Origin: Oscillospiraceae bacterium
GTDB taxonomy: Bacteria > Bacillota > Clostridia > Oscillospirales > Oscillospiraceae
DNA length: 64,000 bases
Assembly (NCBI GenBank): GCA_021202845.1
Contig: JAJQCF010000022.1
Span: 119,197-183,196 of the forward strand
Direction of reading: 5' to 3'
The notes under the pieces are model-generated. The model had not been told where the DNA came from. It saw only the letters and a program-made list of their open reading frames with translations, and ran no database searches. Numbering within the stretch: the stretch's first letter is position 1; each line of letters begins with the position of its first letter. Both the position numbers and the translations under genes were made by a program. Positions 1-64,000 of the stretch are shown here, piece by piece.

Positions 1-128
1 GCGGGACAACCGAGGACAGCGGGACAACCGAGGACGGCGGGACAACCGAGGACAGCGGGACAACCGAAGACGGCGGAACAACCGAGGGCAGCGGAACAAG
101 CGAGGACAGCGGAACAACCGACGACGGC
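1..128 (+). repeat. 18-bp tandem repeat coding a Gly-Thr-Thr-Glu-Asp linker
   Basis: Seven consecutive 18-bp units (unit GGGACAACCGAGGACAGC with AGC/GGC alternation and growing divergence toward the 3' end) run from base 3 to 128, and bases 1-2 fit the end of an earlier unit. They encode G-T-T-E-D-S/G, a hydrophilic linker inside the surface protein. The array continues beyond the window, so its true copy number is unknown. The best-preserved copies are at the edge, and such arrays can change length by slippage. Confidence 0.9.
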
Positions 129-3100
129 ACAGGCAGCGAGGGAACGGAAAACGACTCGGGCGCTGAAGTTGCCGCGGCGGGCGCGCAGGAAGCTGTTGTC
201 AGCTATTCATATATAATTGCCGAGGAAAACAACACGAATACCGGCACGGAGGCAGGCAGCACCGAATATTCAGACGGCTCTTGGACGCCTATCGGCAGTC
301 TCGACTACCCCTTCCGCGGCACGTTCGACGGCTGCGGCTATGCCGTCACGGGGCTTTACATTGACACAGAAGACGACTGCGCGGGGCTTTTCGGCTATAC
401 TGAGGGCGCGGCTATCGCCAATCTCAGCGTTGAGGGCGAAATAAGCGGCGGCAGCTATGTCGGCGGCATCGTCGGCTATGCCGTAAGAACGACATTCGCC
501 TCCTGCGCGTTCCTCTCCGAGCAGGGCGAGCTTTACCAGACGAACCTTGCCACCTCCACCGTCAGCGGCGCGGAGTGCGTCGGCGGCCTTGTCGGACTGG
601 CCGAGGACTGCACGTTCTCCGTCTGCCTCAATACGGGCGAGATTAGCGGCTCCGGCTGCGTCGGCGGCCTCGTCGGCTCCGTGTCCGGCGCAAGCGGCAT
701 AGACAGCGCTTTGCAGCTGGGCGCGGTGTACACCGCGGCGGAGCCCTGCGGGGCAATCGCGGCCGTCGGTTTCGAGTGCGTCACGAACGCATATTATCTG
801 GAAAACTGCTGTTATCTGAACAGCGAGGCAACCGAGCCTGCCGACAGCGCATACGCCGCGGCCATAAGCTCCGCCGCCGCTTCCGCCGACGAGCTTGTCT
901 GGATTCTTAACACCTCCAACGGCACGACGGAGAGCACCGGCCTTTGGAGCCGCGGGACTGCGTTCCCCGTACCCTCTGTGTTCTTGGAGGCGGACGGCGG
1001 GACGGCGACCGAGATGTACAAAATCACCATAGACGAGCTGCCGAGCGGCCTGACGCTCACGAGCAGCGCCGAGTACGCGGCGGAGGGCGAGACGGTGACG
1101 CTCACGGTCACGACCGACGAGGGCGTGGCGCTCACCTCCGTTGCCGCAACCTACACCGACACGGACGGCGAGACGCAAAAGCTCGTTCTCAGCTGGACTG
1201 ACGAGCAGCGCACCTTCACCATGCCCGCCGCCGACGTAACCGTCACCGCCACGGCGGAGGAGACGGACGTCACGGCGACATACACCATAACGCTCGGCGG
1301 CGGCACGTCGGGGGACGAGTACGGTTATTTCGCCGACGGCGCGGCAAGCCAGACCGTTTCCGGCCTCGGCGCTTCAACGGAGGTCACCGAGAGCACGCTT
1401 TCCGGCATGAGCGGCCTCACGCTTGCCGAGGCGCTGGACGCGGCGTCGGAGGAGCTGACATACAGCGGCACGACGGAGGAGCGGACATACGTTTTCACCG
1501 GCTGGTACTACGCCGACGGCACGGAGTTTGAATACTTTGCCGACGCTGTGTTTTATAAGGACATCGAGCTTTATGCGCACTGGGCTTATCAGGCCACGCT
1601 GACGTTTGACATCTCCGAGCGCACCGAGGGCGCGGAGGGCAGCAGCGCGCCGGAGGCACAGACACGCACAGCGGGCGAGAAGTTTGACGACCCGGGCGAG
1701 GCCGAGTGGACGACCGACACCACCGGCAACATATACATAGTCCACGAGTTTCAGGGCTGGTACACCTCGGCCGACGACGACGGGGAGTTATGGGACTTCG
1801 ACACCGTTATCAGCGAGGAGAGCGTCCCCGCCTCCGACTTCACCCTCTACGCCGTCTGGGAGACGAGCTACACGGACAAAACGGGCGCGGAGATAGAGAC
1901 TGTGGACAACACGGTGGCCGACAAGGACGCTTTGATTGCCCTTATCGGGGACATAGCGTCAACCCGCGCCACGGACGAGACAAATTACTATTACATTATA
2001 AATATCGAAGAGGACTTGGAGCTTAGTGTTGCAGACCGCGAGACTATAAATATCTGGAACAGCGCGAGCGATGAGTTCTACGGCATAATCTACGGCCAAG
2101 GCCACACGATAACGCTGGAGGCGGATAATGACGCTTCAACATTCGACTGGAGCGACACGGGCTTCCTCCACACTATAAACGCCAGCTCCGGCGTCTATGA
2201 CCTAACAATCGAAGCCGACTGGAGCCTGCCGTCGGGGCAGATTGACAACCACAATAACCAGCCCGAATGGGGTGTGCTGTGCGTATATAACTACGGTGAG
2301 ATTGATAACTGCTCCGCGCTGGTGAACATAAGCGCCAAGGAGGAAGACTCCGTGGAGAGCGGCGGCAACGCCTATGCCAACGACTACGGCGTGGGCGGAC
2401 TTGTCTCCATAAACTGCGGCACAATGTCAGGCTGCACGCTGCTTAGCGGCAGCAGCGTGGCATCGGAATATTCAAAGAGCGTTGTCGGCGGCATTGCGGG
2501 CTACAACTACGGCGTTATGACCGACTGCACAACCGAGGAGGACACAAGCGTCAGCGGCTGCCAGTACGTCGGCGGCATTGCGGGCTATGTCGAGTACAAT
2601 ACAACCAACGGCTTGGTGGCGGAGCTGACGGGCTGTGTCAACAATGCGGATGTCACCAAGGTTGGCGGAGATTCTACACTGACTGACGGCATTATTGCTG
2701 TCGGCGGCATTGCCGGTTCCTCCTACAGCAACAGCAGTTCTTCCTCCAATAATGTCCAAATAACGGACTGCGCCAATAACGGCTCCATCAGCGGCAGCAC
2801 AGAGGTGAGCAAGTCCGCATACGTGGGCGGCATTGTGGGATACATTCACCGTTCTACGGTCATAAGCGAGTGCTGGAACACCGGAGATATAGAAGTAGGC
2901 GGCTTCACGCACGCCGGCGGCATACTGGGCTGTATAATGCTCAGCAGCGGTACGGGCGAAGATGTCAGCCGGTGCTACAGCACAGGCAGCATAAGCGGCG
3001 ACCCTGCGGCGTCCGGCAGTACATACTTCGGCGGCATTGCGGGGCTGGTTTACTCCCTTGAGGTGGTTATTGAGCACTGCTATTCCACCGGCGATATAAA

Positions 3101-4433
3101 TGTTCCCGACGGGGGCTGTGTCGGCGGTATTGCGGGCGGCGACCGCGGCACTTATAAAGACTGCTTCTGGTACGGCGAGGTACTGTCAGGCGAGCAGTGG
3201 GGCGCAGTTGTGGCCACGGAGAGCTCATCAAGCAACGTTTCCATAACAGCCTGCTACTACGGCTTCAGCAGCGAAAGCGGCTCTGCGAGCGGCACGGAGT
3301 ATACAGCGGCCAACCAGAGCGACAGCTGCCTCGTCGCGCGTGACGACTTCACAAACGGCTACCTGACATGGCTGCTGGAGACCGACGGCGGCGCCAACAC
3401 GGCGCACAACAATGTCTGGACAATGTACACGGCGGGCGATACGGCTGAGGACATAACCGAGCAGGTGGAAACCCACCCCGTACTCGGCAGCGGCAGCATA
3501 TATCTTGTCACCGGCAGCTTCAAGGTGCAGGGCAGCGGCGGCGCGGACGACTTCATGTATATCCGTCCATACTCCACGGCGGGCAAGTACACCCAGACGT
3601 GGGAGGACAACGACGACAGCAGCAGCGCCTACATAGCCGGCGGCAGCGGCAACGTGGTCGGCTTCTACTGCAACGACCTTATAAACGACCTCTGGGCTGA
3701 CTCCGAGGACGACACGCAGGTTGTCTATGTGGACTGGACTTTCAGCATCGAATACGCCAACAACAGCGGCTCAAACGTCGAGTACGGCGACGTGAGCGAA
3801 GTCAGCGGCGGCGAGGGCTTTTCCGTCGGGCCGTACTTCATAACGCAGGACGACGACGTCACCCTGACCGCCACGGTCAGCGCGGAGCTGAGCGAGGCGG
3901 AGGAAAAGGAGCCGGTTGAGGAAACGGGCGACGGCGGCGGCAGCGGAGACGGCGAGGGCGACGGCGACGGCTCCGGCAGCGGCACTGTCGGCGACGGCAC
4001 CGGCAGCAGCGGCGAGGGCACAGGCACCGGCTACGGCGGCGAGGGCGACGGCACAGGCACCGGCGACAGCGAGGGCAGCGAGGGCACCGGCGAGGCCGCG
4101 CCCACGACCGAGCAGACCGACGTGGAGATAGTCCCGACAGACCTCTCCGAGCAGTCGGACGAAATGCCGGAGCAGGAGCCGGTCGAGGAACCCGAAGAGC
4201 CGGAGAGCGGCGGCGAGCCGGAGCCTGAACCGGAGGCTGAGGAAGAGCCGGAAGAGGTAGTCGAGGAGGAGCCGGAGCCGGAACCCGAGCCCGAGCTGAC
4301 GATTTTTGAGATAGTTATGGACACGGTTGTGGAAAATCCCATACCGACGATAGTCGTGTCCGTCTGCGTCGTGGCGGCCATTGCCGCGGGCGCCGTGACG
4401 CGCGTAAGGCGCTCCAAGAGCGAGGCAAAATAA
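1..4433 (+). CDS. Large repeat-rich surface protein (GLUG and InlB-type repeats), 5' truncated
   Basis: The reading frame is open from the window edge (first full codon at base 3), so the start lies upstream; the GTG at 681 is internal. In order: a Gly-Thr-Glu-Asp repeat linker (to base 128), two GLUG-like repeats (about 420-690, VGGIVGY-type motifs), a beta repeat (1014-1280), two InlB/Listeria-Bacteroides repeats ending in FTGWY...LYAHW and FQGWYT...LYAVW (1290-1875), and six or more GLUG repeats rich in GGIAGY (2390-3150). A Gly/Asp/Ser linker (3900-4100), a Pro/Glu stalk (4150-4300), one membrane helix (about 4320-4400) and a basic tail close the protein. There is no LPXTG motif, so it should be held by the helix with the repeats outside. 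Such repeats are typical of adhesins or binding proteins. It lies 20 bp ahead of an importer operon, so a role in capturing the imported ligand is inferred, not shown. Confidence 0.85.
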   Translation, partial: GTTEDSGTTEDGGTTEDSGTTEDGGTTEGSGTSEDSGTTDDGTGSEGTENDSGAEVAAAGAQEAVVSYSYIIAEENNTNTGTEAGSTEYSDGSWTPIGSLDYPFRGTFDGCGYAVTGLYIDTEDDCAGLFGYTEGAAIANLSVEGEISGGSYVGGIVGYAVRTTFASCAFLSEQGELYQTNLATSTVSGAECVGGLVGLAEDCTFSVCLNTGEISGSGCVGGLVGSVSGASGIDSALQLGAVYTAAEPCGAIAAVGFECVTNAYYLENCCYLNSEATEPADSAYAAAISSAAASADELVWILNTSNGTTESTGLWSRGTAFPVPSVFLEADGGTATEMYKITIDELPSGLTLTSSAEYAAEGETVTLTVTTDEGVALTSVAATYTDTDGETQKLVLSWTDEQRTFTMPAADVTVTATAEETDVTATYTITLGGGTSGDEYGYFADGAASQTVSGLGASTEVTESTLSGMSGLTLAEALDAASEELTYSGTTEERTYVFTGWYYADGTEFEYFADAVFYKDIELYAHWAYQATLTFDISERTEGAEGSSAPEAQTRTAGEKFDDPGEAEWTTDTTGNIYIVHEFQGWYTSADDDGELWDFDTVISEESVPASDFTLYAVWETSYTDKTGAEIETVDNTVADKDALIALIGDIASTRATDETNYYYIINIEEDLELSVADRETINIWNSASDEFYGIIYGQGHTITLEADNDASTFDWSDTGFLHTINASSGVYDLTIEADWSLPSGQIDNHNNQPEWGVLCVYNYGEIDNCSALVNISAKEEDSVESGGNAYANDYGVGGLVSINCGTMSGCTLLSGSSVASEYSKSVVGGIAGYNYGVMTDCTTEEDTSVSGCQYVGGIAGYVEYNTTNGLVAELTGCVNNADVTKVGGDSTLTDGIIAVGGIAGSSYSNSSSSSNNVQITDCANNGSISGSTEVSKSAYVGGIVGYIHRSTVISECWNTGDIEVGGFTHAGGILGCIMLSSGTGEDVSRCYSTGSISGDPAASGSTYFGGIAGLVYSLEVVIEHCYSTGDINVPDGGCVGGIAGGDRGTYKDCFWYGEVLSGEQWGAVVATESSSSNVSITACYYGFSSESGSASGTEYTAANQSDSCLVARDDFTNGYLTWLLETDGGANTAHNNVWTMYTAGDTAEDITEQVETHPVLGSGSIYLVTGSFKVQGSGGADDFMYIRPYSTAGKYTQTWEDNDDSSSAYIAGGSGNVVGFYCNDLINDLWADSEDDTQVVYVDWTFSIEYANNSGSNVEYGDVSEVSGGEGFSVGPYFITQDDDVTLTATVSAELSEAEEKEPVEETGDGGGSGDGEGDGDGSGSGTVGDGTGSSGEGTGTGYGGEGDGTGTGDSEGSEGTGEAAPTTEQTDVEIVPTDLSEQSDEMPEQEPVEEPEEPESGGEPEPEPEAEEEPEEVVEEEPEPEPEPELTIFEIVMDTVVENPIPTIVVSVCVVAAIAAGAVTRVRRSKSEAK

Positions 4434-4453
4434 TAAGCAGTGGAGGCAACCGA

Positions 4454-6184
4454 ATGAGAGTAAGACGCTGCGCTGCCGCGCTGCTGGCGCTGAGCATGGT
4501 GCTGCTGTGCGCCTGCCGCGCCAGTCCCGCGCTGGAGCAGGTGGTTTTTAACCAAAAATTTGACGATGTTTCCGACGTGGACACGCTGAAGGACAACAAT
4601 ATAGAGTATGACCGCGAGGACGAGGACATATTTTCTGTGACGGAAGTGGAGGAGTCTTCCTCCGAGCGCGGCTTCGAGGACGACATGGCGCAGTACGGCG
4701 AGGAGGAAAACCCCGAGCAGCAGTCCGCCAACACGGACTACGACGTGAGCGCCTCCGACGCCTACACCACCCCCGAGGGCGTGGGCGAGCAGACGGAGCA
4801 GGACTCCGCCGGCGGCGACGAGGGCGCGCTGCGCAGCGACGACGGAACCTCCGCGGCTGACGGCGAGGGCGTCACAGCCGTCACCGAGACGACCGCGGGC
4901 AGCGGCGAAGCCGAGTACAAGCAGGTCGTGCTCTCCGACGGCACCTACATAGAGGTTCCCGCCGGTCTCGGCACTGCCGCGGCGGTGGGCGAGGCGGCAA
5001 TTTTGGTGCAGATGCTGGGCGGCAGCGGCGCGCTCGCCGCCGCGTCGGAGGACTTCCTTGCCAACACTTGGGCGCAGACGGTCTTTGCCGACGAGGGCGC
5101 GGCGAGCACGCCCGCCCTCTGGAGCGGCGACGGCTCCGAGCCCCTTAGCGACGAGGCGTTTGCGCAGCTTTTAGAAATTGCTCCCGCCGTATGCTTTGAG
5201 CTGAGCGGACAAATGACGTTCACGGACGAGCAGATAGCGCAGCTTGAGGCCGCGGGCATCGAGTACGTCGTACTGCCCTCGCTCGCCTCGGCAAGCGGCA
5301 TACGCAGCGCGGTGTCCATAGTCGGCACAGTGCTGGGCGACCGCACGGAGCAGGGCGGACAGAACGCGGAAGAGCTGGCATCAAGCTATCTCGCTTGGCA
5401 GGACGAGCTTATAGCCGACCTCGCGGGCCGCGTTGACCGCTTCACCGTCGGCAGCATCGACTACGACAATGTGCAGGGCGAGGACGTGAAATATCTCTCC
5501 GGCGAGACGGACGCCAGCGCGGGCAAGTATACGCTCTACATCTCCGGCTGGGACAGCGACGTGCTCTACCGCATTTCCACCGCCTCATATGTCGAGTTCG
5601 AGGAGTACGGCCTGCCGGTGACGGAAAAGGGCTATGCCTCCCGCCCGCTGAACTACTACATGAGCATCGCGGGCGTTGTCAACATGGGCGCGGCGGCTCT
5701 GGCCAGCACGAACGTCGCGCGCTGGTACGTCCACCCCATACGCTCCGTGGCGCACATAAAGAGCATAATTAACGGCGCGGAGGGCGTGCAGTTCAACAAC
5801 ACAAACGGTTCGCAGACAAAGTTTTTGACAACCGGCCTCGGCGGGGAGGACTATCCCGCGGTCGTTGTCGCCAGCCAAAGCATAAAGACGGCGCTCCAGA
5901 GCTGCACGGTCTGGAACCGCTTGAGCTGGGATGACCAGCGCGGCATAGAGGTCAAGAGCACCATAGAGGGCAGCTATGAAATCTATGTCAACCCCTGCGG
6001 CGTCGGCAGCTGGGCGGACGGCTCGGCGGAGAGCGTGCTGGAGGCGGTGTGGACGGCGTGGCTTTTCCACGGCGCTTACACGCAGGACGAGGTGCGCGGC
6101 TATATACGCGAGTTTTACAGCCAATTTTACAGATATGACCTCGGCAAGACTGAGATAACCGCAATCTTGGCCGGAAAGGAATAA
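4454..6184 (+). CDS. Lipoprotein, probable ABC importer substrate-binding protein (FecB/BtuF-like)
   Basis: 576 residues. The start has a basic n-region, a hydrophobic stretch and a lipobox LCAC with the lipidated Cys at residue 21. Residues about 25-160 are acidic, low-complexity and probably disordered, a long tether between membrane and domain. The rest resembles the bilobed FecB/FhuD/BtuF fold, with an 'E-I-A-P-A-V-C-F' strand and 'AAGIEYVVLP' in the first lobe followed by a helical linker (AEELASSYLAWQDEL). Assignment leans on context: two FecCD permeases and an ATPase follow immediately. The ligand (iron-siderophore, haem or corrinoid) cannot be read from sequence. The start ATG lies 20 bp after the surface-protein stop, preceded by GTGGAGG, so the two are probably co-transcribed. 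Confidence 0.75.
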   Translation: MRVRRCAAALLALSMVLLCACRASPALEQVVFNQKFDDVSDVDTLKDNNIEYDREDEDIFSVTEVEESSSERGFEDDMAQYGEEENPEQQSANTDYDVSASDAYTTPEGVGEQTEQDSAGGDEGALRSDDGTSAADGEGVTAVTETTAGSGEAEYKQVVLSDGTYIEVPAGLGTAAAVGEAAILVQMLGGSGALAAASEDFLANTWAQTVFADEGAASTPALWSGDGSEPLSDEAFAQLLEIAPAVCFELSGQMTFTDEQIAQLEAAGIEYVVLPSLASASGIRSAVSIVGTVLGDRTEQGGQNAEELASSYLAWQDELIADLAGRVDRFTVGSIDYDNVQGEDVKYLSGETDASAGKYTLYISGWDSDVLYRISTASYVEFEEYGLPVTEKGYASRPLNYYMSIAGVVNMGAAALASTNVARWYVHPIRSVAHIKSIINGAEGVQFNNTNGSQTKFLTTGLGGEDYPAVVVASQSIKTALQSCTVWNRLSWDDQRGIEVKSTIEGSYEIYVNPCGVGSWADGSAESVLEAVWTAWLFHGAYTQDEVRGYIREFYSQFYRYDLGKTEITAILAGKE

Positions 6185-6199
6185 ACGGGAGCTTACGCA

Positions 6200-7477
6200 A
6201 TGTCCGATTTGAAGGATTATCAAGACAAGCAAAAAAAGAAGAACCTTGACGCCAAAATTCAGCTGCGCATGGAGATGGAGGGGCGGAACATATTTCAGGA
6301 TGAAACGCTCCGCCGCCACCGCATGAGCCACGGCGGGCGCGTTATCGTCGCGCTGGCAATCGCCATATTCGTGCTGTTTATACTCTCCATGTGCTTTGTG
6401 CCCTACGGCCTGCTCGGCTTCACGATGACGGATATACACTTTGACTACTCCCTCGCAACGTACCGCGACGTGACGATAACGCGCATATCGGGACTGCTGG
6501 ACTACATCACCACCGGCGGCAGCTCCACGGTGCAGTTTGTCATTTATACCCACATCGTCGTCATACTCGCCGGCATGGCGCTCTCGGCCTCCGGCGCGGC
6601 GTATCAGGGCGTTTTCCGCAACCCCATGTCCTCGCCGACAACGCTGGGCGTGCAGTCGGGCGGACTTATCGGCGGGCTGATTTTCATCTGCTTTTTCGCC
6701 GACAGCGACTTATTTTGGTATAACTCCAACATGATAATCTCCGCCTCCGAGCTGATAGAGCAGATGAACAGCCAGAGCATTTTCCAGCTCTGCGCCCAGC
6801 AGCTGTGTACTTTAGCGGGCTGCTTTGCCGGCGTTATGCTCATCGTGGGCATAGCCTTCGCCGCGGGGCGGGGCAAGATAAACACCGTGGCGCTCATGCT
6901 GGCAGGCAGCGTTTTCTCCACCGTGATAAACCAAATCGGCCAGTTCATCCAGTACGTCGTCTCTCTCAGCGAGGACGAGAACAAGGCGACAATGGTGAAT
7001 AACCTGCTGGGCGGGCGCTTTGCCGCGGAGGACTTTACGTGGTACGAAGCGCTGCTCATGGGCATACCTGTGGTGATATGTCTGGTGATAATTTTCGCCC
7101 TCGGCAGCAAGATAAACATCATGGTCTTCGGTGAGGACGAGGCCAAGAGCATGGGGCTGAACGTGACGGTTTTCCGCAATATTCTCATTGCCGTCTGCAC
7201 AATTTTGACGGCGGTTATCATGTCGTTCTGCGGGCAGCTTAGTATGCTGGGCTTTATGATGCCGCACTTCGCGCGCTATTTGGTCGGCCCCGACTTCAGG
7301 GTGCTGACGCCTGTCTCGGCGCTGCTGGGCGGGCTGACGACGCTCATTGTCTACGACGTGTGCTACATGGTCGGCACGACGGAGCGGTTTAATATGTTCA
7401 CCGGCGTCGTCTGCGGCGTTATGTCAATATTTTTCATCATTTTCTACAGGAGGAACCGCCATGCCGACTGGGCTTGA
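6200..7477 (+). CDS. FecCD-family ABC transporter permease (first copy)
   Basis: 425 residues, longer than the usual 320-350 because of a charged cytoplasmic N-terminal extension (about 45 residues, K/R/E-rich). Many membrane helices follow. Family signatures are visible: ALSASGAAYQGVFRNPMSSP near residue 130 and, near the C-terminus, SFCGQLSMLGFMMPHFAR, the region that contacts the ATPase. FecCD proteins pair to form the pore for iron complexes, haem or vitamin B12. It starts 15 bp after the binding-protein gene and overlaps the second permease gene by 17 bp, so translation is likely coupled. Confidence 0.92.
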   Translation: MSDLKDYQDKQKKKNLDAKIQLRMEMEGRNIFQDETLRRHRMSHGGRVIVALAIAIFVLFILSMCFVPYGLLGFTMTDIHFDYSLATYRDVTITRISGLLDYITTGGSSTVQFVIYTHIVVILAGMALSASGAAYQGVFRNPMSSPTTLGVQSGGLIGGLIFICFFADSDLFWYNSNMIISASELIEQMNSQSIFQLCAQQLCTLAGCFAGVMLIVGIAFAAGRGKINTVALMLAGSVFSTVINQIGQFIQYVVSLSEDENKATMVNNLLGGRFAAEDFTWYEALLMGIPVVICLVIIFALGSKINIMVFGEDEAKSMGLNVTVFRNILIAVCTILTAVIMSFCGQLSMLGFMMPHFARYLVGPDFRVLTPVSALLGGLTTLIVYDVCYMVGTTERFNMFTGVVCGVMSIFFIIFYRRNRHADWA

Positions 7478-8588
7478 GGAAATACGCGCCCTGCGGCGTG
7501 AGGATAAGCGCGAGCACCGCCGTCTCTGGCTCGTGCTATGGGCGCTCGTGGCCGCCGCGCTGGCATTCGACGTCTGCTTCCGCGGCTGGGGCTACGGCTT
7601 TGTCTCTCCCCTTGAGGCGGCCAAGAGCCTTATAGCGCTCGTGCGCGTTGAGTTTGCCGCTATAACGCAGGGATATGTCTACACAAGCTCCTCGGAGCTG
7701 ACGACGGGGCTTAAATACTACGCGGAGACGGTCATGCGCTTCCGCACGGCGCTGCTGCTGATGGCGGGCGGCGCGGTTCTGGCGCTCTCGGGCACGGTTT
7801 ACCAAGCCTCCATGCGCAACCCCATGGCCGTGCCGACCATGCTGGGCGTCTCCTCGGGCGTCAACCTCGCCCAGCTGCTGCTGGTGCTCATCTACGGCAC
7901 GTCGGTTTACAGCTTGACGACAACGCGCTATCTCTATAACTACGGCATCGCGGCGGCCATTTTGCTCATTGTCCTGCTGGGCGGCAAGTTAGCGGGCGGC
8001 AAGCACGCCTCGGTCGCCGATATGCTGATAGTCGGCACGGTCATAAACCGCATGATAAACACGGTTGTCAACTACGTGCGCACGGAAATGGACACCGAGA
8101 CGCTGGTGCTGTTTCAGGAGTACTCCGAGAACTCCTACAACATCTACAACCAGTTTTCCAACCTCGCTATAATGTGCGCCGTGTCGCTCGCGCTGCTGCT
8201 GCCGGTCTACCTGATGCGTTTCAGCTACAACGCAATCAGCTTTGAGGACGGTGACGCGAGCGCAATGGGCGTGCGTCCGGGGGCTATGCGCGTTTACGGC
8301 CTTGTGGCGGGCGCGCTGCTGACGACCACGGCCATGATACACTGCGGCAACGTGGGTATGCTGGCGCTGATGGTGCCGCACCTGTGCCGCTATCTGTTCG
8401 GCGCGGATTTCCGCAAGCTGTTCTGGTCGAGCGCCGTCTGCGGGGCGCTGCTTATGCTGCTCTCGGAGATAATTCAGCGCATGATAGTTTTTGAGGAGTA
8501 CGAGGTACCAATCGGCAGTATCATCAGTCTGCTCACTGTGCCGGTTCTGATTTGGGCAATGCTGAGACAGCGGAGGGGCTGGGAATGA
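7461..8588 (+). CDS. FecCD-family ABC transporter permease (second copy)
   Basis: 375 residues from the ATG at 7461, chosen because AGGAGG lies at 7449-7454 inside the end of the first permease gene; an upstream in-frame start at 7347 would add a non-homologous leader. The signature ALSGTVYQASMRNPMAVPTM and the later HCGNVGMLALMVPHLCRYLF match the FecCD family. It should heterodimerise with the preceding permease; having two different permease genes is usual for this importer class. Its stop overlaps the ATPase start by 4 bp (ATGA). Confidence 0.92.
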   Translation: MPTGLEEIRALRREDKREHRRLWLVLWALVAAALAFDVCFRGWGYGFVSPLEAAKSLIALVRVEFAAITQGYVYTSSSELTTGLKYYAETVMRFRTALLLMAGGAVLALSGTVYQASMRNPMAVPTMLGVSSGVNLAQLLLVLIYGTSVYSLTTTRYLYNYGIAAAILLIVLLGGKLAGGKHASVADMLIVGTVINRMINTVVNYVRTEMDTETLVLFQEYSENSYNIYNQFSNLAIMCAVSLALLLPVYLMRFSYNAISFEDGDASAMGVRPGAMRVYGLVAGALLTTTAMIHCGNVGMLALMVPHLCRYLFGADFRKLFWSSAVCGALLMLLSEIIQRMIVFEEYEVPIGSIISLLTVPVLIWAMLRQRRGWE

Positions 8589-9370
8589 AATTAGAGGTAA
8601 AAAATGTAGAATGCGGCTACACCGCGGGCGCGCCCGTGCTGCGGGATGTGAATTTTTCCGTCGAGGCGGGGGAGATATGCTGCCTGCTGGGTCCCAACGG
8701 CGTGGGCAAGACAACGCTGTTCAAGACCGTGCTGGGCTTATTGAAGCCCCTGAGCGGCACGGTGCGCATGAACGGCGAGGACATCTCCCACTGGTCGTCG
8801 CGGCGCTTGGCGCACAGCATGGCCTACGTCTCGCAGTTCCATAACCCGCCGTTTCCCTACCGCGTGAAGGACGTGGTGCTGCTGGGGCGGATAAACACCG
8901 TCGGCTACTTCGGCCAGCCCTCGGAAATGGACTTCGAGATAGCGGAGGCAGCGATGGCGGATATGGGCATAACCCACCTGCGCGACACGGTTTATACGGA
9001 CATCTCCGGCGGCGAGAGGCAGCTTGTTATGATAGCCCGCGCGCTGGCGCAGGAGCCTGAGCTGCTGGTTATGGACGAGCCCACCGCCAGCCTTGACTAC
9101 GGCAACATGGTGCGCGTTATGAGCAAAATACGCTCCCTGCGCGACAAGGGCTTCGGCATTATCATGACAACCCACTCGCCCGACCAAGCGTTCATGTGCG
9201 AATCCACCGTGGCGCTGCTGCGGCGGGGCGCGCCGCTGGTGTACGGCTTTGCCGCCGAGGTCATAACGCAGGAGAATATGCGCTCGGCCTACGGCGTGGA
9301 CGTGAAGATAATAGAGTTTTTCGACACGCATAACCGTCTGGTGCGCATGTGCTCGCCGCTTTTGGACTGA
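8585..9370 (+). CDS. FecE/FhuC-type ABC importer ATPase
   Basis: 261 residues from the ATG at 8585, which overlaps the permease stop as ATGA behind CGGAGGGG. Walker A is GPNGVGKTT, the signature is ISGGERQLVM, Walker B is LLVMDEPTASLD and the H-loop histidine is in MTTHSPDQ. This set and the order binding protein-permease-permease-ATPase fit the FecE/FhuC/BtuD ATPases that power uptake of iron complexes or cobalamin. The tail has the usual 'VYGVDVKII'-like region. This is the last gene of the transport operon; 75 bp separate it from the SPFH gene. Confidence 0.93.
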   Translation: MKLEVKNVECGYTAGAPVLRDVNFSVEAGEICCLLGPNGVGKTTLFKTVLGLLKPLSGTVRMNGEDISHWSSRRLAHSMAYVSQFHNPPFPYRVKDVVLLGRINTVGYFGQPSEMDFEIAEAAMADMGITHLRDTVYTDISGGERQLVMIARALAQEPELLVMDEPTASLDYGNMVRVMSKIRSLRDKGFGIIMTTHSPDQAFMCESTVALLRRGAPLVYGFAAEVITQENMRSAYGVDVKIIEFFDTHNRLVRMCSPLLD

Positions 9371-9445
9371 CAGGAAAAACGAACGGCTCACCGCCGCTTA
9401 AATAAATCGCACAGACCCACAACAAGCAAAAGGAGACAAAAATCT

Positions 9446-10423
9446 ATGACAGGAACAATCATTCGCATCGCCATAGCCGTGATTATTATAGCCCTTGTGA
9501 TAATCGCCCTGCGCATTGTGCCGCAGGCCAGCGCCTATGTCATCGAGCGCTTCGGCAAGTACCGCACAACGTGGCTCGCGGGGCTGCATGTACGCATACC
9601 CTACATTGACCGCATTGCGCACAAGGTCTCGCTCAAGGAGCAGGTTGCGGACTTCCCGCCCCAGCCGGTCATCACCAAGGACAACGTCACCATGCGTATC
9701 GACACCGTTGTGTTCTTTCAGGTCTTTGACCCGCGCCAGTACGCCTACGGCGTGGAAAACCCCATGATGGCCATTGAAAACCTCACCGCCACCACGCTGA
9801 GAAACGTCATCGGCGAGCTGGAGCTGGACGAGACGCTGACCTCGCGCGAGACGATAAACAGCCAGATTCAGGCAGCGCTCGACCACGCCGCCGCCTCTTG
9901 GGGCATAAAGGTCAACCGCGTGGAGCTGAAGAACATAACCCCGCCCGCCGCCATTCAGGACGCTATGGAAAAGCAGATGAAGGCCGAGCGTGAACGCCGC
10001 GAGGCCATACTCATTGCCGAGGGCGAAAAGAAGTCCACCATACTTGTGGCCGAGGGCAAAAAGCAGTCCGCTATACTTCAGGCCGAGGCGGAAAAGCAGT
10101 CGGCAATACTGCGCGCCGAGGCGGAAAAGGAGGCGGCCATACTGCGCGCCGACGCCGCGCGCGAGGCGTCCATACGCGAGGCCGAGGGTCACGCCAAGGC
10201 CATACGCACCATTCAGCAGGCCAACGCCGACGGCATTGAGTTCCTGAACGAGAAAAAGCCCGGCCCCGAGGTGCTGCAGCTCAAGGGCTTGGAGGCCTTC
10301 GCCAAGGCCGCGGACGGCAAGGCGACAAAGATTATCATTCCGTCGGAGATTCAGAGCCTTGCGGGGCTGGCGACCTCCATTGCGGAGCTGGGAGCGAGAG
10401 ACAATGTCAAGTGCGAGCAGTGA
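9446..10423 (+). CDS. SPFH/band-7 membrane protein (QmcA/stomatin-like)
   Basis: 325 residues. One N-terminal membrane helix (residues 4-24) is followed by an SPFH/band-7 domain (about 25-185; e.g. VIERFGKY, RTTWLAGLH, ITKDNVTMRIDTVVF) and a coiled coil. Family members form large ring- or cage-shaped oligomers in the membrane and are linked to membrane microdomains and protease control. The coiled coil here contains six 11-residue repeats (187-252). RBS AAGGAG precedes the ATG. The usual NfeD partner is not adjacent; instead the gene overlaps the MoxR ATPase gene by 20 bp, suggesting that SPFH, MoxR, DUF58 and the TgpA-like protein are made together. Confidence 0.92.
   Translation: MTGTIIRIAIAVIIIALVIIALRIVPQASAYVIERFGKYRTTWLAGLHVRIPYIDRIAHKVSLKEQVADFPPQPVITKDNVTMRIDTVVFFQVFDPRQYAYGVENPMMAIENLTATTLRNVIGELELDETLTSRETINSQIQAALDHAAASWGIKVNRVELKNITPPAAIQDAMEKQMKAERERREAILIAEGEKKSTILVAEGKKQSAILQAEAEKQSAILRAEAEKEAAILRADAAREASIREAEGHAKAIRTIQQANADGIEFLNEKKPGPEVLQLKGLEAFAKAADGKATKIIIPSEIQSLAGLATSIAELGARDNVKCEQ
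10004..10201 (+). repeat. Six 33-bp repeats encoding an 11-residue coiled-coil repeat
   Basis: Six in-phase 33-bp units within the SPFH gene encode AILIAEGEKKS, TILVAEGKKQS, AILQAEAEKQS, AILRAEAEKEA, AILRADAAREA and SIREAEGHAKA. An 11-residue (hendecad) period favours a nearly straight or slightly right-handed coiled coil. The high DNA similarity of the central units suggests recent expansion by slippage. Confidence 0.85.
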
Positions 10424-11387
10424 ACGCCTGACCGAAGCCGAGGCCAAGGCCGCGGGTGAAAAGTTAGGCGCGGTAATAGAAAACGTCGAGAGCGTGATAA
10501 TAGGCAAGCGCGAGGCCGTGGAGCTTGTTTTAACGGCGCTCGTGGCGGGCGGCCATGTGCTGATTGAGGACGTGCCGGGCGTGGGCAAGACCAGTCTTGT
10601 CTCCGCCGTAGCCAAGAGCGTGGACTGCGAGTTCAAGCGCATACAGTTCACGCCCGACCTCATGCCATCCGACGTAACGGGCTTTTCTATCTACAACCAG
10701 AAGAGCGGCGAGTTCGAGTTCCGCGCCGGCGGCGTGATGAGCAACCTCGTGCTGGCCGACGAGATTAACCGCGCCTCCGCCAAGACGCAGGCCAGCCTTT
10801 TGGAGGCCATGGAGGAGCGGCAGGTCACCGTGGACTCGCACACCTACGAGTTAGAGCAGCCGTTTCTGGTGCTGGCGACGCAGAACCCTGTCGAGTCCTT
10901 CGGCACCTACCCGCTGCCCGAGGCGCAGCTTGACCGCTTTATGCTCAAGCTCTCTATGGGCTATCCCACGCTGGACGAGGAGGCGCAGGTGCTCGTCATG
11001 CCCCGCCGCAGAAAGCACAACCTCTCGCCGGTCATCAGCCGCGCGGAGGTGCTGGAGCTAACTGACAGCGCCGAGCGCGTCTACGTCGCCCCCGCGCTGG
11101 CGCGCTACATTGCGGAGATTGTGCAGTCCACGCGCAGCAGCGCGGACACCGTGCTCGGCAGCTCGCCGCGCGGCGGCATCGCCCTGCATAACGCCGCCCG
11201 CGCCTACGCGCTGCTGCACGGCAGAGCCTACGTGCTGCCCGACGACATCAAGTATCTGGCGCCGCACGTTTTGGCGCACCGCCTCACGCTGAGCCACGAG
11301 GCCAAGCTGGCGAAGAAAACCGCCGTCGGCGTCGTGCGCTTTGTGCTGGACAGCGTGCTCGTTCCGGCAGGGGAGAGCTGGGCTTGA
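10404..11387 (+). CDS. MoxR-family AAA ATPase
   Basis: 327 residues from the ATG at 10404; an in-frame upstream start at 10359 lies deep inside the SPFH gene and adds a non-homologous leader. Walker A VPGVGKTS, Walker B LVLADEINRA with the MoxR continuation SAKTQASLLEAMEERQVT, and sensor region LATQNPVESFGTYPLPEAQL are all present. MoxR ATPases act as chaperones that mature or assemble partner complexes and are commonly encoded beside DUF58 proteins, as here. The gene overlaps the SPFH gene upstream and the DUF58 gene downstream. Confidence 0.95.
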   Translation: MSSASSERLTEAEAKAAGEKLGAVIENVESVIIGKREAVELVLTALVAGGHVLIEDVPGVGKTSLVSAVAKSVDCEFKRIQFTPDLMPSDVTGFSIYNQKSGEFEFRAGGVMSNLVLADEINRASAKTQASLLEAMEERQVTVDSHTYELEQPFLVLATQNPVESFGTYPLPEAQLDRFMLKLSMGYPTLDEEAQVLVMPRRRKHNLSPVISRAEVLELTDSAERVYVAPALARYIAEIVQSTRSSADTVLGSSPRGGIALHNAARAYALLHGRAYVLPDDIKYLAPHVLAHRLTLSHEAKLAKKTAVGVVRFVLDSVLVPAGESWA

Positions 11388-12631
11388 GGGCGAAGCTGCG
11401 CGCGGCGGCGGCAGCCGTAAAGCGCTTTTGCAAAGCCTCGCGCCGCGCCGCGCTTTGGCTGCTGGCGTTTTTGTTCACGCTGCTGCCCGCCGTGTATATG
11501 AATAACATCTACGGCTATCTGCCGATTCTGACGCTGCTCATAGTCTCGCTTCTCTCGCTCGGCTATCTCGCCGTGCTGGGGCGCAGCGTGGGCGCGCAGG
11601 ATAAGTCGCTGCTCTCAAGCTGTATGCGCGGGACGGCAATGGAGTTTCGCGTGGAGGTGGAAAACCGCTGTCTGCTGGCCTGCCCGCGCGTGGAACTGAG
11701 CTTTTTTATGACCGACCTCTACGGCGGGCGCGACGGCGGCACATCCACCGTTATAACGCTTGCGCCGCGGGAAAAGCGCGTTTTCACCTTCGACGCGCGC
11801 TTCGACCATCTCGGACGCTACAGCGTGGGACTGGACAAGGTAACGGTTTTCGGTCCCCTCGGCGTTTTAAGCCGCACGCTGCCCGGCGGCGCGGAGCATA
11901 TTGTTGAGGTCACGCCGCGCATCTGGGAGCTGGAGTCGCTCAATCTCTCGCAGCAGGTGACAACCGAGGACAGCCGCGCGCGCACCAGCTCCACGCTGGA
12001 CGGTGCGGACTACACGGGAGTGCGCGAGTACGCCGTCGGCGACCCGATAAAGAACATCCACTGGAAGCTCTCCGCGCACACAGAAGGCTTTTTGACGCGC
12101 CAAATGGAGACGTTCGGCAGCACAGGCGTCACGGTCATACTCGACTTGTGCGCCCCCGACTGCACCGGCGAGACGGGAATGTGCCTGTATGACGCGCTGG
12201 TGGAGACGGCGGCGGCGGTCTGCAATAGGGCGATAAGCCGCGGACTGGAAAATGACCTCAACTTCTTCGACCGCCGCGGCGCGGAGCAGCGGCTGGAGGT
12301 GCGCGACAGCGCTCTGTTTGACTCTCTGCCCTCGCTGCTGCCGCCGCTGGTGAGGCGCGCGGAGGACTACCCCGTGGAGCAGCTGCTGATACGCAGCGGC
12401 CGCGCGCTCTACGCCCGCAGCAACGTGGTGCTCTGCACCTCGCGCGTCTCGGAGAGCACGGTCAAGCTGCTGGGCGACATCAAGCTCGGCAGGCGCACTC
12501 CGGCGCTCTTCTTCGTGCTGCCGCGCGACGCCTACGGACGCGAGCGCGATGCTCTCCTGCAGCCGCTGCACCTGCTGGACGAGCTGGGAATCAGTTACTT
12601 CGTCCTCACCTCGGCCGAGGAGCTGCAATAA
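11384..12631 (+). CDS. DUF58 domain membrane protein
   Basis: 415 residues from a TTG start that overlaps the MoxR stop (TTGA), with GGGGAGAG upstream. Two N-terminal membrane helices (about 22-65) are followed by a beta-rich segment and the DUF58 core, which holds the hallmark GVREYAVGDPIKNIHWKLSA and a vWA-like fold ('TVILDLCAPDC'). DUF58 proteins are the regular partners of MoxR ATPases; their biochemical role is unsettled and often linked to envelope integrity. The next gene follows after 12 bp. Confidence 0.9.
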   Translation: MRAKLRAAAAAVKRFCKASRRAALWLLAFLFTLLPAVYMNNIYGYLPILTLLIVSLLSLGYLAVLGRSVGAQDKSLLSSCMRGTAMEFRVEVENRCLLACPRVELSFFMTDLYGGRDGGTSTVITLAPREKRVFTFDARFDHLGRYSVGLDKVTVFGPLGVLSRTLPGGAEHIVEVTPRIWELESLNLSQQVTTEDSRARTSSTLDGADYTGVREYAVGDPIKNIHWKLSAHTEGFLTRQMETFGSTGVTVILDLCAPDCTGETGMCLYDALVETAAAVCNRAISRGLENDLNFFDRRGAEQRLEVRDSALFDSLPSLLPPLVRRAEDYPVEQLLIRSGRALYARSNVVLCTSRVSESTVKLLGDIKLGRRTPALFFVLPRDAYGRERDALLQPLHLLDELGISYFVLTSAEELQ

Positions 12632-12643
12632 TGGAGGCGGGCA

Positions 12644-13984
12644 ATGGAATTTAAAAACTACGCAAAGCACAGCCTGCCGGACTATATCCTCTGCCTTGCG
12701 ATAACGGCGGGGCTGATGATAAACGTCTATCAGGGCTTTTACCTGCCCGCCGCGCTCTCGGCGGACTGGCTGCGGCTCGTGGCCGTGACCGCGGCGCTGG
12801 ATTTAGGCCTCATGCTCGCCGCCTACAGCCGCCGCGCCGCCGTGACGGGCGTGCTTGTCGGCGTGCTCATTGTGGCGCTCAGCATCGTGGCGCTGCAAAT
12901 GACGGGGCTGCTGTCGCTGGCGGGGGAGGACGCCGAGGCCAACGGCGGCTGGTGGTACTTCGCCACGCTGCTGGGCGCTCTTGCGGTGTTCCTGCTGACG
13001 CGCACGCTCTGGGGCAGCGCGGTGCTGTTCGTGCTGGGCGCGCTCATACTGGCAATGCTCTCGCTGCTGCAATACGTCTGCTACCCCGTGGGGCTGGTTG
13101 TGTTCCTCTGGAGCAGCGGCACGATGTACCTCTACAAGCGTTACCGCGTGAGCGTGCTGCGCACCAGCACGGTGAAGAATGCCTTCACCTCCGTCTTGGC
13201 CTGCTCAATGGCATTGATGACGCTGGCAATGGCCACGGCGGGCGGCATTTGGTGGGGCATAGTGCGCCCGCTCGACCCGCCGACCCGCGAGGCACACCTC
13301 ATAACGCGCATCATGTCCCTTGAGGTGCTGGAAACGCTCGGCATATCCCAGACAGTCCACGTTATGGACTTTGACGCCTACTCGAATGAGGAGGATGAGG
13401 ACTTCCAGCGCCTCACCAGCCAGACCGGCGACGACGAAACGCTCCCCGACGAGAGCGAGAACCGCCGCAGCGAGGGCGGGGACGCCGCCGACGACTCGGA
13501 GAGCTCGGCCTATCTTGAAGCCGACGAGAGGGAGCAGGGCACGGCGGTCACTTACGACAGGCCGACGACGCTCGGCGTGACGCTGACGGCTGTGGGCTTT
13601 CTGGCGGTTATAATAGCCGCAGCGGCGCTCGTATACTACCGGCGCAAAAACTGGTTCCGCCGCTTGGAAAAGTTAGGCGCGGAGGGGCGAGCCGTGTACC
13701 TCTACGGCTGGTTCACGAAAAAGTTCCCGCTGCTGGGCGTTCCGGCGCGCGGCACGGACACTCCTTACGAGTACGCCGAGCGCGTGAGCGAGCAGACGCG
13801 GTTCCTGACTGCCGAGGGCGCCGACTGGAACGGTGTGACGGAGATATTTGTCCGCACCTGCTACGGCGGTCTGCCCCTGACGACGGAGGACAACAGCGCG
13901 CTGGAGAGCTTTTGCAGCCGCTTCCACGCCAACTGCCGCCGCAGGCTGGGTGTGAAATATATTGTCAAGTGGTTCAGATTATAA
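12644..13984 (+). CDS. TgpA-like membrane protein lacking the transglutaminase core (DUF4129-like C-terminus)
   Basis: 446 residues. About six membrane helices fill residues 15-220, then a short acidic external loop (about 225-310), one more helix (312-334) and a cytoplasmic tail with DUF4129-like character (about 340-430: 'EGRAVYLYGWFTKKFPLLG', 'TPYEYAERV'). The usual third member of MoxR-DUF58 operons is TgpA: helices, transglutaminase-like domain, helix, DUF4129. Here the region that should hold the Cys-His-Asp core is only an approximately 85-residue Glu/Asp/Ser-rich loop. It may keep a scaffold role or need a separate enzyme. The identification rests on topology and gene order. Confidence 0.7.
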   Translation: MEFKNYAKHSLPDYILCLAITAGLMINVYQGFYLPAALSADWLRLVAVTAALDLGLMLAAYSRRAAVTGVLVGVLIVALSIVALQMTGLLSLAGEDAEANGGWWYFATLLGALAVFLLTRTLWGSAVLFVLGALILAMLSLLQYVCYPVGLVVFLWSSGTMYLYKRYRVSVLRTSTVKNAFTSVLACSMALMTLAMATAGGIWWGIVRPLDPPTREAHLITRIMSLEVLETLGISQTVHVMDFDAYSNEEDEDFQRLTSQTGDDETLPDESENRRSEGGDAADDSESSAYLEADEREQGTAVTYDRPTTLGVTLTAVGFLAVIIAAAALVYYRRKNWFRRLEKLGAEGRAVYLYGWFTKKFPLLGVPARGTDTPYEYAERVSEQTRFLTAEGADWNGVTEIFVRTCYGGLPLTTEDNSALESFCSRFHANCRRRLGVKYIVKWFRL

Positions 13985-14035
13985 TTTTATGATTTTTTCA
14001 ACATACCGGAATATCAAAGAAAGGACTGATAATTT

Positions 14036-14743
14036 ATGCCCGGAGGAATGGGAGGAATGGGCGGCTTAGGCCAGCTTATGAATATGTTCGGCGGCCGCGG
14101 CGGCATGGGCGGCGGCGGAATGGGCATGGGCGGCATGGGTGGAATGAACCGCGGCCAGAGCGCCCAGCAGACGGAGCAGACGCAGACCGCCGACGAGTAC
14201 GACGTTGACCGCTGGCAGCGCGCCGACGGGCTGGACAACACCAGCGCCATAGAGCAGGTGCGCGCCGACTGGGATAAGTACGAGCAGAGCAAAAAGGCGC
14301 GTCTGCCGTCAATCTTCAAGCGCCGCAGGACCGGCGAGAACAAGATGCCCCACGGGGAGACCGCGCAGCCCGCCGCCCAGCCGAGCAGGCCCGCGCCCAA
14401 GCCGACGGAGCGCGCTGCCGCACCGTCAGCACCCGCGCCCGCGTCCACTGTGCCGAGCGCCGCGCCGACGCAGGCAGCGGCAGCGGCGGCAGAGGATTGG
14501 CACAGCTGCATCGGCCTGTCCACCCCCGCGTCCATAGACGGCTTCTTTCTGCAAAATCCGCTCAATTCGACATATTTGGCGGTGGACACGCTGGCGCTGG
14601 GGTCAATAACGCTGAATCAGGTTGTCCCGCCCCGCGCCCCGCAGCCGCAGTCCCGCCCCGCCGAGAGCGAGGAGGGCAGCTACATGGCCGGAGTGCGTCA
14701 GGGCAACGAGCAGCGCAAGTATGACGTGCATATTGTGGATTAA
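14036..14743 (+). CDS. Gly/Met-rich protein of unknown function
   Basis: 235 residues, preceded by AAAGGA. Residues 1-40 are almost only Gly and Met with a few Arg (GGMGG repeats). Residues 52-105 are charged and helical (DEYDVDRWQRADGLD...), 110-160 are an Ala/Pro linker, and 162-200 form a compact segment (DWHSCIGLSTPASIDGFFLQ). There is no signal peptide or membrane helix. No family is recognised. It lies 51 bp after the TgpA-like gene and ahead of the atypical regulator, so it may belong to either unit. The Gly/Met head could be sticky or phase-separating, but that is speculation. Confidence 0.7.
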   Translation: MPGGMGGMGGLGQLMNMFGGRGGMGGGGMGMGGMGGMNRGQSAQQTEQTQTADEYDVDRWQRADGLDNTSAIEQVRADWDKYEQSKKARLPSIFKRRRTGENKMPHGETAQPAAQPSRPAPKPTERAAAPSAPAPASTVPSAAPTQAAAAAAEDWHSCIGLSTPASIDGFFLQNPLNSTYLAVDTLALGSITLNQVVPPRAPQPQSRPAESEEGSYMAGVRQGNEQRKYDVHIVD

Positions 14744-14794
14744 ACAGAATTGGCAGAATAGATTAGAAATTAAATTTTGCAGTGAGTGTTGGGT

Positions 14795-15670
14795 ATGGAA
14801 TGTGTAATAATTGAGCAGAGCGAGGAACTTATGCGGGAGACAAGCCGTCTCTGCCGCGAGAGCGGTCTGCCTGTGGCGGCGGAGTTCACCGACGCGCTGG
14901 AGGGCTTGGAGTACCTGCAGTCGCACAGCGTGGATTTAGCGCTCATCTCGTGGTGCATGACAGGCATAGACGGCCCCATGCTGGGCAAGTTAGTGAAAAA
15001 ATTAGTGCCGCAGACGCGGGTTATCTATCTCTCCGACGAGGCGGTGGAGGCGGAGGAGGTCTACGAAACCGAGGCCTTCGGCTATCTGCGCCGCCCCGCG
15101 GACACGAAGAAGCTGCGCCACTATGTCTCTCTTGCCGAGCGTGCCTCGCGCCGTGGCTCGCCGTCCGCGTCCAATCCGGAGCCGCCGATTATAGAGCGCA
15201 AGGAGACGGAGCGCGAGGTTGTAATACGCACATTCGGCCACTTCGACGTTTATGTGGACAGCAAGCCCCTGTTTTTCCCCAACCGCAGGGCCAAGGAGAT
15301 GCTGGCAATGCTGGTGGACTGTCAGGGCGCGGTGATGACGCGCGAGCATTTTTTGGAGCGCTTCTGGCCGGATTCGCCGGTGACGGAGCAGCGCAAGTCC
15401 ATTTACCGCAAGGCGTCCTCCGTGCTCCAGCAGACCCTCGCGCGCAGCGGCGTGAGCTATATCCTGTTCTCCAACCGCCGCCAGAAGGCGCTGAACACCG
15501 CCGCGGTCTGGTGCGACTACTACGAGTTCCTAAACGGCGCCGCCGCCGCGCTGGACTCCTACCGCGGCGAGTACATGATAGACTACACATGGGCCGAAGC
15601 CACCAACGGCCGCCTCTGGCAGATGTCGGGGTACTGGGAGGAAGAGGAAAGCGCAACAAAGTGGGAGTAA
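14795..15670 (+). CDS. Atypical response regulator with SARP/OmpR-like winged helix
   Basis: 291 residues from the ATG at 14795 (a GTG at 14786 is possible). Residues 1-115 have the receiver fold, but the phosphorylation site is altered: the DLALISWCMTGIDG segment has Ser52 where Asp is expected, the acidic pocket reads E7-Q8-S9, and the conserved Lys is Arg100 (YLRRP). Residues 145-230 look like the winged helix seen before BTAD domains in SARP-type regulators ('IRTFGHFDVYVDSKPLFF', 'RRAKEMLAMLVD'), followed by a short tail rather than a full BTAD. It should bind DNA independently of aspartyl phosphorylation. Targets are unknown; the Gly/Met-rich gene is adjacent. Confidence 0.8.
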   Translation: MECVIIEQSEELMRETSRLCRESGLPVAAEFTDALEGLEYLQSHSVDLALISWCMTGIDGPMLGKLVKKLVPQTRVIYLSDEAVEAEEVYETEAFGYLRRPADTKKLRHYVSLAERASRRGSPSASNPEPPIIERKETEREVVIRTFGHFDVYVDSKPLFFPNRRAKEMLAMLVDCQGAVMTREHFLERFWPDSPVTEQRKSIYRKASSVLQQTLARSGVSYILFSNRRQKALNTAAVWCDYYEFLNGAAAALDSYRGEYMIDYTWAEATNGRLWQMSGYWEEEESATKWE

Positions 15671-15727
15671 ACTAAGCACCGATTTAAGTCGGAGCGCGTA
15701 GTTTTATTCGAGTGATTTATTTACTTA

Positions 15728-15799
15728 TAGCCATAGCTTTAGTTTTATTTATAGTTTTAGCTTTATCTATAGTTATAGTCTTAGCTTTATTTTTATAAG
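15728..15799. repeat. 12-copy degenerate hexamer array (TAGYTT-like)
   Basis: A TAG or TAT triplet recurs exactly every six bases at 15728, 15734, 15740 and so on to 15794. The units read tagcca, tagctt, tagttt, tattta, tagttt, tagctt, tatcta, tagtta, tagtct, tagctt, tatttt, tataag. The array is strongly AT-rich in a GC-rich genome and sits about 420 bp upstream of the DnaA-box cluster. It encodes no sensible protein in the sense direction. Confidence 0.85.
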
Positions 15800-16072
15800 G
15801 TTAGACTTAGGTTTTTGTGCGGCGTTTTTTGCGTCAGGCAATTTCTTGCTTGGGAATCGGCGCGGTTTGAGAGAGCGGGAGAGCGGCAGGTAATCGCTGA
15901 AACGCCTGCGGCGGGCGGCGTTTTCGGATTTGGGCGTGTAATGCGCGGCTGCCATATGCTGAGCTGTTGAAAAGCGTATGATTGCTGTAAACTGCTGCCA
16001 TGCTGCCGTGCGGAAAGATTTTAGTTTCCTGCGGTTTTCCCGCGCTTTCCGCCGAAATATTTTAATAATCAT
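15773..16072 (-). CDS. Possible small, very basic protein (doubtful)
   Basis: 99 residues with many Arg/Lys throughout (e.g. KIFRRKARENRRKLKS); no membrane helix and no family recognised. Points for it are GAGGAG seven bases before the ATG and, further upstream on the same strand, TTGACA (16161-16166) spaced 17 bases from TAATCG. Points against are that codon usage is only partly like its neighbours, the gene ends inside the hexamer array, and basic frames arise by chance in GC-rich DNA. Confidence 0.25.
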   Translation of the reverse strand: MIIKIFRRKARENRRKLKSFRTAAWQQFTAIIRFSTAQHMAAAHYTPKSENAARRRRFSDYLPLSRSLKPRRFPSKKLPDAKNAAQKPKSNLIKIKLRL

Positions 16073-16221
16073 TTGTTTTCTCCTCGTTTTCCGCCGTTCG
16101 CGTTTATTTTCGCGGGCGGCATTTTTATCTGTACTTACGATTACGTGAAAACGCGCGAATTGTCAAGGGGTTTTCAGCGCAAAATTTCAAGAAAATCGGC
16201 CTGTAAAATGTCGGTAAATTA

Positions 16222-16275
16222 TTATCAACAGCTTTTCAACAGATTATCCACATACTTTCCACAGAGTTTTCAACA
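16222..16275 (+). promoter_or_regulatory. Cluster of five phased DnaA-box-like sites
   Basis: Five 9-mers in the same orientation: TTATCAACA (16222), TTTTCAACA (16233), TTATCCACA (16244, a perfect DnaA box), CTTTCCACA (16255) and TTTTCAACA (16267). Start-to-start distances are 11, 11, 11 and 12 bp, placing the boxes on one face of the helix with 2-3 bp gaps. The spacing and shared orientation resemble arrays that load DnaA filaments at origins. No dnaA or dnaN is nearby, so a DnaA-controlled promoter or titration site for sigK is more likely than the chromosomal origin. Confidence 0.75.
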
Positions 16276-16398
16276 AACAAAGAGCGGGGTAAAGCGGGGG
16301 TTAATGAAAATCCCGTACTGCGCTAATCCGAAGTTTAAAAATCAGGACGGGCTGCGGCGGAATATAATGAAAGAGAACGATTTTTCGGAGGTAAAAAT

Positions 16399-17091
16399 AT
16401 GCTTAGCACAGCGTTCATGCTCTTTCTTGCGCACGCCTTTTTCACGCTGCGGCTGGGGAACGGGCAGTCGGGTTCTTTTCCGCGGCCGCTCTCCGCGGCG
16501 GAGGAGCGGGAGTATGTTAGCCGGTGGGTGGACGGCGGCGACATGGAAGCGCGGAACAAGCTCATCGAGCACAATCTGCGGCTTGTGGCGCACATAATGA
16601 AAAAATATTACACCTCGGCCTCAGAGCAGGAGGATTTGATATCCATAGGCACAATCGGCCTCATAAAGGGAGTTTCTACATATCGCCCCGACAAAAACGT
16701 CCACCTTGCCACGTATGCGAGCAGGTGCATTGAAAATGAAATCCTCATGCACTTCCGCAGCCAGAAAAAGTCTGCCGGAGACGTCAGCCTGTCGGAGGCG
16801 CTGGACACCGACGCGGACGGCAGCAGCCTTTCAATTATGGACGTTCTTGCCGACGACGAGGATATGCTTGAGCAGCTCAGCGTACAGGAGGCGGCGGAGC
16901 GGGTGCGGCGGTGTGTGGACAGTGTGCTGGAGCCGCGCGAGGCGGAGATAATAAAGCTGCGCTACGGCCTTGTCGGAGGCAGCCCGCTTACCCAGCGCGA
17001 GACCGCCCAGCGCTGCGGAATAAGCCGCAGCTATGTTTCACGTATCGAGAAAAAAGCGCTGGATAAGCTCAGACAGGCGCTGGGGGATTGA
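16399..17091 (+). CDS. sigK: Sporulation sigma factor sigma-K
   Basis: 230 residues, start set by GGAGG ten bases upstream of the ATG. The first ~20 residues (MLSTAFMLFLAHAFF...) match the hydrophobic pro-sequence type of pro-sigma-K, which is removed by an intramembrane protease in the mother cell. Region 2 reads RNKLIEHNLRLVAHI...EDLISIGTIGLIKG and CIENEILMH, and region 4 has RETAQRCGISRSYVSRIEKKAL, all close to Bacillus SigK. The coding frame is uninterrupted, with no skin-type element. It directs late mother-cell transcription for coat and cortex, so the organism is probably a spore former. Confidence 0.93.
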   Translation: MLSTAFMLFLAHAFFTLRLGNGQSGSFPRPLSAAEEREYVSRWVDGGDMEARNKLIEHNLRLVAHIMKKYYTSASEQEDLISIGTIGLIKGVSTYRPDKNVHLATYASRCIENEILMHFRSQKKSAGDVSLSEALDTDADGSSLSIMDVLADDEDMLEQLSVQEAAERVRRCVDSVLEPREAEIIKLRYGLVGGSPLTQRETAQRCGISRSYVSRIEKKALDKLRQALGD

Positions 17092-17108
17092 ATGTACTTG
17101 ACGCAAAA

Positions 17109-17158
17109 GCACGCCCGAGAGGTGTGTTTTTTTCATAAAACCGCACCATCGGGCGTGC
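17109..17158. terminator. Long stem-loop between convergent sigK and aldehyde dehydrogenase genes
   Basis: GCACGCCCGA (17109-17118) pairs perfectly with TCGGGCGTGC (17149-17158), and the inner bases GGTG...CACC and TTTT...AAAA extend the stem. It begins 18 bp after the sigK stop and lies before the stop of the opposing gene. There is no U-tract directly after the stem on either strand, so termination is inferred from position and stem strength. Confidence 0.45.
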
Positions 17159-17196
17159 CGATATTTACATACAAAATTTTTGGGAAGCGCAAAGCC

Positions 17197-18633
17197 TCAG
17201 AACCGATATTCCTCCTGAACGCTTATCCAGTGGTCGGTGGTGAACTTGTCTATGACCCACTTGCCGTTGAAGCGGCCTATGCCGGACTGCTTCACGCCGC
17301 CGAACATCACGTTTGGTTCGTCATTTATCGACTGGTCGTTGACGTGTACCATGCCGGTGTCGATGCGCTTGGCGACCTGTATGCCGTGGTAGAGGTCGCG
17401 CGTGAAAACGCTGCCGGAAAGGCCGTAGTCCGTGTCGTTGGCTATGGCTATGGCGTCGTCCTCGTCCTTGGCGCGTATCACGCTGACAACGGGGCCGAAG
17501 ACCTCGCAGTTTGCTGTCGGCATATCCATTGTCACATCGGAGAGTATCCACGGATAGATGCAGTTGCCCACCGTCTTGCCCTCCAGCGCCACGGTGCAGC
17601 CCGCCGCTATGGAGCCGGCTATGCAGTCCTCAACGTGGCGGCGCTGAATATCGTCAATAATGGGGCCAACGAACACTTCCGGGTCGCGCGGGTCGCCGAC
17701 CTTTACGTCCTTCAGCTCCGCTTTCAGCGCCTCGATGAAGTCGGCGTAAACCTCCTTGACGCAAATGACGCGGTTTATGCCCATGCAGACCTGCCCTTGG
17801 TTGAAGTAGCCTCCGAACTTGGCTGCCGCCGCCGCACGCTTGATGTCAGCGTCGGCGAGCACGAGCATGACGTTGTTGCCGCCGAGCTCCAGCGAAACGT
17901 CCTTCAGGTGACCGCAGGCCAGCTCGCCTATGCGCCGGCCAACCTCGGTGGAGCCGGTGAAGGAGATGAGCCGCGGAATGGGGTGAGTTACGAAGTAGTC
18001 GCCAATCTCGCTGCCGCGCCCCGCAATGACGTTGAAAAGTCCGGCGGGGAGTCCGGCGCGCTCAAATATTTCCGCAAGGAGAAAGGCCGAGCCGGGGGTG
18101 TTGGATGCCGGCTTGAGCACAACGGCGTTGCCGGTGGCTATCGCGGGCAGCACGCTGCGTATTGCCAGCACGAGCGGTACGTTCCACGGCGCGATAACGC
18201 CAATCACGCCCTTGGGCATTTTGAATACGTAATTGGCCTTGCCGGGGGTGACGGACGGCTGTATTTTGCCTTCCATCATATGGGGAAAGGACATGACCTC
18301 CTTGACAAAGTCCTTGCAGGTTGCGTACTCATAGGCGCACTTGGCGACTGTGCAGCCGGCTTCGGTGGAGAGTACGTCGAAGATGTCGTCTTTGTAGTAA
18401 TCGAAGGCCTCCAGCAGGCGCTCGAGCACGGCCTGCTGCTCGTCGGGACGGAGCTTGCCCCACTGCTTCTGGGCGGCCTCCGCGGCCTCGTAAGCGGCGT
18501 CAACGTCCGCGGGGGAGGCGCTGCGGTAGCTGTAGAGCGCTTCGCCGGTGTAGGCGTTGTAGTTTGTCAGCACCGACTCGCCGGAGCCTTCGACCCACTG
18601 ACCGTTTATGTATTGTTTGGTGTATGCCCTCAT
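17197..18633 (-). CDS. NAD(P)-dependent aldehyde dehydrogenase
   Basis: 478 residues from the ATG at 18633, chosen because GGAGG lies six bases upstream; a longer frame exists but adds an unrelated leader. Hallmarks are the PWNVP oxyanion region, SFTGSTEVGRRI nucleotide-binding loop, LELGGNN with the general-base Glu, FNQGQVCMGINR with the catalytic Cys, and EVFGPVVSV. It oxidises an aldehyde to an acid or acyl product; the C-terminal style (KQSGIGRF...WISVQ) resembles benzaldehyde/aryl-aldehyde enzymes, but the substrate is open. Last gene of the symporter operon, so it probably acts on the product of the SDR encoded just upstream. Confidence 0.93.
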   Translation of the reverse strand: MRAYTKQYINGQWVEGSGESVLTNYNAYTGEALYSYRSASPADVDAAYEAAEAAQKQWGKLRPDEQQAVLERLLEAFDYYKDDIFDVLSTEAGCTVAKCAYEYATCKDFVKEVMSFPHMMEGKIQPSVTPGKANYVFKMPKGVIGVIAPWNVPLVLAIRSVLPAIATGNAVVLKPASNTPGSAFLLAEIFERAGLPAGLFNVIAGRGSEIGDYFVTHPIPRLISFTGSTEVGRRIGELACGHLKDVSLELGGNNVMLVLADADIKRAAAAAKFGGYFNQGQVCMGINRVICVKEVYADFIEALKAELKDVKVGDPRDPEVFVGPIIDDIQRRHVEDCIAGSIAAGCTVALEGKTVGNCIYPWILSDVTMDMPTANCEVFGPVVSVIRAKDEDDAIAIANDTDYGLSGSVFTRDLYHGIQVAKRIDTGMVHVNDQSINDEPNVMFGGVKQSGIGRFNGKWVIDKFTTDHWISVQEEYRF

Positions 18634-18671
18634 AAAAACCTCCATGCCTGTCGGCGTCTGAATTTTCGCGT

Positions 18672-18706
18672 GACCCCGCCCCGAGAGTGATAGGCGGGAC
18701 GGGGTC
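18672..18706 (-). other. Intercistronic hairpin between SDR and aldehyde dehydrogenase genes
   Basis: GACCCCG (18672-18678) pairs with CGGGGTC (18700-18706), with an inner CCCG/CGGG extension. It sits in the 115-bp gap between the two genes and has no U-tract in the direction of transcription, so it is more likely an mRNA stability or processing element than a terminator. Very AT-rich DNA lies on its upstream side (18718-18755). Confidence 0.4.
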
Positions 18707-18748
18707 AAAGTAGGGGGATATAATATGTTTATATTATATTTTAATATT

Positions 18749-19522
18749 TTAATAGTGAATTGAGCCGCCGTCAACATTTATGTTCTGGCCGCTGATGAAG
18801 CTGCTGGCGTCGGTGACGAGGAAGGCAATCGCGCCCACAACGTCGTCCGCCATCATGCCGCGGCGAATGGCGCGGTCATTGATGTTGCGCTCGGAGTTCT
18901 GCTTCAAGTCCTCCGGAGAGCCCGCTAACTGCTTTGAAGCGTCGGTGAGAGCATAGCCCGGCGTGACAGAGTTTACGCGGATATTATAAGCTCCCAGCTC
19001 GTTTGCCATCGTGCGCGTCATCGCCCACACTGCGCCCTTGGAGGCGACATAGTGGCACAGCCCCGGGACACCCTGCAAAATGGAGCAGGAGGAGATGTTG
19101 ACGATAGAGCCGCTCTGCTGGGCAATCATCTGCGGCACAACGCCCTTTGTCATCTGCCATGTGCCCTTGACGTTCACGCTGAACACCTTGTCCCACTCGT
19201 CGGGGTCAAGGTCTTGGAACGGGCCCATTGTCAGCCCGCCGTAGAGACCGGCGTTGTTGACAAGTCCGTCTATTCTGCCGAAAGCCGCCAGAACCTTGTC
19301 CACCGCGGCGGTGACCTCGTCCATGCTGCATATGTTGCACACGGCGGGGATACAGCGCACGCCGTACTGCGCCTCGATGTCCGCGCAGTAAGCAGGCTCT
19401 CTCATATCGAGCGCCGCCACGTCGGCGCCGTGCTCGGCAAGAATTTTAACAAGCTCAGTGCCAAAGCCTCCGGCCGCGCCGGTGACTATAATTGCTTTTC
19501 CTGTAAGGTCAAAACGCTTCAT
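18749..19522 (-). CDS. SDR-family oxidoreductase
   Basis: 257 residues of the classical short-chain dehydrogenase type: TGAAGGFG cofactor loop near residue 15, NNAG motif, ISSCS with the catalytic Ser, and Y-V-A-S-K with catalytic Tyr and Lys, ending ISGQNINVDGG. Acidic residues after strand 2 (ALDMREP) suggest NAD(H) preference. It probably interconverts an alcohol and a ketone or aldehyde. Its ATG overlaps the stop of the 47-residue protein gene (ATGA), tying it to the symporter operon; the aldehyde dehydrogenase follows. Substrate unknown. Confidence 0.92.
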   Translation of the reverse strand: MKRFDLTGKAIIVTGAAGGFGTELVKILAEHGADVAALDMREPAYCADIEAQYGVRCIPAVCNICSMDEVTAAVDKVLAAFGRIDGLVNNAGLYGGLTMGPFQDLDPDEWDKVFSVNVKGTWQMTKGVVPQMIAQQSGSIVNISSCSILQGVPGLCHYVASKGAVWAMTRTMANELGAYNIRVNSVTPGYALTDASKQLAGSPEDLKQNSERNINDRAIRRGMMADDVVGAIAFLVTDASSFISGQNINVDGGSIHY

Positions 19523-19662
19523 TTTTTACCTCCGTGTTTGGTGATGGTTTCGTCCTTAATTTCGCCGCGTTCCACCTGCCGTTTGTAGGCAATAATGGAC
19601 AGTACGCACAAAACTACTATAACGCCTAAAAGATAGACCGCAAGAAAAATATCAATACCCAT
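19519..19662 (-). CDS. Small membrane protein (47 aa), possible symporter accessory protein
   Basis: 47 residues: one hydrophobic helix (residues 3-25, IFLAVYLLGVIVVLCVLSII) and a charged tail (YKRQVERGEIKDE...). GGAGG precedes the ATG by nine bases, and the stop overlaps the SDR start. Tiny single-helix proteins are known beside SSS-type symporters in Firmicutes, where they are thought to be accessory subunits; this one and the next fit that pattern by size, topology and position. The pairing with this symporter is inferred. Confidence 0.75.
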   Translation of the reverse strand: MGIDIFLAVYLLGVIVVLCVLSIIAYKRQVERGEIKDETITKHGGKK

Positions 19663-19674
19663 GAACTATTCCTC

Positions 19675-19785
19675 CTATTCGTCGTCTTCTTCGTTGTGTG
19701 TCAGCTTGAATATTGCAAAAACAATAAGGTTCAGCACAAAGGAAATTACAAGGATTTCAATTAACGTAATAGTTACCCATGACAT
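19675..19785 (-). CDS. Small membrane protein (36 aa), possible symporter accessory protein
   Basis: 36 residues with one membrane helix (about residues 5-28, TITLIEILVISFVLNLIVF) and an acidic end (HNEEDDE). AAGGAGG lies nine bases before the ATG, an excellent ribosome site for so short a frame. It directly follows the symporter gene (31 bp) and precedes the 47-residue protein. The acidic C-terminus here and basic tail of its neighbour could let the two pair, but this is speculation. Confidence 0.75.
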   Translation of the reverse strand: MSWVTITLIEILVISFVLNLIVFAIFKLTHNEEDDE

Positions 19786-19816
19786 AGCTTATTCCTCCTT
19801 CATACGCACAGGGCAA

Positions 19817-21304
19817 TCAGCCTGCCGATGCTGCCTTGGCGGCCTTTTCGGCTTGCTTTTGCAGCTTTATTTGCTTGAGCATACCGGTCTCGCCCGGCAT
19901 TGCCAGATTGAGAATTATGCCAAGTCCTATTGTCACGACGGCAACGGGATAGAACGGGCTGGTGAAGTAGTCGGGGCACCAAGCGGGGCAGGCGAACGTC
20001 CACCAGAAGTTCACAACAGTTGTGGCAATGAGGTTAATCCACGCCGCCTTGCGGTTTATTTTCCAGCACATTCCGATGAGATAGTTGACGAATATCGGCA
20101 TACTCAGCGAGAAGCACCAGAAGAACATGGCCATAATGTTGGTGACCTGCAGCGCGCCGAACGTGGCCATGACGGTGACGACTATAACGACAATGCGTCC
20201 GAGCCAGATGTTATATTTCTCTGTGTGCTGCTTGCCGGACAGGGGCTTTATGATGTCGTCGGTGAGGACGTGGGCGACGGCCAGAATCATGCCGGAGCCG
20301 GTGGAGATGAGCGCGCAGAGCAGTGCGACCATTGTTACGCCTATCATCCAAGAGGGCATCATTTGCAGACAGAGCTCCGCAACGGAAAGGCGGCTGTTTT
20401 CGGCAATGGCCTCGACAACGCTGGGGATGGCGAGAGCGGTGACGCCGAGTATGACCCACGGGAACGCCGCGACGGTGTTGAACAGACCGCCGACGAAGGC
20501 GCCTCTGCGGATATCCTTGTCGCTCTTGGCCGCCAGCATGGGCTGGTACATGGCGTGCTCGCTGGCGACGGAGAGAACGTGCAGCACAACGACGGGAATC
20601 GCCACGCCGAAAACTATGCTGGGGGAGAAGCTGAAGAGGTTGGTGGCGGCGGTGTTGCCCGCGGCCTCGTACACGGCCTGAATACTTGCGTATCCGCCGT
20701 CAAGATGGTTGCCTACATAAATAACGGCGACGAACGAGCCGACTATCAGGACGACGGCGTTTATAATGTTCATCAGCGCCGCTTGCAGCATACCGGCCAG
20801 AAGTATGTATATAACCATTATAAGACCGGCCAGAAGTATGCAGTAGGGAGCATAGGGCAGGTTGCCTCCGCTGAGGCAGTAGATGACGGTTGAAGTGCCG
20901 AGCAGCTCGCTCATGGCGATGCCGAGCCAGCCTGCGGGAGCCAGAGAGGTGTTGACAATCTTTATCTTCGGTCCGAACACCTTGCCCAGAGCCTGCGGGA
21001 ACGTGTCCACCTTGAGCTTTCTGAACCAAGGGCCGAACCAGTAGAGGAACACGGGGACGAACACGCCGCCCGCAAGTATGCTCCACCAGAGAACGCCGAC
21101 GCCCATGCCGGCCTGCTCGATGAGCGAGGTGGTGTGGCCGCCGCCCAAGGGCGCGAGAACGAAGGTACACATAACGGCGAACCAGCCGAGCTGTCCTTTG
21201 GCGACAAAGAAGTCTTCTCCTGTTTTCATTCTCTTTTTGGCGATAAAGCCGAAGAGAATACTGAAAAATGCGAAATAAGCAACGCAGATTAGTATTGCTA
21301 CCAT
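19817..21304 (-). CDS. SSS-family sodium:solute symporter
   Basis: 495 residues with about 13 membrane helices. The start has AGGAGG eight bases upstream. The GEDFFVAKGQLGWFAV region after helix 1 and the TSLIEQAGMG...WW segment are typical of solute:sodium symporters (SLC5 fold), as is STGSGMILAVAHVLTDDI in helix 8. It would use the sodium gradient to import an organic solute. First gene of an operon with two tiny membrane proteins, an SDR and an aldehyde dehydrogenase, so the solute is likely an alcohol, aldehyde or hydroxy-compound catabolised by them. The exact substrate is not evident. Confidence 0.93.
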   Translation of the reverse strand: MVAILICVAYFAFFSILFGFIAKKRMKTGEDFFVAKGQLGWFAVMCTFVLAPLGGGHTTSLIEQAGMGVGVLWWSILAGGVFVPVFLYWFGPWFRKLKVDTFPQALGKVFGPKIKIVNTSLAPAGWLGIAMSELLGTSTVIYCLSGGNLPYAPYCILLAGLIMVIYILLAGMLQAALMNIINAVVLIVGSFVAVIYVGNHLDGGYASIQAVYEAAGNTAATNLFSFSPSIVFGVAIPVVVLHVLSVASEHAMYQPMLAAKSDKDIRRGAFVGGLFNTVAAFPWVILGVTALAIPSVVEAIAENSRLSVAELCLQMMPSWMIGVTMVALLCALISTGSGMILAVAHVLTDDIIKPLSGKQHTEKYNIWLGRIVVIVVTVMATFGALQVTNIMAMFFWCFSLSMPIFVNYLIGMCWKINRKAAWINLIATTVVNFWWTFACPAWCPDYFTSPFYPVAVVTIGLGIILNLAMPGETGMLKQIKLQKQAEKAAKAASAG

Positions 21305-21471
21305 TTGTACTCCTCCTGTTTAAGAGATATAGTGGGGATAAAGCGAAATGGATGCCGAATTGAAATTTCCTATAAGCCACGCCTCCCAAGTCAAATGTTT
21401 TGCCTGTGCTTATCCGTCTCGTTTTCATCAGTACCACTGCGCAATATGGAACGGAAAGATACGGATACAAC

Positions 21472-21483
21472 ATTGTATACAAT
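21472..21483. promoter_or_regulatory. Perfect 12-bp palindrome, candidate FadR/GntR-type operator
   Basis: ATTGTATACAAT is a perfect palindrome containing the GT-N2-AC core used by FadR-type GntR repressors. It lies about 50-60 bp downstream of the predicted start of the symporter operon transcript. Confidence 0.55.
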
Positions 21484-21539
21484 CGACGCCGAAAAAATTT
21501 GCGAGTTCGCTCGCCAACCTATCAACAATTCTTAATGCA

Positions 21540-21568
21540 ACTATACTCCGCGAATCGGCGCTTGTCAA
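21540..21568 (-). promoter_or_regulatory. Sigma-A promoter of the symporter operon
   Basis: On the minus strand TTGACA (21563-21568) is followed by a 17-bp spacer and TATAGT (21540-21545). The predicted start is near 21533, giving a leader of about 230 nt before the symporter ATG. One palindrome touches the upstream edge of the -35 box and a second lies downstream. Confidence 0.7.
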
Positions 21569-21571
21569 GAG

Positions 21572-21583
21572 ATTGTATACCAA
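21572..21583. promoter_or_regulatory. Second, imperfect copy of the operator palindrome
   Basis: ATTGTATACCAA matches the perfect site at 21472-21483 in 10 of 12 positions, starts exactly 100 bp from it and lies three bases beyond the -35 box of the symporter promoter. The arrangement would suit a repressor binding both sites across a DNA loop. Confidence 0.5.
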
Positions 21584-21669
21584 AATGTATTATTTCAGCG
21601 ATACGCGCAAAAACGGTTGATGATTTTTGTGGGAAGTGATGATACGGGCGAGGGAAGGGGCGGATTTTA

Positions 21670-21699
21670 TTGTACTTACATTTTACAAAGTGCTGATAA
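21670..21699 (+). promoter_or_regulatory. Possible promoter of the giant phosphoesterase gene
   Basis: TTGTAC (21670-21675), an 18-bp spacer and TGATAA (21694-21699) on the plus strand lie about 95 bp before the ATG at 21797. The match is moderate and no better candidate was seen. Confidence 0.35.
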
Positions 21700-21796
21700 C
21701 AATTTTTACACCCGAAAATTAAACTTAAAACGTATGGCGGCGGCCGAGCTGCGTTAGGCCGTGCCATATAGATTATTTTTTGAAAGGGAAAAACAG

Positions 21797-24700
21797 ATGA
21801 ACGCAAAAAGAAGAGGAATTGCAATGCTTCTGGCAATCCTGATGTGCTTCTCGATGCTGCCTACCTCGCTGGCGGCTGACGAAACGCAGACGGATAGTGA
21901 GACCGCGGAGAACCTCGTCGTTACATTTGAAACCGACGAGCATACCACGGTTGACCTCTACTACTCGAAAGACAATTATGAAACAGCAGACGAAACAGAT
22001 GTGACCTCCGCGTATGTGCGCGGCAAGGGTTCAACCGAAATTGACAACTCCGGCGACGGACAGGTCAACTTCAAGGTGAACGCGGACGAGGGCTACACCT
22101 ATACAATCGAAGTTGACCCTGAGACCGGTTACAACAACTGCAAGGGCGAGGACGAAACAGGCGCCGCCGACATCTGGCGCATCACCAAGATTTCTTCCGA
22201 CCTGACGGTGACAATCACCTCCGCCGCTGAGAGCAGTGAGGGCGAGGACACGGAAAGCGGCGAGGCTTCCGCGACAGCTGCCACTATTTTGTACACAAAC
22301 GACGTACATACCTATATTGACGAGGACATTACCTACTCCCTCGCAGCCGGTTATCGTGACACGCTGGAAAATGTTCTGCTGGTTGACGCAGGCGACCATG
22401 TGCAGGGCACAGCATACGGCGGAATGGATAACGGTCAAACTATAATAGAGCTGATGAACGCCGCGGGCTATGACCTTGCCACGCTGGGCAACCATGAGTT
22501 TGACTACGGCATGGACGGCGCAATGAACGCCATTGAGTGGGCGGACTTCCCCTATGTCTCCTGCAACTTCTACCATGAATCAAACGGAGTTGCCGGTGAT
22601 TTGGTGCTGGACGCTTACAAGGTTTTTGAAGTGAACGGCATTTCGATTGCCTTCGTGGGCATTACAACGCCGGAGAGCTTTACGAAATCCACACCGAAAT
22701 ATTTTCAGGATAATGACGGAAACTACATTTACGGTATCGCGGGCGGCGAGGACGGCGAAGAGCTTTACGAGTATGTTCAAAAAGCCATAGACGCCGCCTC
22801 CGAAGAGGCCGACTATGTTATCGCGCTTGGCCACCTTGGCGACGCGGCAAGCTCCTCTCCTTGGACAAGCGAGGAGGTCATTGCCAACACCACCGGCCTT
22901 GACGCCTTTATCGACGGCCATTCCCACAGCACCGTTGAAATGAAAACCATAGCGGACAAGGACGGCAACGCTGTTGTCCTGACGCAGACCGGTTCTTACT
23001 TCAAAGCTCTCGGTCAAATGACTATCTCCGAGGACGGAACAATCACTACCGAGCTGCTCGATGCCGATGACCTTGCAGACGTTGAAAAGAACGCGGAGGT
23101 CGAGGCCATTGAAGAGGCTTGGATTGCCGATGTTGACGAACAGCTCGGCGAGAAGATTGCCGAGACCGACATTGACTTCACGGTGTATTACGAAGACACC
23201 GGCAGCCGCGCAGTACGCAAGAGCGAGACCAATATGGGCGACTTGAACGCAGACGCTTATTATTGGTACATCAACGAAAAAGAGGGCTTGGACTGCGACT
23301 TGGCCGTTATGAACGGCGGCGGTGTCCGCGCCAGCATAGATGCGGGCGATTGGACATACCTCAGCTGCAAGACGGTGAATACCTTCGGCAACGTGCTGTG
23401 CGTCGTCGAGGTCAGCGGACAGTCCATTCTGGACGCGCTGGAGTTCGGCGCGCGCTTCACGCCCGACGCCGAGTGCGGCGGGTTCCTGCAGATTGCCGGA
23501 GCCAGCTATGAAATAGATACCAGCATAGCCAATACCGTGCAGGTAGACGACAAGAGCGTCTGGACAGGCGCTCCCACCGGCGACTACCGCGTTACTAATG
23601 TTAAGATTTACAACAAGGAAACAGGCGAGTATGAGGCGCTGGAGCTTGACAAGACCTACACAATCGCGGGCACAAACTACACGCTCCGCGACTGCGGCGA
23701 CGGCTTTGATATGTTTGGCGACAGCGTGCTTGTTAAGGACTATATTACCGAGGATTACCTCGCGCTGGCTGCCTACCTCCAGTCCTTCGCGGACAGCGAC
23801 GGCAACGGCTATGCCGACGTTTCCACCGAAAACAGCCCCCTCGCTGCCTATGAGGGCTATCTGTTGGATTATGAGAGCAGCACCGGCGCCGGACGCATTA
23901 CCAATATAACCGGCGCAGATAAATGGGCTCCGACCGACCTCGTTGTGAACATCGGCGCGACAGAGGACAGCATCAGCGTGGTTTGGTATGACACCAGCGC
24001 CAATGCCGGAACGCTGACATTCGGCGGAACCGATTACACGGCAAGCGTTTCCGCGGCGCAGCGCGAGGGCTATTACGTCAACCGCGTGACGCTCTCCGGC
24101 CTCACCGCGGAGACAGACTACAGATACACCATTACCTCCGGCGACGGCGAGAATTCCGAGACTTATACTTACACAACCGCCGCTTTCGGCGACGGCGAGG
24201 AATTCAGCTTTGCCATCGTCGGCGACCCGCAGATTGGCGCGAGCGGCAATGCCGACAGCGACACCGAGGGCTGGGCAGCGGCTGTCGAGGCCATGCTCTC
24301 TGACGGCACGAGCTACAGCTTCCTGTTCTCAATGGGCGACCAAGTCAACTCCTACTACAAGGCCGACGCCAGCAACAGCGCGGCGGTTGAGAGCGAGTAT
24401 GACGGTTATCTGAGCGCCGCAGGTCTCAGCGGCATAGCAATGGCGACTATAGTCGGCAACCACGACGCGGGCGGCAACACCACGGCTTATTCCGACCACT
24501 TCGCAATGCCGAATGTCTCCGATTACGGCAAGGCGCTCAACGACAACTACAGCGCGGGTTATCTCGGCGATGCTGCGGCCACAGTCGATTCCGACGGCGC
24601 GGCTGACTACTACTTCACCTACAACGGCGTGCTGTTCATGGTCCTGAACTCCAGCAACGAGTCCATTGCCGAGCACAAGGAGTTCATGGAAAAGACAATA

Positions 24701-27700
24701 GAGGCTAACCCCGACGTCAACTGGACGGTGGTTGCCTTCCATAAGTCCATTTACTCGGTAGCGAGCCACGTCACGGAGAGCGACATAGAAACTCTGCGCA
24801 ACGGACTTTCCCCGATATTCGCAGACCTCGGCATAGACCTTGTGCTGCAAGGCCACGACCACGTTTACGCCCGCAGCTACGTTATGGGCGGCACGACCGG
24901 CATGGAAGCACAGGTAACTGACGAGGCGGAAACCGACATCTACAACGCCGACGGCGTAGTGTACGTGACCTTCAACTCCGCCTCCGGCAGCAAGTTCTAC
25001 AACATCACAAACGAAGCGTTCACCTACACCGCTGTGCAGAATCAGGAAAAGGTTGCCAACTACTCTACCGCCACCGTGACGGAGGACAGCTTCACCGTGA
25101 CGACCTACCGCGTGACCGACGGCTCTGTTGTGGACACCTTCACTCTGCACAAGGGCGCTGAAGCCGAGTGGGCTCCGACCGACCTCGTTGTGAACATCGG
25201 CGCAACTGAGGACAGCATCAGCGTGGTTTGGTACGACACCAGCGCCAATGCCGGAACGCTGACGTTCGGCGGCAAAGAGTACACCGCTGATATATCCGCG
25301 GCCTCTCGTGAGGGCTATTACATCAACCGCGTGAGCGTGACCGACCTCCAGCCCTCCACTGATTATACTTATACCATTACCTCCGGAGATGGACTGGTAT
25401 CCCAGACCTACACCTACACTACCACCGCTTTCGGTGAGGGCAAGACGTTCAGCTTCGCCATTGTCGGCGACCCGCAGATAGGCGCGAGCGGCAATGCCGA
25501 CAGCGACATTGTGGGCTGGAACACCGCGGTTAATACCATTCTCTCCAACGGCACGGCCTATAGCTTTCTGTTCTCAATGGGCGACCAAGTCAACGCATAC
25601 TACGGCGAAAGCTCGGAGTACGCAGGCTACAGCGCCGCTCTGACCGCCGCTATAGAAGCCTATGATGAGAGCACGGACGGCGAGTATATCGCCTATCTCG
25701 TCACCGCGCTGGGCATGAGCGGAACGGGATATGAGGAGTACATTACAAATGCGCTCCAGAGCGTCGAGCTTGCCAAAGACACCACGGATGTAGCGCTCAT
25801 TTTAAAAACCATGGGCATCTCCGGCAACAACGGGGATGATGTTGAAGCCGAGTATGACGGGTATCTCTCCCCGACAGGCCTCAGCGGCATAGCAATGGCG
25901 ACCATAGTCGGCAACCATGACGCCGGCAACGACAACTCCGCGCTCTACACCGACCACTACTCCATGCCCAACGTCACGGAGTACGGCGAGAATCAGGAGG
26001 GCGACGGCGACTACTACTTCACCTATAACGGCGTGCTGTTCATGGTGCTGAACTCCAGCAACCTCTCCATTGCCGAGCACAAGACCTTCCTTGAGGAGAC
26101 GATGGAAGCCAACCCCGACGCCACTTGGAATGTTGTCGCCTTCCATAAGTCCATTTACTCCGTAGCGAGCCACGTAACGGAGAGCGATATTGAGGCTCTG
26201 CGCCTCGGACTTGCTCCGATATTCGTTGACCTCGGCATAGACATCGTTCTCCAAGGCCACGACCACGTTTATGCCCGCAGCTACGTCATGGGCGGCGCGA
26301 ACGGCATGACGGCGCTGGACACCGAGAACGGCGCGCAGAGCGACATTTATAATGCCGACGGCGTAGTGTACGTAACCTTCAACTCCGCCTCCGGCAGCAA
26401 GTTCTACAACATCACAAACGAAGCGTTCACCTACACCGCTGTGCAGAATCAGGAAAAGGTTGCCAACTACTCTACCGCCACCGTGACGGAGGACAGCTTC
26501 ACCGTGACGACCTACCGCGTGACCGACGGTTCCGTTGTGGATACCTTTACCCTGCACAAGAGCGATGAGCAGAGCGAGAGCGTCACTCCGCCCGAGGGCG
26601 ACGTAAAGATAGCGGTTATCTCCGACGACCACCTCTATGATACCACGCTCGGCGCCAGCGGCTCCGCGTTCGAGGCGTATCTGGCAGGCGACAGAAAGCT
26701 GCTCGCCGAGAGCGAAGCGATTTTGGACTCCGCGCTGGCGACCATAGCGGAGAGCGGCGTTGATTACCTGCTCATTTCCGGCGACCTCACTAAGGACGGA
26801 GAGCGCCAGAACCATGAACTGCTGGCGGAAAAGCTGACCGCGTTCGAGGCGGAAACCGGCATCAGTGTGTTCGTCATCAACGGCAACCACGACATATCCA
26901 ACAGCAATGCCGTCAGCTTCGACGGCGACACCACCACGAGAGTGGAGACGATAGACACCGACGACTTCCGCACGATTTACGCCGACTTCGGCTACAGCGA
27001 GGCAGTTGCGGTTGACACGAACTCCCTGTCCTACGCCGTCAACCTCGGCGACGACTACCGCCTGATTGTCATTGACAGCTGCAAGTACAACGACGACAAG
27101 GACAACCCCTCGCAGGAGACCGGCGGCGAGATAGACGACGCGACCATGACTTGGGTCCTCGCGCAGATAAAAGCCGCCGTTCAGGACGGCAGACGCCCCA
27201 TAGGCATGATGCACCACGGCCTTGTCTCCCACACCGACATTGAGCCGGAGATGTTCTCCGAGTACCTTGTTGACGACTACGAAACCGTTGCCGCAACTCT
27301 GGCGGATGCGGGTCTGAACTTGGTGTTCACCGGCCACTTCCACTCTCAGGATGTCGCCGTGACGACGACGGACAGCGGCAGCACGCTCTACGATGTGGAG
27401 ACCGGCTCCCTCGTCACCAGCCCCTGCCCGATACGCTATGTCTCCCTCACCGGCAGCACGTTCAGCTACACCACCGACCATGTGACCGAGGCCGAGGGCA
27501 TAGACAACTTTGCCGAGTATGCGGACGAGTTCCTTATGAACGGCCTGCTCGGTCTGACCGCCGGCTACAAGGCAATTTCCGTGACACTGTACGGCACGAC
27601 CTACACGGCGGACGAGCTGCTTGCCGAGGGCTTCGCGGCCCACTACGCCGGAGCCGAGCAGATTGACTACAAGACGCAGAAGATTATAGCTGCCTGCGCC

Positions 27701-28543
27701 GAGGCCGCGGCGGCAGCCGATAATGAGACAATGGCTTACTACTACAACCTCTTGGCCTCGGCGCTCACCGCGCTTTACACCGACAGCGAGGGCGACGACC
27801 TTGAGGCCGCGGCTCTGACGCTCACCGCGCTGCCGAGCTACTCCAGCGGCAGCTCCGGCTCCGGCTCCGGCTCCGGCCACGCCAGCAGCTCCACCAACAC
27901 GACTACGACCACGACGACAACCGACACGACTGCCGACACCGAGATTACTGCGGAGGATGTCAAGGCGGCGCTTAGCATTGAGGTCTCCGACAGCACCGTG
28001 GAAACGCTGCTTGGCCTGACAGACGTGGCGCTGGACGGCTACTACTACGACGCTCTTGCTTGGGCAGTGGAGAACGGCGTTACCACCGGCACGAGCGACA
28101 CTACGTTCTCACCCAACATAGGCTGCACCCGCGCGCAGGTTGTCACGTTCCTTTACCGCGCGGCTGGCTCTCCGGAGGTCGAGAACGGCGCAGTCAACCC
28201 CTTCACTGACGTTGACAGCGATGCCTACTACTGCAGTGCAGTGCTGTGGGCAGTGCAGCAGGGAATAACCCTCGGCACGAGCGAGACAACGTTCAGCCCC
28301 GACGACGTATGCACCCGCGCACAGATAGTCACGTTCCTCTATCGCGCGGCAGGCTCTCCGGAGGTTGATGACAGCGCTGACAGTACCTTCACCGATGTCA
28401 GCAGCAGCGCTTACTACTGCAGCGCGGTGCTGTGGGCGGCACAGCAGGGAATTACTCTCGGCACGAGCGAGACGACATTCTCCCCCGACGACGACTGCAC
28501 CCGTGCGCAGATAGTTACATTCCTGTTCCGCTACATGGCGTAA
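21797..28543 (+). CDS. Giant SLH surface protein with four metallophosphoesterase domains
   Basis: 2,248 residues from the ATG at 21797 (GAAAGGGA upstream). A signal peptide ends near residue 28 (LPTSLAAD). Domain order: (1) UshA-type 5'-nucleotidase, metal-site motifs TNDVHTYID, DAGDHVQG, GNHEFD and GHSHS (about 162-440), with its C-terminal substrate domain (about 453-640; MNGGGVRAS); (2) and (3) two tandem purple-acid-phosphatase-like units, each an Fn3-like domain (APTDLVVNIGATEDSISVVW) plus phosphoesterase (VGDPQIGAS, MGDQVN, VGNHDAG, LQGHDHVYAR), about 710-1121 and 1125-1588; (4) an Icc/3',5'-nucleotidase-like phosphoesterase (ISDDHLYD, SGDLTKDG, NGNHD, GHFHSQ; 1603-1895). A Ser/Gly/Thr linker and three SLH repeats (2078-2248) attach it to secondary cell-wall polymer. 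It probably scavenges phosphate from nucleotides and phosphoesters at the surface. Confidence 0.92.
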   Translation: MNAKRRGIAMLLAILMCFSMLPTSLAADETQTDSETAENLVVTFETDEHTTVDLYYSKDNYETADETDVTSAYVRGKGSTEIDNSGDGQVNFKVNADEGYTYTIEVDPETGYNNCKGEDETGAADIWRITKISSDLTVTITSAAESSEGEDTESGEASATAATILYTNDVHTYIDEDITYSLAAGYRDTLENVLLVDAGDHVQGTAYGGMDNGQTIIELMNAAGYDLATLGNHEFDYGMDGAMNAIEWADFPYVSCNFYHESNGVAGDLVLDAYKVFEVNGISIAFVGITTPESFTKSTPKYFQDNDGNYIYGIAGGEDGEELYEYVQKAIDAASEEADYVIALGHLGDAASSSPWTSEEVIANTTGLDAFIDGHSHSTVEMKTIADKDGNAVVLTQTGSYFKALGQMTISEDGTITTELLDADDLADVEKNAEVEAIEEAWIADVDEQLGEKIAETDIDFTVYYEDTGSRAVRKSETNMGDLNADAYYWYINEKEGLDCDLAVMNGGGVRASIDAGDWTYLSCKTVNTFGNVLCVVEVSGQSILDALEFGARFTPDAECGGFLQIAGASYEIDTSIANTVQVDDKSVWTGAPTGDYRVTNVKIYNKETGEYEALELDKTYTIAGTNYTLRDCGDGFDMFGDSVLVKDYITEDYLALAAYLQSFADSDGNGYADVSTENSPLAAYEGYLLDYESSTGAGRITNITGADKWAPTDLVVNIGATEDSISVVWYDTSANAGTLTFGGTDYTASVSAAQREGYYVNRVTLSGLTAETDYRYTITSGDGENSETYTYTTAAFGDGEEFSFAIVGDPQIGASGNADSDTEGWAAAVEAMLSDGTSYSFLFSMGDQVNSYYKADASNSAAVESEYDGYLSAAGLSGIAMATIVGNHDAGGNTTAYSDHFAMPNVSDYGKALNDNYSAGYLGDAAATVDSDGAADYYFTYNGVLFMVLNSSNESIAEHKEFMEKTIEANPDVNWTVVAFHKSIYSVASHVTESDIETLRNGLSPIFADLGIDLVLQGHDHVYARSYVMGGTTGMEAQVTDEAETDIYNADGVVYVTFNSASGSKFYNITNEAFTYTAVQNQEKVANYSTATVTEDSFTVTTYRVTDGSVVDTFTLHKGAEAEWAPTDLVVNIGATEDSISVVWYDTSANAGTLTFGGKEYTADISAASREGYYINRVSVTDLQPSTDYTYTITSGDGLVSQTYTYTTTAFGEGKTFSFAIVGDPQIGASGNADSDIVGWNTAVNTILSNGTAYSFLFSMGDQVNAYYGESSEYAGYSAALTAAIEAYDESTDGEYIAYLVTALGMSGTGYEEYITNALQSVELAKDTTDVALILKTMGISGNNGDDVEAEYDGYLSPTGLSGIAMATIVGNHDAGNDNSALYTDHYSMPNVTEYGENQEGDGDYYFTYNGVLFMVLNSSNLSIAEHKTFLEETMEANPDATWNVVAFHKSIYSVASHVTESDIEALRLGLAPIFVDLGIDIVLQGHDHVYARSYVMGGANGMTALDTENGAQSDIYNADGVVYVTFNSASGSKFYNITNEAFTYTAVQNQEKVANYSTATVTEDSFTVTTYRVTDGSVVDTFTLHKSDEQSESVTPPEGDVKIAVISDDHLYDTTLGASGSAFEAYLAGDRKLLAESEAILDSALATIAESGVDYLLISGDLTKDGERQNHELLAEKLTAFEAETGISVFVINGNHDISNSNAVSFDGDTTTRVETIDTDDFRTIYADFGYSEAVAVDTNSLSYAVNLGDDYRLIVIDSCKYNDDKDNPSQETGGEIDDATMTWVLAQIKAAVQDGRRPIGMMHHGLVSHTDIEPEMFSEYLVDDYETVAATLADAGLNLVFTGHFHSQDVAVTTTDSGSTLYDVETGSLVTSPCPIRYVSLTGSTFSYTTDHVTEAEGIDNFAEYADEFLMNGLLGLTAGYKAISVTLYGTTYTADELLAEGFAAHYAGAEQIDYKTQKIIAACAEAAAAADNETMAYYYNLLASALTALYTDSEGDDLEAAALTLTALPSYSSGSSGSGSGSGHASSSTNTTTTTTTTDTTADTEITAEDVKAALSIEVSDSTVETLLGLTDVALDGYYYDALAWAVENGVTTGTSDTTFSPNIGCTRAQVVTFLYRAAGSPEVENGAVNPFTDVDSDAYYCSAVLWAVQQGITLGTSETTFSPDDVCTRAQIVTFLYRAAGSPEVDDSADSTFTDVSSSAYYCSAVLWAAQQGITLGTSETTFSPDDDCTRAQIVTFLFRYMA
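24968..25122 (+). repeat. 155-bp exact repeat, copy 1 (inside phosphoesterase gene)
   Basis: These 155 bases are identical to 26375-26529. They encode the C-terminal end of the first purple-acid-phosphatase-like unit (NSASGSKFYNITNEAF onward). The flanking parts of the two units are only similar, so this stretch was duplicated or homogenised most recently. Confidence 0.9.
26375..26529 (+). repeat. 155-bp exact repeat, copy 2 (inside phosphoesterase gene)
   Basis: Identical to 24968-25122 and encoding the same end region in the second purple-acid-phosphatase-like unit. Copies in direct orientation 1,407 bp apart could recombine in frame to delete one complete unit, because the spacing is a multiple of three. 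Confidence 0.9.
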
Positions 28544-28561
28544 CGGAAGCAAAATAAAACG

Positions 28562-28607
28562 GTCTGCCGCTTCGCACACGCGGGGCGGCAGACTAAAGCA
28601 GTTTTTT
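28562..28607 (+). terminator. Stem-loop after the giant phosphoesterase gene
   Basis: GTCTGCCGC (28562-28570) pairs with GCGGCAGAC (28585-28593), followed by TAAAGCAG and a run of six T (28602-28607). The T-run is set off by several bases and runs into the ribosome site of the next gene, so this could be a weak terminator or an attenuator. Confidence 0.45.
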
Positions 28608-28617
28608 GGAGATTAGT

Positions 28618-29823
28618 ATGAAGAAAAATGGTGAAACGGCTCAACTGCGCGGCAGACTGATTTGCCTCGTTTTAATGGCACTGACCGTAGCGGGAATACT
28701 GTCGCTGCACTATGACGCGGATAACAGCTACCGTTTTGTGAACACGGAGAGCCTGACCTATGTGCGCGCCGAGGTGGTGTCAGTGGACGACGAAAATTTG
28801 CAGATTGACAGCCTTGAGCCTGACCGCATGGTGGGAACACAGTCGCTGACCGTGCGTCTGCTGGAGGGCGACAGCGCGGGGCAGACGGTGAGCCTGACGA
28901 ACTACCTGACGCGCTCGCTGAATGTCTACGCCTCCGTGGGGCAGACGCTGATAGTCTGCGCGGACGAGCCGGAGAACGCCGCACCCTATTATACGGTTTA
29001 CAGCTACAGCCGCAGCCCCTCGCTGCTGGTGATATTGCTGCTGTTTGTTGCGATAACCGTCGCCGTAGGCCGCGCCAAGGGATTGTGGTCGCTGCTGGGG
29101 CTGGCGTATACAATATTTATAATTCTGTTTTTCCTTGTGAAAGTGATTTTCCACGGCGCAAGCCCCATGCTTGCCGCTGTGGGTACGGTTGCCGCCGCCA
29201 GCTTTTTCGCGCTGTGCCTGCTGTCGGGCATGACGAAAAAGACGTGGACGGCGCTGGCGGGCACGCTGCTCGGCGTGGCGCTGGCGGGCGTGCTGTTCTC
29301 GCTCTTTGCCGCGCTGCTGCATATCTCCGGCTACAACATCGACACGGCGGAGTCGCTGCTGCTCATTGGCCAGTCAACCGGTCTGCGCCTCAAGCCGCTG
29401 CTGCTGGTGGCGGTGCTGATAACGGCGCTTGGCGCCGTCATGGACGTGGCGGTGTCAATCTCCTCCTCGCTGGAGGAAATACACAGGCTGAATCCCGCGC
29501 TCACATCAGCCGAGCTGTTCAAATCCGGCCTGAACATAGGCCGCGATATGGTCGGCACGATGACGAACACGCTCATCTTGGCCTACACCGGCACGGCGCT
29601 GACGACCATGCTGCTGCTCATGGGCTATGGCTACGGGCTGACGTACCTCATAAACTCCGACTATCTGGCAATGGAGCTGGCGCAGGGCGTGGCCTCCACC
29701 GCGGGAGTTATACTGACCGTCCCCGCTGCGGCGCTCATTGCGGGCGTAAGCTACGGCGGCAGGCTCAGTCTGACCGTGCCGGGCGCAAAGAGCGTCCCCG
29801 CGCGCAGGCGGAAAAAGAAATAA
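28618..29823 (+). CDS. YibE/F family multi-pass membrane protein
   Basis: 401 residues from the ATG at 28618 (GGAG 28607-28611; an upstream TTG is less likely). One helix near residue 15 is followed by an extracytoplasmic beta-rich domain (about 35-130; VRAEVVSVDDE, VSLTNYLTR) and seven or eight helices (about 138-390) with the YibE/F core (GAVMDVAVSISSSLEEIH, GRDMVGTMTNTLILAYTG). The family occurs in Firmicutes and is of unknown biochemical function, possibly a transporter. The tail is strongly basic. A bidirectional terminator follows, so it is probably a single-gene unit. Confidence 0.9.
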   Translation: MKKNGETAQLRGRLICLVLMALTVAGILSLHYDADNSYRFVNTESLTYVRAEVVSVDDENLQIDSLEPDRMVGTQSLTVRLLEGDSAGQTVSLTNYLTRSLNVYASVGQTLIVCADEPENAAPYYTVYSYSRSPSLLVILLLFVAITVAVGRAKGLWSLLGLAYTIFIILFFLVKVIFHGASPMLAAVGTVAAASFFALCLLSGMTKKTWTALAGTLLGVALAGVLFSLFAALLHISGYNIDTAESLLLIGQSTGLRLKPLLLVAVLITALGAVMDVAVSISSSLEEIHRLNPALTSAELFKSGLNIGRDMVGTMTNTLILAYTGTALTTMLLLMGYGYGLTYLINSDYLAMELAQGVASTAGVILTVPAAALIAGVSYGGRLSLTVPGAKSVPARRRKKK

Positions 29824-29853
29824 CCGCGTTTTATGGAAAAACTTTATAAATTA

Positions 29854-29884
29854 CGGCGGGCTTTCGACAAGGGAAAGCCCGCCG
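29854..29884. terminator. Bidirectional terminator between YibE/F and SDR genes
   Basis: CGGCGGGCTTTC (29854-29865) pairs perfectly with GAAAGCCCGCCG (29873-29884) around a seven-base loop. It lies between two convergent genes. Flanking T-rich DNA on both sides (CGTTATTTTC, and on the minus strand TAATTTATAAAG) fits use in both directions. Confidence 0.75.
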
Positions 29885-29892
29885 CGTTATTT

Positions 29893-30624
29893 TCAAAGTA
29901 TAAACCCGCCGTCCGCCGCTATTACCTGTCCCGTTATGAACGAGGCTTCCGGCGAGGCGAGAAAGGCGACCGCTCCGGCAATGTCGTCCGGCCGGCCGAG
30001 GCGGCCCATTGGCGTTTCGGCGGCGAGAGAATCCATTACTTCCGGCGGCAGGGAGGAGAGCATATCCGTATCTATCACGCCGGGGGCTATGCAGTTGACG
30101 CGGATACCGCTGGGCGCCAGCTCCATGCCCAGCGAGCGTGTCATGCCGATTAGCGCCGCCTTGGTGCAGGAGTACGCCACCTCGCAGGAAGCGCCCTGCA
30201 GTCCCCAGATGGAGGAGATGTTGACAATGCAGCCGCGGTGCTCATGCAGCATATGCGGCAGCACGGCCTGCGTGCAGTTGAACGCGCCCGTCAGGTTCAC
30301 GTCCAAAAAACGCTGCCACTGCTCCGGCTTGATGTCCTGAAACTGCATCTGTCCGGCAATGCCCGCGTTGTTGACAAGCAGCTCAACCTGCCCCAGCTCC
30401 CGCGCGGCTTTGGCGGCCAGTGCGTCCACGGCGGCGCGGTCGGATATGTCCGCCGCCGCGTAAACCGCCCGCCCGCCTGCGCTCTGAATTTCCCGCACAA
30501 CGTCTGCGGCCAAATCCGTGCGCTCGCGGCAGCAGACGCAGACGCCCCAGCCGTCCCGCGCCAGCCGCAGGGAAATAGCCCGCCCGATACCCCGCGACGA
30601 GCCGGTAACAATAGCATTTTTCAA
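29893..30624 (-). CDS. SDR-family oxidoreductase, FabG-like
   Basis: 243 residues, classical SDR: TGSSRGIGRAI (cofactor loop), NNAG, NISSIWG (catalytic Ser) and Y-S-C-T-K (Tyr, Lys), ending TGQVIAADGGF. Length and motif style match 3-oxoacyl-ACP reductases (FabG), but no fatty-acid genes are near, so it may act on another keto compound. Arg residues after strand 2 (CCRERTD) favour NADPH. RBS is GAGG. It is transcribed alone, convergent with YibE/F and divergent from the Hsp70 gene. Confidence 0.88.
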   Translation of the reverse strand: MKNAIVTGSSRGIGRAISLRLARDGWGVCVCCRERTDLAADVVREIQSAGGRAVYAAADISDRAAVDALAAKAARELGQVELLVNNAGIAGQMQFQDIKPEQWQRFLDVNLTGAFNCTQAVLPHMLHEHRGCIVNISSIWGLQGASCEVAYSCTKAALIGMTRSLGMELAPSGIRVNCIAPGVIDTDMLSSLPPEVMDSLAAETPMGRLGRPDDIAGAVAFLASPEASFITGQVIAADGGFIL

Positions 30625-30804
30625 AAATCCTCACGCTCCTTATAAAATATTTTAACACAAAACAAAATATCTGTACAGAGGGTGATTTTGTGTGGTAAAA
30701 TAACCTTGTGTCAAACTTTAATAAATTGTTTGTTATTTGTCAACACAATGTTTTCAATCTTGGGCTAAAATAGTGTAAATTCACAAATGCGGGGAGAGAG
30801 CAAT

Positions 30805-32511
30805 ATGTCACACATCATCGGAATAGACCTCGGTACCACAAACTCCTGCGTGGCCGTAATGGAGGGCGGGGAGGCGGTTATAATACCCAACGCGGAGGGC
30901 GGGCGCACCACGCCCTCGGTTGTCGCGTTCTCCAAAAACGGCGAGCGCATGGTCGGGCAGATAGCCAAGCGTCAGGCCGTCACCAACCCCGACCGCACGA
31001 TATCCTCCATTAAGCGCGAAATGGGCACCGACCACCGCGTGAAAATTGACGGCAAGAGCTACACGCCGCAGGAAATTTCAGCTATGATACTGACAAAGCT
31101 GAAAAAGGACGCGGAGGCCTATCTGGGCGAGACGGTCACCGACGCCGTTATCACCGTTCCGGCCTACTTCACCGACGCCCAGCGTCAGGCGACGAAGGAT
31201 GCCGGCACCATAGCGGGCCTGAACGTCAAGCGCATTATCAACGAGCCGACGAGCGCGGCGCTGGCTTACGGCGTGGACAAGGAAACGGCGCAGAAGGTCA
31301 TGGTCTACGACCTCGGCGGCGGCACGTTCGATGTCTCCGTGCTGGACATCAGCTCCGGCGTCATCGAGGTTCTTGCCACTGCCGGCAACAACCACTTGGG
31401 CGGCGACGACTTTGACAAGTGCATCGCTGACTGGCTCGTGGCGCAGTTCCGCAGCACGAACCACATCGACCTCAGCCGCGACGCCGCCGCCATGCAGCGC
31501 ATACGCGAGGCCGCGGAAAAAGCGAAGATTGAGCTGAGCTCCCTCACGAGCGCGGCCATAAGCCTGCCGTATATCGCCTCGGGCAAGGACGGCCCGCTGC
31601 ATCTTGAAGCCACGCTCACGCGCGCGAAGTTCAACGAGCTGACCGACCGCCTTGTGCAGCTCACGCGCGAGCCGGTCAAGCAGGCTATGTCCGACGCCGG
31701 AGTGACCGCCGCCGACATAAGCAAGGTGCTGCTGGTCGGCGGCTCCACACGCATACCCGCCGTGCAGGAGTTGGTGAAGAGCATAACCGGCAAAGAGGGA
31801 TTCAGGGGCATCAACCCCGACGAGTGCGTGGCAATGGGCGCGTGCCTTCAGGGAGGCGTGCTGGCGGGACAGGTTCAGGGCTTGCTGCTGCTGGACGTGA
31901 CGCCGCTCTCCCTCGGCATAGAGACCGTAGGCGGCTACTGCACGCGCGTCATTGAGCGCAACACGACCCTGCCGATAAAAAAGAGCCAGATTTTCACCAC
32001 CGCCGCGCCGTATCAGGGCAGCGTTGACGTACACGTTTTGCAGGGCGAGCGCCCGATGGCGAACCAGAACAAGGAGCTGGGGCGCTTTCGCTTGGGAGGC
32101 ATACGCCGCGCCGCCGCCGGAGTGCCGCAGATTGAGGTCACGTTCAGCATCGACGCCAACGGCATTGTCAACGTCTCCGCGCGCGACATCGACACGGGAC
32201 GTATGCAGGACATAACCATAACCGCCACGAGCAATATGTCCCAAGCCGACATAGACCGCGCCATACGCGACGCCCAGCAGTATGCCGCCGAGGATAACGG
32301 AATCCGCGAGGCTTCGCTGGCGGAGAACGAGCTCCAGCGCTCGCTGGCCGCCGCCGTCAACGCGCGCAAGAGCATGACGAAGGAGCAAAAGCGCCGCAGC
32401 GACGAAATCTCAAAAACCGCCCGCCGCGCCATAAAGGACAAAAACCCCGCCCAAATGCGCGAATGCAAAGCCCAGCTGGACGACCTGCTGAGCCAGACGA
32501 ACGCGGGCTGA
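30805..32511 (+). CDS. Hsp70 (DnaK-like) chaperone, short stand-alone form
   Basis: 568 residues from the ATG at 30805 (GGGGAGAG upstream). The ATPase domain is complete: [46 protein letters not shown] and [13 protein letters not shown]. The substrate domain follows ([43 protein letters not shown]). The protein ends soon after the lid helices, about 40-70 residues shorter than typical DnaK, with no long disordered tail. grpE, dnaJ and hrcA are absent and no CIRCE operator is seen, so this is more likely a second Hsp70 than the main heat-shock copy. Which copy carries the name dnaK cannot be decided here. Confidence 0.93.
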
Positions 32512-32540
32512 CTGCGGGTATAACGGGCACACCCTGAAAA

Positions 32541-32573
32541 AGCAGCGGCAGCACATTTGCCGTTGCTTTTTTT
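32541..32573 (+). terminator. Terminator after the Hsp70 gene
   Basis: AGCAGCGGCA (32541-32550) pairs with TGCCGTTGCT (32558-32567) with one wobble, followed by a T-run to 32573. The right arm and T-run overlap the -35 box of the next gene's promoter. Confidence 0.85.
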
Positions 32574-32591
32574 ATGCGAATAGTTTATACT
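32563..32591 (+). promoter_or_regulatory. Promoter of the AAA-ATPase gene, embedded in the terminator
   Basis: TTGCTT (32563-32568), a 17-bp spacer and TATACT (32586-32591) lie about 35 bp before the ATG. The -35 box is the last part of the Hsp70 terminator, and the -10 box opens a palindrome. Confidence 0.6.
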
Positions 32592-32600
32592 CAGAGTATA
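32586..32600. promoter_or_regulatory. 15-bp palindrome over the -10 box, candidate operator
   Basis: TATACTC-A-GAGTATA is a perfect 7+1+7 inverted repeat that overlaps the -10 box and probable start point of the AAA-ATPase gene, the classical position for a repressor site. No regulator gene is adjacent. Confidence 0.45.
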
Positions 32601-32626
32601 GAACAAGAGACGAGGAGGCTGGCAGA

Positions 32627-34228
32627 ATGGGGAGCTATCTCAATCCCAGTTCAATGAATTTTCAAAACTGCTTGGATTCCGAAATCTATATCGACAAGTC
32701 TCAGCTTATTGCGTTCACGAACCGCAAGAAGAATACGCTGCAAAAGTACATCTGCGTCAGCCGCCCGCGCCGCTTCGGCAAGTCAATGGCGGCGGATATG
32801 CTGGCGGCCTACTACGGCTGCGGCGAGGACACGCGCGAGATGTTTACTAAACTGAAAATTGCGCAGGACAAGAGCTTTGAGAAAAATCTTAATCACTACT
32901 ACGTGCTGAAGATTGATATGCAGGACTTTATGAGTAAAGCCAACTCCGTAAGGGAAATGCTGAATATTCTTACCGAGTATCTTTTGTTTGAACTGGTGGA
33001 TGCGTTTTCTAATGTACGCATGAAAAATAAGGCCGACTTAGCGGAGGTTCTGGGGGATGTATTTAACAGCACAAACCGTCAGTTTGTCATTCTCATCGAC
33101 GAATGGGACTGCGTCATGCGGCGCTACCACTGCGAGCAGGAGAAGAAGGAATACCTTGACTTCCTGCGCAATCTTATGAAAGATAAACCATATGTTGCTT
33201 TAGCCTACATGACGGGTATTCTGCCGATTAAAAAATACGGCGAACACTCGACGCTGAATATGTTCTACGAATACTCGATGATTGATTCCGCAGAAATCAG
33301 CGACTGCTTCGGCTTTACGGACGATGAGGTCGCGGAGCTTTGCGCGAGATACAACATGAATCTTGACACCGCCAAGGAGTGGTACGACGGTTATCGCCTA
33401 ATCTCCGAGGCCGGCGGAGTGCGTAAGGAATATTCGATTTACAGCCCGAAATCAATCTCAGAGTCCATGCTCCGGCACAGGTACGACGCATATTGGAACC
33501 AGACCGAAACCTACGAGGCGTTAAAAGTTTATATTGAAATGAACATGGACGGCCTCAAGGACGCAATCGTTGAAATGCTGGCGGGCGCGTCGGTGGAAAT
33601 TAACACGCGGCGTTTCCAGAACGACATGACGAACTTTGCGGGCAAGGACGATGTGCTGACGCTGCTGGTGCATCTCGGTTATCTCTCGTACGACCAAGAG
33701 CAAAGAAGCGTGCATATCCCGAACAAGGAGGTAGCGCAGGAGTTCATCGCCTCCATTGAAACAATCAGCTCATGGGGCGAGGTAGCGCGCTCAATCCAGA
33801 ACTCTAAAGCGTTATTGCAAGCCGTGTGGGACATGGACGGCGCGGCGGTAGCCGCGGGTATCGAAAAGGCGCACCAAGAAGTCTCTATATTGCAATATAA
33901 CAACGAAAACTCCCTTAGCTGCACCATAGGTCTGGCGTTCTACTACGCACGAGAATACTATAACATGGTGCGGGAAATGCCCACAGGCAAAGGCTTTGCG
34001 GACATCTGCTTCGTCCCGCGGCCGAACCACTTAGACAAGCCCGCAATAGTCGCAGAGCTGAAGTGGGACAAATCCATAGAAGCAGCAATCTCGCAGATAA
34101 AGGAGAAGCGCTACCCGGATTCCCTGCGCGATTACAGCGGCAAGCTCCTACTGGTCGGCATCAACTACAACCGCGAAGCCAAAACCCACGAGTGCGCTGT
34201 GGAGGCTGTGGAGGTTGTCGGAGGCTGA
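32627..34228 (+). CDS. AAA-ATPase-like / PD-(D/E)XK nuclease-domain protein
   Basis: 533 residues, GAGGAGG before the ATG. The N-terminal 'AAA-ATPase-like' domain begins YIDKSQLIAFTN and has Walker A SRPRRFGKS and Walker B FVILIDEWD. The C-terminal PD-(D/E)XK-type domain shows GFADICFVP and VAELKWD followed by the helix AISQIKEKRY. This family is greatly expanded in gut anaerobes, often as many copies per genome; its role is unknown, with defence or mobile-element links suggested. Codon use is visibly more AT-rich than in the neighbours, consistent with acquisition or a fast-evolving family. It is a monocistronic unit between two terminators. Confidence 0.9.
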   Translation: MGSYLNPSSMNFQNCLDSEIYIDKSQLIAFTNRKKNTLQKYICVSRPRRFGKSMAADMLAAYYGCGEDTREMFTKLKIAQDKSFEKNLNHYYVLKIDMQDFMSKANSVREMLNILTEYLLFELVDAFSNVRMKNKADLAEVLGDVFNSTNRQFVILIDEWDCVMRRYHCEQEKKEYLDFLRNLMKDKPYVALAYMTGILPIKKYGEHSTLNMFYEYSMIDSAEISDCFGFTDDEVAELCARYNMNLDTAKEWYDGYRLISEAGGVRKEYSIYSPKSISESMLRHRYDAYWNQTETYEALKVYIEMNMDGLKDAIVEMLAGASVEINTRRFQNDMTNFAGKDDVLTLLVHLGYLSYDQEQRSVHIPNKEVAQEFIASIETISSWGEVARSIQNSKALLQAVWDMDGAAVAAGIEKAHQEVSILQYNNENSLSCTIGLAFYYAREYYNMVREMPTGKGFADICFVPRPNHLDKPAIVAELKWDKSIEAAISQIKEKRYPDSLRDYSGKLLLVGINYNREAKTHECAVEAVEVVGG

Positions 34229-34251
34229 GCTGCACCCCAATTAAAAACCAT

Positions 34252-34285
34252 AAAACTGACGGGCGGCGCGCTTTCCGTCAGTTTT
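34252..34285 (+). terminator. Terminator after the AAA-ATPase gene
   Basis: AAAACTGACGG (34252-34262) and CCGTCAGTTTT (34275-34285) form an 11-bp perfect stem with T residues at its end. Confidence 0.85.
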
Positions 34286-34308
34286 CTGATTATTTTATAA
34301 ATTTTTTG

Positions 34309-34337
34309 TTGTCAACACCGCTCGAATGTCTTATAAT
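34309..34337 (+). promoter_or_regulatory. Sigma-A promoter of glnS
   Basis: TTGTCA (34309-34314), 17-bp spacer, TATAAT (34332-34337). The ATG is only 34 bp downstream, leaving a leader of about 27 nt and no room for a T-box riboswitch. Confidence 0.85.
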
Positions 34338-34370
34338 GTACGGGACACGCTGCAAAATGGAGTGAGAAAA

Positions 34371-36035
34371 ATGGACGAAACCAAAAACTTTATTGAAGCA
34401 TATGTGGCAGAGGATATTGCCGAGGGCGGGCGGTTTGCCGGTATGCAGGTGCATACCCGTTTTCCCCCTGAGCCGAACGGCTATCTCCACATCGGCCACT
34501 GCAAGGCTCTGTGCATAAATTTCCGCACTGCCGAGCGCTTTGGCGGCATCTGCAACCTGCGCATGGACGATACCAACCCCACGAAGGAGGACACGGAGTA
34601 TGTTGACGCCATCAAGGAGGACATACACTGGCTCGGCTTTGACTGGGGTGACAGGTTTTTCTACGGCTCGGACTACTTTGAACAGGACTACGAATACGCC
34701 GTCGAGCTGATAAAAAAGGGACTTGCCTATGTCTGCGCCCTTACGCCGGAGCAGTTCCGCGACTACCGCGGCGACATCAATGTCCCCGCTCGCTCTCCGT
34801 TCCGCGACAGACCGATTGAGGAGAGCTTAGACCTCTTTGCGCGCATGAGAAACGGTGAGTTTGAGGACGGAAAGTACACTCTCCGCGCCAAGATTGACCT
34901 CGCCAGCGGCAACTTCAACCTACGCGACCCCGTCATCTACCGCATACGTCACGTTGAGCACCACCGCCACGGGACGGAGTGGTGCATATTCCCAATGTAC
35001 GACTTCGCGCACCCCATACAGGACGCGCTGGAGGGAGTCACGCACTCGCTCTGCTCGCTTGAGTACGAGGACCACCGCCCGCTTTACGATTGGGTGATAA
35101 ACAACCTCAGCGTCCCCAGCAAACCGCGGCAGATAGAGTTCGCGCGGCTGAACATCACCAACACGGTCATGAGCAAGCGCAAGCTGCGCCGTTTGGTGGA
35201 GGACGGTTATGTCTCCGGCTGGGACGACCCGCGCATGACGACGCTCTGCGGACTGCGCCGCAGGGGCTACACGCCGCAGTCGATACGCACATTTTGCGAG
35301 CGCATAGGCGTGAGCAAGGTCTACTCCGTCATAGATTACGCGCTCTTGGAGTCCTGCCTGCGTGACGATTTAAACCGCAACGCCCAGCGCGTTATGGCCG
35401 TACTCCACCCGGTGAAGCTCACGGTAACGAATTACCCTGAGGGCAAAACCGAAACTGTTTTGGTGGAGAATAACCCCAACGACCCCGACGCCGGAGCGCG
35501 CGAGGTGTCTTTCTCGCGCAGCCTCTACGTTGAGACGGACGACTTCGCCGAAATAGCGCCGCCAAAGTTCAAGCGCCTGACGCCGAACGGCCATGAATGT
35601 CGTCTCAAGGGCGCGTACCTTGTTCGCTGCACAGGCTGCGTGAAGAATGACGACGGCGAAGTGACAGAGATACTCTGCGAGTACGACCCCGACTCCCGCG
35701 GCGGCGACCCCGCTGACGGCAGAAAGGTGAAGGGCGCGACGCTGCACTGGGTGGACGCGGGGAGCTGCGTGGACGCCGAGGTGCGGCTTTACGGCAACCT
35801 GTTTTCCGACGCCGAGCCGGAGGGCGGCGAGCGCGATTACATCGACTGCCTGAACCCCGACTCCCTGCAAGTGCTGACCGGCTGCAAAGTCGAGGCCATG
35901 CTCGCCGGCGCCAAGGCTCCCGCCAGCTACCAGTTCCTGCGCATAGGCTATTTCTGCCCCGACAGCAAGGACTGCACCCCCGACCACCTCGTTTTCAACC
36001 GCTCGGTCGCGCTCAAGGACAGCTTCAAAAAATGA
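34371..36035 (+). CDS. glnS: Glutaminyl-tRNA synthetase
   Basis: 554 residues from the ATG at 34371 (GGAGTGAG upstream); an in-frame ATG at 34326 falls within the promoter and is rejected. Class I synthetase motifs: PPEPNGYLHIGHCKA (HIGH) and VMSKRKL (KMSKS). The GlnRS-specific NLRMDDTNPTKED and DWVINNLSV segments and the C-terminal beta-barrel anticodon domain are present. It charges tRNA-Gln with glutamine directly. Many Firmicutes use the indirect GatCAB route instead, so a direct enzyme is worth noting, although it occurs in gut Clostridia. Monocistronic. Confidence 0.96.
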   Translation: MDETKNFIEAYVAEDIAEGGRFAGMQVHTRFPPEPNGYLHIGHCKALCINFRTAERFGGICNLRMDDTNPTKEDTEYVDAIKEDIHWLGFDWGDRFFYGSDYFEQDYEYAVELIKKGLAYVCALTPEQFRDYRGDINVPARSPFRDRPIEESLDLFARMRNGEFEDGKYTLRAKIDLASGNFNLRDPVIYRIRHVEHHRHGTEWCIFPMYDFAHPIQDALEGVTHSLCSLEYEDHRPLYDWVINNLSVPSKPRQIEFARLNITNTVMSKRKLRRLVEDGYVSGWDDPRMTTLCGLRRRGYTPQSIRTFCERIGVSKVYSVIDYALLESCLRDDLNRNAQRVMAVLHPVKLTVTNYPEGKTETVLVENNPNDPDAGAREVSFSRSLYVETDDFAEIAPPKFKRLTPNGHECRLKGAYLVRCTGCVKNDDGEVTEILCEYDPDSRGGDPADGRKVKGATLHWVDAGSCVDAEVRLYGNLFSDAEPEGGERDYIDCLNPDSLQVLTGCKVEAMLAGAKAPASYQFLRIGYFCPDSKDCTPDHLVFNRSVALKDSFKK

Positions 36036-36055
36036 ATTAAGCGGAAATAAATAAA

Positions 36056-36096
36056 AAGCTGTGAGCTCCCTGTTTGGAGAGCTCACAGCTTTTTTG
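36056..36096. terminator. Bidirectional terminator between glnS and the cytidylate-kinase-like gene
   Basis: AAGCTGTGAGCTC (36056-36068) pairs perfectly over 13 bp with GAGCTCACAGCTT (36079-36091), followed by a T-run on the plus strand. On the minus strand the stem is followed by TTTTATTTATTT, so it can serve both convergent genes. Confidence 0.92.
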
Positions 36097-36107
36097 CGTT
36101 TTATTCT

Positions 36108-36755
36108 TCAGCTCCTGCCCGATATTCCGGCTATCAGTTCGGCGGTTTTTTCTATGCCGAGGATGCTGGGCGTGATGCAGTAGTCGAAGTTTTCCGGCTT
36201 GCCCCATTCTAAGCCGGTGAAGATTTCGTAGAAGTTGATGCGGCGGCTGTTCGTCTCGCGTATCAGCTTCTTTATCTCCTTGTCGTCGTCCATGTCGAAA
36301 GCCTTGGCCACGCGGGCGCGGCAGTTTTCGGGGGTATCGACGGTGAGAATGTTGATGCAGCCGTTTTCGCGGCGAAGGACGTGTCCCGCGCAGCGGCCCA
36401 TGAAGATGACCTTGTCGTTTTCCTCAAACGTCGCTCTGATTACCTTGCGCAGCGCGACGAACATCTCCGACTGTTCGCGGCTGAGGTGGTAGGACTGGCC
36501 GCGGTTCACCATAGCCTCCGGCATAACGTCAAGGTAGAGGTGCAGCGTGGCGTTCAGGACGGAGTTGTCGGGCTTGGCGTCCATCGTCTCGTCGTAAAAA
36601 GCCCTTTTCGCCGCTTTTTTGCTTGTCGCGGCGTACATATCCGAGGCTTGGGTGACAAGCTGCTTGCCTACGCGCCGATAATTATATTTTTCCTCCAAGT
36701 ACATCGCTATTTCTTCGCCGCCGGTGCCGAGGAGGCCGGATATTGTCAGGTTCAT
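36108..36755 (-). CDS. Cytidylate-kinase-like family protein
   Basis: 215 residues. It has the P-loop kinase fold of the cytidylate-kinase-like family, but the phosphate loop reads SGLLGTGGEEIA, lacking the Lys-Ser/Thr of a standard Walker A, as is common in this family. Later 'VIFMGRCAGHVLR' and 'RARVAKAFDM' match the family's conserved strand and Arg-rich lid. The reaction is not established; nucleotide or other small-molecule phosphorylation is possible. AAAGGAG precedes the ATG. It has its own strong promoter with a palindrome just behind it, so it is probably regulated separately from the transporter gene upstream. Confidence 0.82.
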   Translation of the reverse strand: MNLTISGLLGTGGEEIAMYLEEKYNYRRVGKQLVTQASDMYAATSKKAAKRAFYDETMDAKPDNSVLNATLHLYLDVMPEAMVNRGQSYHLSREQSEMFVALRKVIRATFEENDKVIFMGRCAGHVLRRENGCINILTVDTPENCRARVAKAFDMDDDKEIKKLIRETNSRRINFYEIFTGLEWGKPENFDYCITPSILGIEKTAELIAGISGRS

Positions 36756-36793
36756 GCTGATTCTCCTTTCGATTCGGTAGTTATATTCAAAAA

Positions 36794-36810
36794 TACATAA
36801 TTCTTATGTA
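36794..36810. promoter_or_regulatory. 17-bp inverted repeat, candidate operator
   Basis: TACATAA-TTC-TTATGTA, a perfect 7+3+7 inverted repeat, lies just downstream of the -10 box of the minus-strand promoter and covers the expected transcription start of the cytidylate-kinase-like gene. A bound regulator there would block initiation. Confidence 0.5.
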
Positions 36811-36813
36811 ACC

Positions 36814-36842
36814 ATTTTATATGAAACCGGTGGAAATGTCAA
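36814..36842 (-). promoter_or_regulatory. Sigma-A promoter of the cytidylate-kinase-like gene
   Basis: On the minus strand TTGACA (36837-36842) is followed by 17 bp and TAAAAT (36814-36819). The -35 box overlaps the last codons of the upstream transporter gene. Confidence 0.85.
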
Positions 36843-38281
36843 GCAAACATACCGAACCATATGGGGAAAACCGCGGCGATTATGACTATCATCACGAGCG
36901 TGGGCGCAAGACCGGCCTTGAACAAATCTCCCGCGGAGAAGTAGCCGGAGCTGTAGGTGTAAAGATAGATAGGCTCGGTGTACAGCAGCGTTATCGTCGC
37001 GCCGCCCCAGAACAGGGGGACAAAGGACATGGCGAGGGTATAATCGACGCCGCTCGTCTGCACCACGACCTCGGCTATGCCTATCATCACGGGGACGAAA
37101 ATTGCAGCGACGGACGGGTTCGTGGGAATGAGCACACGCAGATAGCAGATAACGAAGCCGACGACGAGGAAGAGCAGGAAAGTATTCAGCAGTCCCACGT
37201 TGGCGAAGAGTGTGTTCATAACCCAGCTCATAGCGCCCGTGGAGTTGACACAGCCCATTGTGATAGCCACCGAGCCGACCATCATCAGCAGGTTCCAGTC
37301 CGCTTCTTTAACGTAGGTTTTCCAGTCCATCAGCCCCACGACGGGCAGGAACATGAGGAAGAACGCGCAGGCGGCAATGACCGTGGTGTTAAGCGAGCTA
37401 ATCCAAGTGCTGAGGAACCAGAGGGCGATAGTGGCGATGATTATCGCCATTGCCGTAATTTCCTGACGGGTGAAGCCGCTTATTTCCGCGCGGGCGTCGA
37501 ACACCGACTGCTGACCCTCCTGCGAGAGGTTTTCCGGCTTAAATATAATACACAGCGACAGTGCGACGAGTGTGGACATGACGAACGGCCACGGCCAGCA
37601 CATGAGGAACCAGCCGCCGAAGCTGATGTCGTAGCCGACGTTTGCCAGCAGCGACTGCGCAATCAGGTTGCCGGGCGAGCCCGCGGGGGTCAGAAAACCA
37701 CCGTTTCCGGCCGCGAACGGCAGGGCAATCATCAGGCATTTACCGAGGTTGGAGTGCCCGGGCAGGCACTTGGCGGTCTGCAGGAACATCATTATGATGC
37801 CGAAGAACATGATGAGCGTGCCGAAGTTGGAGAGGAAGCCCGACAGCAGCGTAATTACATATGTAAAGCCGAAAACCAGCACCTTGGCGTTGCCGCGGGA
37901 GATTTTAGTCAGCCACGCGGAGATGCGCAGCGGGATAGTGGTGTTCGTCAGAGCGCCGGTAACGCCGAAGCAGAAGAACACGAAGAAGAACGACGAGCCG
38001 CCGAAGTCCGACCAGATTTCGGTAAGCGAGCTGATGCCGAAGTAAGGCAGCAGCACCATGAGAGTGAGGCAGGAAACCGCCAGCGGCGTCACTTGGCTGA
38101 CGAAAAGAATGATTGCGCCGATGAATATGCCGATAGAGGCCATCGCCGCCTCGGGGTCCTCGGCATACTCGGCAAGACCGGCGAACGGCGGTATGAGGGC
38201 GAACGCGGCAATGACTATGACCGCCAGCACAAGGCCGAGCATTTTGGTCTGCGAGGGTTTTACTCTTGCTGTTAATTTCAT
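36839..38281 (-). CDS. SLC13/DASS-type anion:sodium symporter
   Basis: 480 residues from the ATG at 38281, with GAGGAG nine bases upstream; a longer in-frame start lacks a ribosome site. There are about 12 membrane helices. Motifs typical of divalent-anion/dicarboxylate symporters are visible: a 'SNFGTLIMFFG' helix hairpin, 'ALPFAAGNGGFLTPAGSPGN' (the SNT-like substrate site) and the matching C-terminal 'LIPTNPSVAAIFVPVMIG'. Likely substrates are di- or tricarboxylates or sulfate. It has its own promoter, divergent from the acyltransferase gene. Confidence 0.88.
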   Translation of the reverse strand: MKLTARVKPSQTKMLGLVLAVIVIAAFALIPPFAGLAEYAEDPEAAMASIGIFIGAIILFVSQVTPLAVSCLTLMVLLPYFGISSLTEIWSDFGGSSFFFVFFCFGVTGALTNTTIPLRISAWLTKISRGNAKVLVFGFTYVITLLSGFLSNFGTLIMFFGIIMMFLQTAKCLPGHSNLGKCLMIALPFAAGNGGFLTPAGSPGNLIAQSLLANVGYDISFGGWFLMCWPWPFVMSTLVALSLCIIFKPENLSQEGQQSVFDARAEISGFTRQEITAMAIIIATIALWFLSTWISSLNTTVIAACAFFLMFLPVVGLMDWKTYVKEADWNLLMMVGSVAITMGCVNSTGAMSWVMNTLFANVGLLNTFLLFLVVGFVICYLRVLIPTNPSVAAIFVPVMIGIAEVVVQTSGVDYTLAMSFVPLFWGGATITLLYTEPIYLYTYSSGYFSAGDLFKAGLAPTLVMIVIIAAVFPIWFGMFA

Positions 38282-38379
38282 TTTGTCAGTCTCCTCTTGG
38301 AAAATATTTTTGGAGAGGGCGGGCACGTTCATTATTTGTTAATAATTAAAACGCACAGATAAAAAAACCTTATAACAGT

Positions 38380-38408
38380 ATTATGCTATACGGACGGTGA
38401 TTTTGCAA
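38380..38408 (-). promoter_or_regulatory. Sigma-A promoter of the SLC13-type transporter gene
   Basis: On the minus strand TTGCAA (38403-38408), a 17-bp spacer and CATAAT (38380-38385), about 100 bp before the ATG. Confidence 0.7.
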
Positions 38409-38527
38409 GATAAATTTTTAAATGTTCTACGCCGTTTTATTGTCAGATACAACTTTTAGCTGTGAGCGCATAGAATGGGCGGGGAGCACGGCGGGCAGAC
38501 AATGTGCGAAAAAAGTCGAATTTTGGT

Positions 38528-38556
38528 TTGCAATTAGCTGTGGATGATGATACAAT
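38528..38556 (+). promoter_or_regulatory. Sigma-A promoter of the envelope acylation block
   Basis: TTGCAA (38528-38533), a 17-bp spacer and TACAAT (38551-38556), about 62 bp before the GTG start of the MBOAT gene. It probably drives at least the MBOAT and SGNH-SLH-transglutaminase genes. Confidence 0.75.
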
Positions 38557-38618
38557 AACATTGCAATGCCGGCGCGTTGCTATGAAATCCCCAATTCGGC
38601 AATATAGGTGATAGTCAA

Positions 38619-40025
38619 GTGGCACTCAGTTCTGCGGCATATCTCTTTTGCTTCCTGCCAATAGGCACGGCTGCGTACTTTTTAATCCCCAACCTCAGGG
38701 GCAAAAACATATTCCTTATAATATTCGGACTGATTTTCTACGCCTTCGGCCAGATAGAAGGCGTGATTTTGCTGTTATTATCCTCGGCGGTGAACTACGC
38801 CGCCGGTGTGCTGATAGCTCGCGGCTGGCGGGAAAAGACAGTTTTCATCGCCGCCGTAGTCTTTGACCTGCTGATGCTGGGCGTTTTCAAGTATTTTGAC
38901 TTTTTTGTCGGCGGCGTCGCGGGGCTTTTCGGCGTCAAGGACTTTTCCGCGGGACTTATCCTGCCTGTGGGCATATCGTTTTTCACATTCAGGGAAATAT
39001 CCTATGTCGCGGACTGCCGCAAAAATCCGCAGGCGGCCTCGCGCTCGTTTTTTGACGTTTTGCTGTACATCTCATTTTTCCCGCAGCTCACTTCGGGTCC
39101 CATAGCCCGCTTCGGCGACTTTGAACGCCAGCTGCGCGAGCGCACACACTCTGCCGAGCGCGCGGCGCGGGGGTTGAGGCGGCTGATTGTGGGACTGGCG
39201 AAGAAGCTGCTTGTCGCCTCACTGGTGGGAGAGATTGCGGACGCGGCGTTTTCTGCCGGTGCGCTCGACTTCCGTCTGGCGTGGCTGGGAGCCGCGGCCT
39301 ACACGCTGCAAATTTATTTCGACTTCTCCGGCTACAGCGACATGGCTATCGGCCTTGCCTCCGTGTTCGGCTTTGACAGTCCCGAAAACTTCAACTATCC
39401 CTATGTCTCGTCGTCCATAACCGAGTTCTGGCGCCGCTGGCACATCTCGCTCTCGAGCTGGTTCCGCGACTATGTTTACATACCTCTGGGCGGCAGCAGG
39501 CGGGGTGTGAACCGCACCGCGGCGAACAAGGCGGCGGTGTTCCTGCTCTGCGGGCTGTGGCACGGCGCGAGCATGACTTTTGTGCTCTGGGGCGCTTGGC
39601 ACGCCGCGTTTTCCGCGCTGGAGAGCAGATTCAAATATGTGGACCGGCTGCGCGGCAGCAAATGGGGCAGAGGACTGTCGCACGTCTACGCGCTGGCGGC
39701 GGTGTGCTTGGGCTTCGTGCTGTTCCGCGCGGACACTTTGGCACAGGCGGGCACGGTGTACGCCGCTCTGTTCACGGGCTTTTCCCTGAGCGCGGAGACA
39801 ACGCTGGCGCTGCAGCGCATAACGCCGACGGCGTGGATTGCTTTCGCGGCGGGCATTGCGGCCTGCACTCCGCTGTACCCGCTGGCGGCGAAAAAGCTGA
39901 CAAACGAGCGGGCGCGGGAAGTGCTGTCGGTGGCCTCGTGGCCGTGCTCGGTGCTGCTGCTGGCGCTGTGTATGCTGGCGCTCGCGGGCGGCGGCTTCCA
40001 GCCCTTTATATACTTCCAATTTTGA
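38619..40025 (+). CDS. MBOAT-family O-acyltransferase (AlgI/DltB-like)
   Basis: 468 residues from a GTG start with AGGTGA eight bases upstream. There are about ten membrane helices. The family blocks ILPVGISFFTFREISY, FDFSGYSDMAIGLA and NFNYPYVSSSITEFWRRWHISLS are clear, and the catalytic His is near residue 315 in CGLWHGAS. MBOAT proteins of this group pass acyl (usually acetyl) groups from cytoplasmic donors across the membrane to an extracellular SGNH partner that acylates a wall polymer or polysaccharide. The next gene, 9 bp away, encodes such a partner. Confidence 0.94.
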   Translation: MALSSAAYLFCFLPIGTAAYFLIPNLRGKNIFLIIFGLIFYAFGQIEGVILLLLSSAVNYAAGVLIARGWREKTVFIAAVVFDLLMLGVFKYFDFFVGGVAGLFGVKDFSAGLILPVGISFFTFREISYVADCRKNPQAASRSFFDVLLYISFFPQLTSGPIARFGDFERQLRERTHSAERAARGLRRLIVGLAKKLLVASLVGEIADAAFSAGALDFRLAWLGAAAYTLQIYFDFSGYSDMAIGLASVFGFDSPENFNYPYVSSSITEFWRRWHISLSSWFRDYVYIPLGGSRRGVNRTAANKAAVFLLCGLWHGASMTFVLWGAWHAAFSALESRFKYVDRLRGSKWGRGLSHVYALAAVCLGFVLFRADTLAQAGTVYAALFTGFSLSAETTLALQRITPTAWIAFAAGIAACTPLYPLAAKKLTNERAREVLSVASWPCSVLLLALCMLALAGGGFQPFIYFQF

Positions 40026-40034
40026 GGTGAGAAT

Positions 40035-42635
40035 GTGAAAAGAAAAATTTTCTACACAGCGTTTTGCGTCATTGTGCTGGCCGTGTGCTTTGTTCCGTTT
40101 ATGGGCATGGCGGTGTTCGGCGCTTCCGACGCCGGAGCCAACGAGGTCTTGGCCTCCGCTCCCAGCCTGACGGACGCGGACGGCGGGCTGAACACAGACT
40201 GCCTCAGCGACGCCGCCGACTACATAGGCGACCGCTTTTACCTGCGGCAGGAGATGATAACCGCGTGGTCGGGGCTGAACGCCAGCGTGACGAACACCTC
40301 GACCTCCGATGACGTTATATTGGGCTCTAACGGCTGGCTCTACTACGGTCAGTCTCTGGACGACTATCTGGGGCGGAACCTGATGACGGAGCGCGAGATA
40401 TTCTCCGCGGCGGAAAACCTGCTGCTGATGCAGGAGTACACCGAGAGCGAGGGCGCGCAGTTTTTGTTCACCATTGCGCCGAATAAAAACAGCCTCTACC
40501 CTGAGAACATGCCGCGCTACAGAAAGATTTCAACCGACAGCAACGCCGCCGCGCTGACCGCCGAGCTTGCGCAAATGGGCGTGGGCTACGCCGACCTCTT
40601 CACGGCGCTGGGCTCCGAGAGCGAAACGCTCTATTACCTCACGGACTCGCACTGGACGGAGCGCGGCGCGGCGCTGGGCGCGGACACGCTGCTGGGCGCG
40701 CTGGGCATTGAAACGGACTATTATAATTCCGATTTTATCGCCGGTTCGGGCCATCTCGGAGATTTGTATACAATGCTCTATCCCTCTGGCAAGACGGTGG
40801 AGGCGAGCGAGGAGTACGCCGCGGGCTTCACATTTTCCTATGACGTCCCCGTGCTCTCGGCGGACAGCCTCACCATACAGACGACGGGTAACGGGGAAGG
40901 CTCGCTGCTCATGTTCCGCGACTCGTTCGGCAACTCGCTTTACGCCTATATGGCTGAGGCTGTGGGCAGCGCCTACTTCTCCCGCGCGGTCGATTACCGC
41001 CTGAACCTCATAGACGAGCGCGGCGCGGACATGGTTGTCATTGAGCTTGTCGAGCGCAATCTTGATTACCTTATACAAAATATACCCATGATGCCGGCTC
41101 CCGAGCGCGAGACGCCGGAGGCCGCGGCGGCGGATGTGAGCGTGAGCCTCAAGGCCACGGACGGCGATTTGGAGCGCCATGTGCTCTACGAGGGTACGCT
41201 GACCGCGAGCACGGACACGGATTCTCCCGTCTATATTCTCTCCGGCGGCAAGTGCTACGAGGCCGTGCTTCTGAGTGACGGCGCTTTCGCGGCGTTCGTG
41301 CCGTATACCTCCGTGGACGGCGGCGAGGTGCGCGTTATGTGGCTCAGCGGCGGACAGTGGCGCTATGCCGTGGCCGCCGTGGACGGCGTGGAGAGCCTCA
41401 ATTACCCCGACCCCGAGCCGGTCACACTCGTGACGGAGGAGCATACGCCCTATCTGACGGGCGACGACGGCTATATCCGCCCCGACGGCACCGTGACGCG
41501 CGGCGACTTGGCGCTCATTCTCTACCCCATGCTCTCATCGCTGCCGGAGGAGCTGACGGCGCAGTACGCCGACCTTGACGAGAACAGCCCCTACAAAGAG
41601 GCGGCGGAGACGCTGGCCACGCTGGGCGTGTTCCCGTGGACGGGCGAGTGGTTCGGCGCGGAGCTGACCGTCACGCGCTCGCAGTTTATCTATATCCTCT
41701 CGCAGTTCTTCGACGAGACGCAGGAGAGCGCGGAGGCGTTCGCGGATGTTGCAGCCGACCACTTCGCCGTGCGGGAGATAGCCGCCGCCAGAGCGCGGGG
41801 CTGGGTCAACGGCGAGAGCGGCAACCTGTTCCGCCCCGATGACAACATAACGCGCGCTGAATTGGCGGTTATCTTAAACCGGGCCTTGGGGCGCGAGGCC
41901 GATGCGGAATATATCGCCGCCGCTTGGCCGGTGATGTCCTATGCCGACATCAGCACAGACCACTGGGCGTATGCCGCCATTGCCGAGGCCGCGGTCGGCC
42001 ACGAGTACGAGATAAACGGCGGCGAGGAGAGCTGGACGGCCCACACCGCGCCCGCAACGGCACTCGAAACGGGGCTCTACCTAATAGACGGCTGGCTCTA
42101 CGGCTACGACGCGGAGCAGGGCGCGTTTGTCAAGGACACGGAAATGGGCACGTTCACCTTTGACAGCCTCGGCCATTCCACCACCGGCAATACGACGCTG
42201 GACGGCTACATTTACGACATCGTCGCCTCCGTGACGACGGACGAGATGACGCAGCTGGAAAAGCTCCGCGCCGTCTACGAATACACGCGCGACTCGTTCA
42301 CCTACCTGCGCCGCCCGGGCTACACCTTCGGCGCTGTGGACTGGTGGGAGCAGGACGCGCTGAACATGATTGAAACCGGCTACGGCAACTGCTACTGCTA
42401 CGCCGCCGTGCTCTACTACTGCGCGCGCTGGCTGGGCTACGACGCGGTCATCTACAGCGGTAGCGTCGGCAGCACGAACTCTCCCCACGGCTGGGTGGAG
42501 ATTGAGTTTGACGGCACATGGTATATTTTCGACGCCGAGCTGGATATGGCCTACCGCCTCAAGGGCAAGTACTGGAACTTCTTTATGACGGACGGCAACA
42601 TAACCGGCTACAGCTGGAACTACCGCCACGCCTGA
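40035..42635 (+). CDS. Fusion of AlgJ/AlgX-like SGNH domain, SLH repeats and transglutaminase-like domain
   Basis: 866 residues from a GTG start (AGGTGAG upstream), with a signal anchor at residues 5-29. Residues 60-350 form an AlgJ/AlgX/DHHW-type SGNH acyltransferase domain: WLYYGQSLDDY, TDSHWTERGA (Asp204, His206) and MFRDSFGNS (Ser297). Residues about 470-660 contain three SLH repeats (YIRPDGTVTRGDLA, FADVAADHFAVREI, FRPDDNITRAELAV, YADISTDHWAY). Residues 715-860 form a transglutaminase-like domain with Cys786 (GYGNCYCYA), His818 (PHGWVEI) and Asp833 (FDAELD). It probably takes acyl groups from the MBOAT partner while held on wall polymer; the third domain suggests protein crosslinking or proteolysis. 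The combination in one chain is unusual. Confidence 0.9.
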   Translation: MKRKIFYTAFCVIVLAVCFVPFMGMAVFGASDAGANEVLASAPSLTDADGGLNTDCLSDAADYIGDRFYLRQEMITAWSGLNASVTNTSTSDDVILGSNGWLYYGQSLDDYLGRNLMTEREIFSAAENLLLMQEYTESEGAQFLFTIAPNKNSLYPENMPRYRKISTDSNAAALTAELAQMGVGYADLFTALGSESETLYYLTDSHWTERGAALGADTLLGALGIETDYYNSDFIAGSGHLGDLYTMLYPSGKTVEASEEYAAGFTFSYDVPVLSADSLTIQTTGNGEGSLLMFRDSFGNSLYAYMAEAVGSAYFSRAVDYRLNLIDERGADMVVIELVERNLDYLIQNIPMMPAPERETPEAAAADVSVSLKATDGDLERHVLYEGTLTASTDTDSPVYILSGGKCYEAVLLSDGAFAAFVPYTSVDGGEVRVMWLSGGQWRYAVAAVDGVESLNYPDPEPVTLVTEEHTPYLTGDDGYIRPDGTVTRGDLALILYPMLSSLPEELTAQYADLDENSPYKEAAETLATLGVFPWTGEWFGAELTVTRSQFIYILSQFFDETQESAEAFADVAADHFAVREIAAARARGWVNGESGNLFRPDDNITRAELAVILNRALGREADAEYIAAAWPVMSYADISTDHWAYAAIAEAAVGHEYEINGGEESWTAHTAPATALETGLYLIDGWLYGYDAEQGAFVKDTEMGTFTFDSLGHSTTGNTTLDGYIYDIVASVTTDEMTQLEKLRAVYEYTRDSFTYLRRPGYTFGAVDWWEQDALNMIETGYGNCYCYAAVLYYCARWLGYDAVIYSGSVGSTNSPHGWVEIEFDGTWYIFDAELDMAYRLKGKYWNFFMTDGNITGYSWNYRHA

Positions 42636-42699
42636 GCATATATTATAAATATAGCAATCCGCGCAATTCCGACAAATTTTTCACTGGGAGAGGGATAAT

Positions 42700-43257
42700 A
42701 TGATAAAAAAGATGCTTTTTGCGTTTGTGCTGGCGTCGCTCGTCCTGACACTGGCGGCCTGCGGCTCCGATAATACGGCGGCAGCGTCAACCGCGCCGAC
42801 CGCGGCGCCCACCAGCGCTACCGCGGCCCCCGCGGCTGTCGCGACAGAGACGCCGGAGGCAACTCCCGCGCAGGAGACGGAGGAGCCGGTCACGGAGACC
42901 GAGGCTCCCGCGGCTGAAACGGAAGCGCCCGCCGCGGTGACGGAAACACCGACCGCGGCGACGGAAGCGCCCACGGCGGCGACCGAAGCTCCCGCGGCCA
43001 CGCCCGCAGCGGCGGCGGCAGAGCCGACAGAGGCGGTGCAGCAGACCGCGGAGAGCGGCCTTTCGGCCAAGGAGACTGCCGAGTCGCTTGTCGGCCAGCC
43101 GGTCAGCGCGCTCTATGCGGCCATCGGCTACCCCTCGTCCTCCGACTACGCCCCCAGCTGCCTCGGCGACGGCGAGGACGGCGAGCTTTACTATGACGGA
43201 TTCATTGTTTACACTTACCGTGAAAACGGCGCGGAGAGCGTTTATTTGGTGTTTTAA
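42700..43257 (+). CDS. Small lipoprotein with Ala/Thr/Glu/Pro-rich stalk
   Basis: 185 residues; GGGAGAGGG precedes the ATG. The signal ends in the lipobox LAAC (Cys about residue 21). Residues 25-115 are a repetitive Ala/Thr/Glu/Pro stalk (TEAPAAETEAPAA..., DNA repeats at about 42890-43000). A compact 65-residue C-terminal domain follows (SLVGQPVSALYAAIGYP...LYYDGFIVYTY). Function unknown; the C-terminal domain has the look of a small beta-rich binding domain on a long tether. It lies between two envelope enzymes and may belong to the same block. Confidence 0.82.
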   Translation: MIKKMLFAFVLASLVLTLAACGSDNTAAASTAPTAAPTSATAAPAAVATETPEATPAQETEEPVTETEAPAAETEAPAAVTETPTAATEAPTAATEAPAATPAAAAAEPTEAVQQTAESGLSAKETAESLVGQPVSALYAAIGYPSSSDYAPSCLGDGEDGELYYDGFIVYTYRENGAESVYLVF

Positions 43258-43324
43258 TCCCCGCGGCGCAGGCTCATGTTCTGCCCGCCGCAGGGCGTGA
43301 GCAAATGTGAGGCAAATTATACAT

Positions 43325-45304
43325 ATGAACGAGGTAAAGAGAAAAAGAAAAATAGCTGCCGCCGCCGCTGCCGTAGTACTGGCAGCGGCGGCAATGGCGG
43401 CTGTCGGCTGGTACATTTTCACCGAGCCGAAGGCGGATACGCCCATACTGACAACGCAGCCCATAGAGCTTGTGCTGCACGAGGGCGAGTGGCTGACGGT
43501 CAGCTGGGGCGCGCCGCTGAACGCGGACGCCAGCCGCCTGTATTACTACGACGACGCGCAGGGAGACTATGTGCTCATAGGCGAGCTGACGGAGACGCAG
43601 ACGGGCATTGCAGTCACCGACATGACAATGACGGAGCTGAAGCTGCGGCTGGACGCGGTGAAGTACTACACGGGGCGCGAGGGCGAGACGCTGGAAAAGC
43701 TCAGCGACGCGCCGCTCGACGTCACCATTTCGCTGCAGTCCATGCAGGTGGAGCAGCTGACCGGCGAGGCGGACGCGGAGACGGAGACGCTTATGCTCAG
43801 CTGGTCGGGGCCGGAGAACGTGAGCTTCGAGGTGCTGGACGCCGAGAGCGGCGAGGTGCTGACCGAGGTTCCCGCCGCCGGAGCCATACTCTCCGTGGGC
43901 GAGGATATGCGCGCGCCCGAGCACGGGGAGGAAATACCCGTCTGTGTGCGCGCCGTTTCGCGCGGCGAGGGTTATGTGCTCTACGGCGACAACAGCAATT
44001 CGTATATCCTTGACCGCCAGCAGATTCTCGGCACGGCGCTGACGCTGACGGCGCAGAGAACCGGCGAGGCGGAGTATAAAATCTCGTGGAACGAGACAAA
44101 GGGCGAGACGTATGCGCTGCAGGAGTGGTCGGAAGCGCGCGGGGCTTGGACTGTTGTGACAACCGTGGACAAGGCGGGGGAGCGCAGCTACAGCACCGGG
44201 CGGCTGCTGTCCTGCTCGGAGCACACCTACAGAGTTGTGGCGTATGACGCCGACGGCGTGACATACTCCGCCAACCCCGCGGAGATGACGCTTACAGCCG
44301 AGCTGAGCCCCATTTACTGCACAATCTGGCCCATACGCCAGCTGGGGCTGTACTCCGACTCCGCGCTGACGGAGAGCATTGCTACCGTTCCCGCCGCGAC
44401 CGCGCTGTGCGTGCTGGATGAGGAAGGCGACGCTTTCTATGTGCGTTACGGCGAGCAGTACGGCTATGTGGACGCACGCTTTTGCATGATAAATCTCTGC
44501 GAGTATTTGAGCGACAAGCTCAGCTACAATATAACCAACAGCTACTCCTCCATTTTCTCCTTCCACGGCTACGATGTGGAGGGGCTGACAGGCGGGGTCG
44601 TTGAGGGCTACGAGAACATAAGCCTCGCGGACGGCGGTTTTGTTGTGCCGCTGCTCTACCCCACGGCGCAAAAGCTGCTGGAGGCGGCGGACGCGGCCTT
44701 GGCCGACGGTTACCGCCTGAAAATTTACGACGCATACCGCCCGAACGAGGCCACGCGCTTTATGTACACCACCGCGGCGCTCGTTGTGAACGACGAGGTG
44801 GCTGACGACGAGGACGTGGAGGATAACGAGCTCTACGCGGGCAAGATGACCTACCTTGAGCTGATTGTCGGCTCCACGGGCTACAACCTCGGCAACTTCC
44901 TTGCCATAAGCGGCTCGCGCCACAATCAGGGTGTGGCGGTGGACCTGACGCTGGAATATGTGGAGACGGGCGAGGAGCTGCATATGCAGACGGCTATGCA
45001 CGACCTCAGCTGGTACTCGGCGCGCAGTCAGAACATCGAGACGGCCAACCTGCTCTCGGACTACCTGACCGGCGCGGGCTTCGCCACGCTCTCTTCCGAG
45101 TGGTGGCACTATCAGGACGATGCCACGCGCGTCGCCATAAACCAGACAAGCTATATGAACCAAGGCGTCAGCATAGAGGGCTGGAAGTGCGACGACGACG
45201 GCTGGCGCTACCAAAAGTCCGACGGCAGCTACTATAAATCCACAACCGTTACTATCTCCGGCGTGAGCCGCACGTTCGACGCCGCGGGCTATCTGACCGA
45301 ATAA
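43325..45304 (+). CDS. VanX/VanY-like M15 peptidase with Fn3/SH3-like regions and a C-terminal wall-binding-like repeat
   Basis: 659 residues from the ATG at 43325 (an upstream GTG at 43307 is possible). A basic n-region and one membrane helix (about 10-31) anchor it. Beta-rich Fn3-like segments (about 35-325) and an SH3-like region (330-390) precede the M15 peptidase domain (about 440-600): YDAYRPNEATRFM, SRHNQGVAVDLTL (His533, Asp540) and SEWWHYQDD (Glu592, His595). The spacing is that of D-Ala-D-Ala dipeptidases (VanX type). A final Trp/Tyr/Asp repeat (GWKCDDDGWRYQKSDGSYY) resembles choline/glucan-binding repeats. It probably trims peptidoglycan stems or dipeptides outside the cell. Nothing nearby (vanHA, vanRS) suggests glycopeptide resistance. 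Confidence 0.88.
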   Translation: MNEVKRKRKIAAAAAAVVLAAAAMAAVGWYIFTEPKADTPILTTQPIELVLHEGEWLTVSWGAPLNADASRLYYYDDAQGDYVLIGELTETQTGIAVTDMTMTELKLRLDAVKYYTGREGETLEKLSDAPLDVTISLQSMQVEQLTGEADAETETLMLSWSGPENVSFEVLDAESGEVLTEVPAAGAILSVGEDMRAPEHGEEIPVCVRAVSRGEGYVLYGDNSNSYILDRQQILGTALTLTAQRTGEAEYKISWNETKGETYALQEWSEARGAWTVVTTVDKAGERSYSTGRLLSCSEHTYRVVAYDADGVTYSANPAEMTLTAELSPIYCTIWPIRQLGLYSDSALTESIATVPAATALCVLDEEGDAFYVRYGEQYGYVDARFCMINLCEYLSDKLSYNITNSYSSIFSFHGYDVEGLTGGVVEGYENISLADGGFVVPLLYPTAQKLLEAADAALADGYRLKIYDAYRPNEATRFMYTTAALVVNDEVADDEDVEDNELYAGKMTYLELIVGSTGYNLGNFLAISGSRHNQGVAVDLTLEYVETGEELHMQTAMHDLSWYSARSQNIETANLLSDYLTGAGFATLSSEWWHYQDDATRVAINQTSYMNQGVSIEGWKCDDDGWRYQKSDGSYYKSTTVTISGVSRTFDAAGYLTE

Positions 45305-45342
45305 CGCAAAAGCAATAATTACAATAATCAGAAAGGAAATTT

Positions 45343-46236
45343 ATGCAGTTCAGACCGCTTACGATTGACGACAGCGCGCTTATAAGACCGTACTTTGCCA
45401 AGCTGAAAACCATAACCTGCAACCTGACCTCCGGCACCATGCTCATGTGGCGAAACAGCATGAGTGCGGAAATTGCTGTCAGTGACGACACGCTTTTCTG
45501 CCGCGCCAACCCGCGTGGCGAGGGGTATTTATACTTCCTGCCCTCGGGCGGCGACGTACAGAGCGGGCTGCGCACCCTTGCCGAGTACGCCGCGGGCGAG
45601 GGGGACGAGCTGCGGATTGTCTCCATACCCGAGGACTATTTGCCGGAGGTGCGCGCGGCGCTGGACGTGACGGACGAGCGGGAGGAGGAAAACTCGTTTG
45701 ACTATGTCTATATGGCGGAGGACCTCTCCACGTTCCGCGGCAAGCGCTACAGCGGGCAGCGCAACCACATAAACCAGTTCCTGCGCTCGTGCGAGCAGTG
45801 GGAGTTCAAAAAGCTCGGCGCGGACAACGTGCGGCAGGTCATAGACTTCTTCCTGCGCGCCTACCCCGAAACGCCCGACGAGCCGTACTTCAAGCGCATT
45901 GAAAACGCAATGGTGCTGGAGGTGCTGCAAAACCTTGACCGCTACGGTATGCTCGGCGGCGTGCTGACAGCCGACGGCGAGGTCGTGGGCTTTTCTATGG
46001 GCGAGACAGTGCGCGACACGCTGCTGACCCATGTGGAAAAGGCCGACCGCAACCGCCACGGCGCGTTTCAAATGACTGTCAGGGAATTTACCGCGATGTA
46101 CTCGGCGGGCGGCATAAAGTACGTCAACCGCGAGGACGACATGGGCGACGCCGGACTGCGCGCGGCCAAGCGCGCCCTGCACCCCGCGGAGCTGAAAAGA
46201 AAGTTCGCCGTAACCGCAAAAACGGCGGCAATGTGA
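45343..46236 (+). CDS. DUF2156 protein (MprF C-terminal-like, GNAT fold)
   Basis: 297 residues, GAAAGGAAA before the ATG. It has two GNAT-like halves and the pattern of DUF2156 (LRIVSIPEDYLPEV; 'YVYMAEDLSTFRGKRYSGQRNHINQFL'; 'KYVNREDDMGDAGLRAAKRALHP'). The fold is that of the aminoacyl transferase part of MprF, which moves an amino acid from tRNA to lipid, but no membrane domain is attached here, so the soluble protein may act on another substrate. It follows the peptidase gene by 38 bp and precedes the strong prs promoter. Confidence 0.9.
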   Translation: MQFRPLTIDDSALIRPYFAKLKTITCNLTSGTMLMWRNSMSAEIAVSDDTLFCRANPRGEGYLYFLPSGGDVQSGLRTLAEYAAGEGDELRIVSIPEDYLPEVRAALDVTDEREEENSFDYVYMAEDLSTFRGKRYSGQRNHINQFLRSCEQWEFKKLGADNVRQVIDFFLRAYPETPDEPYFKRIENAMVLEVLQNLDRYGMLGGVLTADGEVVGFSMGETVRDTLLTHVEKADRNRHGAFQMTVREFTAMYSAGGIKYVNREDDMGDAGLRAAKRALHPAELKRKFAVTAKTAAM

Positions 46237-46291
46237 ACATGTTTTACAAAGCTGAAACGCAAAATGCTGATAAAAAAGGAATTTTAACATC

Positions 46292-46321
46292 TTGTAAACA
46301 AAGCGTCCGAGTTGGTATAAT
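46292..46321 (+). promoter_or_regulatory. Sigma-A promoter of prs
   Basis: TTGTAA (46292-46297), an 18-bp spacer and a perfect TATAAT (46316-46321), about 70 bp before the ATG at 46394. Confidence 0.85.
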
Positions 46322-46393
46322 AGTTATATATCCTGCCGAGGCGCAGTGCGCGCGGCTGCAATTATGCTGGATAAAGAGAGAGGTAAGCTGTAC

Positions 46394-47356
46394 ATGATTT
46401 CACATGGCAATCAGATTAAGATTTTCTCCGGCAGCTCAAACCCCGAGCTTGCCGAGGGCATCTGCCAGAGCCTTGGCATAGGCTTGGGCAAGCTGGAGGC
46501 AAGGCGCTTTGCCGACGGCGAGTGCTCCATCTCCGTCAACGAGCCGGTGCGCGGCGAGGACATATTCATCGTCCAGTCCACCTGCCGCCCCGTGAACGAC
46601 AATCTCATGGAAATGCTCGTGATGATTGACGCAATGAAGCGCGCTTCCGCAGGACGCATTACCGCGGTCATACCGTATTTCGGCTATGCCCGTCAGGACA
46701 GAAAAACCAAGAGCCGCGACCCCATATCCGCAAAATTAGCGGCCAACCTTATAACCGTAGCCGGCGCTGACCGCATACTGACTATGGACCTGCACGCCAG
46801 CCAGATTCAGGGCTTCTTCGACATACCCGTGGACAACCTGCTGGGCGCGCCGCTTTTCGGCAATCTCTTCATCAGCCGCTACGGCAAGGGCAACGACGAC
46901 GTTATGGTCGTCTCTCCCGACGTCGGCTCAGTGGCGAGAGTGCGCTCCTTCGCTCACAAAATCGGCGTGAACATGGCCATCGTTGACAAGCGCCGCGAGC
47001 GCGCCAACGAGAGCGAGGTAATGAACATAATAGGCCGCGTTGAGGGCAAGACCGTCATTCTGCTGGACGACATGGTGGACACCGCCGGTTCTCTCTGCGG
47101 AGCGGCCAAGGCCGTCATGGAAGTCGGCGGAGCTAAGGAAATTTACGCCTGCGCAAGCCACGGCGTGCTCTCCCGCGACGCCATAGACAAGATTGAGGCC
47201 AGCTGCATCAAGGAACTGACGCTGCTGGACACCATACCCTACCCCTCCGAGCGCCAGCCGAGCGAGAAGATAAAGTACCTCTCCGTCGCGCCCGTCTTTG
47301 CCGAGGCCATAGAGCGCATCCACTACGAGCGCAGCATGGCTTCGCTGTTCGAGTAA
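46394..47356 (+). CDS. prs: Ribose-phosphate pyrophosphokinase (PRPP synthetase)
   Basis: 320 residues from the ATG at 46394; an ATG at 46364 would add ten residues. It makes PRPP from ribose-5-phosphate and ATP for nucleotide, His and Trp synthesis. The class I signature motifs are present: FADGECSISVNEPVRG, YFGYARQDRKTKSRDPISAK, TMDLHASQIQGFFD, VVSPDVGSVAR and the PRPP loop VILLDDMVDTAGS. Normal length. It forms a unit with pth, 13 bp downstream. Confidence 0.97.
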   Translation: MISHGNQIKIFSGSSNPELAEGICQSLGIGLGKLEARRFADGECSISVNEPVRGEDIFIVQSTCRPVNDNLMEMLVMIDAMKRASAGRITAVIPYFGYARQDRKTKSRDPISAKLAANLITVAGADRILTMDLHASQIQGFFDIPVDNLLGAPLFGNLFISRYGKGNDDVMVVSPDVGSVARVRSFAHKIGVNMAIVDKRRERANESEVMNIIGRVEGKTVILLDDMVDTAGSLCGAAKAVMEVGGAKEIYACASHGVLSRDAIDKIEASCIKELTLLDTIPYPSERQPSEKIKYLSVAPVFAEAIERIHYERSMASLFE

Positions 47357-47369
47357 TTCGGCGCGGAAA

Positions 47370-47960
47370 ATGCTTGACCGCTTTAGAAAAAGCGGCGGTG
47401 CGGACTGGATTGTCGTCTTTCTCGGCAATCCGGGCCCCAAGTACGCCGCAACGCGCCACAACGCGGGCTTTATGACGGCGGCGGTGTGCGAAAAGGAGCT
47501 GGGGATTACCATAAAAAAATCCCGCTTCCGCGCGCTGACCGAGCTTGCCAACGTCGGCGGGCAAAAGGTACTGCTGATGAAGCCGCAGACATTTATGAAC
47601 AACTCCGGCGACGCCGTGGGCGAGGCCGCGCACTTTTATAAACTTCCGCCGGAGCGTGTACTTGTCGTCTCTGACGACATATCCCTGCCGGTGGCCAAGC
47701 TGCGCGTGCGCACCAAGGGCTCAGCGGGCGGGCACAACGGCCTCAAGAGCATTATCGCCCGCCTCGGCAGCGATGCCTTTCCCCGAGTGAAGATTGGCGT
47801 CGGCGCGCCGCCCTCGCCCGAGGCGCAGATTGACTGGGTGCTGGGCACGTTCAAAAATCAGGACGCAGAGGACATGGCGCGGGCGGTCGAGCGCGCTTGG
47901 CAGGCCGTGGTGTGCTACATCACCGAGGGACCGGAAAAGACAATGGACAGCTTTAACTGA
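47370..47960 (+). CDS. pth: Peptidyl-tRNA hydrolase
   Basis: 196 residues. It recycles peptidyl-tRNA released by stalled ribosomes. The motifs [18 protein letters not shown] (catalytic His), [19 protein letters not shown] and [11 protein letters not shown] are complete, with only a slightly longer N-terminus than usual. The ribosome site is weak (GCGGAAA), and the gene lies 13 bp after prs, so coupling to prs translation is likely. A terminator follows before glgC. Confidence 0.96.
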
Positions 47961-48012
47961 CATAATAGACAATACCCAAAAAACTTTTTCTAAACTTATA
48001 CACAAAAATGAC

Positions 48013-48047
48013 AACTCAGGGCTTGCCAAAGCGCTGAGTTTGTTTTA
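48013..48047 (+). terminator. Terminator after pth
   Basis: AACTCAG (48013-48019) pairs with CTGAGTT (48034-48040), extended inside by GCTT/AAGC with one mismatch, followed by TGTTTTATT. It separates prs-pth from glgC-glgD. Confidence 0.75.
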
Positions 48048-48081
48048 TTATATAGGCGTATGGAAAGGAGAGTGTGCCGCT

Positions 48082-49281
48082 ATGAAAAAGCAGTGTGTGG
48101 CAATGCTTCTGGCGGGGGGACAAGGCTCGCGCCTTTACGCCCTGACGCAAAACACCGCAAAACCGATTATGCCCTTTGGAGGCAAGTACAGAATTATCGA
48201 CTTCCCCCTCAGCAACTGCGCGAACTCCGGCATAGACACCGTGGGCGTGCTGACCCAGTACCGCCCGCTCAAGCTCAACAGCTACATAGGAAACGGCAAC
48301 GCATGGGACTTGGACAGCATAGGGGGCGGCGTGTTTATCCTGCCGCCGTACCAGACCTCCGGCGAGCGCGGCTCGTGGTTCCGCGGCACGGCCAACGCCA
48401 TTTATCAGAACATTTCCTTTATCGACACCTACGACCCCGAATATGTTCTCATACTCTCCGGCGACCACGTTTACAAAATGGACTATTCGGAGATGATTGC
48501 CACGCACGAGACTAACGGCGCGGACTGCACAATCGCCGTAATCCGCGTGCCCATGAGCGAGGCGAGCCGCTTCGGCATAATGAGCTTGGACGACTCCGGC
48601 GCTATCTGCCGTTTTGCGGAAAAGCCCAAGGAGCCGGACAGCGACCTTGCCTCGATGGGCATATATGTGTTCACTTGGGAAAAGCTCCGCCGCTATTTGA
48701 TAGAGGACGAGGCCGACGCCGCTTCGGAAAACGACTTCGGCAAGAACATAATCCCCAAAATGCTCGCCGCGGGCGAAAAAATGTGGCCCTACCGCTTCGA
48801 CGGCTACTGGCGTGACGTCGGCACCATAGACAGCTACTGGGACGCCAACATGGATATGCTGCTGGTGGAGAGCTTGGACTTATACGACAAAAAGTGGCCG
48901 ATACGCTCCTTCAGCCCGCAGCGCCCGCCGCAGTATGTGGGCGACGCCTCGCGCGTGCTGCACAGCATTGTCACCGAGGGCTGCGTTATTGAAGGACGGG
49001 TGGAAAACTCGGTGCTGTCGAGCTCCGTCATGGTGGAGGAGGGCAGCTCGGTGGAGTACAGCATACTCATGCCGGGCGCACGCATACGCCGCGGCGCGGT
49101 TGTGCGCTACGCCATAATCGGCGAGAACACCGTTGTTGAGCCGGGGGCGGTTGTCGGCACGTTCCCCACCGGCGAGGAGGGCTGGGGCATTGCCACCTGC
49201 GGCCCCGACATAAAAATAGGCGCGGGCGCGGTCATACCCGCGGCGGCCATGATATACAATGATGTGGAGGCGGGAAAATGA
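48082..49281 (+). CDS. glgC: Glucose-1-phosphate adenylyltransferase, catalytic subunit
   Basis: 399 residues from the ATG at 48082 with AAAGGAGAG upstream; the frame is open further 5', but that part overlaps pth. It makes ADP-glucose for glycogen. Motifs: [19 protein letters not shown] (nucleotide loop), [44 protein letters not shown] and a left-handed beta-helix C-terminus. In Firmicutes GlgC works with the non-catalytic partner GlgD, encoded immediately downstream with an ATGA overlap. No other glycogen genes are in the window. Confidence 0.96.
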
Positions 49282-50387
49282 AAAACGTACACGGAATAAT
49301 TTACGCCTACCATGACTACAACGAGCTGCGGGAGCTGAGCGAAAAGCGCACCTCGGCGGCGCTGCCGTTCTGCGGACGCTACCGCCTGATTGACTTCTCG
49401 CTCTCGGCCATGATGCACGCCGGAATTTACAACGTGGGCGTTATTATGCAGCGGGACTACCAGTCGCTCATCGACCACCTCGGCAACGGCCGCGCGTGGA
49501 ACATGGGGCGGCGCACGGGCGGGCTGCGTATGCTGCCGCCGTTCGGCGTGCCCGGCTCCCACACGGGACAGTACGAGGGCTGCATGGAGGCGCTGAGAGC
49601 GGTTTTGACCTATATCAGCGAAATTGACGAGGATTATGTTGTCCTCACGCGCGGAGACCTCTGCGCCAGCGTTGACCTCACCGCCGCGCTGGAGCGGCAC
49701 ATGAGCAGCGGAGCCGACGTGACTGCCGTCTGCACCGAGCGCGAGCTGCACTACACCCACCACCGCTTTATCCCCGACGAAAACGGCTTTGCCTCGGAGC
49801 TCGTGTGTATGCAGCAGCGCAGCGGCCGCGGCGTGGCCTCGCTGGAGATGTACATACTGAGCAAGAAGCTGCTGCTGGAGCTGGTGGAGTGGTCGAGCGA
49901 GGGACACAAGCTGCACTTCCACCGCGACGCGCTGCTGCACCTGATGGCAAACGGCGGCAGGGTGGCGCTCTATATGCACAAGGGCTACGGCCGCCACATC
50001 ATATCTGTTGCGGACTTCTACGAGGCTAACATGGATATGCTCTCAGCGCAGAACCTTGAAGACCTCTTCACCGAGCGGCCCGTGAACACGCGCGAGCGGA
50101 CGGACGTCAGCACCTACTACAGCGACGTGGCCGCGGTGAAAAACTCGCTCGTGGCGGACGGCTGCATAATAGAGGGCGAGGTTGAAAACTCCGTCATATT
50201 CTGCGGCGTGAAAATCAACGCGGGCGCCAGCGTGAAAAACTGCATTGTTATGAACGACACCGTCGTCGGCGAGGGCAGCACGCTTGAGTACATAATCTCC
50301 GACAAAAACGTCAGCGTCGCCCCTTACTCAACCCTGCGCGGCAGCCCGAATCTGCCGTTTGTCATACCGAAAAAGACGGCTATATGA
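49278..50387 (+). CDS. glgD: GlgD, regulatory/partner subunit of ADP-glucose pyrophosphorylase
   Basis: 369 residues; its ATG overlaps the glgC stop (ATGA). It is homologous to GlgC, but the nucleotide-binding loop is degenerate ([24 protein letters not shown] in place of GGxGxRLxxLT), as in GlgD proteins. Retained features include [29 protein letters not shown] and a beta-helix C-terminus ([15 protein letters not shown]). It probably forms a heterotetramer with GlgC, raising activity. Confidence 0.94.
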
Positions 50388-50441
50388 GCGGGCGCAAGCT
50401 GAAGAACAAATATTTATACTTATATCCGCGGGAGGACACAA

Positions 50442-51395
50442 ATGCCAAAGTTTTCTGACAGCAGCTTTTTATCTTCAAACGGCAAAAACCAAATACACCT
50501 GCGCCGCTGCGACCCCGACGGCGAGGTGCGCGCCGTGGTGCAGATTGCGCACGGCATAGCGGAGCACGTTGGGCGCTACGACGATTTTGCCGCGTTTTTG
50601 GCCGAGCGCGGCTACGCCGTGGCCGCCAACGACCACCTCGGCCATGGCGGGAGCGTGGCCAGCGCCGAGGGCTTGGGCTTCGCGGCGAAGCGCGGCGGCT
50701 GGGGCTTTATGGTTGACGATATGCGCCAAGTGTTCGAGCAGATGAGCGGCGAGTACCCCGATGTGCCGTACTTCCTGTTCGGCCACAGCATGGGTTCATT
50801 CCTCAGCCGCACATATATAATACTCCATCGCGCGGGACTGAGCGGCTGCGTGCTCTGCGGTACGGCTCAGCAGTCGCCCGCGGCAATCGCCCTCGGCAAG
50901 AGTCTGGGCGTGCACGAGATTAGGATGCACGGCGCGGAGTACAAGAGCGAAAGGCTGAACGACTTGGTCTTCGGCGGCTACAATTACGGCTTCAATGTGG
51001 CGCGCACCGCCTCGGACTGGCTGAGCCGCGACGAGGCCAATGTTGACAAGTACATCGAAGACCCGCTCTGCGGCTTCATTCCCTCGGCGGCGCTTTTCCG
51101 CGACATGATGGGCGGGCTGGAGTTCATTACCCGCCAGCGCTGCGCCGACCGCATGGCCAAGTCGCTGCCCGTTCTGTTCATCTCCGGCGATGCTGACCCT
51201 GTGGGCGAAAGGGGAGCGGGGGTCATCAGAGCCTATAAGATGTTCCTCCGCGCCGGATTGGAGGACGTCACGCTCAAGCTCTACCACGGCGCGCGCCACG
51301 AGCTGCTAAACGAGGTGAACCGCGAGCAGGTTTACGGCGACGTTTTGTGCTGGTTGGACAGCAAGCTGGCCGCGGCGGAGAAAAAATCGTCATAA
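50442..51395 (+). CDS. Alpha/beta hydrolase, monoacylglycerol lipase/lysophospholipase type
   Basis: 317 residues, GGGAGGA before the ATG. The serine-hydrolase family of lysophospholipases is indicated by VVQIAHGIAEHVGRYDDFA, NDHLGHGGS, the nucleophile elbow FGHSMGS, the acid region FISGDADPVG and the catalytic His in LYHGARHELLNE. There is no signal peptide, so it acts in the cytoplasm on an ester or acylglycerol. It is 54 bp from glgD and its mRNA ends at a strong terminator before cdaA. Confidence 0.92.
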   Translation: MPKFSDSSFLSSNGKNQIHLRRCDPDGEVRAVVQIAHGIAEHVGRYDDFAAFLAERGYAVAANDHLGHGGSVASAEGLGFAAKRGGWGFMVDDMRQVFEQMSGEYPDVPYFLFGHSMGSFLSRTYIILHRAGLSGCVLCGTAQQSPAAIALGKSLGVHEIRMHGAEYKSERLNDLVFGGYNYGFNVARTASDWLSRDEANVDKYIEDPLCGFIPSAALFRDMMGGLEFITRQRCADRMAKSLPVLFISGDADPVGERGAGVIRAYKMFLRAGLEDVTLKLYHGARHELLNEVNREQVYGDVLCWLDSKLAAAEKKSS

Positions 51396-51443
51396 TTGCC
51401 GTGAGCCTTTGCGGTAAATTACAAAAAGTTAATTAAATCAACC

Positions 51444-51472
51444 TTGAAAAAAGGAAGCTGATATAGTAAAAT
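51444..51472 (+). promoter_or_regulatory. Sigma-A promoter of cdaA inside the upstream terminator
   Basis: TTGAAA (51444-51449), 17-bp spacer, TAAAAT (51467-51472). The promoter lies in the left arm and loop of the hydrolase terminator, so transcripts starting here lack the left arm and cannot form that hairpin. A second TATAAT at 51485-51490 has no good -35. Confidence 0.7.
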
Positions 51473-51504
51473 AATTAACTGTACTATAATCAGGTTCCTT
51501 TTTT
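51447..51504 (+). terminator. Terminator after the alpha/beta hydrolase gene
   Basis: AAAAAAGGAA (51447-51456) pairs with TTCCTTTTTT (51495-51504), extended inside by CTGAT/ATCAG and TATAGTA/TACTATA, giving a long hairpin ending in U residues for read-through transcripts. Confidence 0.8.
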
Positions 51505-51536
51505 ATGGGTCGGCGGGCGAAAGCGCCAAGACCCAT
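51505..51536 (+). other. Structured hairpin in the cdaA leader
   Basis: ATGGGTC (51505-51511) pairs with GACCCAT (51530-51536). Inside, GGC...GCC and GC-GAAA-GC form a second stem capped by a GNRA-type tetraloop. It lies within the predicted 5' leader of cdaA, about 100 nt before the ATG. It matches no riboswitch class I can recognise and is too small to be the c-di-AMP riboswitch. Confidence 0.45.
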
Positions 51537-51634
51537 GCTCCGTTTATATCTATCGTTTAATGTAAGCAAACAATCCGCACAGCCGCCCGCGCTGCGGTAC
51601 GGCTGCGCCGCGCCAATCGGAGAGGGTCAGCAAA

Positions 51635-52492
51635 ATGGACAGCATTATCAGCGTTATGTCGGACGGGCTGCGCTACCTGCGCACCATCGGGCTGACAGAT
51701 GCTATTGACATTTTAATAATCGGGTTCCTCATCTACAAGCTGCTGCGTATGCTGAACAAGACGAACACCATGCGGCTGGCCAAAGGCATAGGCATACTGC
51801 TTATCGTCCTCTGGGTCAGCAGTCTGCTCAGCCTGCGGATGCTGAACTTCCTGCTGGCAAAGGCTCTGGAGATAGGGCTTATTGCCGTTGTCATCATTTT
51901 TCAGCCGGAGCTGCGCCGCGCGCTGGAAAAGCTGGGCAGCAGCAGCTGGCGCGGCCTCATATCGGGCGGCGAGCTGCAAACGCTGAACATCGAGAGCGCC
52001 ATAACCCAGACCGTCCTTGCCTGCTCGGATATGTCCAAGTCCCGCACGGGCGCTATCATAGTCTTTGAGCGCTCGAACTCGCTGGACGAGGTGATAAGAA
52101 CCGGCACGGTTGTCAACGCGGACGTGACGGGAGAGCTGCTGAAAAACATATTCTTCGTCAAGGCTCCGCTGCACGACGGCGCGATAATTGTCCGCAACGG
52201 GCGCATTGTCGCCGCGGGCTGTATGCTGCCCATGAGCTACAACATGAACCTCAGCAAGGAGCTGGGTATGCGCCACCGCGCGGGCATCGGCATGAGCGAG
52301 CAGTCGGACGCCGTTATCGTCATTGTCTCGGAGGAGACGGGCGCCATCTCCGTCGCCGTCGAGGGTATGCTGAAGCGCCATCTCTCGCCGGAGACCGTGG
52401 AAACGCTGCTCAAAAAGGAGCTGGTGCCGGAAATGCGCGAAACAACAACGTCGAAAATTAAGGACTTTTTCAAGGTGAAGGATAATGTCTAA
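51635..52492 (+). CDS. cdaA: Diadenylate cyclase CdaA
   Basis: 285 residues with AGAGGG before the ATG. Three membrane helices (about 22-95) precede the DAC domain, which makes c-di-AMP from two ATP. Catalytic motifs: LHDGAIIV (DGA) and MRHRAGIG (RHR), plus the GELLKNIFF segment. c-di-AMP controls potassium and osmolyte balance and wall homeostasis in Firmicutes. It overlaps the cdaR gene by 8 bp; the common third gene, glmM, does not follow. Confidence 0.96.
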   Translation: MDSIISVMSDGLRYLRTIGLTDAIDILIIGFLIYKLLRMLNKTNTMRLAKGIGILLIVLWVSSLLSLRMLNFLLAKALEIGLIAVVIIFQPELRRALEKLGSSSWRGLISGGELQTLNIESAITQTVLACSDMSKSRTGAIIVFERSNSLDEVIRTGTVVNADVTGELLKNIFFVKAPLHDGAIIVRNGRIVAAGCMLPMSYNMNLSKELGMRHRAGIGMSEQSDAVIVIVSEETGAISVAVEGMLKRHLSPETVETLLKKELVPEMRETTTSKIKDFFKVKDNV

Positions 52493-53741
52493 GGGTTTCT
52501 TTTCCTCACGGCCTTGGCTCTACAGGATACTCCTGTTCGTTTTTGCCATGCTCTGCTCGCTGGTGCTGTGGATGTACGTCACCAGTGTGCAATACGACGA
52601 CTACTCCCGCTCGTTCAACGGCGTTGCCGTGACGTTCGAGGGCGAGGCGACCATGCGCGAAAGCCGCGGACTGGTAATAACCAGCGTCAGCGACAGCTCC
52701 GTGCGCTTCACCGTCTCCGGCAACCGCGGCGTCATTTCCAAGCTGGAATCCGCCAACCTGAACGCCGTCATAAATTTGGATACCATAAAGACTGCCGGAA
52801 CCTACACCATCGCCTACGCCGTCAGCTACCCCTCCGGCACGGACACAAGTACGCTCTCCGTAACCTCGCGCTCGCCGGACACGGTGACGTTTGTGGTCGA
52901 TGACCTCGTGATGAAGGAGGTTGACGTCTACGGCGTGTTCAGCGGCAGCGTGGCCGAGGGCTACAGCGTGCAGGACGTGCAGATAACCCCCGCCTCCGTG
53001 CGCATAAGCGGCCCGCAGGAGTCGCTGGACAAGGTCGCCAGCGCCTACGTGGAGGTCACGCGCGAGAATGTTGACAAGACGCTGATATACGAGTCGAGCT
53101 ATATACTGCTGGACGAAAACGGAGAGCAGGTTACAGACTCTTCCATAGAGCTGGAGACGGATTCCGTCACCGTGACGCTGCCCGTGACCTCGATAAAGGA
53201 GATTGACCTTGCGGTGAACATCATCGACGGCGGCGGCGCGACAAGCGACAACGTGACGGTGAGCATAGAGCCCTCCACCATAACGCTCTCCGGCGACGCG
53301 GACACGCTTGCGGGCGTCAACTCGCTGGCCGTGGCGTCCATCGACCTCGCGGACATAACGGAGGACACGTTCATCGAGACATACACCATCAGCCTGCCGA
53401 ACGACACGGAGCTTGTGAGCGGCTCGCGCGAGGCCACGGTAACGCTGGAGATAAAGGGTCTGGAAAGAGAGACATTTTCCGTGACGAACTTCTCCGTAAT
53501 CAACGTCACCGAGGGCTACACCGCGGAGGTCATTCAGGAGAGCCTTGAAGTCATCGTGCGCGGCACCGAGGGCGCGCTGGCGGAGGTCGCCGACTACAAT
53601 ATACGCGCCGTGGCGGACTTGACCGACATAGGCAGCGCGACGGGAATTGTTTCCGCGCCCGCGACGATATACGTGGACGGCTCGGCCGAAGTCGGGGCGA
53701 TAGGGGAATACAGAGTATACGTAAATGTTACTGCGGAGTGA
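52485..53741 (+). CDS. cdaR: YbbR-domain protein CdaR, regulator of CdaA
   Basis: 418 residues, one N-terminal membrane helix (about 11-32, ILLFVFAMLCSLVLWMYV) and four extracytoplasmic YbbR repeats (starting near residues 45, 135, 225 and 320), each with the VxGxxxxxxxI/V pattern (e.g. VRFTVSGNRGVI, VRISGPQESLDKV, ITLSGDADTLAGV, LEVIVRGTEGALAEV). CdaR binds the membrane part of CdaA and tunes cyclase activity. The 8-bp overlap with cdaA supports translational coupling. Confidence 0.94.
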   Translation: MSKGFFSSRPWLYRILLFVFAMLCSLVLWMYVTSVQYDDYSRSFNGVAVTFEGEATMRESRGLVITSVSDSSVRFTVSGNRGVISKLESANLNAVINLDTIKTAGTYTIAYAVSYPSGTDTSTLSVTSRSPDTVTFVVDDLVMKEVDVYGVFSGSVAEGYSVQDVQITPASVRISGPQESLDKVASAYVEVTRENVDKTLIYESSYILLDENGEQVTDSSIELETDSVTVTLPVTSIKEIDLAVNIIDGGGATSDNVTVSIEPSTITLSGDADTLAGVNSLAVASIDLADITEDTFIETYTISLPNDTELVSGSREATVTLEIKGLERETFSVTNFSVINVTEGYTAEVIQESLEVIVRGTEGALAEVADYNIRAVADLTDIGSATGIVSAPATIYVDGSAEVGAIGEYRVYVNVTAE

Positions 53742-53748
53742 TAACCTA

Positions 53749-54627
53749 ATGATAAAAAGCATGACAGGCTACGGAGCGGCCAAAGGCTCCAGTCAGGGGC
53801 TTGACATTGTCGTTGAGCTCAAGAGCGTGAACAACCGCTACATGGACTGTTCCGTGCGCATACCGCGCTCGTTCCTCTTCGCTGAAGAGGGGATAAAATC
53901 CGCCGTCTCCCGCCGCCTCGCGCGCGGCAAGGTAGATGTTTTCGTCACCGTGGACAGCACTGGTGCGGAGGCGCTGGAGGTAAAGGTGAACGAGGCGCTG
54001 GCTGACGGCTACTGCGCCGCCATACGCGCTCTGGCCGAGAGGTGCGGACTGCCGGACGAGCTGACAGCCGTGCAGCTCAGTCACTGCCCCGACGTGCTGA
54101 CGGTGAAAAAGGCCGACGCCGACGCGGACGAGATTGCCGCGGCGATGCTGGAAATAACGGAAAACGCGCTCACCGCCTTTGAGGCCATGCGCTGCGCCGA
54201 GGGCAGCAGGCTGGCCGAGGATATAGCCGCGCGGCTGGACATGATAGAGAGCCTTGTCGCCCGCCTTGAGGAGCGCTCGCCGGAAACGGTTAAGGAGTAC
54301 CGCGAAAAGCTCCTTGCCAAGATGAACGAAGTCCTCTCCGGCGCGGGCGTGGACGAGCAGCGCATTCTGACCGAAGCCGCCGTCTACGCGGACAAGGTGG
54401 CGGTTGATGAAGAGACGGTTCGCCTGCGCAGCCACATTGCGCAAATGCGCGGCTTTTTGCAGACCGGCTCGCCGATAGGGCGCAAAATGGACTTTTTGGT
54501 GCAGGAATTTAACCGCGAGGCCAACACAATCGGCTCCAAGTGCTCGGATACGGAGATGTCCCGCGTGGTGATTGAAATAAAAAGCGAAATTGAAAAAATA
54601 CGCGAACAGGTGCAGAACATAGAATAA
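53749..54627 (+). CDS. yicC: YicC/YloC family endoribonuclease
   Basis: 292 residues from the ATG at 53749 (GGAG upstream); a TTG at 53725 is rejected because family members begin MIKSMTGYG, exactly as here. The N-terminal YicC domain (SVNNRYMDCSVRIPRSF) and C-terminal DUF1732 part (GRKMDFLVQEFNREANTIGSK) are both complete. YicC/YloC proteins are reported to be RNA-cleaving enzymes. It is the first gene of the conserved yicC-remA-gmk-rpoZ-priA run. Confidence 0.95.
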   Translation: MIKSMTGYGAAKGSSQGLDIVVELKSVNNRYMDCSVRIPRSFLFAEEGIKSAVSRRLARGKVDVFVTVDSTGAEALEVKVNEALADGYCAAIRALAERCGLPDELTAVQLSHCPDVLTVKKADADADEIAAAMLEITENALTAFEAMRCAEGSRLAEDIAARLDMIESLVARLEERSPETVKEYREKLLAKMNEVLSGAGVDEQRILTEAAVYADKVAVDEETVRLRSHIAQMRGFLQTGSPIGRKMDFLVQEFNREANTIGSKCSDTEMSRVVIEIKSEIEKIREQVQNIE

Positions 54628-54651
54628 ACGGCAGACTATGGAGGTCGGCAG

Positions 54652-54918
54652 ATGAAGCTATTAAATATCGGTTTTGGAAATATGGTGTCGTCGCAGCGCA
54701 TTATTTCCATTGTCAGTTCCGAATCGGCGCCGATACGCAGGATAATTCAGGACACCCGCGAGCGCGGGCTGCTCATCGACGCAACCTACGGGCGGCGCAC
54801 CCGCGCGGTTATAATAATGGACAGCGGCCACGTTATCCTCTCCGCGCTCACTCCCGACACGCTGGCCGCGCGCGCGGCGGAAAAGACGGAACCAAGCGCG
54901 GCAGGTGAGCGCCAATGA
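54652..54918 (+). CDS. remA: RemA-like DNA-binding regulator (DUF370)
   Basis: 88 residues, GGAGG before the [29 protein letters not shown]-like N-terminus (here ...APIRRIIQD) and [22 protein letters not shown] are the family core. In Bacillus RemA activates biofilm matrix and osmoprotection genes by binding DNA as a ring-shaped oligomer. The stop overlaps the gmk start (ATGA). Confidence 0.94.
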
Positions 54919-55487
54919 GCGAAAAGGGACTGCTTATAGTGCTTTCCGCCCCCTCGGGCTGCGGCAAGAGCACCGTTGTCCACGCGCTCATGCAGCGCCG
55001 GCAGAACGTCAGCTTTTCCGTCTCCGCCACCACCCGCGCCCCGCGCGAGGGCGAGGTTGACGGCAGGGACTACTTCTTCGTCACGCGCGAGAGGTTTGAC
55101 GAAATGGCGGCCGCGGGCGAATTTTTGGAGTACGCCGTCTATGTCAGCAACTGCTACGGCACGCCGCGCGGCGCTGTGGAAAAGCAGCTGGCTGCCGGGC
55201 GCGACGTCATTTTGGACATTGACGTTCAGGGCGCGTTTCAGGTCAGAAGCGCCATGCCGGACGCCGTACTGGTGTTCCTGCTCCCGCCGTCCTATGAGGA
55301 GCTGGAAAAGCGCCTTGTGCTCCGCGGCAAGGACGCGCCGGAGGTCATAGCAAAGCGCCTTGAGGCCGCCAGAGCGGAGTGTGCCCGCGCGCCGGAGTAT
55401 GATTTCCGCATTGTCAACGACGATGTGGAGCGCGCCGTCACGGAGCTTGAGAGCGTGATAGACGGCGTAAAAAACGAAAGACAGTGA
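54915..55487 (+). CDS. gmk: Guanylate kinase
   Basis: 190 residues. It phosphorylates GMP to GDP. Walker [13 protein letters not shown], the GMP-binding [20 protein letters not shown] and the lid region [18 protein letters not shown] match the family, and [10 protein letters not shown]-type residues are present ([13 protein letters not shown]). Length is normal. Its ATG overlaps the remA stop, so the two are translationally coupled. Confidence 0.97.
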
Positions 55488-55490
55488 CCG

Positions 55491-55508
55491 GCCTTAACAG
55501 GCGTTTTT
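55491..55508 (+). terminator. Short stem-loop between gmk and rpoZ
   Basis: GCCT-TAAC-AGGC (55491-55502) followed by GTTTTT. The four-base-pair stem is weak, so it probably only attenuates transcription into rpoZ, whose operon position is otherwise conserved. Confidence 0.3.
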
Positions 55509-55551
55509 ATATTTACAAAATTACAAATTATTTTTCAGAGGTGTTTTAATT

Positions 55552-55824
55552 ATGATGCTTTATCCTCCGGTGGCCGAGCTGGCCTCCAAAGTAGGCAGCC
55601 GTTATCAGCTTGTGAACCTTGTGGCACGCCGCGCACGCGAAATTGCCGCCAGAAACGAAAAAATGGGTTTTTCTCCTGTGGAAAAACCCGTCTCCACCGC
55701 CATTAACGAGGTGTACGCGGGCAAGCTGACGCTTGTGGGCCACACCGCCGTCACAAAAACGGAATCCGAGCTGGAAGCCGAGGCTGCGGCCGCGGCCGCT
55801 AAGAATATAAGCGTTGACTTTTGA
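55552..55824 (+). CDS. rpoZ: RNA polymerase omega subunit
   Basis: 90 residues, AGAGGTG before the ATG. Family core: MLYPPVAELASKVGSRYQLVNLVARRAREI, a Clostridia-style start, and PVSTAINEVYAGKLTL; an Ala-rich tail follows. Omega helps assemble RNA polymerase. Position between gmk and priA is conserved in Clostridia. Confidence 0.94.
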   Translation: MMLYPPVAELASKVGSRYQLVNLVARRAREIAARNEKMGFSPVEKPVSTAINEVYAGKLTLVGHTAVTKTESELEAEAAAAAAKNISVDF

Positions 55825-55853
55825 GCGCGGAGCGCTCGCTGGGAGGTACGGCG

Positions 55854-58103
55854 GTGGCTGAAAAGTTTGCCAAAATAGCGGTTTCCGATGTCACCTACTG
55901 GCTGGATAAGCCCTATGCCTACCGTATTCCCGACGAATTTTCCGGCAAGGTCGAGGCGGGAATGCGCGTCGCGGTTCCGTTTTCCAAGGGCAACCGCCGC
56001 TCCGAGGGGGTTGTGCTGGCGGTGACGGACGAGTGCGAGTGGGAAAGGCCAAAGCCCATATTGGAGGTTCTGGACTCCGAGCCTGTGATGACGCCGCGGC
56101 AAACGGCGCTTGCCCTCTGGATGCGCGAACGTTTTTTCTGCACGGTCTATGAGGCCGTGCGCGCCATGCTCCCCGCGGGGCTGTGGTTCACCAAGACCGG
56201 CAAGCGCAAGGTGACGGACAGCGAGAGCCGCTTCCTGCGCCTCGCCGTTCCGCCGGAGGAGGCGCTGGCCGCTGCTGCCGCAAAGCGCTCCCGCGCGCCG
56301 CATCAGGCGGCGGTGCTGGAGCTGATGTCGGCGGTGGGCGAGGGCATGTGCAGCGAAATTAAGCTGCTGACCGGCGCGGGCGCGCAGACGATAAAAGCGC
56401 TCATTGAGAAAGGACTTATCGAGGACTTTTACTGCGAGACGTTCCGCCGCCCCGAGTACCGTGAGGGCGCAAAAAGCCCCCTGCCGCAGCTGAACGCGGC
56501 GCAAAGCGGTGTCCTTGACGGCCTGAAGCCCCTGCTGGACGGCGACGAGGCGGCCTGTGCGCTGATACTCGGCGTCACGGGCAGCGGCAAGACGGCGGTT
56601 TACATTCACCTTATCCGCCGCGCGCTGGAGCAGGGCAAAAGCGCAATGCTGCTGGTGCCGGAAATTGCGCTGACGCCGCAGCTGCTGCAAACCATGTCCT
56701 CCTACTTCGGCGAGGACATAGCCGTGCTGCACTCGGGGCTGACTATGGCCGAGCGCTACGACGAGTGGAAGCGCATACGCCAAGGTCTGGCGCGGCTCGT
56801 GCTGGGCACGCGCAGCGCGGTTTTCGCGCCCTGTGAGAACCTCGGCATTGTGATAATTGACGAGGAACAGGACGAGAGCTACAAGTCCGAGTCCGCGCCC
56901 CGCTACCACGCGCGCGACGTTGCGCTCTACCGCTGCGCCGAGGAAAAAGCGCTGCTGCTGCTGGGCAGCGCCACGCCGAGCATGGAGAGCCGCTACGCCG
57001 CGGAGACGGGGCGCTATAAGCTCTTCTGCCTCACAGAGCGCTATAACCGCAAGGCTTTGCCCTCTGTCAGCATTGTGGACATGAAACAGGAGCTGCGCGC
57101 GGGCAACCCCTACGGCGTCAGCTCATTCCTGCGCGGAGAATTGCAGCGCAACATAGAGCTGGGGCAGCAGAGCATACTTTTCATCAACCGCCGCGGCGCG
57201 AGCAAGATTGTCACCTGCGGCGCCTGCGGCTTCAGCTACACCTGCCCCAACTGCTCTGTCAGCCTGACATGGCACAGCGTGGGCAGCCGCCTCGTCTGCC
57301 ACTGGTGCGGCTACACCCGCCGCGTGGACGCCTGCTGCCCCGACTGCGGCGGCGAGCTGAAGTATATCGGCGAGGGTACGCAGAAAATAGAGAGCGAGCT
57401 GGGCGAGCTTTTCCCCAATGTGCCCGTGCTGCGCATGGACACCGACACTGTTACCGAGGCCGGCTCGCACGAAGCACTGCTGGAAAGGTTCCGGCGCGAG
57501 AAAATTCCCATAATGATAGGCACAAAAATGGTGACTAAGGGGCTGAACTTTGCCAATGTTACGCTTGTCGGCGTCATTTCGGCCGACCAGAGCCTTTACA
57601 GCGGCGACTTCCGCGCCGCCGAGCGCACGTTTTCCCTGATAACGCAGGTCATAGGCCGCTCGGGGCGCTCGCTTCTCGGCGGGCGGGCGGTAATACAGAC
57701 CTTCACGCCGGAAAACCCTGTAATCAAGCTGGCCGCCAAGCAGGACTACAACGCCTTTTACCGCCACGAGCTGGAAATAAGGCGAATACAGCAGTGTCCG
57801 CCGTTTACCGCGCTGACGGTGCTGACGGTCACGGGGGCGAACGAGGCGCTTGTGCTGCGCTGCTGCAATGAGATTAAGCGCGCCTTGGACGCGGAGACAA
57901 GCCGCACAGAGGGGCTGCGGGTTTTGGGCCCCGCGCCTTACCCCGTCGTCAAGGTGAAAAACTCTTACCGCTACCGCATAACCGTTGCCGGAGCGCGTGA
58001 GCGCCTTGCGCGCCCGCTCTGCGCGCAGATTTTGCAATACTTCAACAACAACAAAGAATTCCGCGGGGTCAGCGTCTACGCCGACTTGAACCCGAACGAA
58101 TAG
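55854..58103 (+). CDS. priA: Primosomal replication-restart helicase PriA
   Basis: 749 residues from the GTG at 55854, chosen because GGGAGG lies eight bases upstream; a TTG at 55821 is possible but lacks a site. Order: 3'-DNA-binding domain (VTYWLDKPYAYRIP), winged-helix region, helicase with Walker A GVTGSGKTAVY and the DEQDESYK box, an eight-Cys zinc-binding insertion (CGACGFSYTCPNC...CHWCG...CCPDCGG), then helicase motifs RMDTDTVT, GTKMVTKGLNF and QVIGRSGR. It reloads the replisome at stalled forks. Confidence 0.96.
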   Translation: MAEKFAKIAVSDVTYWLDKPYAYRIPDEFSGKVEAGMRVAVPFSKGNRRSEGVVLAVTDECEWERPKPILEVLDSEPVMTPRQTALALWMRERFFCTVYEAVRAMLPAGLWFTKTGKRKVTDSESRFLRLAVPPEEALAAAAAKRSRAPHQAAVLELMSAVGEGMCSEIKLLTGAGAQTIKALIEKGLIEDFYCETFRRPEYREGAKSPLPQLNAAQSGVLDGLKPLLDGDEAACALILGVTGSGKTAVYIHLIRRALEQGKSAMLLVPEIALTPQLLQTMSSYFGEDIAVLHSGLTMAERYDEWKRIRQGLARLVLGTRSAVFAPCENLGIVIIDEEQDESYKSESAPRYHARDVALYRCAEEKALLLLGSATPSMESRYAAETGRYKLFCLTERYNRKALPSVSIVDMKQELRAGNPYGVSSFLRGELQRNIELGQQSILFINRRGASKIVTCGACGFSYTCPNCSVSLTWHSVGSRLVCHWCGYTRRVDACCPDCGGELKYIGEGTQKIESELGELFPNVPVLRMDTDTVTEAGSHEALLERFRREKIPIMIGTKMVTKGLNFANVTLVGVISADQSLYSGDFRAAERTFSLITQVIGRSGRSLLGGRAVIQTFTPENPVIKLAAKQDYNAFYRHELEIRRIQQCPPFTALTVLTVTGANEALVLRCCNEIKRALDAETSRTEGLRVLGPAPYPVVKVKNSYRYRITVAGARERLARPLCAQILQYFNNNKEFRGVSVYADLNPNE

Positions 58104-58115
58104 AGGAGTAAAACT

Positions 58116-58631
58116 ATGGCACTGAGAAACATTATGACCGAGGGCGAGCCCTGCCTTGGCAAGCACTGCCGCCCCGTGACGAGCTTTGATGAACGTCTGC
58201 ACACGCTGCTGGACGACATGGCCGAAACGCTGCGCCGCAGCGACGGCGTGGGTTTGGCCGCGCCGCAGGTGGGCATACTGCGCCGCGCCGTTTTGGTTTT
58301 GGAGACAAACGTCCCCGAGGGCGAGGAGGACTATATAATCGAGCTTATTAACCCCGAGATTATCGAGCGCAGCGGCTCCCAGACCGAGCCGGAGGGCTGC
58401 CTGAGCGTCCCGGGAGTTTACGGCATGGTCGAGCGCCCCGATTACGTCAAGGTGCGCGCGCAGAACCGCGACGGCGAGACGTTCGAGGTCGAGGGCACTG
58501 GGCTGACGGCCAGATGCTTCTGCCACGAGCTTGACCACTTGGAGGGCATACTCTTCACGGAAAAGGCGGAGCATATCCTCTCCGACGAGGAATTGGACGA
58601 ATACTATAACAGCAAGCACGGAGAAGATTGA
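58116..58631 (+). CDS. def: Peptide deformylase
   Basis: 171 residues, GAGGAG before the ATG. It removes the formyl group from new proteins. All three motifs are present: GVGLAAPQVG, EGCLSVPG (metal Cys) and HELDHLEG (two metal His, catalytic Glu). Twelve bp after priA and four bp before fmt, which makes the matching formyl-methionyl-tRNA. Confidence 0.97.
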   Translation: MALRNIMTEGEPCLGKHCRPVTSFDERLHTLLDDMAETLRRSDGVGLAAPQVGILRRAVLVLETNVPEGEEDYIIELINPEIIERSGSQTEPEGCLSVPGVYGMVERPDYVKVRAQNRDGETFEVEGTGLTARCFCHELDHLEGILFTEKAEHILSDEELDEYYNSKHGED

Positions 58632-58635
58632 CAAT

Positions 58636-59556
58636 ATGCGTATAGTTTTCATGGGCACGCCGGACTTCGCGGCCTGCTCTCTGAAAAAGTTGATAGATTC
58701 GCCGCACGACGTTGTGGGCGTGTTCACGCGCCCCGACAGGCCGCGGGGCAGGGGAATGAGCCTTGCGTGTACGCCGGTCAAGGAGCTGGCGATGGCGCAC
58801 TCCATTCCGGTGTTCCAGCCGGAGCGGCTCCGCGGCGGCAGCGCGCGGGAGGACATTGCCTCTCTTGCGCCGGACGTCATAGTTGTCGTGGCCTACGGCT
58901 GCATTCTGCCGGACGACATTTTGGCGCTGCCGCCGCTGGGCTGCGTCAACGTCCACGCCTCGCTGCTGCCGCAGCTGCGAGGCAGCTCGCCCGTACAGGA
59001 GGCCGTGCTGCGCGGCTTTGAGACCACCGGCGTCACGACCATGTACATGGCCTCCGAGCTGGACGCGGGGGACATTATATTTCAGGACGAGACGGAGATA
59101 GGCGAGTTCGAGACCTCGGGCGAGCTGTTCGACCGCCTTATGCTCATGGGCGCGGAGACGCTGGCTAAGACGCTGAACGCCATAGAAAGCGGCGCCGCCC
59201 CGCGTACTCCGCAGCAAGCGGACAAGGCCACGTTCACAAAGCAGCTGACAAAGGCCATGTCGCCTATAGACTGGCAGAAAACGCCGCGGGAGATTGTGAA
59301 AAAAATCTGCGGCCTCCAGCCTTGGCCTGTTGCTACGGCGGAGATGAACGGCCAGACCGTGAGAGTGTTTGCCGCACAGTACACCGAAAACAAAACCGCC
59401 AAAGCGGCGGGGTCTGTCGTCTCCGCCGGCAAAGAGGGCATAGAAATTGCCTGCGGTGGGGGTCAGACGCTGCTTATAACCGAGCTGCAGTCGGCGGGCA
59501 AGCGGCGCATGGCGGCGGCGGACTGGCTGCGCGGCCACCCCATAGCGGTGGACTGA
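58636..59556 (+). CDS. fmt: Methionyl-tRNA formyltransferase
   Basis: 306 residues from the ATG at 58636 (GGAGAAG upstream); a frame start at 58531 inside def is rejected. IVFMGTPDFAACSL, the formyl-folate site VVVAYGCILPDDIL and NVHASLLPQLRGSSPVQEA are family marks, with the C-terminal tRNA-binding domain (KICGLQPWPVATAEMNG). The YugP-type metallopeptidase sometimes found after fmt in Clostridia is absent; rsmB follows after one base. Confidence 0.96.
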   Translation: MRIVFMGTPDFAACSLKKLIDSPHDVVGVFTRPDRPRGRGMSLACTPVKELAMAHSIPVFQPERLRGGSAREDIASLAPDVIVVVAYGCILPDDILALPPLGCVNVHASLLPQLRGSSPVQEAVLRGFETTGVTTMYMASELDAGDIIFQDETEIGEFETSGELFDRLMLMGAETLAKTLNAIESGAAPRTPQQADKATFTKQLTKAMSPIDWQKTPREIVKKICGLQPWPVATAEMNGQTVRVFAAQYTENKTAKAAGSVVSAGKEGIEIACGGGQTLLITELQSAGKRRMAAADWLRGHPIAVD

Positions 59557-59557
59557 C

Positions 59558-60883
59558 ATGGGCAGCGCAAGGAAGGCGGCGCTGGGCGCGCTGGAAAAGT
59601 ACCGCCGCGAGGGGGCGTTCTCCGAAGCGGCGCTCGCCGTGCAGCTGGACGCGGAGCGCCTGACGGGGCGCGACAGGGCGTTTGCCACGGCGCTCGTGAT
59701 GGGCACGCTGCAAAATCTGCTGTACCTCGACTATATAATCGACTGCTTTTCCTCGACTAAGAGCAGAAAAATGCAGCCGAAGGTGCTGGACATTCTGCGC
59801 GTTTCCGCGCTGCAAATAATTAAAATGGACCGCGTACCGCCGTCCGCCGCCGTCAACGAGGGAGTAAAGCTCTGCAAAAAGTCGGGCTGCGGCCACGCGG
59901 CGGGACTGGTGAACGCGGTGCTGCGCCGCATTGCCGAGCGCGCCGACAGCCTGCCGGAGCCGACGGGAACGGCGGCGGAGCGCCTTTCCGTCAAGTACAG
60001 CCACCCGCTTTGGCTCACGCGGCTTTATATAAGCGAGCTGGGCGAGAGCGCGGCGGAGGTGCTGATGGCAAGCCAGAACGCCGCCCCAAGCGTGGCGATG
60101 CAAGTCAACACTGCGCGCACCACCGCCGAGGCTCTGCGCGCGGCGCTTGCAGCCGCGGGCGCGGAGGTCTGGGCTGATGATAATTTAGCTAACTGTCTCT
60201 ATACGCCGTCCGCGGGGCCGGTTACGGCCGCGGCGGAGTTCGCGCGGGGAGATTTTTATATTCAGGACAGCGCGGCGCGGCTTGCCGTAATGGCCGCCGA
60301 GCCGAAGCGCGGCATGAAAATTTTGGACGCTTGCGCCGCCCCGGGCGGCAAGAGCTTCGCCGCCGCTCTTATGGCGGAAAACGCAGCGGAAATTATCTCC
60401 TGCGACATCAGCGCCAAAAAGCTGCCGCGCATCGCCGAGGGCGCCGCCAGACTGGGTCTGGACTGCATTTCAGTGCGGCAGGCCGACGCCGCGGCTTTCA
60501 ACCCCGAGTGGGAGGGACAGTTCGACATTGTTCTGGCCGACGTGCCCTGCTCCGGCCTCGGTGTGATACGCAAGAAGCCGGAAATACGCTACAAAGACCC
60601 CGCGGGCTTCGCCGCCCTGCCGCAAATGCAGCTGAACATACTGCGCAATGTCTCCCGCTACGTCAAGGCGGGCGGCACGCTGCTGTACTCAACCTGCACT
60701 GTCAGGCGCGAGGAAAACGGCGGCGTTATCGAAGCGTTTTTAGCGGAAAACCCGCGCTTTGCCCCGCGAGAATTTGACATATCGGGCGTTTACCGCTCGG
60801 CAAACGGGCAGCTCAGTCTTTGGCCGCATATACACGGCACGGACGGATTTTTTATAGCAAAGCTGGTGAGGGAGCGCGCATGA
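59558..60883 (+). CDS. rsmB: 16S rRNA m5C967 methyltransferase RsmB
   Basis: 441 residues. A NusB-like N-terminal domain (about 1-130; SAAVNEGVKLCKKSGCGHAAGLVNAVLRR) is joined to a SAM methyltransferase: DACAAPGGKS (SAM loop), DVPCSGLGVIRKKPE with one catalytic Cys, and LLYSTCTVRREENGG with the nucleophilic Cys. Its stop overlaps the rlmN start (ATGA). Confidence 0.95.
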   Translation: MGSARKAALGALEKYRREGAFSEAALAVQLDAERLTGRDRAFATALVMGTLQNLLYLDYIIDCFSSTKSRKMQPKVLDILRVSALQIIKMDRVPPSAAVNEGVKLCKKSGCGHAAGLVNAVLRRIAERADSLPEPTGTAAERLSVKYSHPLWLTRLYISELGESAAEVLMASQNAAPSVAMQVNTARTTAEALRAALAAAGAEVWADDNLANCLYTPSAGPVTAAAEFARGDFYIQDSAARLAVMAAEPKRGMKILDACAAPGGKSFAAALMAENAAEIISCDISAKKLPRIAEGAARLGLDCISVRQADAAAFNPEWEGQFDIVLADVPCSGLGVIRKKPEIRYKDPAGFAALPQMQLNILRNVSRYVKAGGTLLYSTCTVRREENGGVIEAFLAENPRFAPREFDISGVYRSANGQLSLWPHIHGTDGFFIAKLVRERA

Positions 60884-61944
60884 CCGACCTGAAATCACTC
60901 ACGCTGTCGGAGCTGGAAGCGCTTATGGCGCAGCTGGGACAGCCCAAGTTCCGCGCCGCGCAGATTTTCTCCCGCCTCGCCGCGGGCGTCACGGACTTAG
61001 ACGAGCTGACGGCGCTGCCCAAGAGCCTGCGCGCGCAGCTGGGCGAGAGCTGTTGCATCAACAGCCTGCAATGCCTGCGCAAGCAGGTGAGCGGGCGCGA
61101 CGGCACGGTAAAATATCTCTGGGAACTCACTGACGGCAACGCGGTGGAGACCGTCTTGATGCGCTATGAGCACGGAAACAGCGTCTGCATTTCAACCCAA
61201 GTCGGCTGCCGTCAGGGCTGCGCGTTCTGCGCCTCGACCATCGGCGGACTGGTGCGCAATTTAACCGCTGGAGAAATGCTCGACGAAGTCATCTTTACAC
61301 AGCTTGACAGCGGGGTTAAAATATCTAATATAGTCCTCATGGGCATTGGCGAGCCGCTGGATAACTACGACAACGTGCTGAAGTTTCTCTCGCTCGTCAA
61401 CTCTCCGCAGGGCATGAACATCGGTATGCGCCACATCACGCTCTCCACCTGCGGACGGCTGGAGGAGATGCGGCGGCTGGCGGAGGAAAAGCTCCAGCTC
61501 ACGCTGGCGGTTTCCATGCATGCCTGCGACGACGAGACGCGGAGCCGCCTTATGCCGTCCAACCGCCGCTGCGGCGTGGAGCCGCTTGTGGCCGCGTGCG
61601 CCGAGTATTTTGAAAAGACGGGACGCCGCGTCACGCTGGAGTACGCGATGATTGACGGTGTTAACGACACGCCCCGCCACGCGGAGAGCCTTGCGCGCTC
61701 GGCGGCCAAAATAGGCGCGCACGTCAATCTTATTCCGCTCAACCATGTTGAGGAACAGCCGCTGCAGCCCTCCGGCAAGGCGGCGATGAAAAGGTTTTGC
61801 GATATACTCTCTTCCCGCGGAGTTAATTTTACGCTGCGCCGCTCGCTGGGCGGCGACGTTGACGCCTCCTGCGGACAGCTGAGAAGGCGTCGGGAAACAG
61901 AACAGCTCAAAGGAGGTAGCAATGAAAGCCTTCGGCATAACTGA
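60880..61944 (+). CDS. rlmN: 23S rRNA A2503 / tRNA A37 methyltransferase RlmN (radical SAM)
   Basis: 354 residues from the ATG at 60880 in an ATGA overlap with rsmB. The radical-SAM cluster motif is CRQGCAFC within STQVGCRQGCAFCASTIGG; MGIGEPLDNYDNV and the C-terminal VDASCGQL Cys (needed for the mechanism) are present. It makes 2-methyladenosine in rRNA and tRNA. The last 23 bases overlap the stp gene; the extra C-terminal residues past the catalytic Cys are a result of this overlap. Confidence 0.95.
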   Translation: MTDLKSLTLSELEALMAQLGQPKFRAAQIFSRLAAGVTDLDELTALPKSLRAQLGESCCINSLQCLRKQVSGRDGTVKYLWELTDGNAVETVLMRYEHGNSVCISTQVGCRQGCAFCASTIGGLVRNLTAGEMLDEVIFTQLDSGVKISNIVLMGIGEPLDNYDNVLKFLSLVNSPQGMNIGMRHITLSTCGRLEEMRRLAEEKLQLTLAVSMHACDDETRSRLMPSNRRCGVEPLVAACAEYFEKTGRRVTLEYAMIDGVNDTPRHAESLARSAAKIGAHVNLIPLNHVEEQPLQPSGKAAMKRFCDILSSRGVNFTLRRSLGGDVDASCGQLRRRRETEQLKGGSNESLRHN

Positions 61945-62656
61945 CAGCGGCAAGGTCCGCAAGGAAAACCAAGACTGCTTCAGGTTCGACATACCTGAAA
62001 CCGGCGACATCTGCACCGCCGTTCTCTGCGACGGCATGGGCGGCGCGCAGGCGGGCAGCGTTGCCAGCCGTATGGCGGCGGACGCATTCATGTTCCATGC
62101 CGCGAACTCCCTTGATGCCGCGTCCTCGGCGCAGGACATGAAGAACATACTGGTGGAAGCGGTGAACTACGCCAACATAAAGGTCTACGACCGCTCTTTC
62201 GCGGACTTCGCCTGCATGGGCATGGGCTCCACGCTGGTGGCGTTTGTCGCCACGGAAAAGCGCTGCTTCGTGGCCAACGTCGGCGACAGCCGCGCGTATC
62301 TGATTGCCGGCAACAAAATCAGCCAGATAAGCCGCGACCACTCGCTGGTGGAAGAGCTGGTTGAGCAGGGCAAGATAACCCCCGAGGAGGCGCAGACCCA
62401 CCCGCAGAAGAACATAATAACCCGCGCCATAGGCGTTGAGGCCTCCGTTCACGCCGATATTTTCAAGATGAAGCCGCAGAGCGGAGACATTTTGCTGCTG
62501 TGCTCCGACGGACTGAGCAACCTTGTGTCGGACGCGGAAATGCTGGAAAAAGTGAAAGACGCGGCTGAGGTGGAGGACGCATGCCGCGCGCTTTTGGACA
62601 CCGCCCTTGAGCGCGGAGCGCCGGACAACGTGACGGTGCTCATCGCCGAGCTTTGA
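61922..62656 (+). CDS. stp: PP2C-family serine/threonine phosphatase
   Basis: 244 residues; AAAGGAGG before the ATG lies inside rlmN. PPM motifs: TDSGKVRKENQDCF, LCDGMGGAQAGSVAS, MGSTLVAFVA, NVGDSRAYLI, ISRDHSLVEEL and CSDGLSNLV, with the metal-binding Asp residues present. It reverses phosphorylation by the PASTA kinase encoded next, a standard pair controlling wall synthesis and division. Confidence 0.95.
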   Translation: MKAFGITDSGKVRKENQDCFRFDIPETGDICTAVLCDGMGGAQAGSVASRMAADAFMFHAANSLDAASSAQDMKNILVEAVNYANIKVYDRSFADFACMGMGSTLVAFVATEKRCFVANVGDSRAYLIAGNKISQISRDHSLVEELVEQGKITPEEAQTHPQKNIITRAIGVEASVHADIFKMKPQSGDILLLCSDGLSNLVSDAEMLEKVKDAAEVEDACRALLDTALERGAPDNVTVLIAEL

Positions 62657-62674
62657 TGAGGGGGTCGGATAAAT

Positions 62675-64000
62675 ATGGACAATAACATGGACAGATATAT
62701 CGGTCAAACCCTTGACGGGCGTTACGCCATTTCCGAAAAAATAGGCTCCGGCGGCATGGCGGTTGTGTACAGAGCGCAGGACACGCTGCTCAACAGAAGC
62801 GTCGCCATAAAAATACTGCGCGACGACATGGCCTCCGACCGTGAGTTCCGCGACCACTTCAAGGCCGAGGCGCAGGCCGTTGCCATGCTGTCACACCAGA
62901 ACATAATGTCGGTCTACGACGTAAGCCGCGTGCCCAACCCCGACTACATCGTCATGGAGTTGGTGGAAGGGCAGACGCTCAAGCAATATATGCTCTCCCA
63001 AGGCACATTAAGCGAGGGGGAGACGGTGCATTTTGCCGCGCAGATATGCCGCGCGCTGTCCCACGCGCACAGCAAGGGCATTATCCACCGCGACATAAAG
63101 CCGCAGAATATCATGATAACCGGCGAGGGCGTGGCCAAGGTGACGGATTTCGGCATCGCCTACCTCGAAAACACGCAGCAGATGGACTCCAAGACCGCCG
63201 TCGGCAGCGTACACTACATCTCGCCCGAGCAGGCGCAGGGTCACCCCGTGGACGCGAGGAGCGACATATACTCTCTGGGCGTCGTCATGTACGAAATGCT
63301 CACCGGCACGCTGCCCTATACCGGCGACACCGTGGAGGCCATAGCGCTGCAGCATATCGCCGGCAAACCGCGGCCTCTAAGCGAGCTGAACCCCGAAGTT
63401 TCGCCGAAGTTAGAGGCCATAACGCTCAAGGCCATGAACGCCGACATCCAAAAGCGCTACCAGACGGCGAGCGAGCTGCTGGCCGCGCTGGAGGCGCTGC
63501 GCGGCGGGGGAACCGAGAGCGGCGACGGCGCGGGCGGGGCAGACGTCTACCCCGACGTTGAGCCGATTTCCAGAACGGGCGAGATGAGCCGCGAGTCCTA
63601 CGCCCGCCGCAGCCGCCGCGCGGGCAAGGTCAGTCTGCTGTCCGGCATATTCCTCGTGCTGGTGTTCATTGTGGCGGTGTTCGCGTTTTTGTGGAGCTAC
63701 TGGCTGGACGACCTCTTTGCCGACTCCGAGCGCATAAACATTCCCAATTTCGCGGGCAGCGACTACGAGGACATAATCCACAACTCCGAGTTTACCTCAA
63801 TTTATAACTTCACCGTTGTGCGCACGCCGAACGCCGAATATGACGAGGGCATCATTATCAGCCAAAGCCCCGCCGAGGGCAAGTCGCTGGCGCTGGACGA
63901 GGACGGCATCGACGTGACGCTTACCGTCAGCTCCGGCATACAGCTGGTGGAGATTCCCGACGTGATAAACATGGACTACCGCGAGGCGAGCATAACGCTC
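62675..64000 (+). CDS. pknB: PASTA-domain Ser/Thr protein kinase, 3' truncated
   Basis: 442 codons from the ATG at 62675 (GAGGGGG upstream) to the window edge without a stop. The kinase domain (about 10-280) is complete: GSGGMAVVY, AIKIL (catalytic Lys), HRDIKPQNIM, DFGIAYL and SPEQAQG. A linker, one membrane helix (about 324-346, LLSGIFLVLVFIVAVFAFLW) and two PASTA repeats (from about 355 and 425) follow; the rest is outside. Such kinases (PrkC/Stk1/PknB) sense muropeptides or lipid II and control wall growth and germination. Confidence 0.95.
   Translation, partial: MDNNMDRYIGQTLDGRYAISEKIGSGGMAVVYRAQDTLLNRSVAIKILRDDMASDREFRDHFKAEAQAVAMLSHQNIMSVYDVSRVPNPDYIVMELVEGQTLKQYMLSQGTLSEGETVHFAAQICRALSHAHSKGIIHRDIKPQNIMITGEGVAKVTDFGIAYLENTQQMDSKTAVGSVHYISPEQAQGHPVDARSDIYSLGVVMYEMLTGTLPYTGDTVEAIALQHIAGKPRPLSELNPEVSPKLEAITLKAMNADIQKRYQTASELLAALEALRGGGTESGDGAGGADVYPDVEPISRTGEMSRESYARRSRRAGKVSLLSGIFLVLVFIVAVFAFLWSYWLDDLFADSERINIPNFAGSDYEDIIHNSEFTSIYNFTVVRTPNAEYDEGIIISQSPAEGKSLALDEDGIDVTLTVSSGIQLVEIPDVINMDYREASITL

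Follow-up and report, generated by a model that had tools for sequence, protein, structure and literature searches.

A phased array of DnaA-box-like sites on a three-copy 0.6-kb repeat in an Oscillospiraceae genome

In an Oscillospiraceae genome, five DnaA-box-like 9-mers lie in helical phase at one end of a repeat that occurs three times, away from dnaA and the chromosomal origin region. We analysed the 64,000-nucleotide stretch of DNA holding one of these copies (contig C12, hereafter the window), together with the rest of the genome and its relatives. The reading we favour, with moderate confidence, is that the repeat is a 0.6-kb cassette, probably phage- or plasmid-derived, which carries a DnaA-box cluster outside oriC and would serve as a DnaA sink, as a control of its own outward-facing promoter, or both.

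The array and the organism's own DnaA boxes

All five 9-mers were read directly on the plus strand: TTATCAACA at 16222-16230, TTTTCAACA at 16233-16241, the perfect box TTATCCACA at 16244-16252, CTTTCCACA at 16255-16263, and TTTTCAACA again at 16267-16275. Together they occupy 54 bp (16222-16275, plus strand) at offsets of 0/11/22/33/45, with start-to-start steps of 11, 11, 11 and 12 bp and gaps of 2, 2, 2 and 3 bp, exactly as a preliminary description of this DNA had placed them. Clusters of five boxes (at most two mismatches, within 57 bp) were found once in 1.38 Mb of the genome (the portion of its 2.24 Mb that was read directly, the remainder being covered by searches only, where weaker clusters may be missed), and were absent from three Markov genomes of 1.38 Mb under the same settings and from 2 Mb of simulated DNA of repeat-like composition. 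Across the whole genome, a pattern of three boxes at 11-bp steps (at most three mismatches) gave seven matches at three places, every one of them a copy of the repeat, and its reversed control gave none. With more boxes than expected by chance and a location away from dnaA, 16222-16275 counts, by its sequence, as a DnaA-box cluster outside oriC.

The preliminary description had noted that dnaA is missing from the window, and the gene indeed lies on another contig (C5). The dnaA-dnaN gap there holds two copies of TTTTCAACA as well as CTTTCCACA and TTTTCCACA; after them comes CCCCTACTACTATTGCTACTA, which closely resembles the C. difficile oriC2 DnaA-trio (PMC7561715). Box variants of the form TTWTCAACA are common to the array and to this region, so the unusual boxes of the array are credible and appear to fit the organism's own DnaA-box vocabulary. 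The box-contacting helix of its DnaA reads RNHATV, compared with RDHTTV in E. coli, and the equivalent of D433 is described as highly conserved among bacteria (PMC8235120). Among 51 genomes examined, the 19 with D433 and T435 have 54 boxes ending in CACA and three ending in AACA, and the nine with N433 and serine or alanine at position 435 have eight and 18, respectively. This pattern is no more than suggestive of a shift in DnaA-box specificity within the Oscillospiraceae involving N433 and S/A435 (E. coli numbering), since the changes of the N433 state are few (four inferred) and the phylogenetic test was underpowered. Across the organism's own dnaA (C5:6952-8445, L009) and the dnaA-dnaN regions of loci L355-L404, DnaA with N433 (and S/A435) is paired with TTTTCAACA boxes, and DnaA with D433 and T435 almost only with boxes ending in CACA.

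Phased boxes on one strand are typical of origins, and an AT-rich tract (15720-15800) lies on the same repeat at 420-500 bp from the array, features in keeping with the suggestion in the preliminary description of an origin-like element. A role for the array as an origin of the chromosome, main or backup, nevertheless seems to us highly improbable. GC skew is equal on its two sides (0.020 to the left and 0.019 to the right over 50 kb) and cumulative skew climbs straight through it, with no minimum there. Reading of the sequence after 16275 revealed no run of CTA-type triplets, and the array is present in three copies, whereas the dnaA-dnaN region has one such run and combines its boxes with a clostridial-type trio that resembles the one in C. 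difficile oriC2. The likeness of the array to clostridial oriC2 (PMC7561715) is in the box variants that it shares with the organism's own dnaA-dnaN region; it differs in having no adjoining DnaA-trio, in its distance from dnaA and in the unchanged skew.

Copies and anatomy of the repeat

The array forms the right end of an interspersed repeat of 608 bp (15668-16275), which was identified by a DNA search of the organism's own genome followed by pairwise alignment. One further copy (C27:232732-233339) is 81% identical to that of the window over 610 aligned columns, and another (C10:94788-95414) is diverged, with partial matches to the window repeat. In the window, the repeat starts at the stop codon that closes the upstream response-regulator gene, and the last box forms its other end. 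The C27 copy sits at the 3' end of mnmG, whose stop codon is contained in the last box (TTTTTAACA), and the C10 copy is placed between a serine recombinase gene and mnmA. Such an occurrence at three unrelated sites with common ends is as for a mobile element or a phage replication module. A comparison of the flanks by eye showed neither terminal inverted repeats nor target duplications, which speaks against a transposon or MITE. Searches of 400 genomes of the family returned only box-matching fragments or short, chance-like stretches of the repeat; plasmid records gave no matches to it, and no Rfam family was found within the window. Exact 17-mer matches of the AT-rich tract in viral contigs were attributed to chance, in view of how large the collection is.

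Individual boxes vary among the three copies, and helical spacing is kept in all of them (0/11/22/33/45 in C12 and C27, 0/11/22/33/44 in C10), a sign that selection has acted to keep the array phased. With spacing retained in three diverged copies and box variants that match those of the organism's own oriC, two proposals of the preliminary description, an array of DnaA-filament type and a DnaA sink, remain plausible. Compared with its C27 counterpart, the C12 copy is 93-97% identical over the left 150 bp and 47-73% identical over the middle, rising again to 78-90% from that point up to the array. In this uneven conservation the tract, the promoter-like site and the box spacing were kept; copies exchanging sequence by gene conversion might produce the same picture.

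The promoter-like site (16138-16166, minus strand) points away from the neighbouring sigK gene and consists of TTGACA at 16161-16166, a spacer of 17 bp and TAATCG at 16138-16143, with its -35 hexamer some 56 bp left of the first box. Its -10 hexamer is weak and a scan with the sigma-70 consensus did not pick it up; its spacer (CGCGTTTTCACG) is unusually conserved, is present in all three copies and could be an operator. A second promoter-like site with a near-identical spacer (TTGACAAATGCCGTGCTTTCATGTAATTT) was observed at C10:94726-94742, just before mnmA and adjoining the C10 copy of the repeat. A match to the promoter motif in an enterobacterial prophage (L214) fell inside a coding gene and was dismissed as chance. 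Beyond the promoter-like site, an inverted repeat (16093-16120, minus strand) would form a leader hairpin directly before a ribosome-binding site (fold z = -3.4 in the C12 copy and -2.0 in the C10 copy), and is also terminator-like on the plus strand. Read in the direction away from sigK, the three copies have in common the TTGACA site, the leader hairpin (folding: C12 and C10), the ribosome-binding site and the hexamer tract. This AT-rich tract has a 6-bp rhythm (YWTAGY), is 93-97% identical between C12 and C27 and is recognisable in C10.

The window copy also contains a 99-codon open frame (15773-16072, minus strand) in the place taken by a DUF6291 gene in the C10 copy. Differences between C12 and C27 fall on the three codon positions without bias (26/23/33), so the frame is probably non-coding, and a coding role was rejected on these counts; it had no Pfam or NCBIfam match. 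The C10 gene encodes a 96-residue DUF6291 protein (39.3 bits against a cut-off of 27.2; PHROG 16304), a phage-type protein that is encoded in only one of the three copies and for which no relatives were confirmed in IMG/VR. No replication initiator, integrase or transposase is located inside the cassette. Elsewhere, DUF6291 genes can have mobile-element surroundings (for example near an integrase-like gene on C28 of the same genome), and those elsewhere in the order are without such arrays; a general pairing of DUF6291 genes with box arrays was not seen in relatives. Some DUF6291 genes continue into dipeptide repeats coded by hexamers, so the AT-rich hexamer tract may be the relic of a tail of this kind.

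These features also bear on a rival explanation, in which the repeat is what is left of a mobile element, now inert, its boxes having once served the element's own replication and now decaying without function. An open frame free of coding constraint, a strongly diverged middle and the overlap of the last C27 box with the mnmG stop codon agree with such a fossil, but the tract, the promoter-like site and the box spacing were kept while the middle drifted, and we regard the fossil explanation as possible yet doubtful.

Neighbouring sigK and similar arrays in phages

The gene that follows the array (16399-17091, plus strand) starts 124 bp after it and was called sigK in the preliminary description, an assignment upheld by NCBIfam NF004471 (268 bits against a cut-off of 252); the score against the stricter equivalog TIGR02846 was 262, below its cut-off of 299. 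Given this proximity, and since B. subtilis DnaA is known to regulate sda, a sporulation gene (PMC4447404), binding of DnaA to the array might control sigK and so tie late sporulation to replication status, as had been proposed. Such regulation seems very unlikely. The repeat that holds the array occurs twice more in the genome, in neither case (C27, C10) upstream of a sporulation gene, its promoter-like site points the opposite way, and a box cluster upstream of sigK was found at none of 80 SigK loci of Oscillospiraceae relatives, all from other genera. The proposed coupling of sporulation to replication through sigK was accordingly set aside, and any effect of the array on sigK is most likely incidental. 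Further along the window, at 21761-28543, we observed an open frame of 2260 residues which, judged from its translation, looks like a secreted protein in which phosphoesterase-type modules recur and SLH-like repeats occupy the C-terminal end.

Similar layouts were found among viruses. Contigs in IMG/VR with three boxes at 11-bp steps often have a fourth and a fifth box, and in many of them the final step is 12 bp long (for example TTATCCACAGGTTATCCACAGGTTATCCACAGAGTTATCCACA), the first two 11-bp steps being fixed by the search pattern, later steps being free and several contigs being near-copies of one another. Two viral contigs (L246 and L263) have offsets of exactly 0/11/22/33/45. Among the genes beside the viral arrays are one for a microvirus replication initiator and others for terminase small subunits. 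At L263, L215 (PQ006258.1) and other viral loci, phased same-strand arrays were observed next to two kinds of gene: the replication gene in microviruses, as in bajarodmic virus 162, where five boxes are directly beside it, and genes for the terminase small subunit in contigs of dsDNA phages. The array of the window resembles those of bajarodmic virus 162, L246 and L263 in its same-strand boxes, 11-bp steps and 12-bp last step; in contrast, the phage boxes are mostly the perfect TTATCCACA, and there is no similarity outside the boxes. The likeness to phages is therefore one of common layout and not of descent, and we make no claim of common descent with microviruses, as similarity is confined to the boxes.

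A putative DnaA sink carried on a cassette

In our preferred reading, the cassette comprises the array, the outward promoter-like site, the leader hairpin, the small frame and the hexamer tract, and its ancestor was probably a replication or regulatory module of phage or plasmid type. DnaA would bind the array cooperatively along one helical face, and the bound array would take up free DnaA, a role proposed for the six B. subtilis clusters outside oriC, and/or control the outward promoter of the cassette. A more elaborate scenario, which we put forward only as a speculative and rather unlikely one, is that the cassette, derived from a phage, has multiplied in the chromosome as a dispersed DnaA sink that copies itself. 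Selection would keep its phased arrays as a buffer for free DnaA, the DnaA of this lineage having shifted its box preference (D433N and T435A in E. coli numbering; TTWTCAACA boxes).

To our knowledge, work on DnaA-box clusters outside oriC has covered few bacteria. The E. coli loci datA and DARS involve IHF or Fis sites and nucleotide exchange or hydrolysis, and the array is likened to them by its boxes alone. All are non-coding DnaA-box clusters outside oriC (general knowledge and PMC5295017). In B. subtilis, the clusters outside oriC are those at gcp/ydiF, sda, ywlC, ywcI/vpr, yydA and trmE (PMC4447404, PMC5295017), and removal of all six leads to early initiation (PMC5295017). They resemble the array in having several DnaA boxes in intergenic DNA away from oriC. 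However, each B. subtilis cluster is a separate intergenic site, whereas here every cluster found is part of a single cassette that is repeated and has a promoter-like site facing outward. As a separate observation, in three loci from other Oscillospiraceae genomes (L338, L348 and L106) the 3' end of tsaD (gcp) is flanked by a box cluster similar to GTTATCCACATTTTCCACAGAGTTTTCCACA. In B. subtilis, too, the 3' end of gcp carries a DnaA-box cluster (PMC4447404). In the genome studied here, tsaD runs directly into radC with no box cluster between them.

Besides the dnaA-dnaN origin region, the only box clusters found in this genome sit on one small repeat, and their layout matches that of phage arrays, which suggests that DnaA sinks may be acquirable as cassettes.
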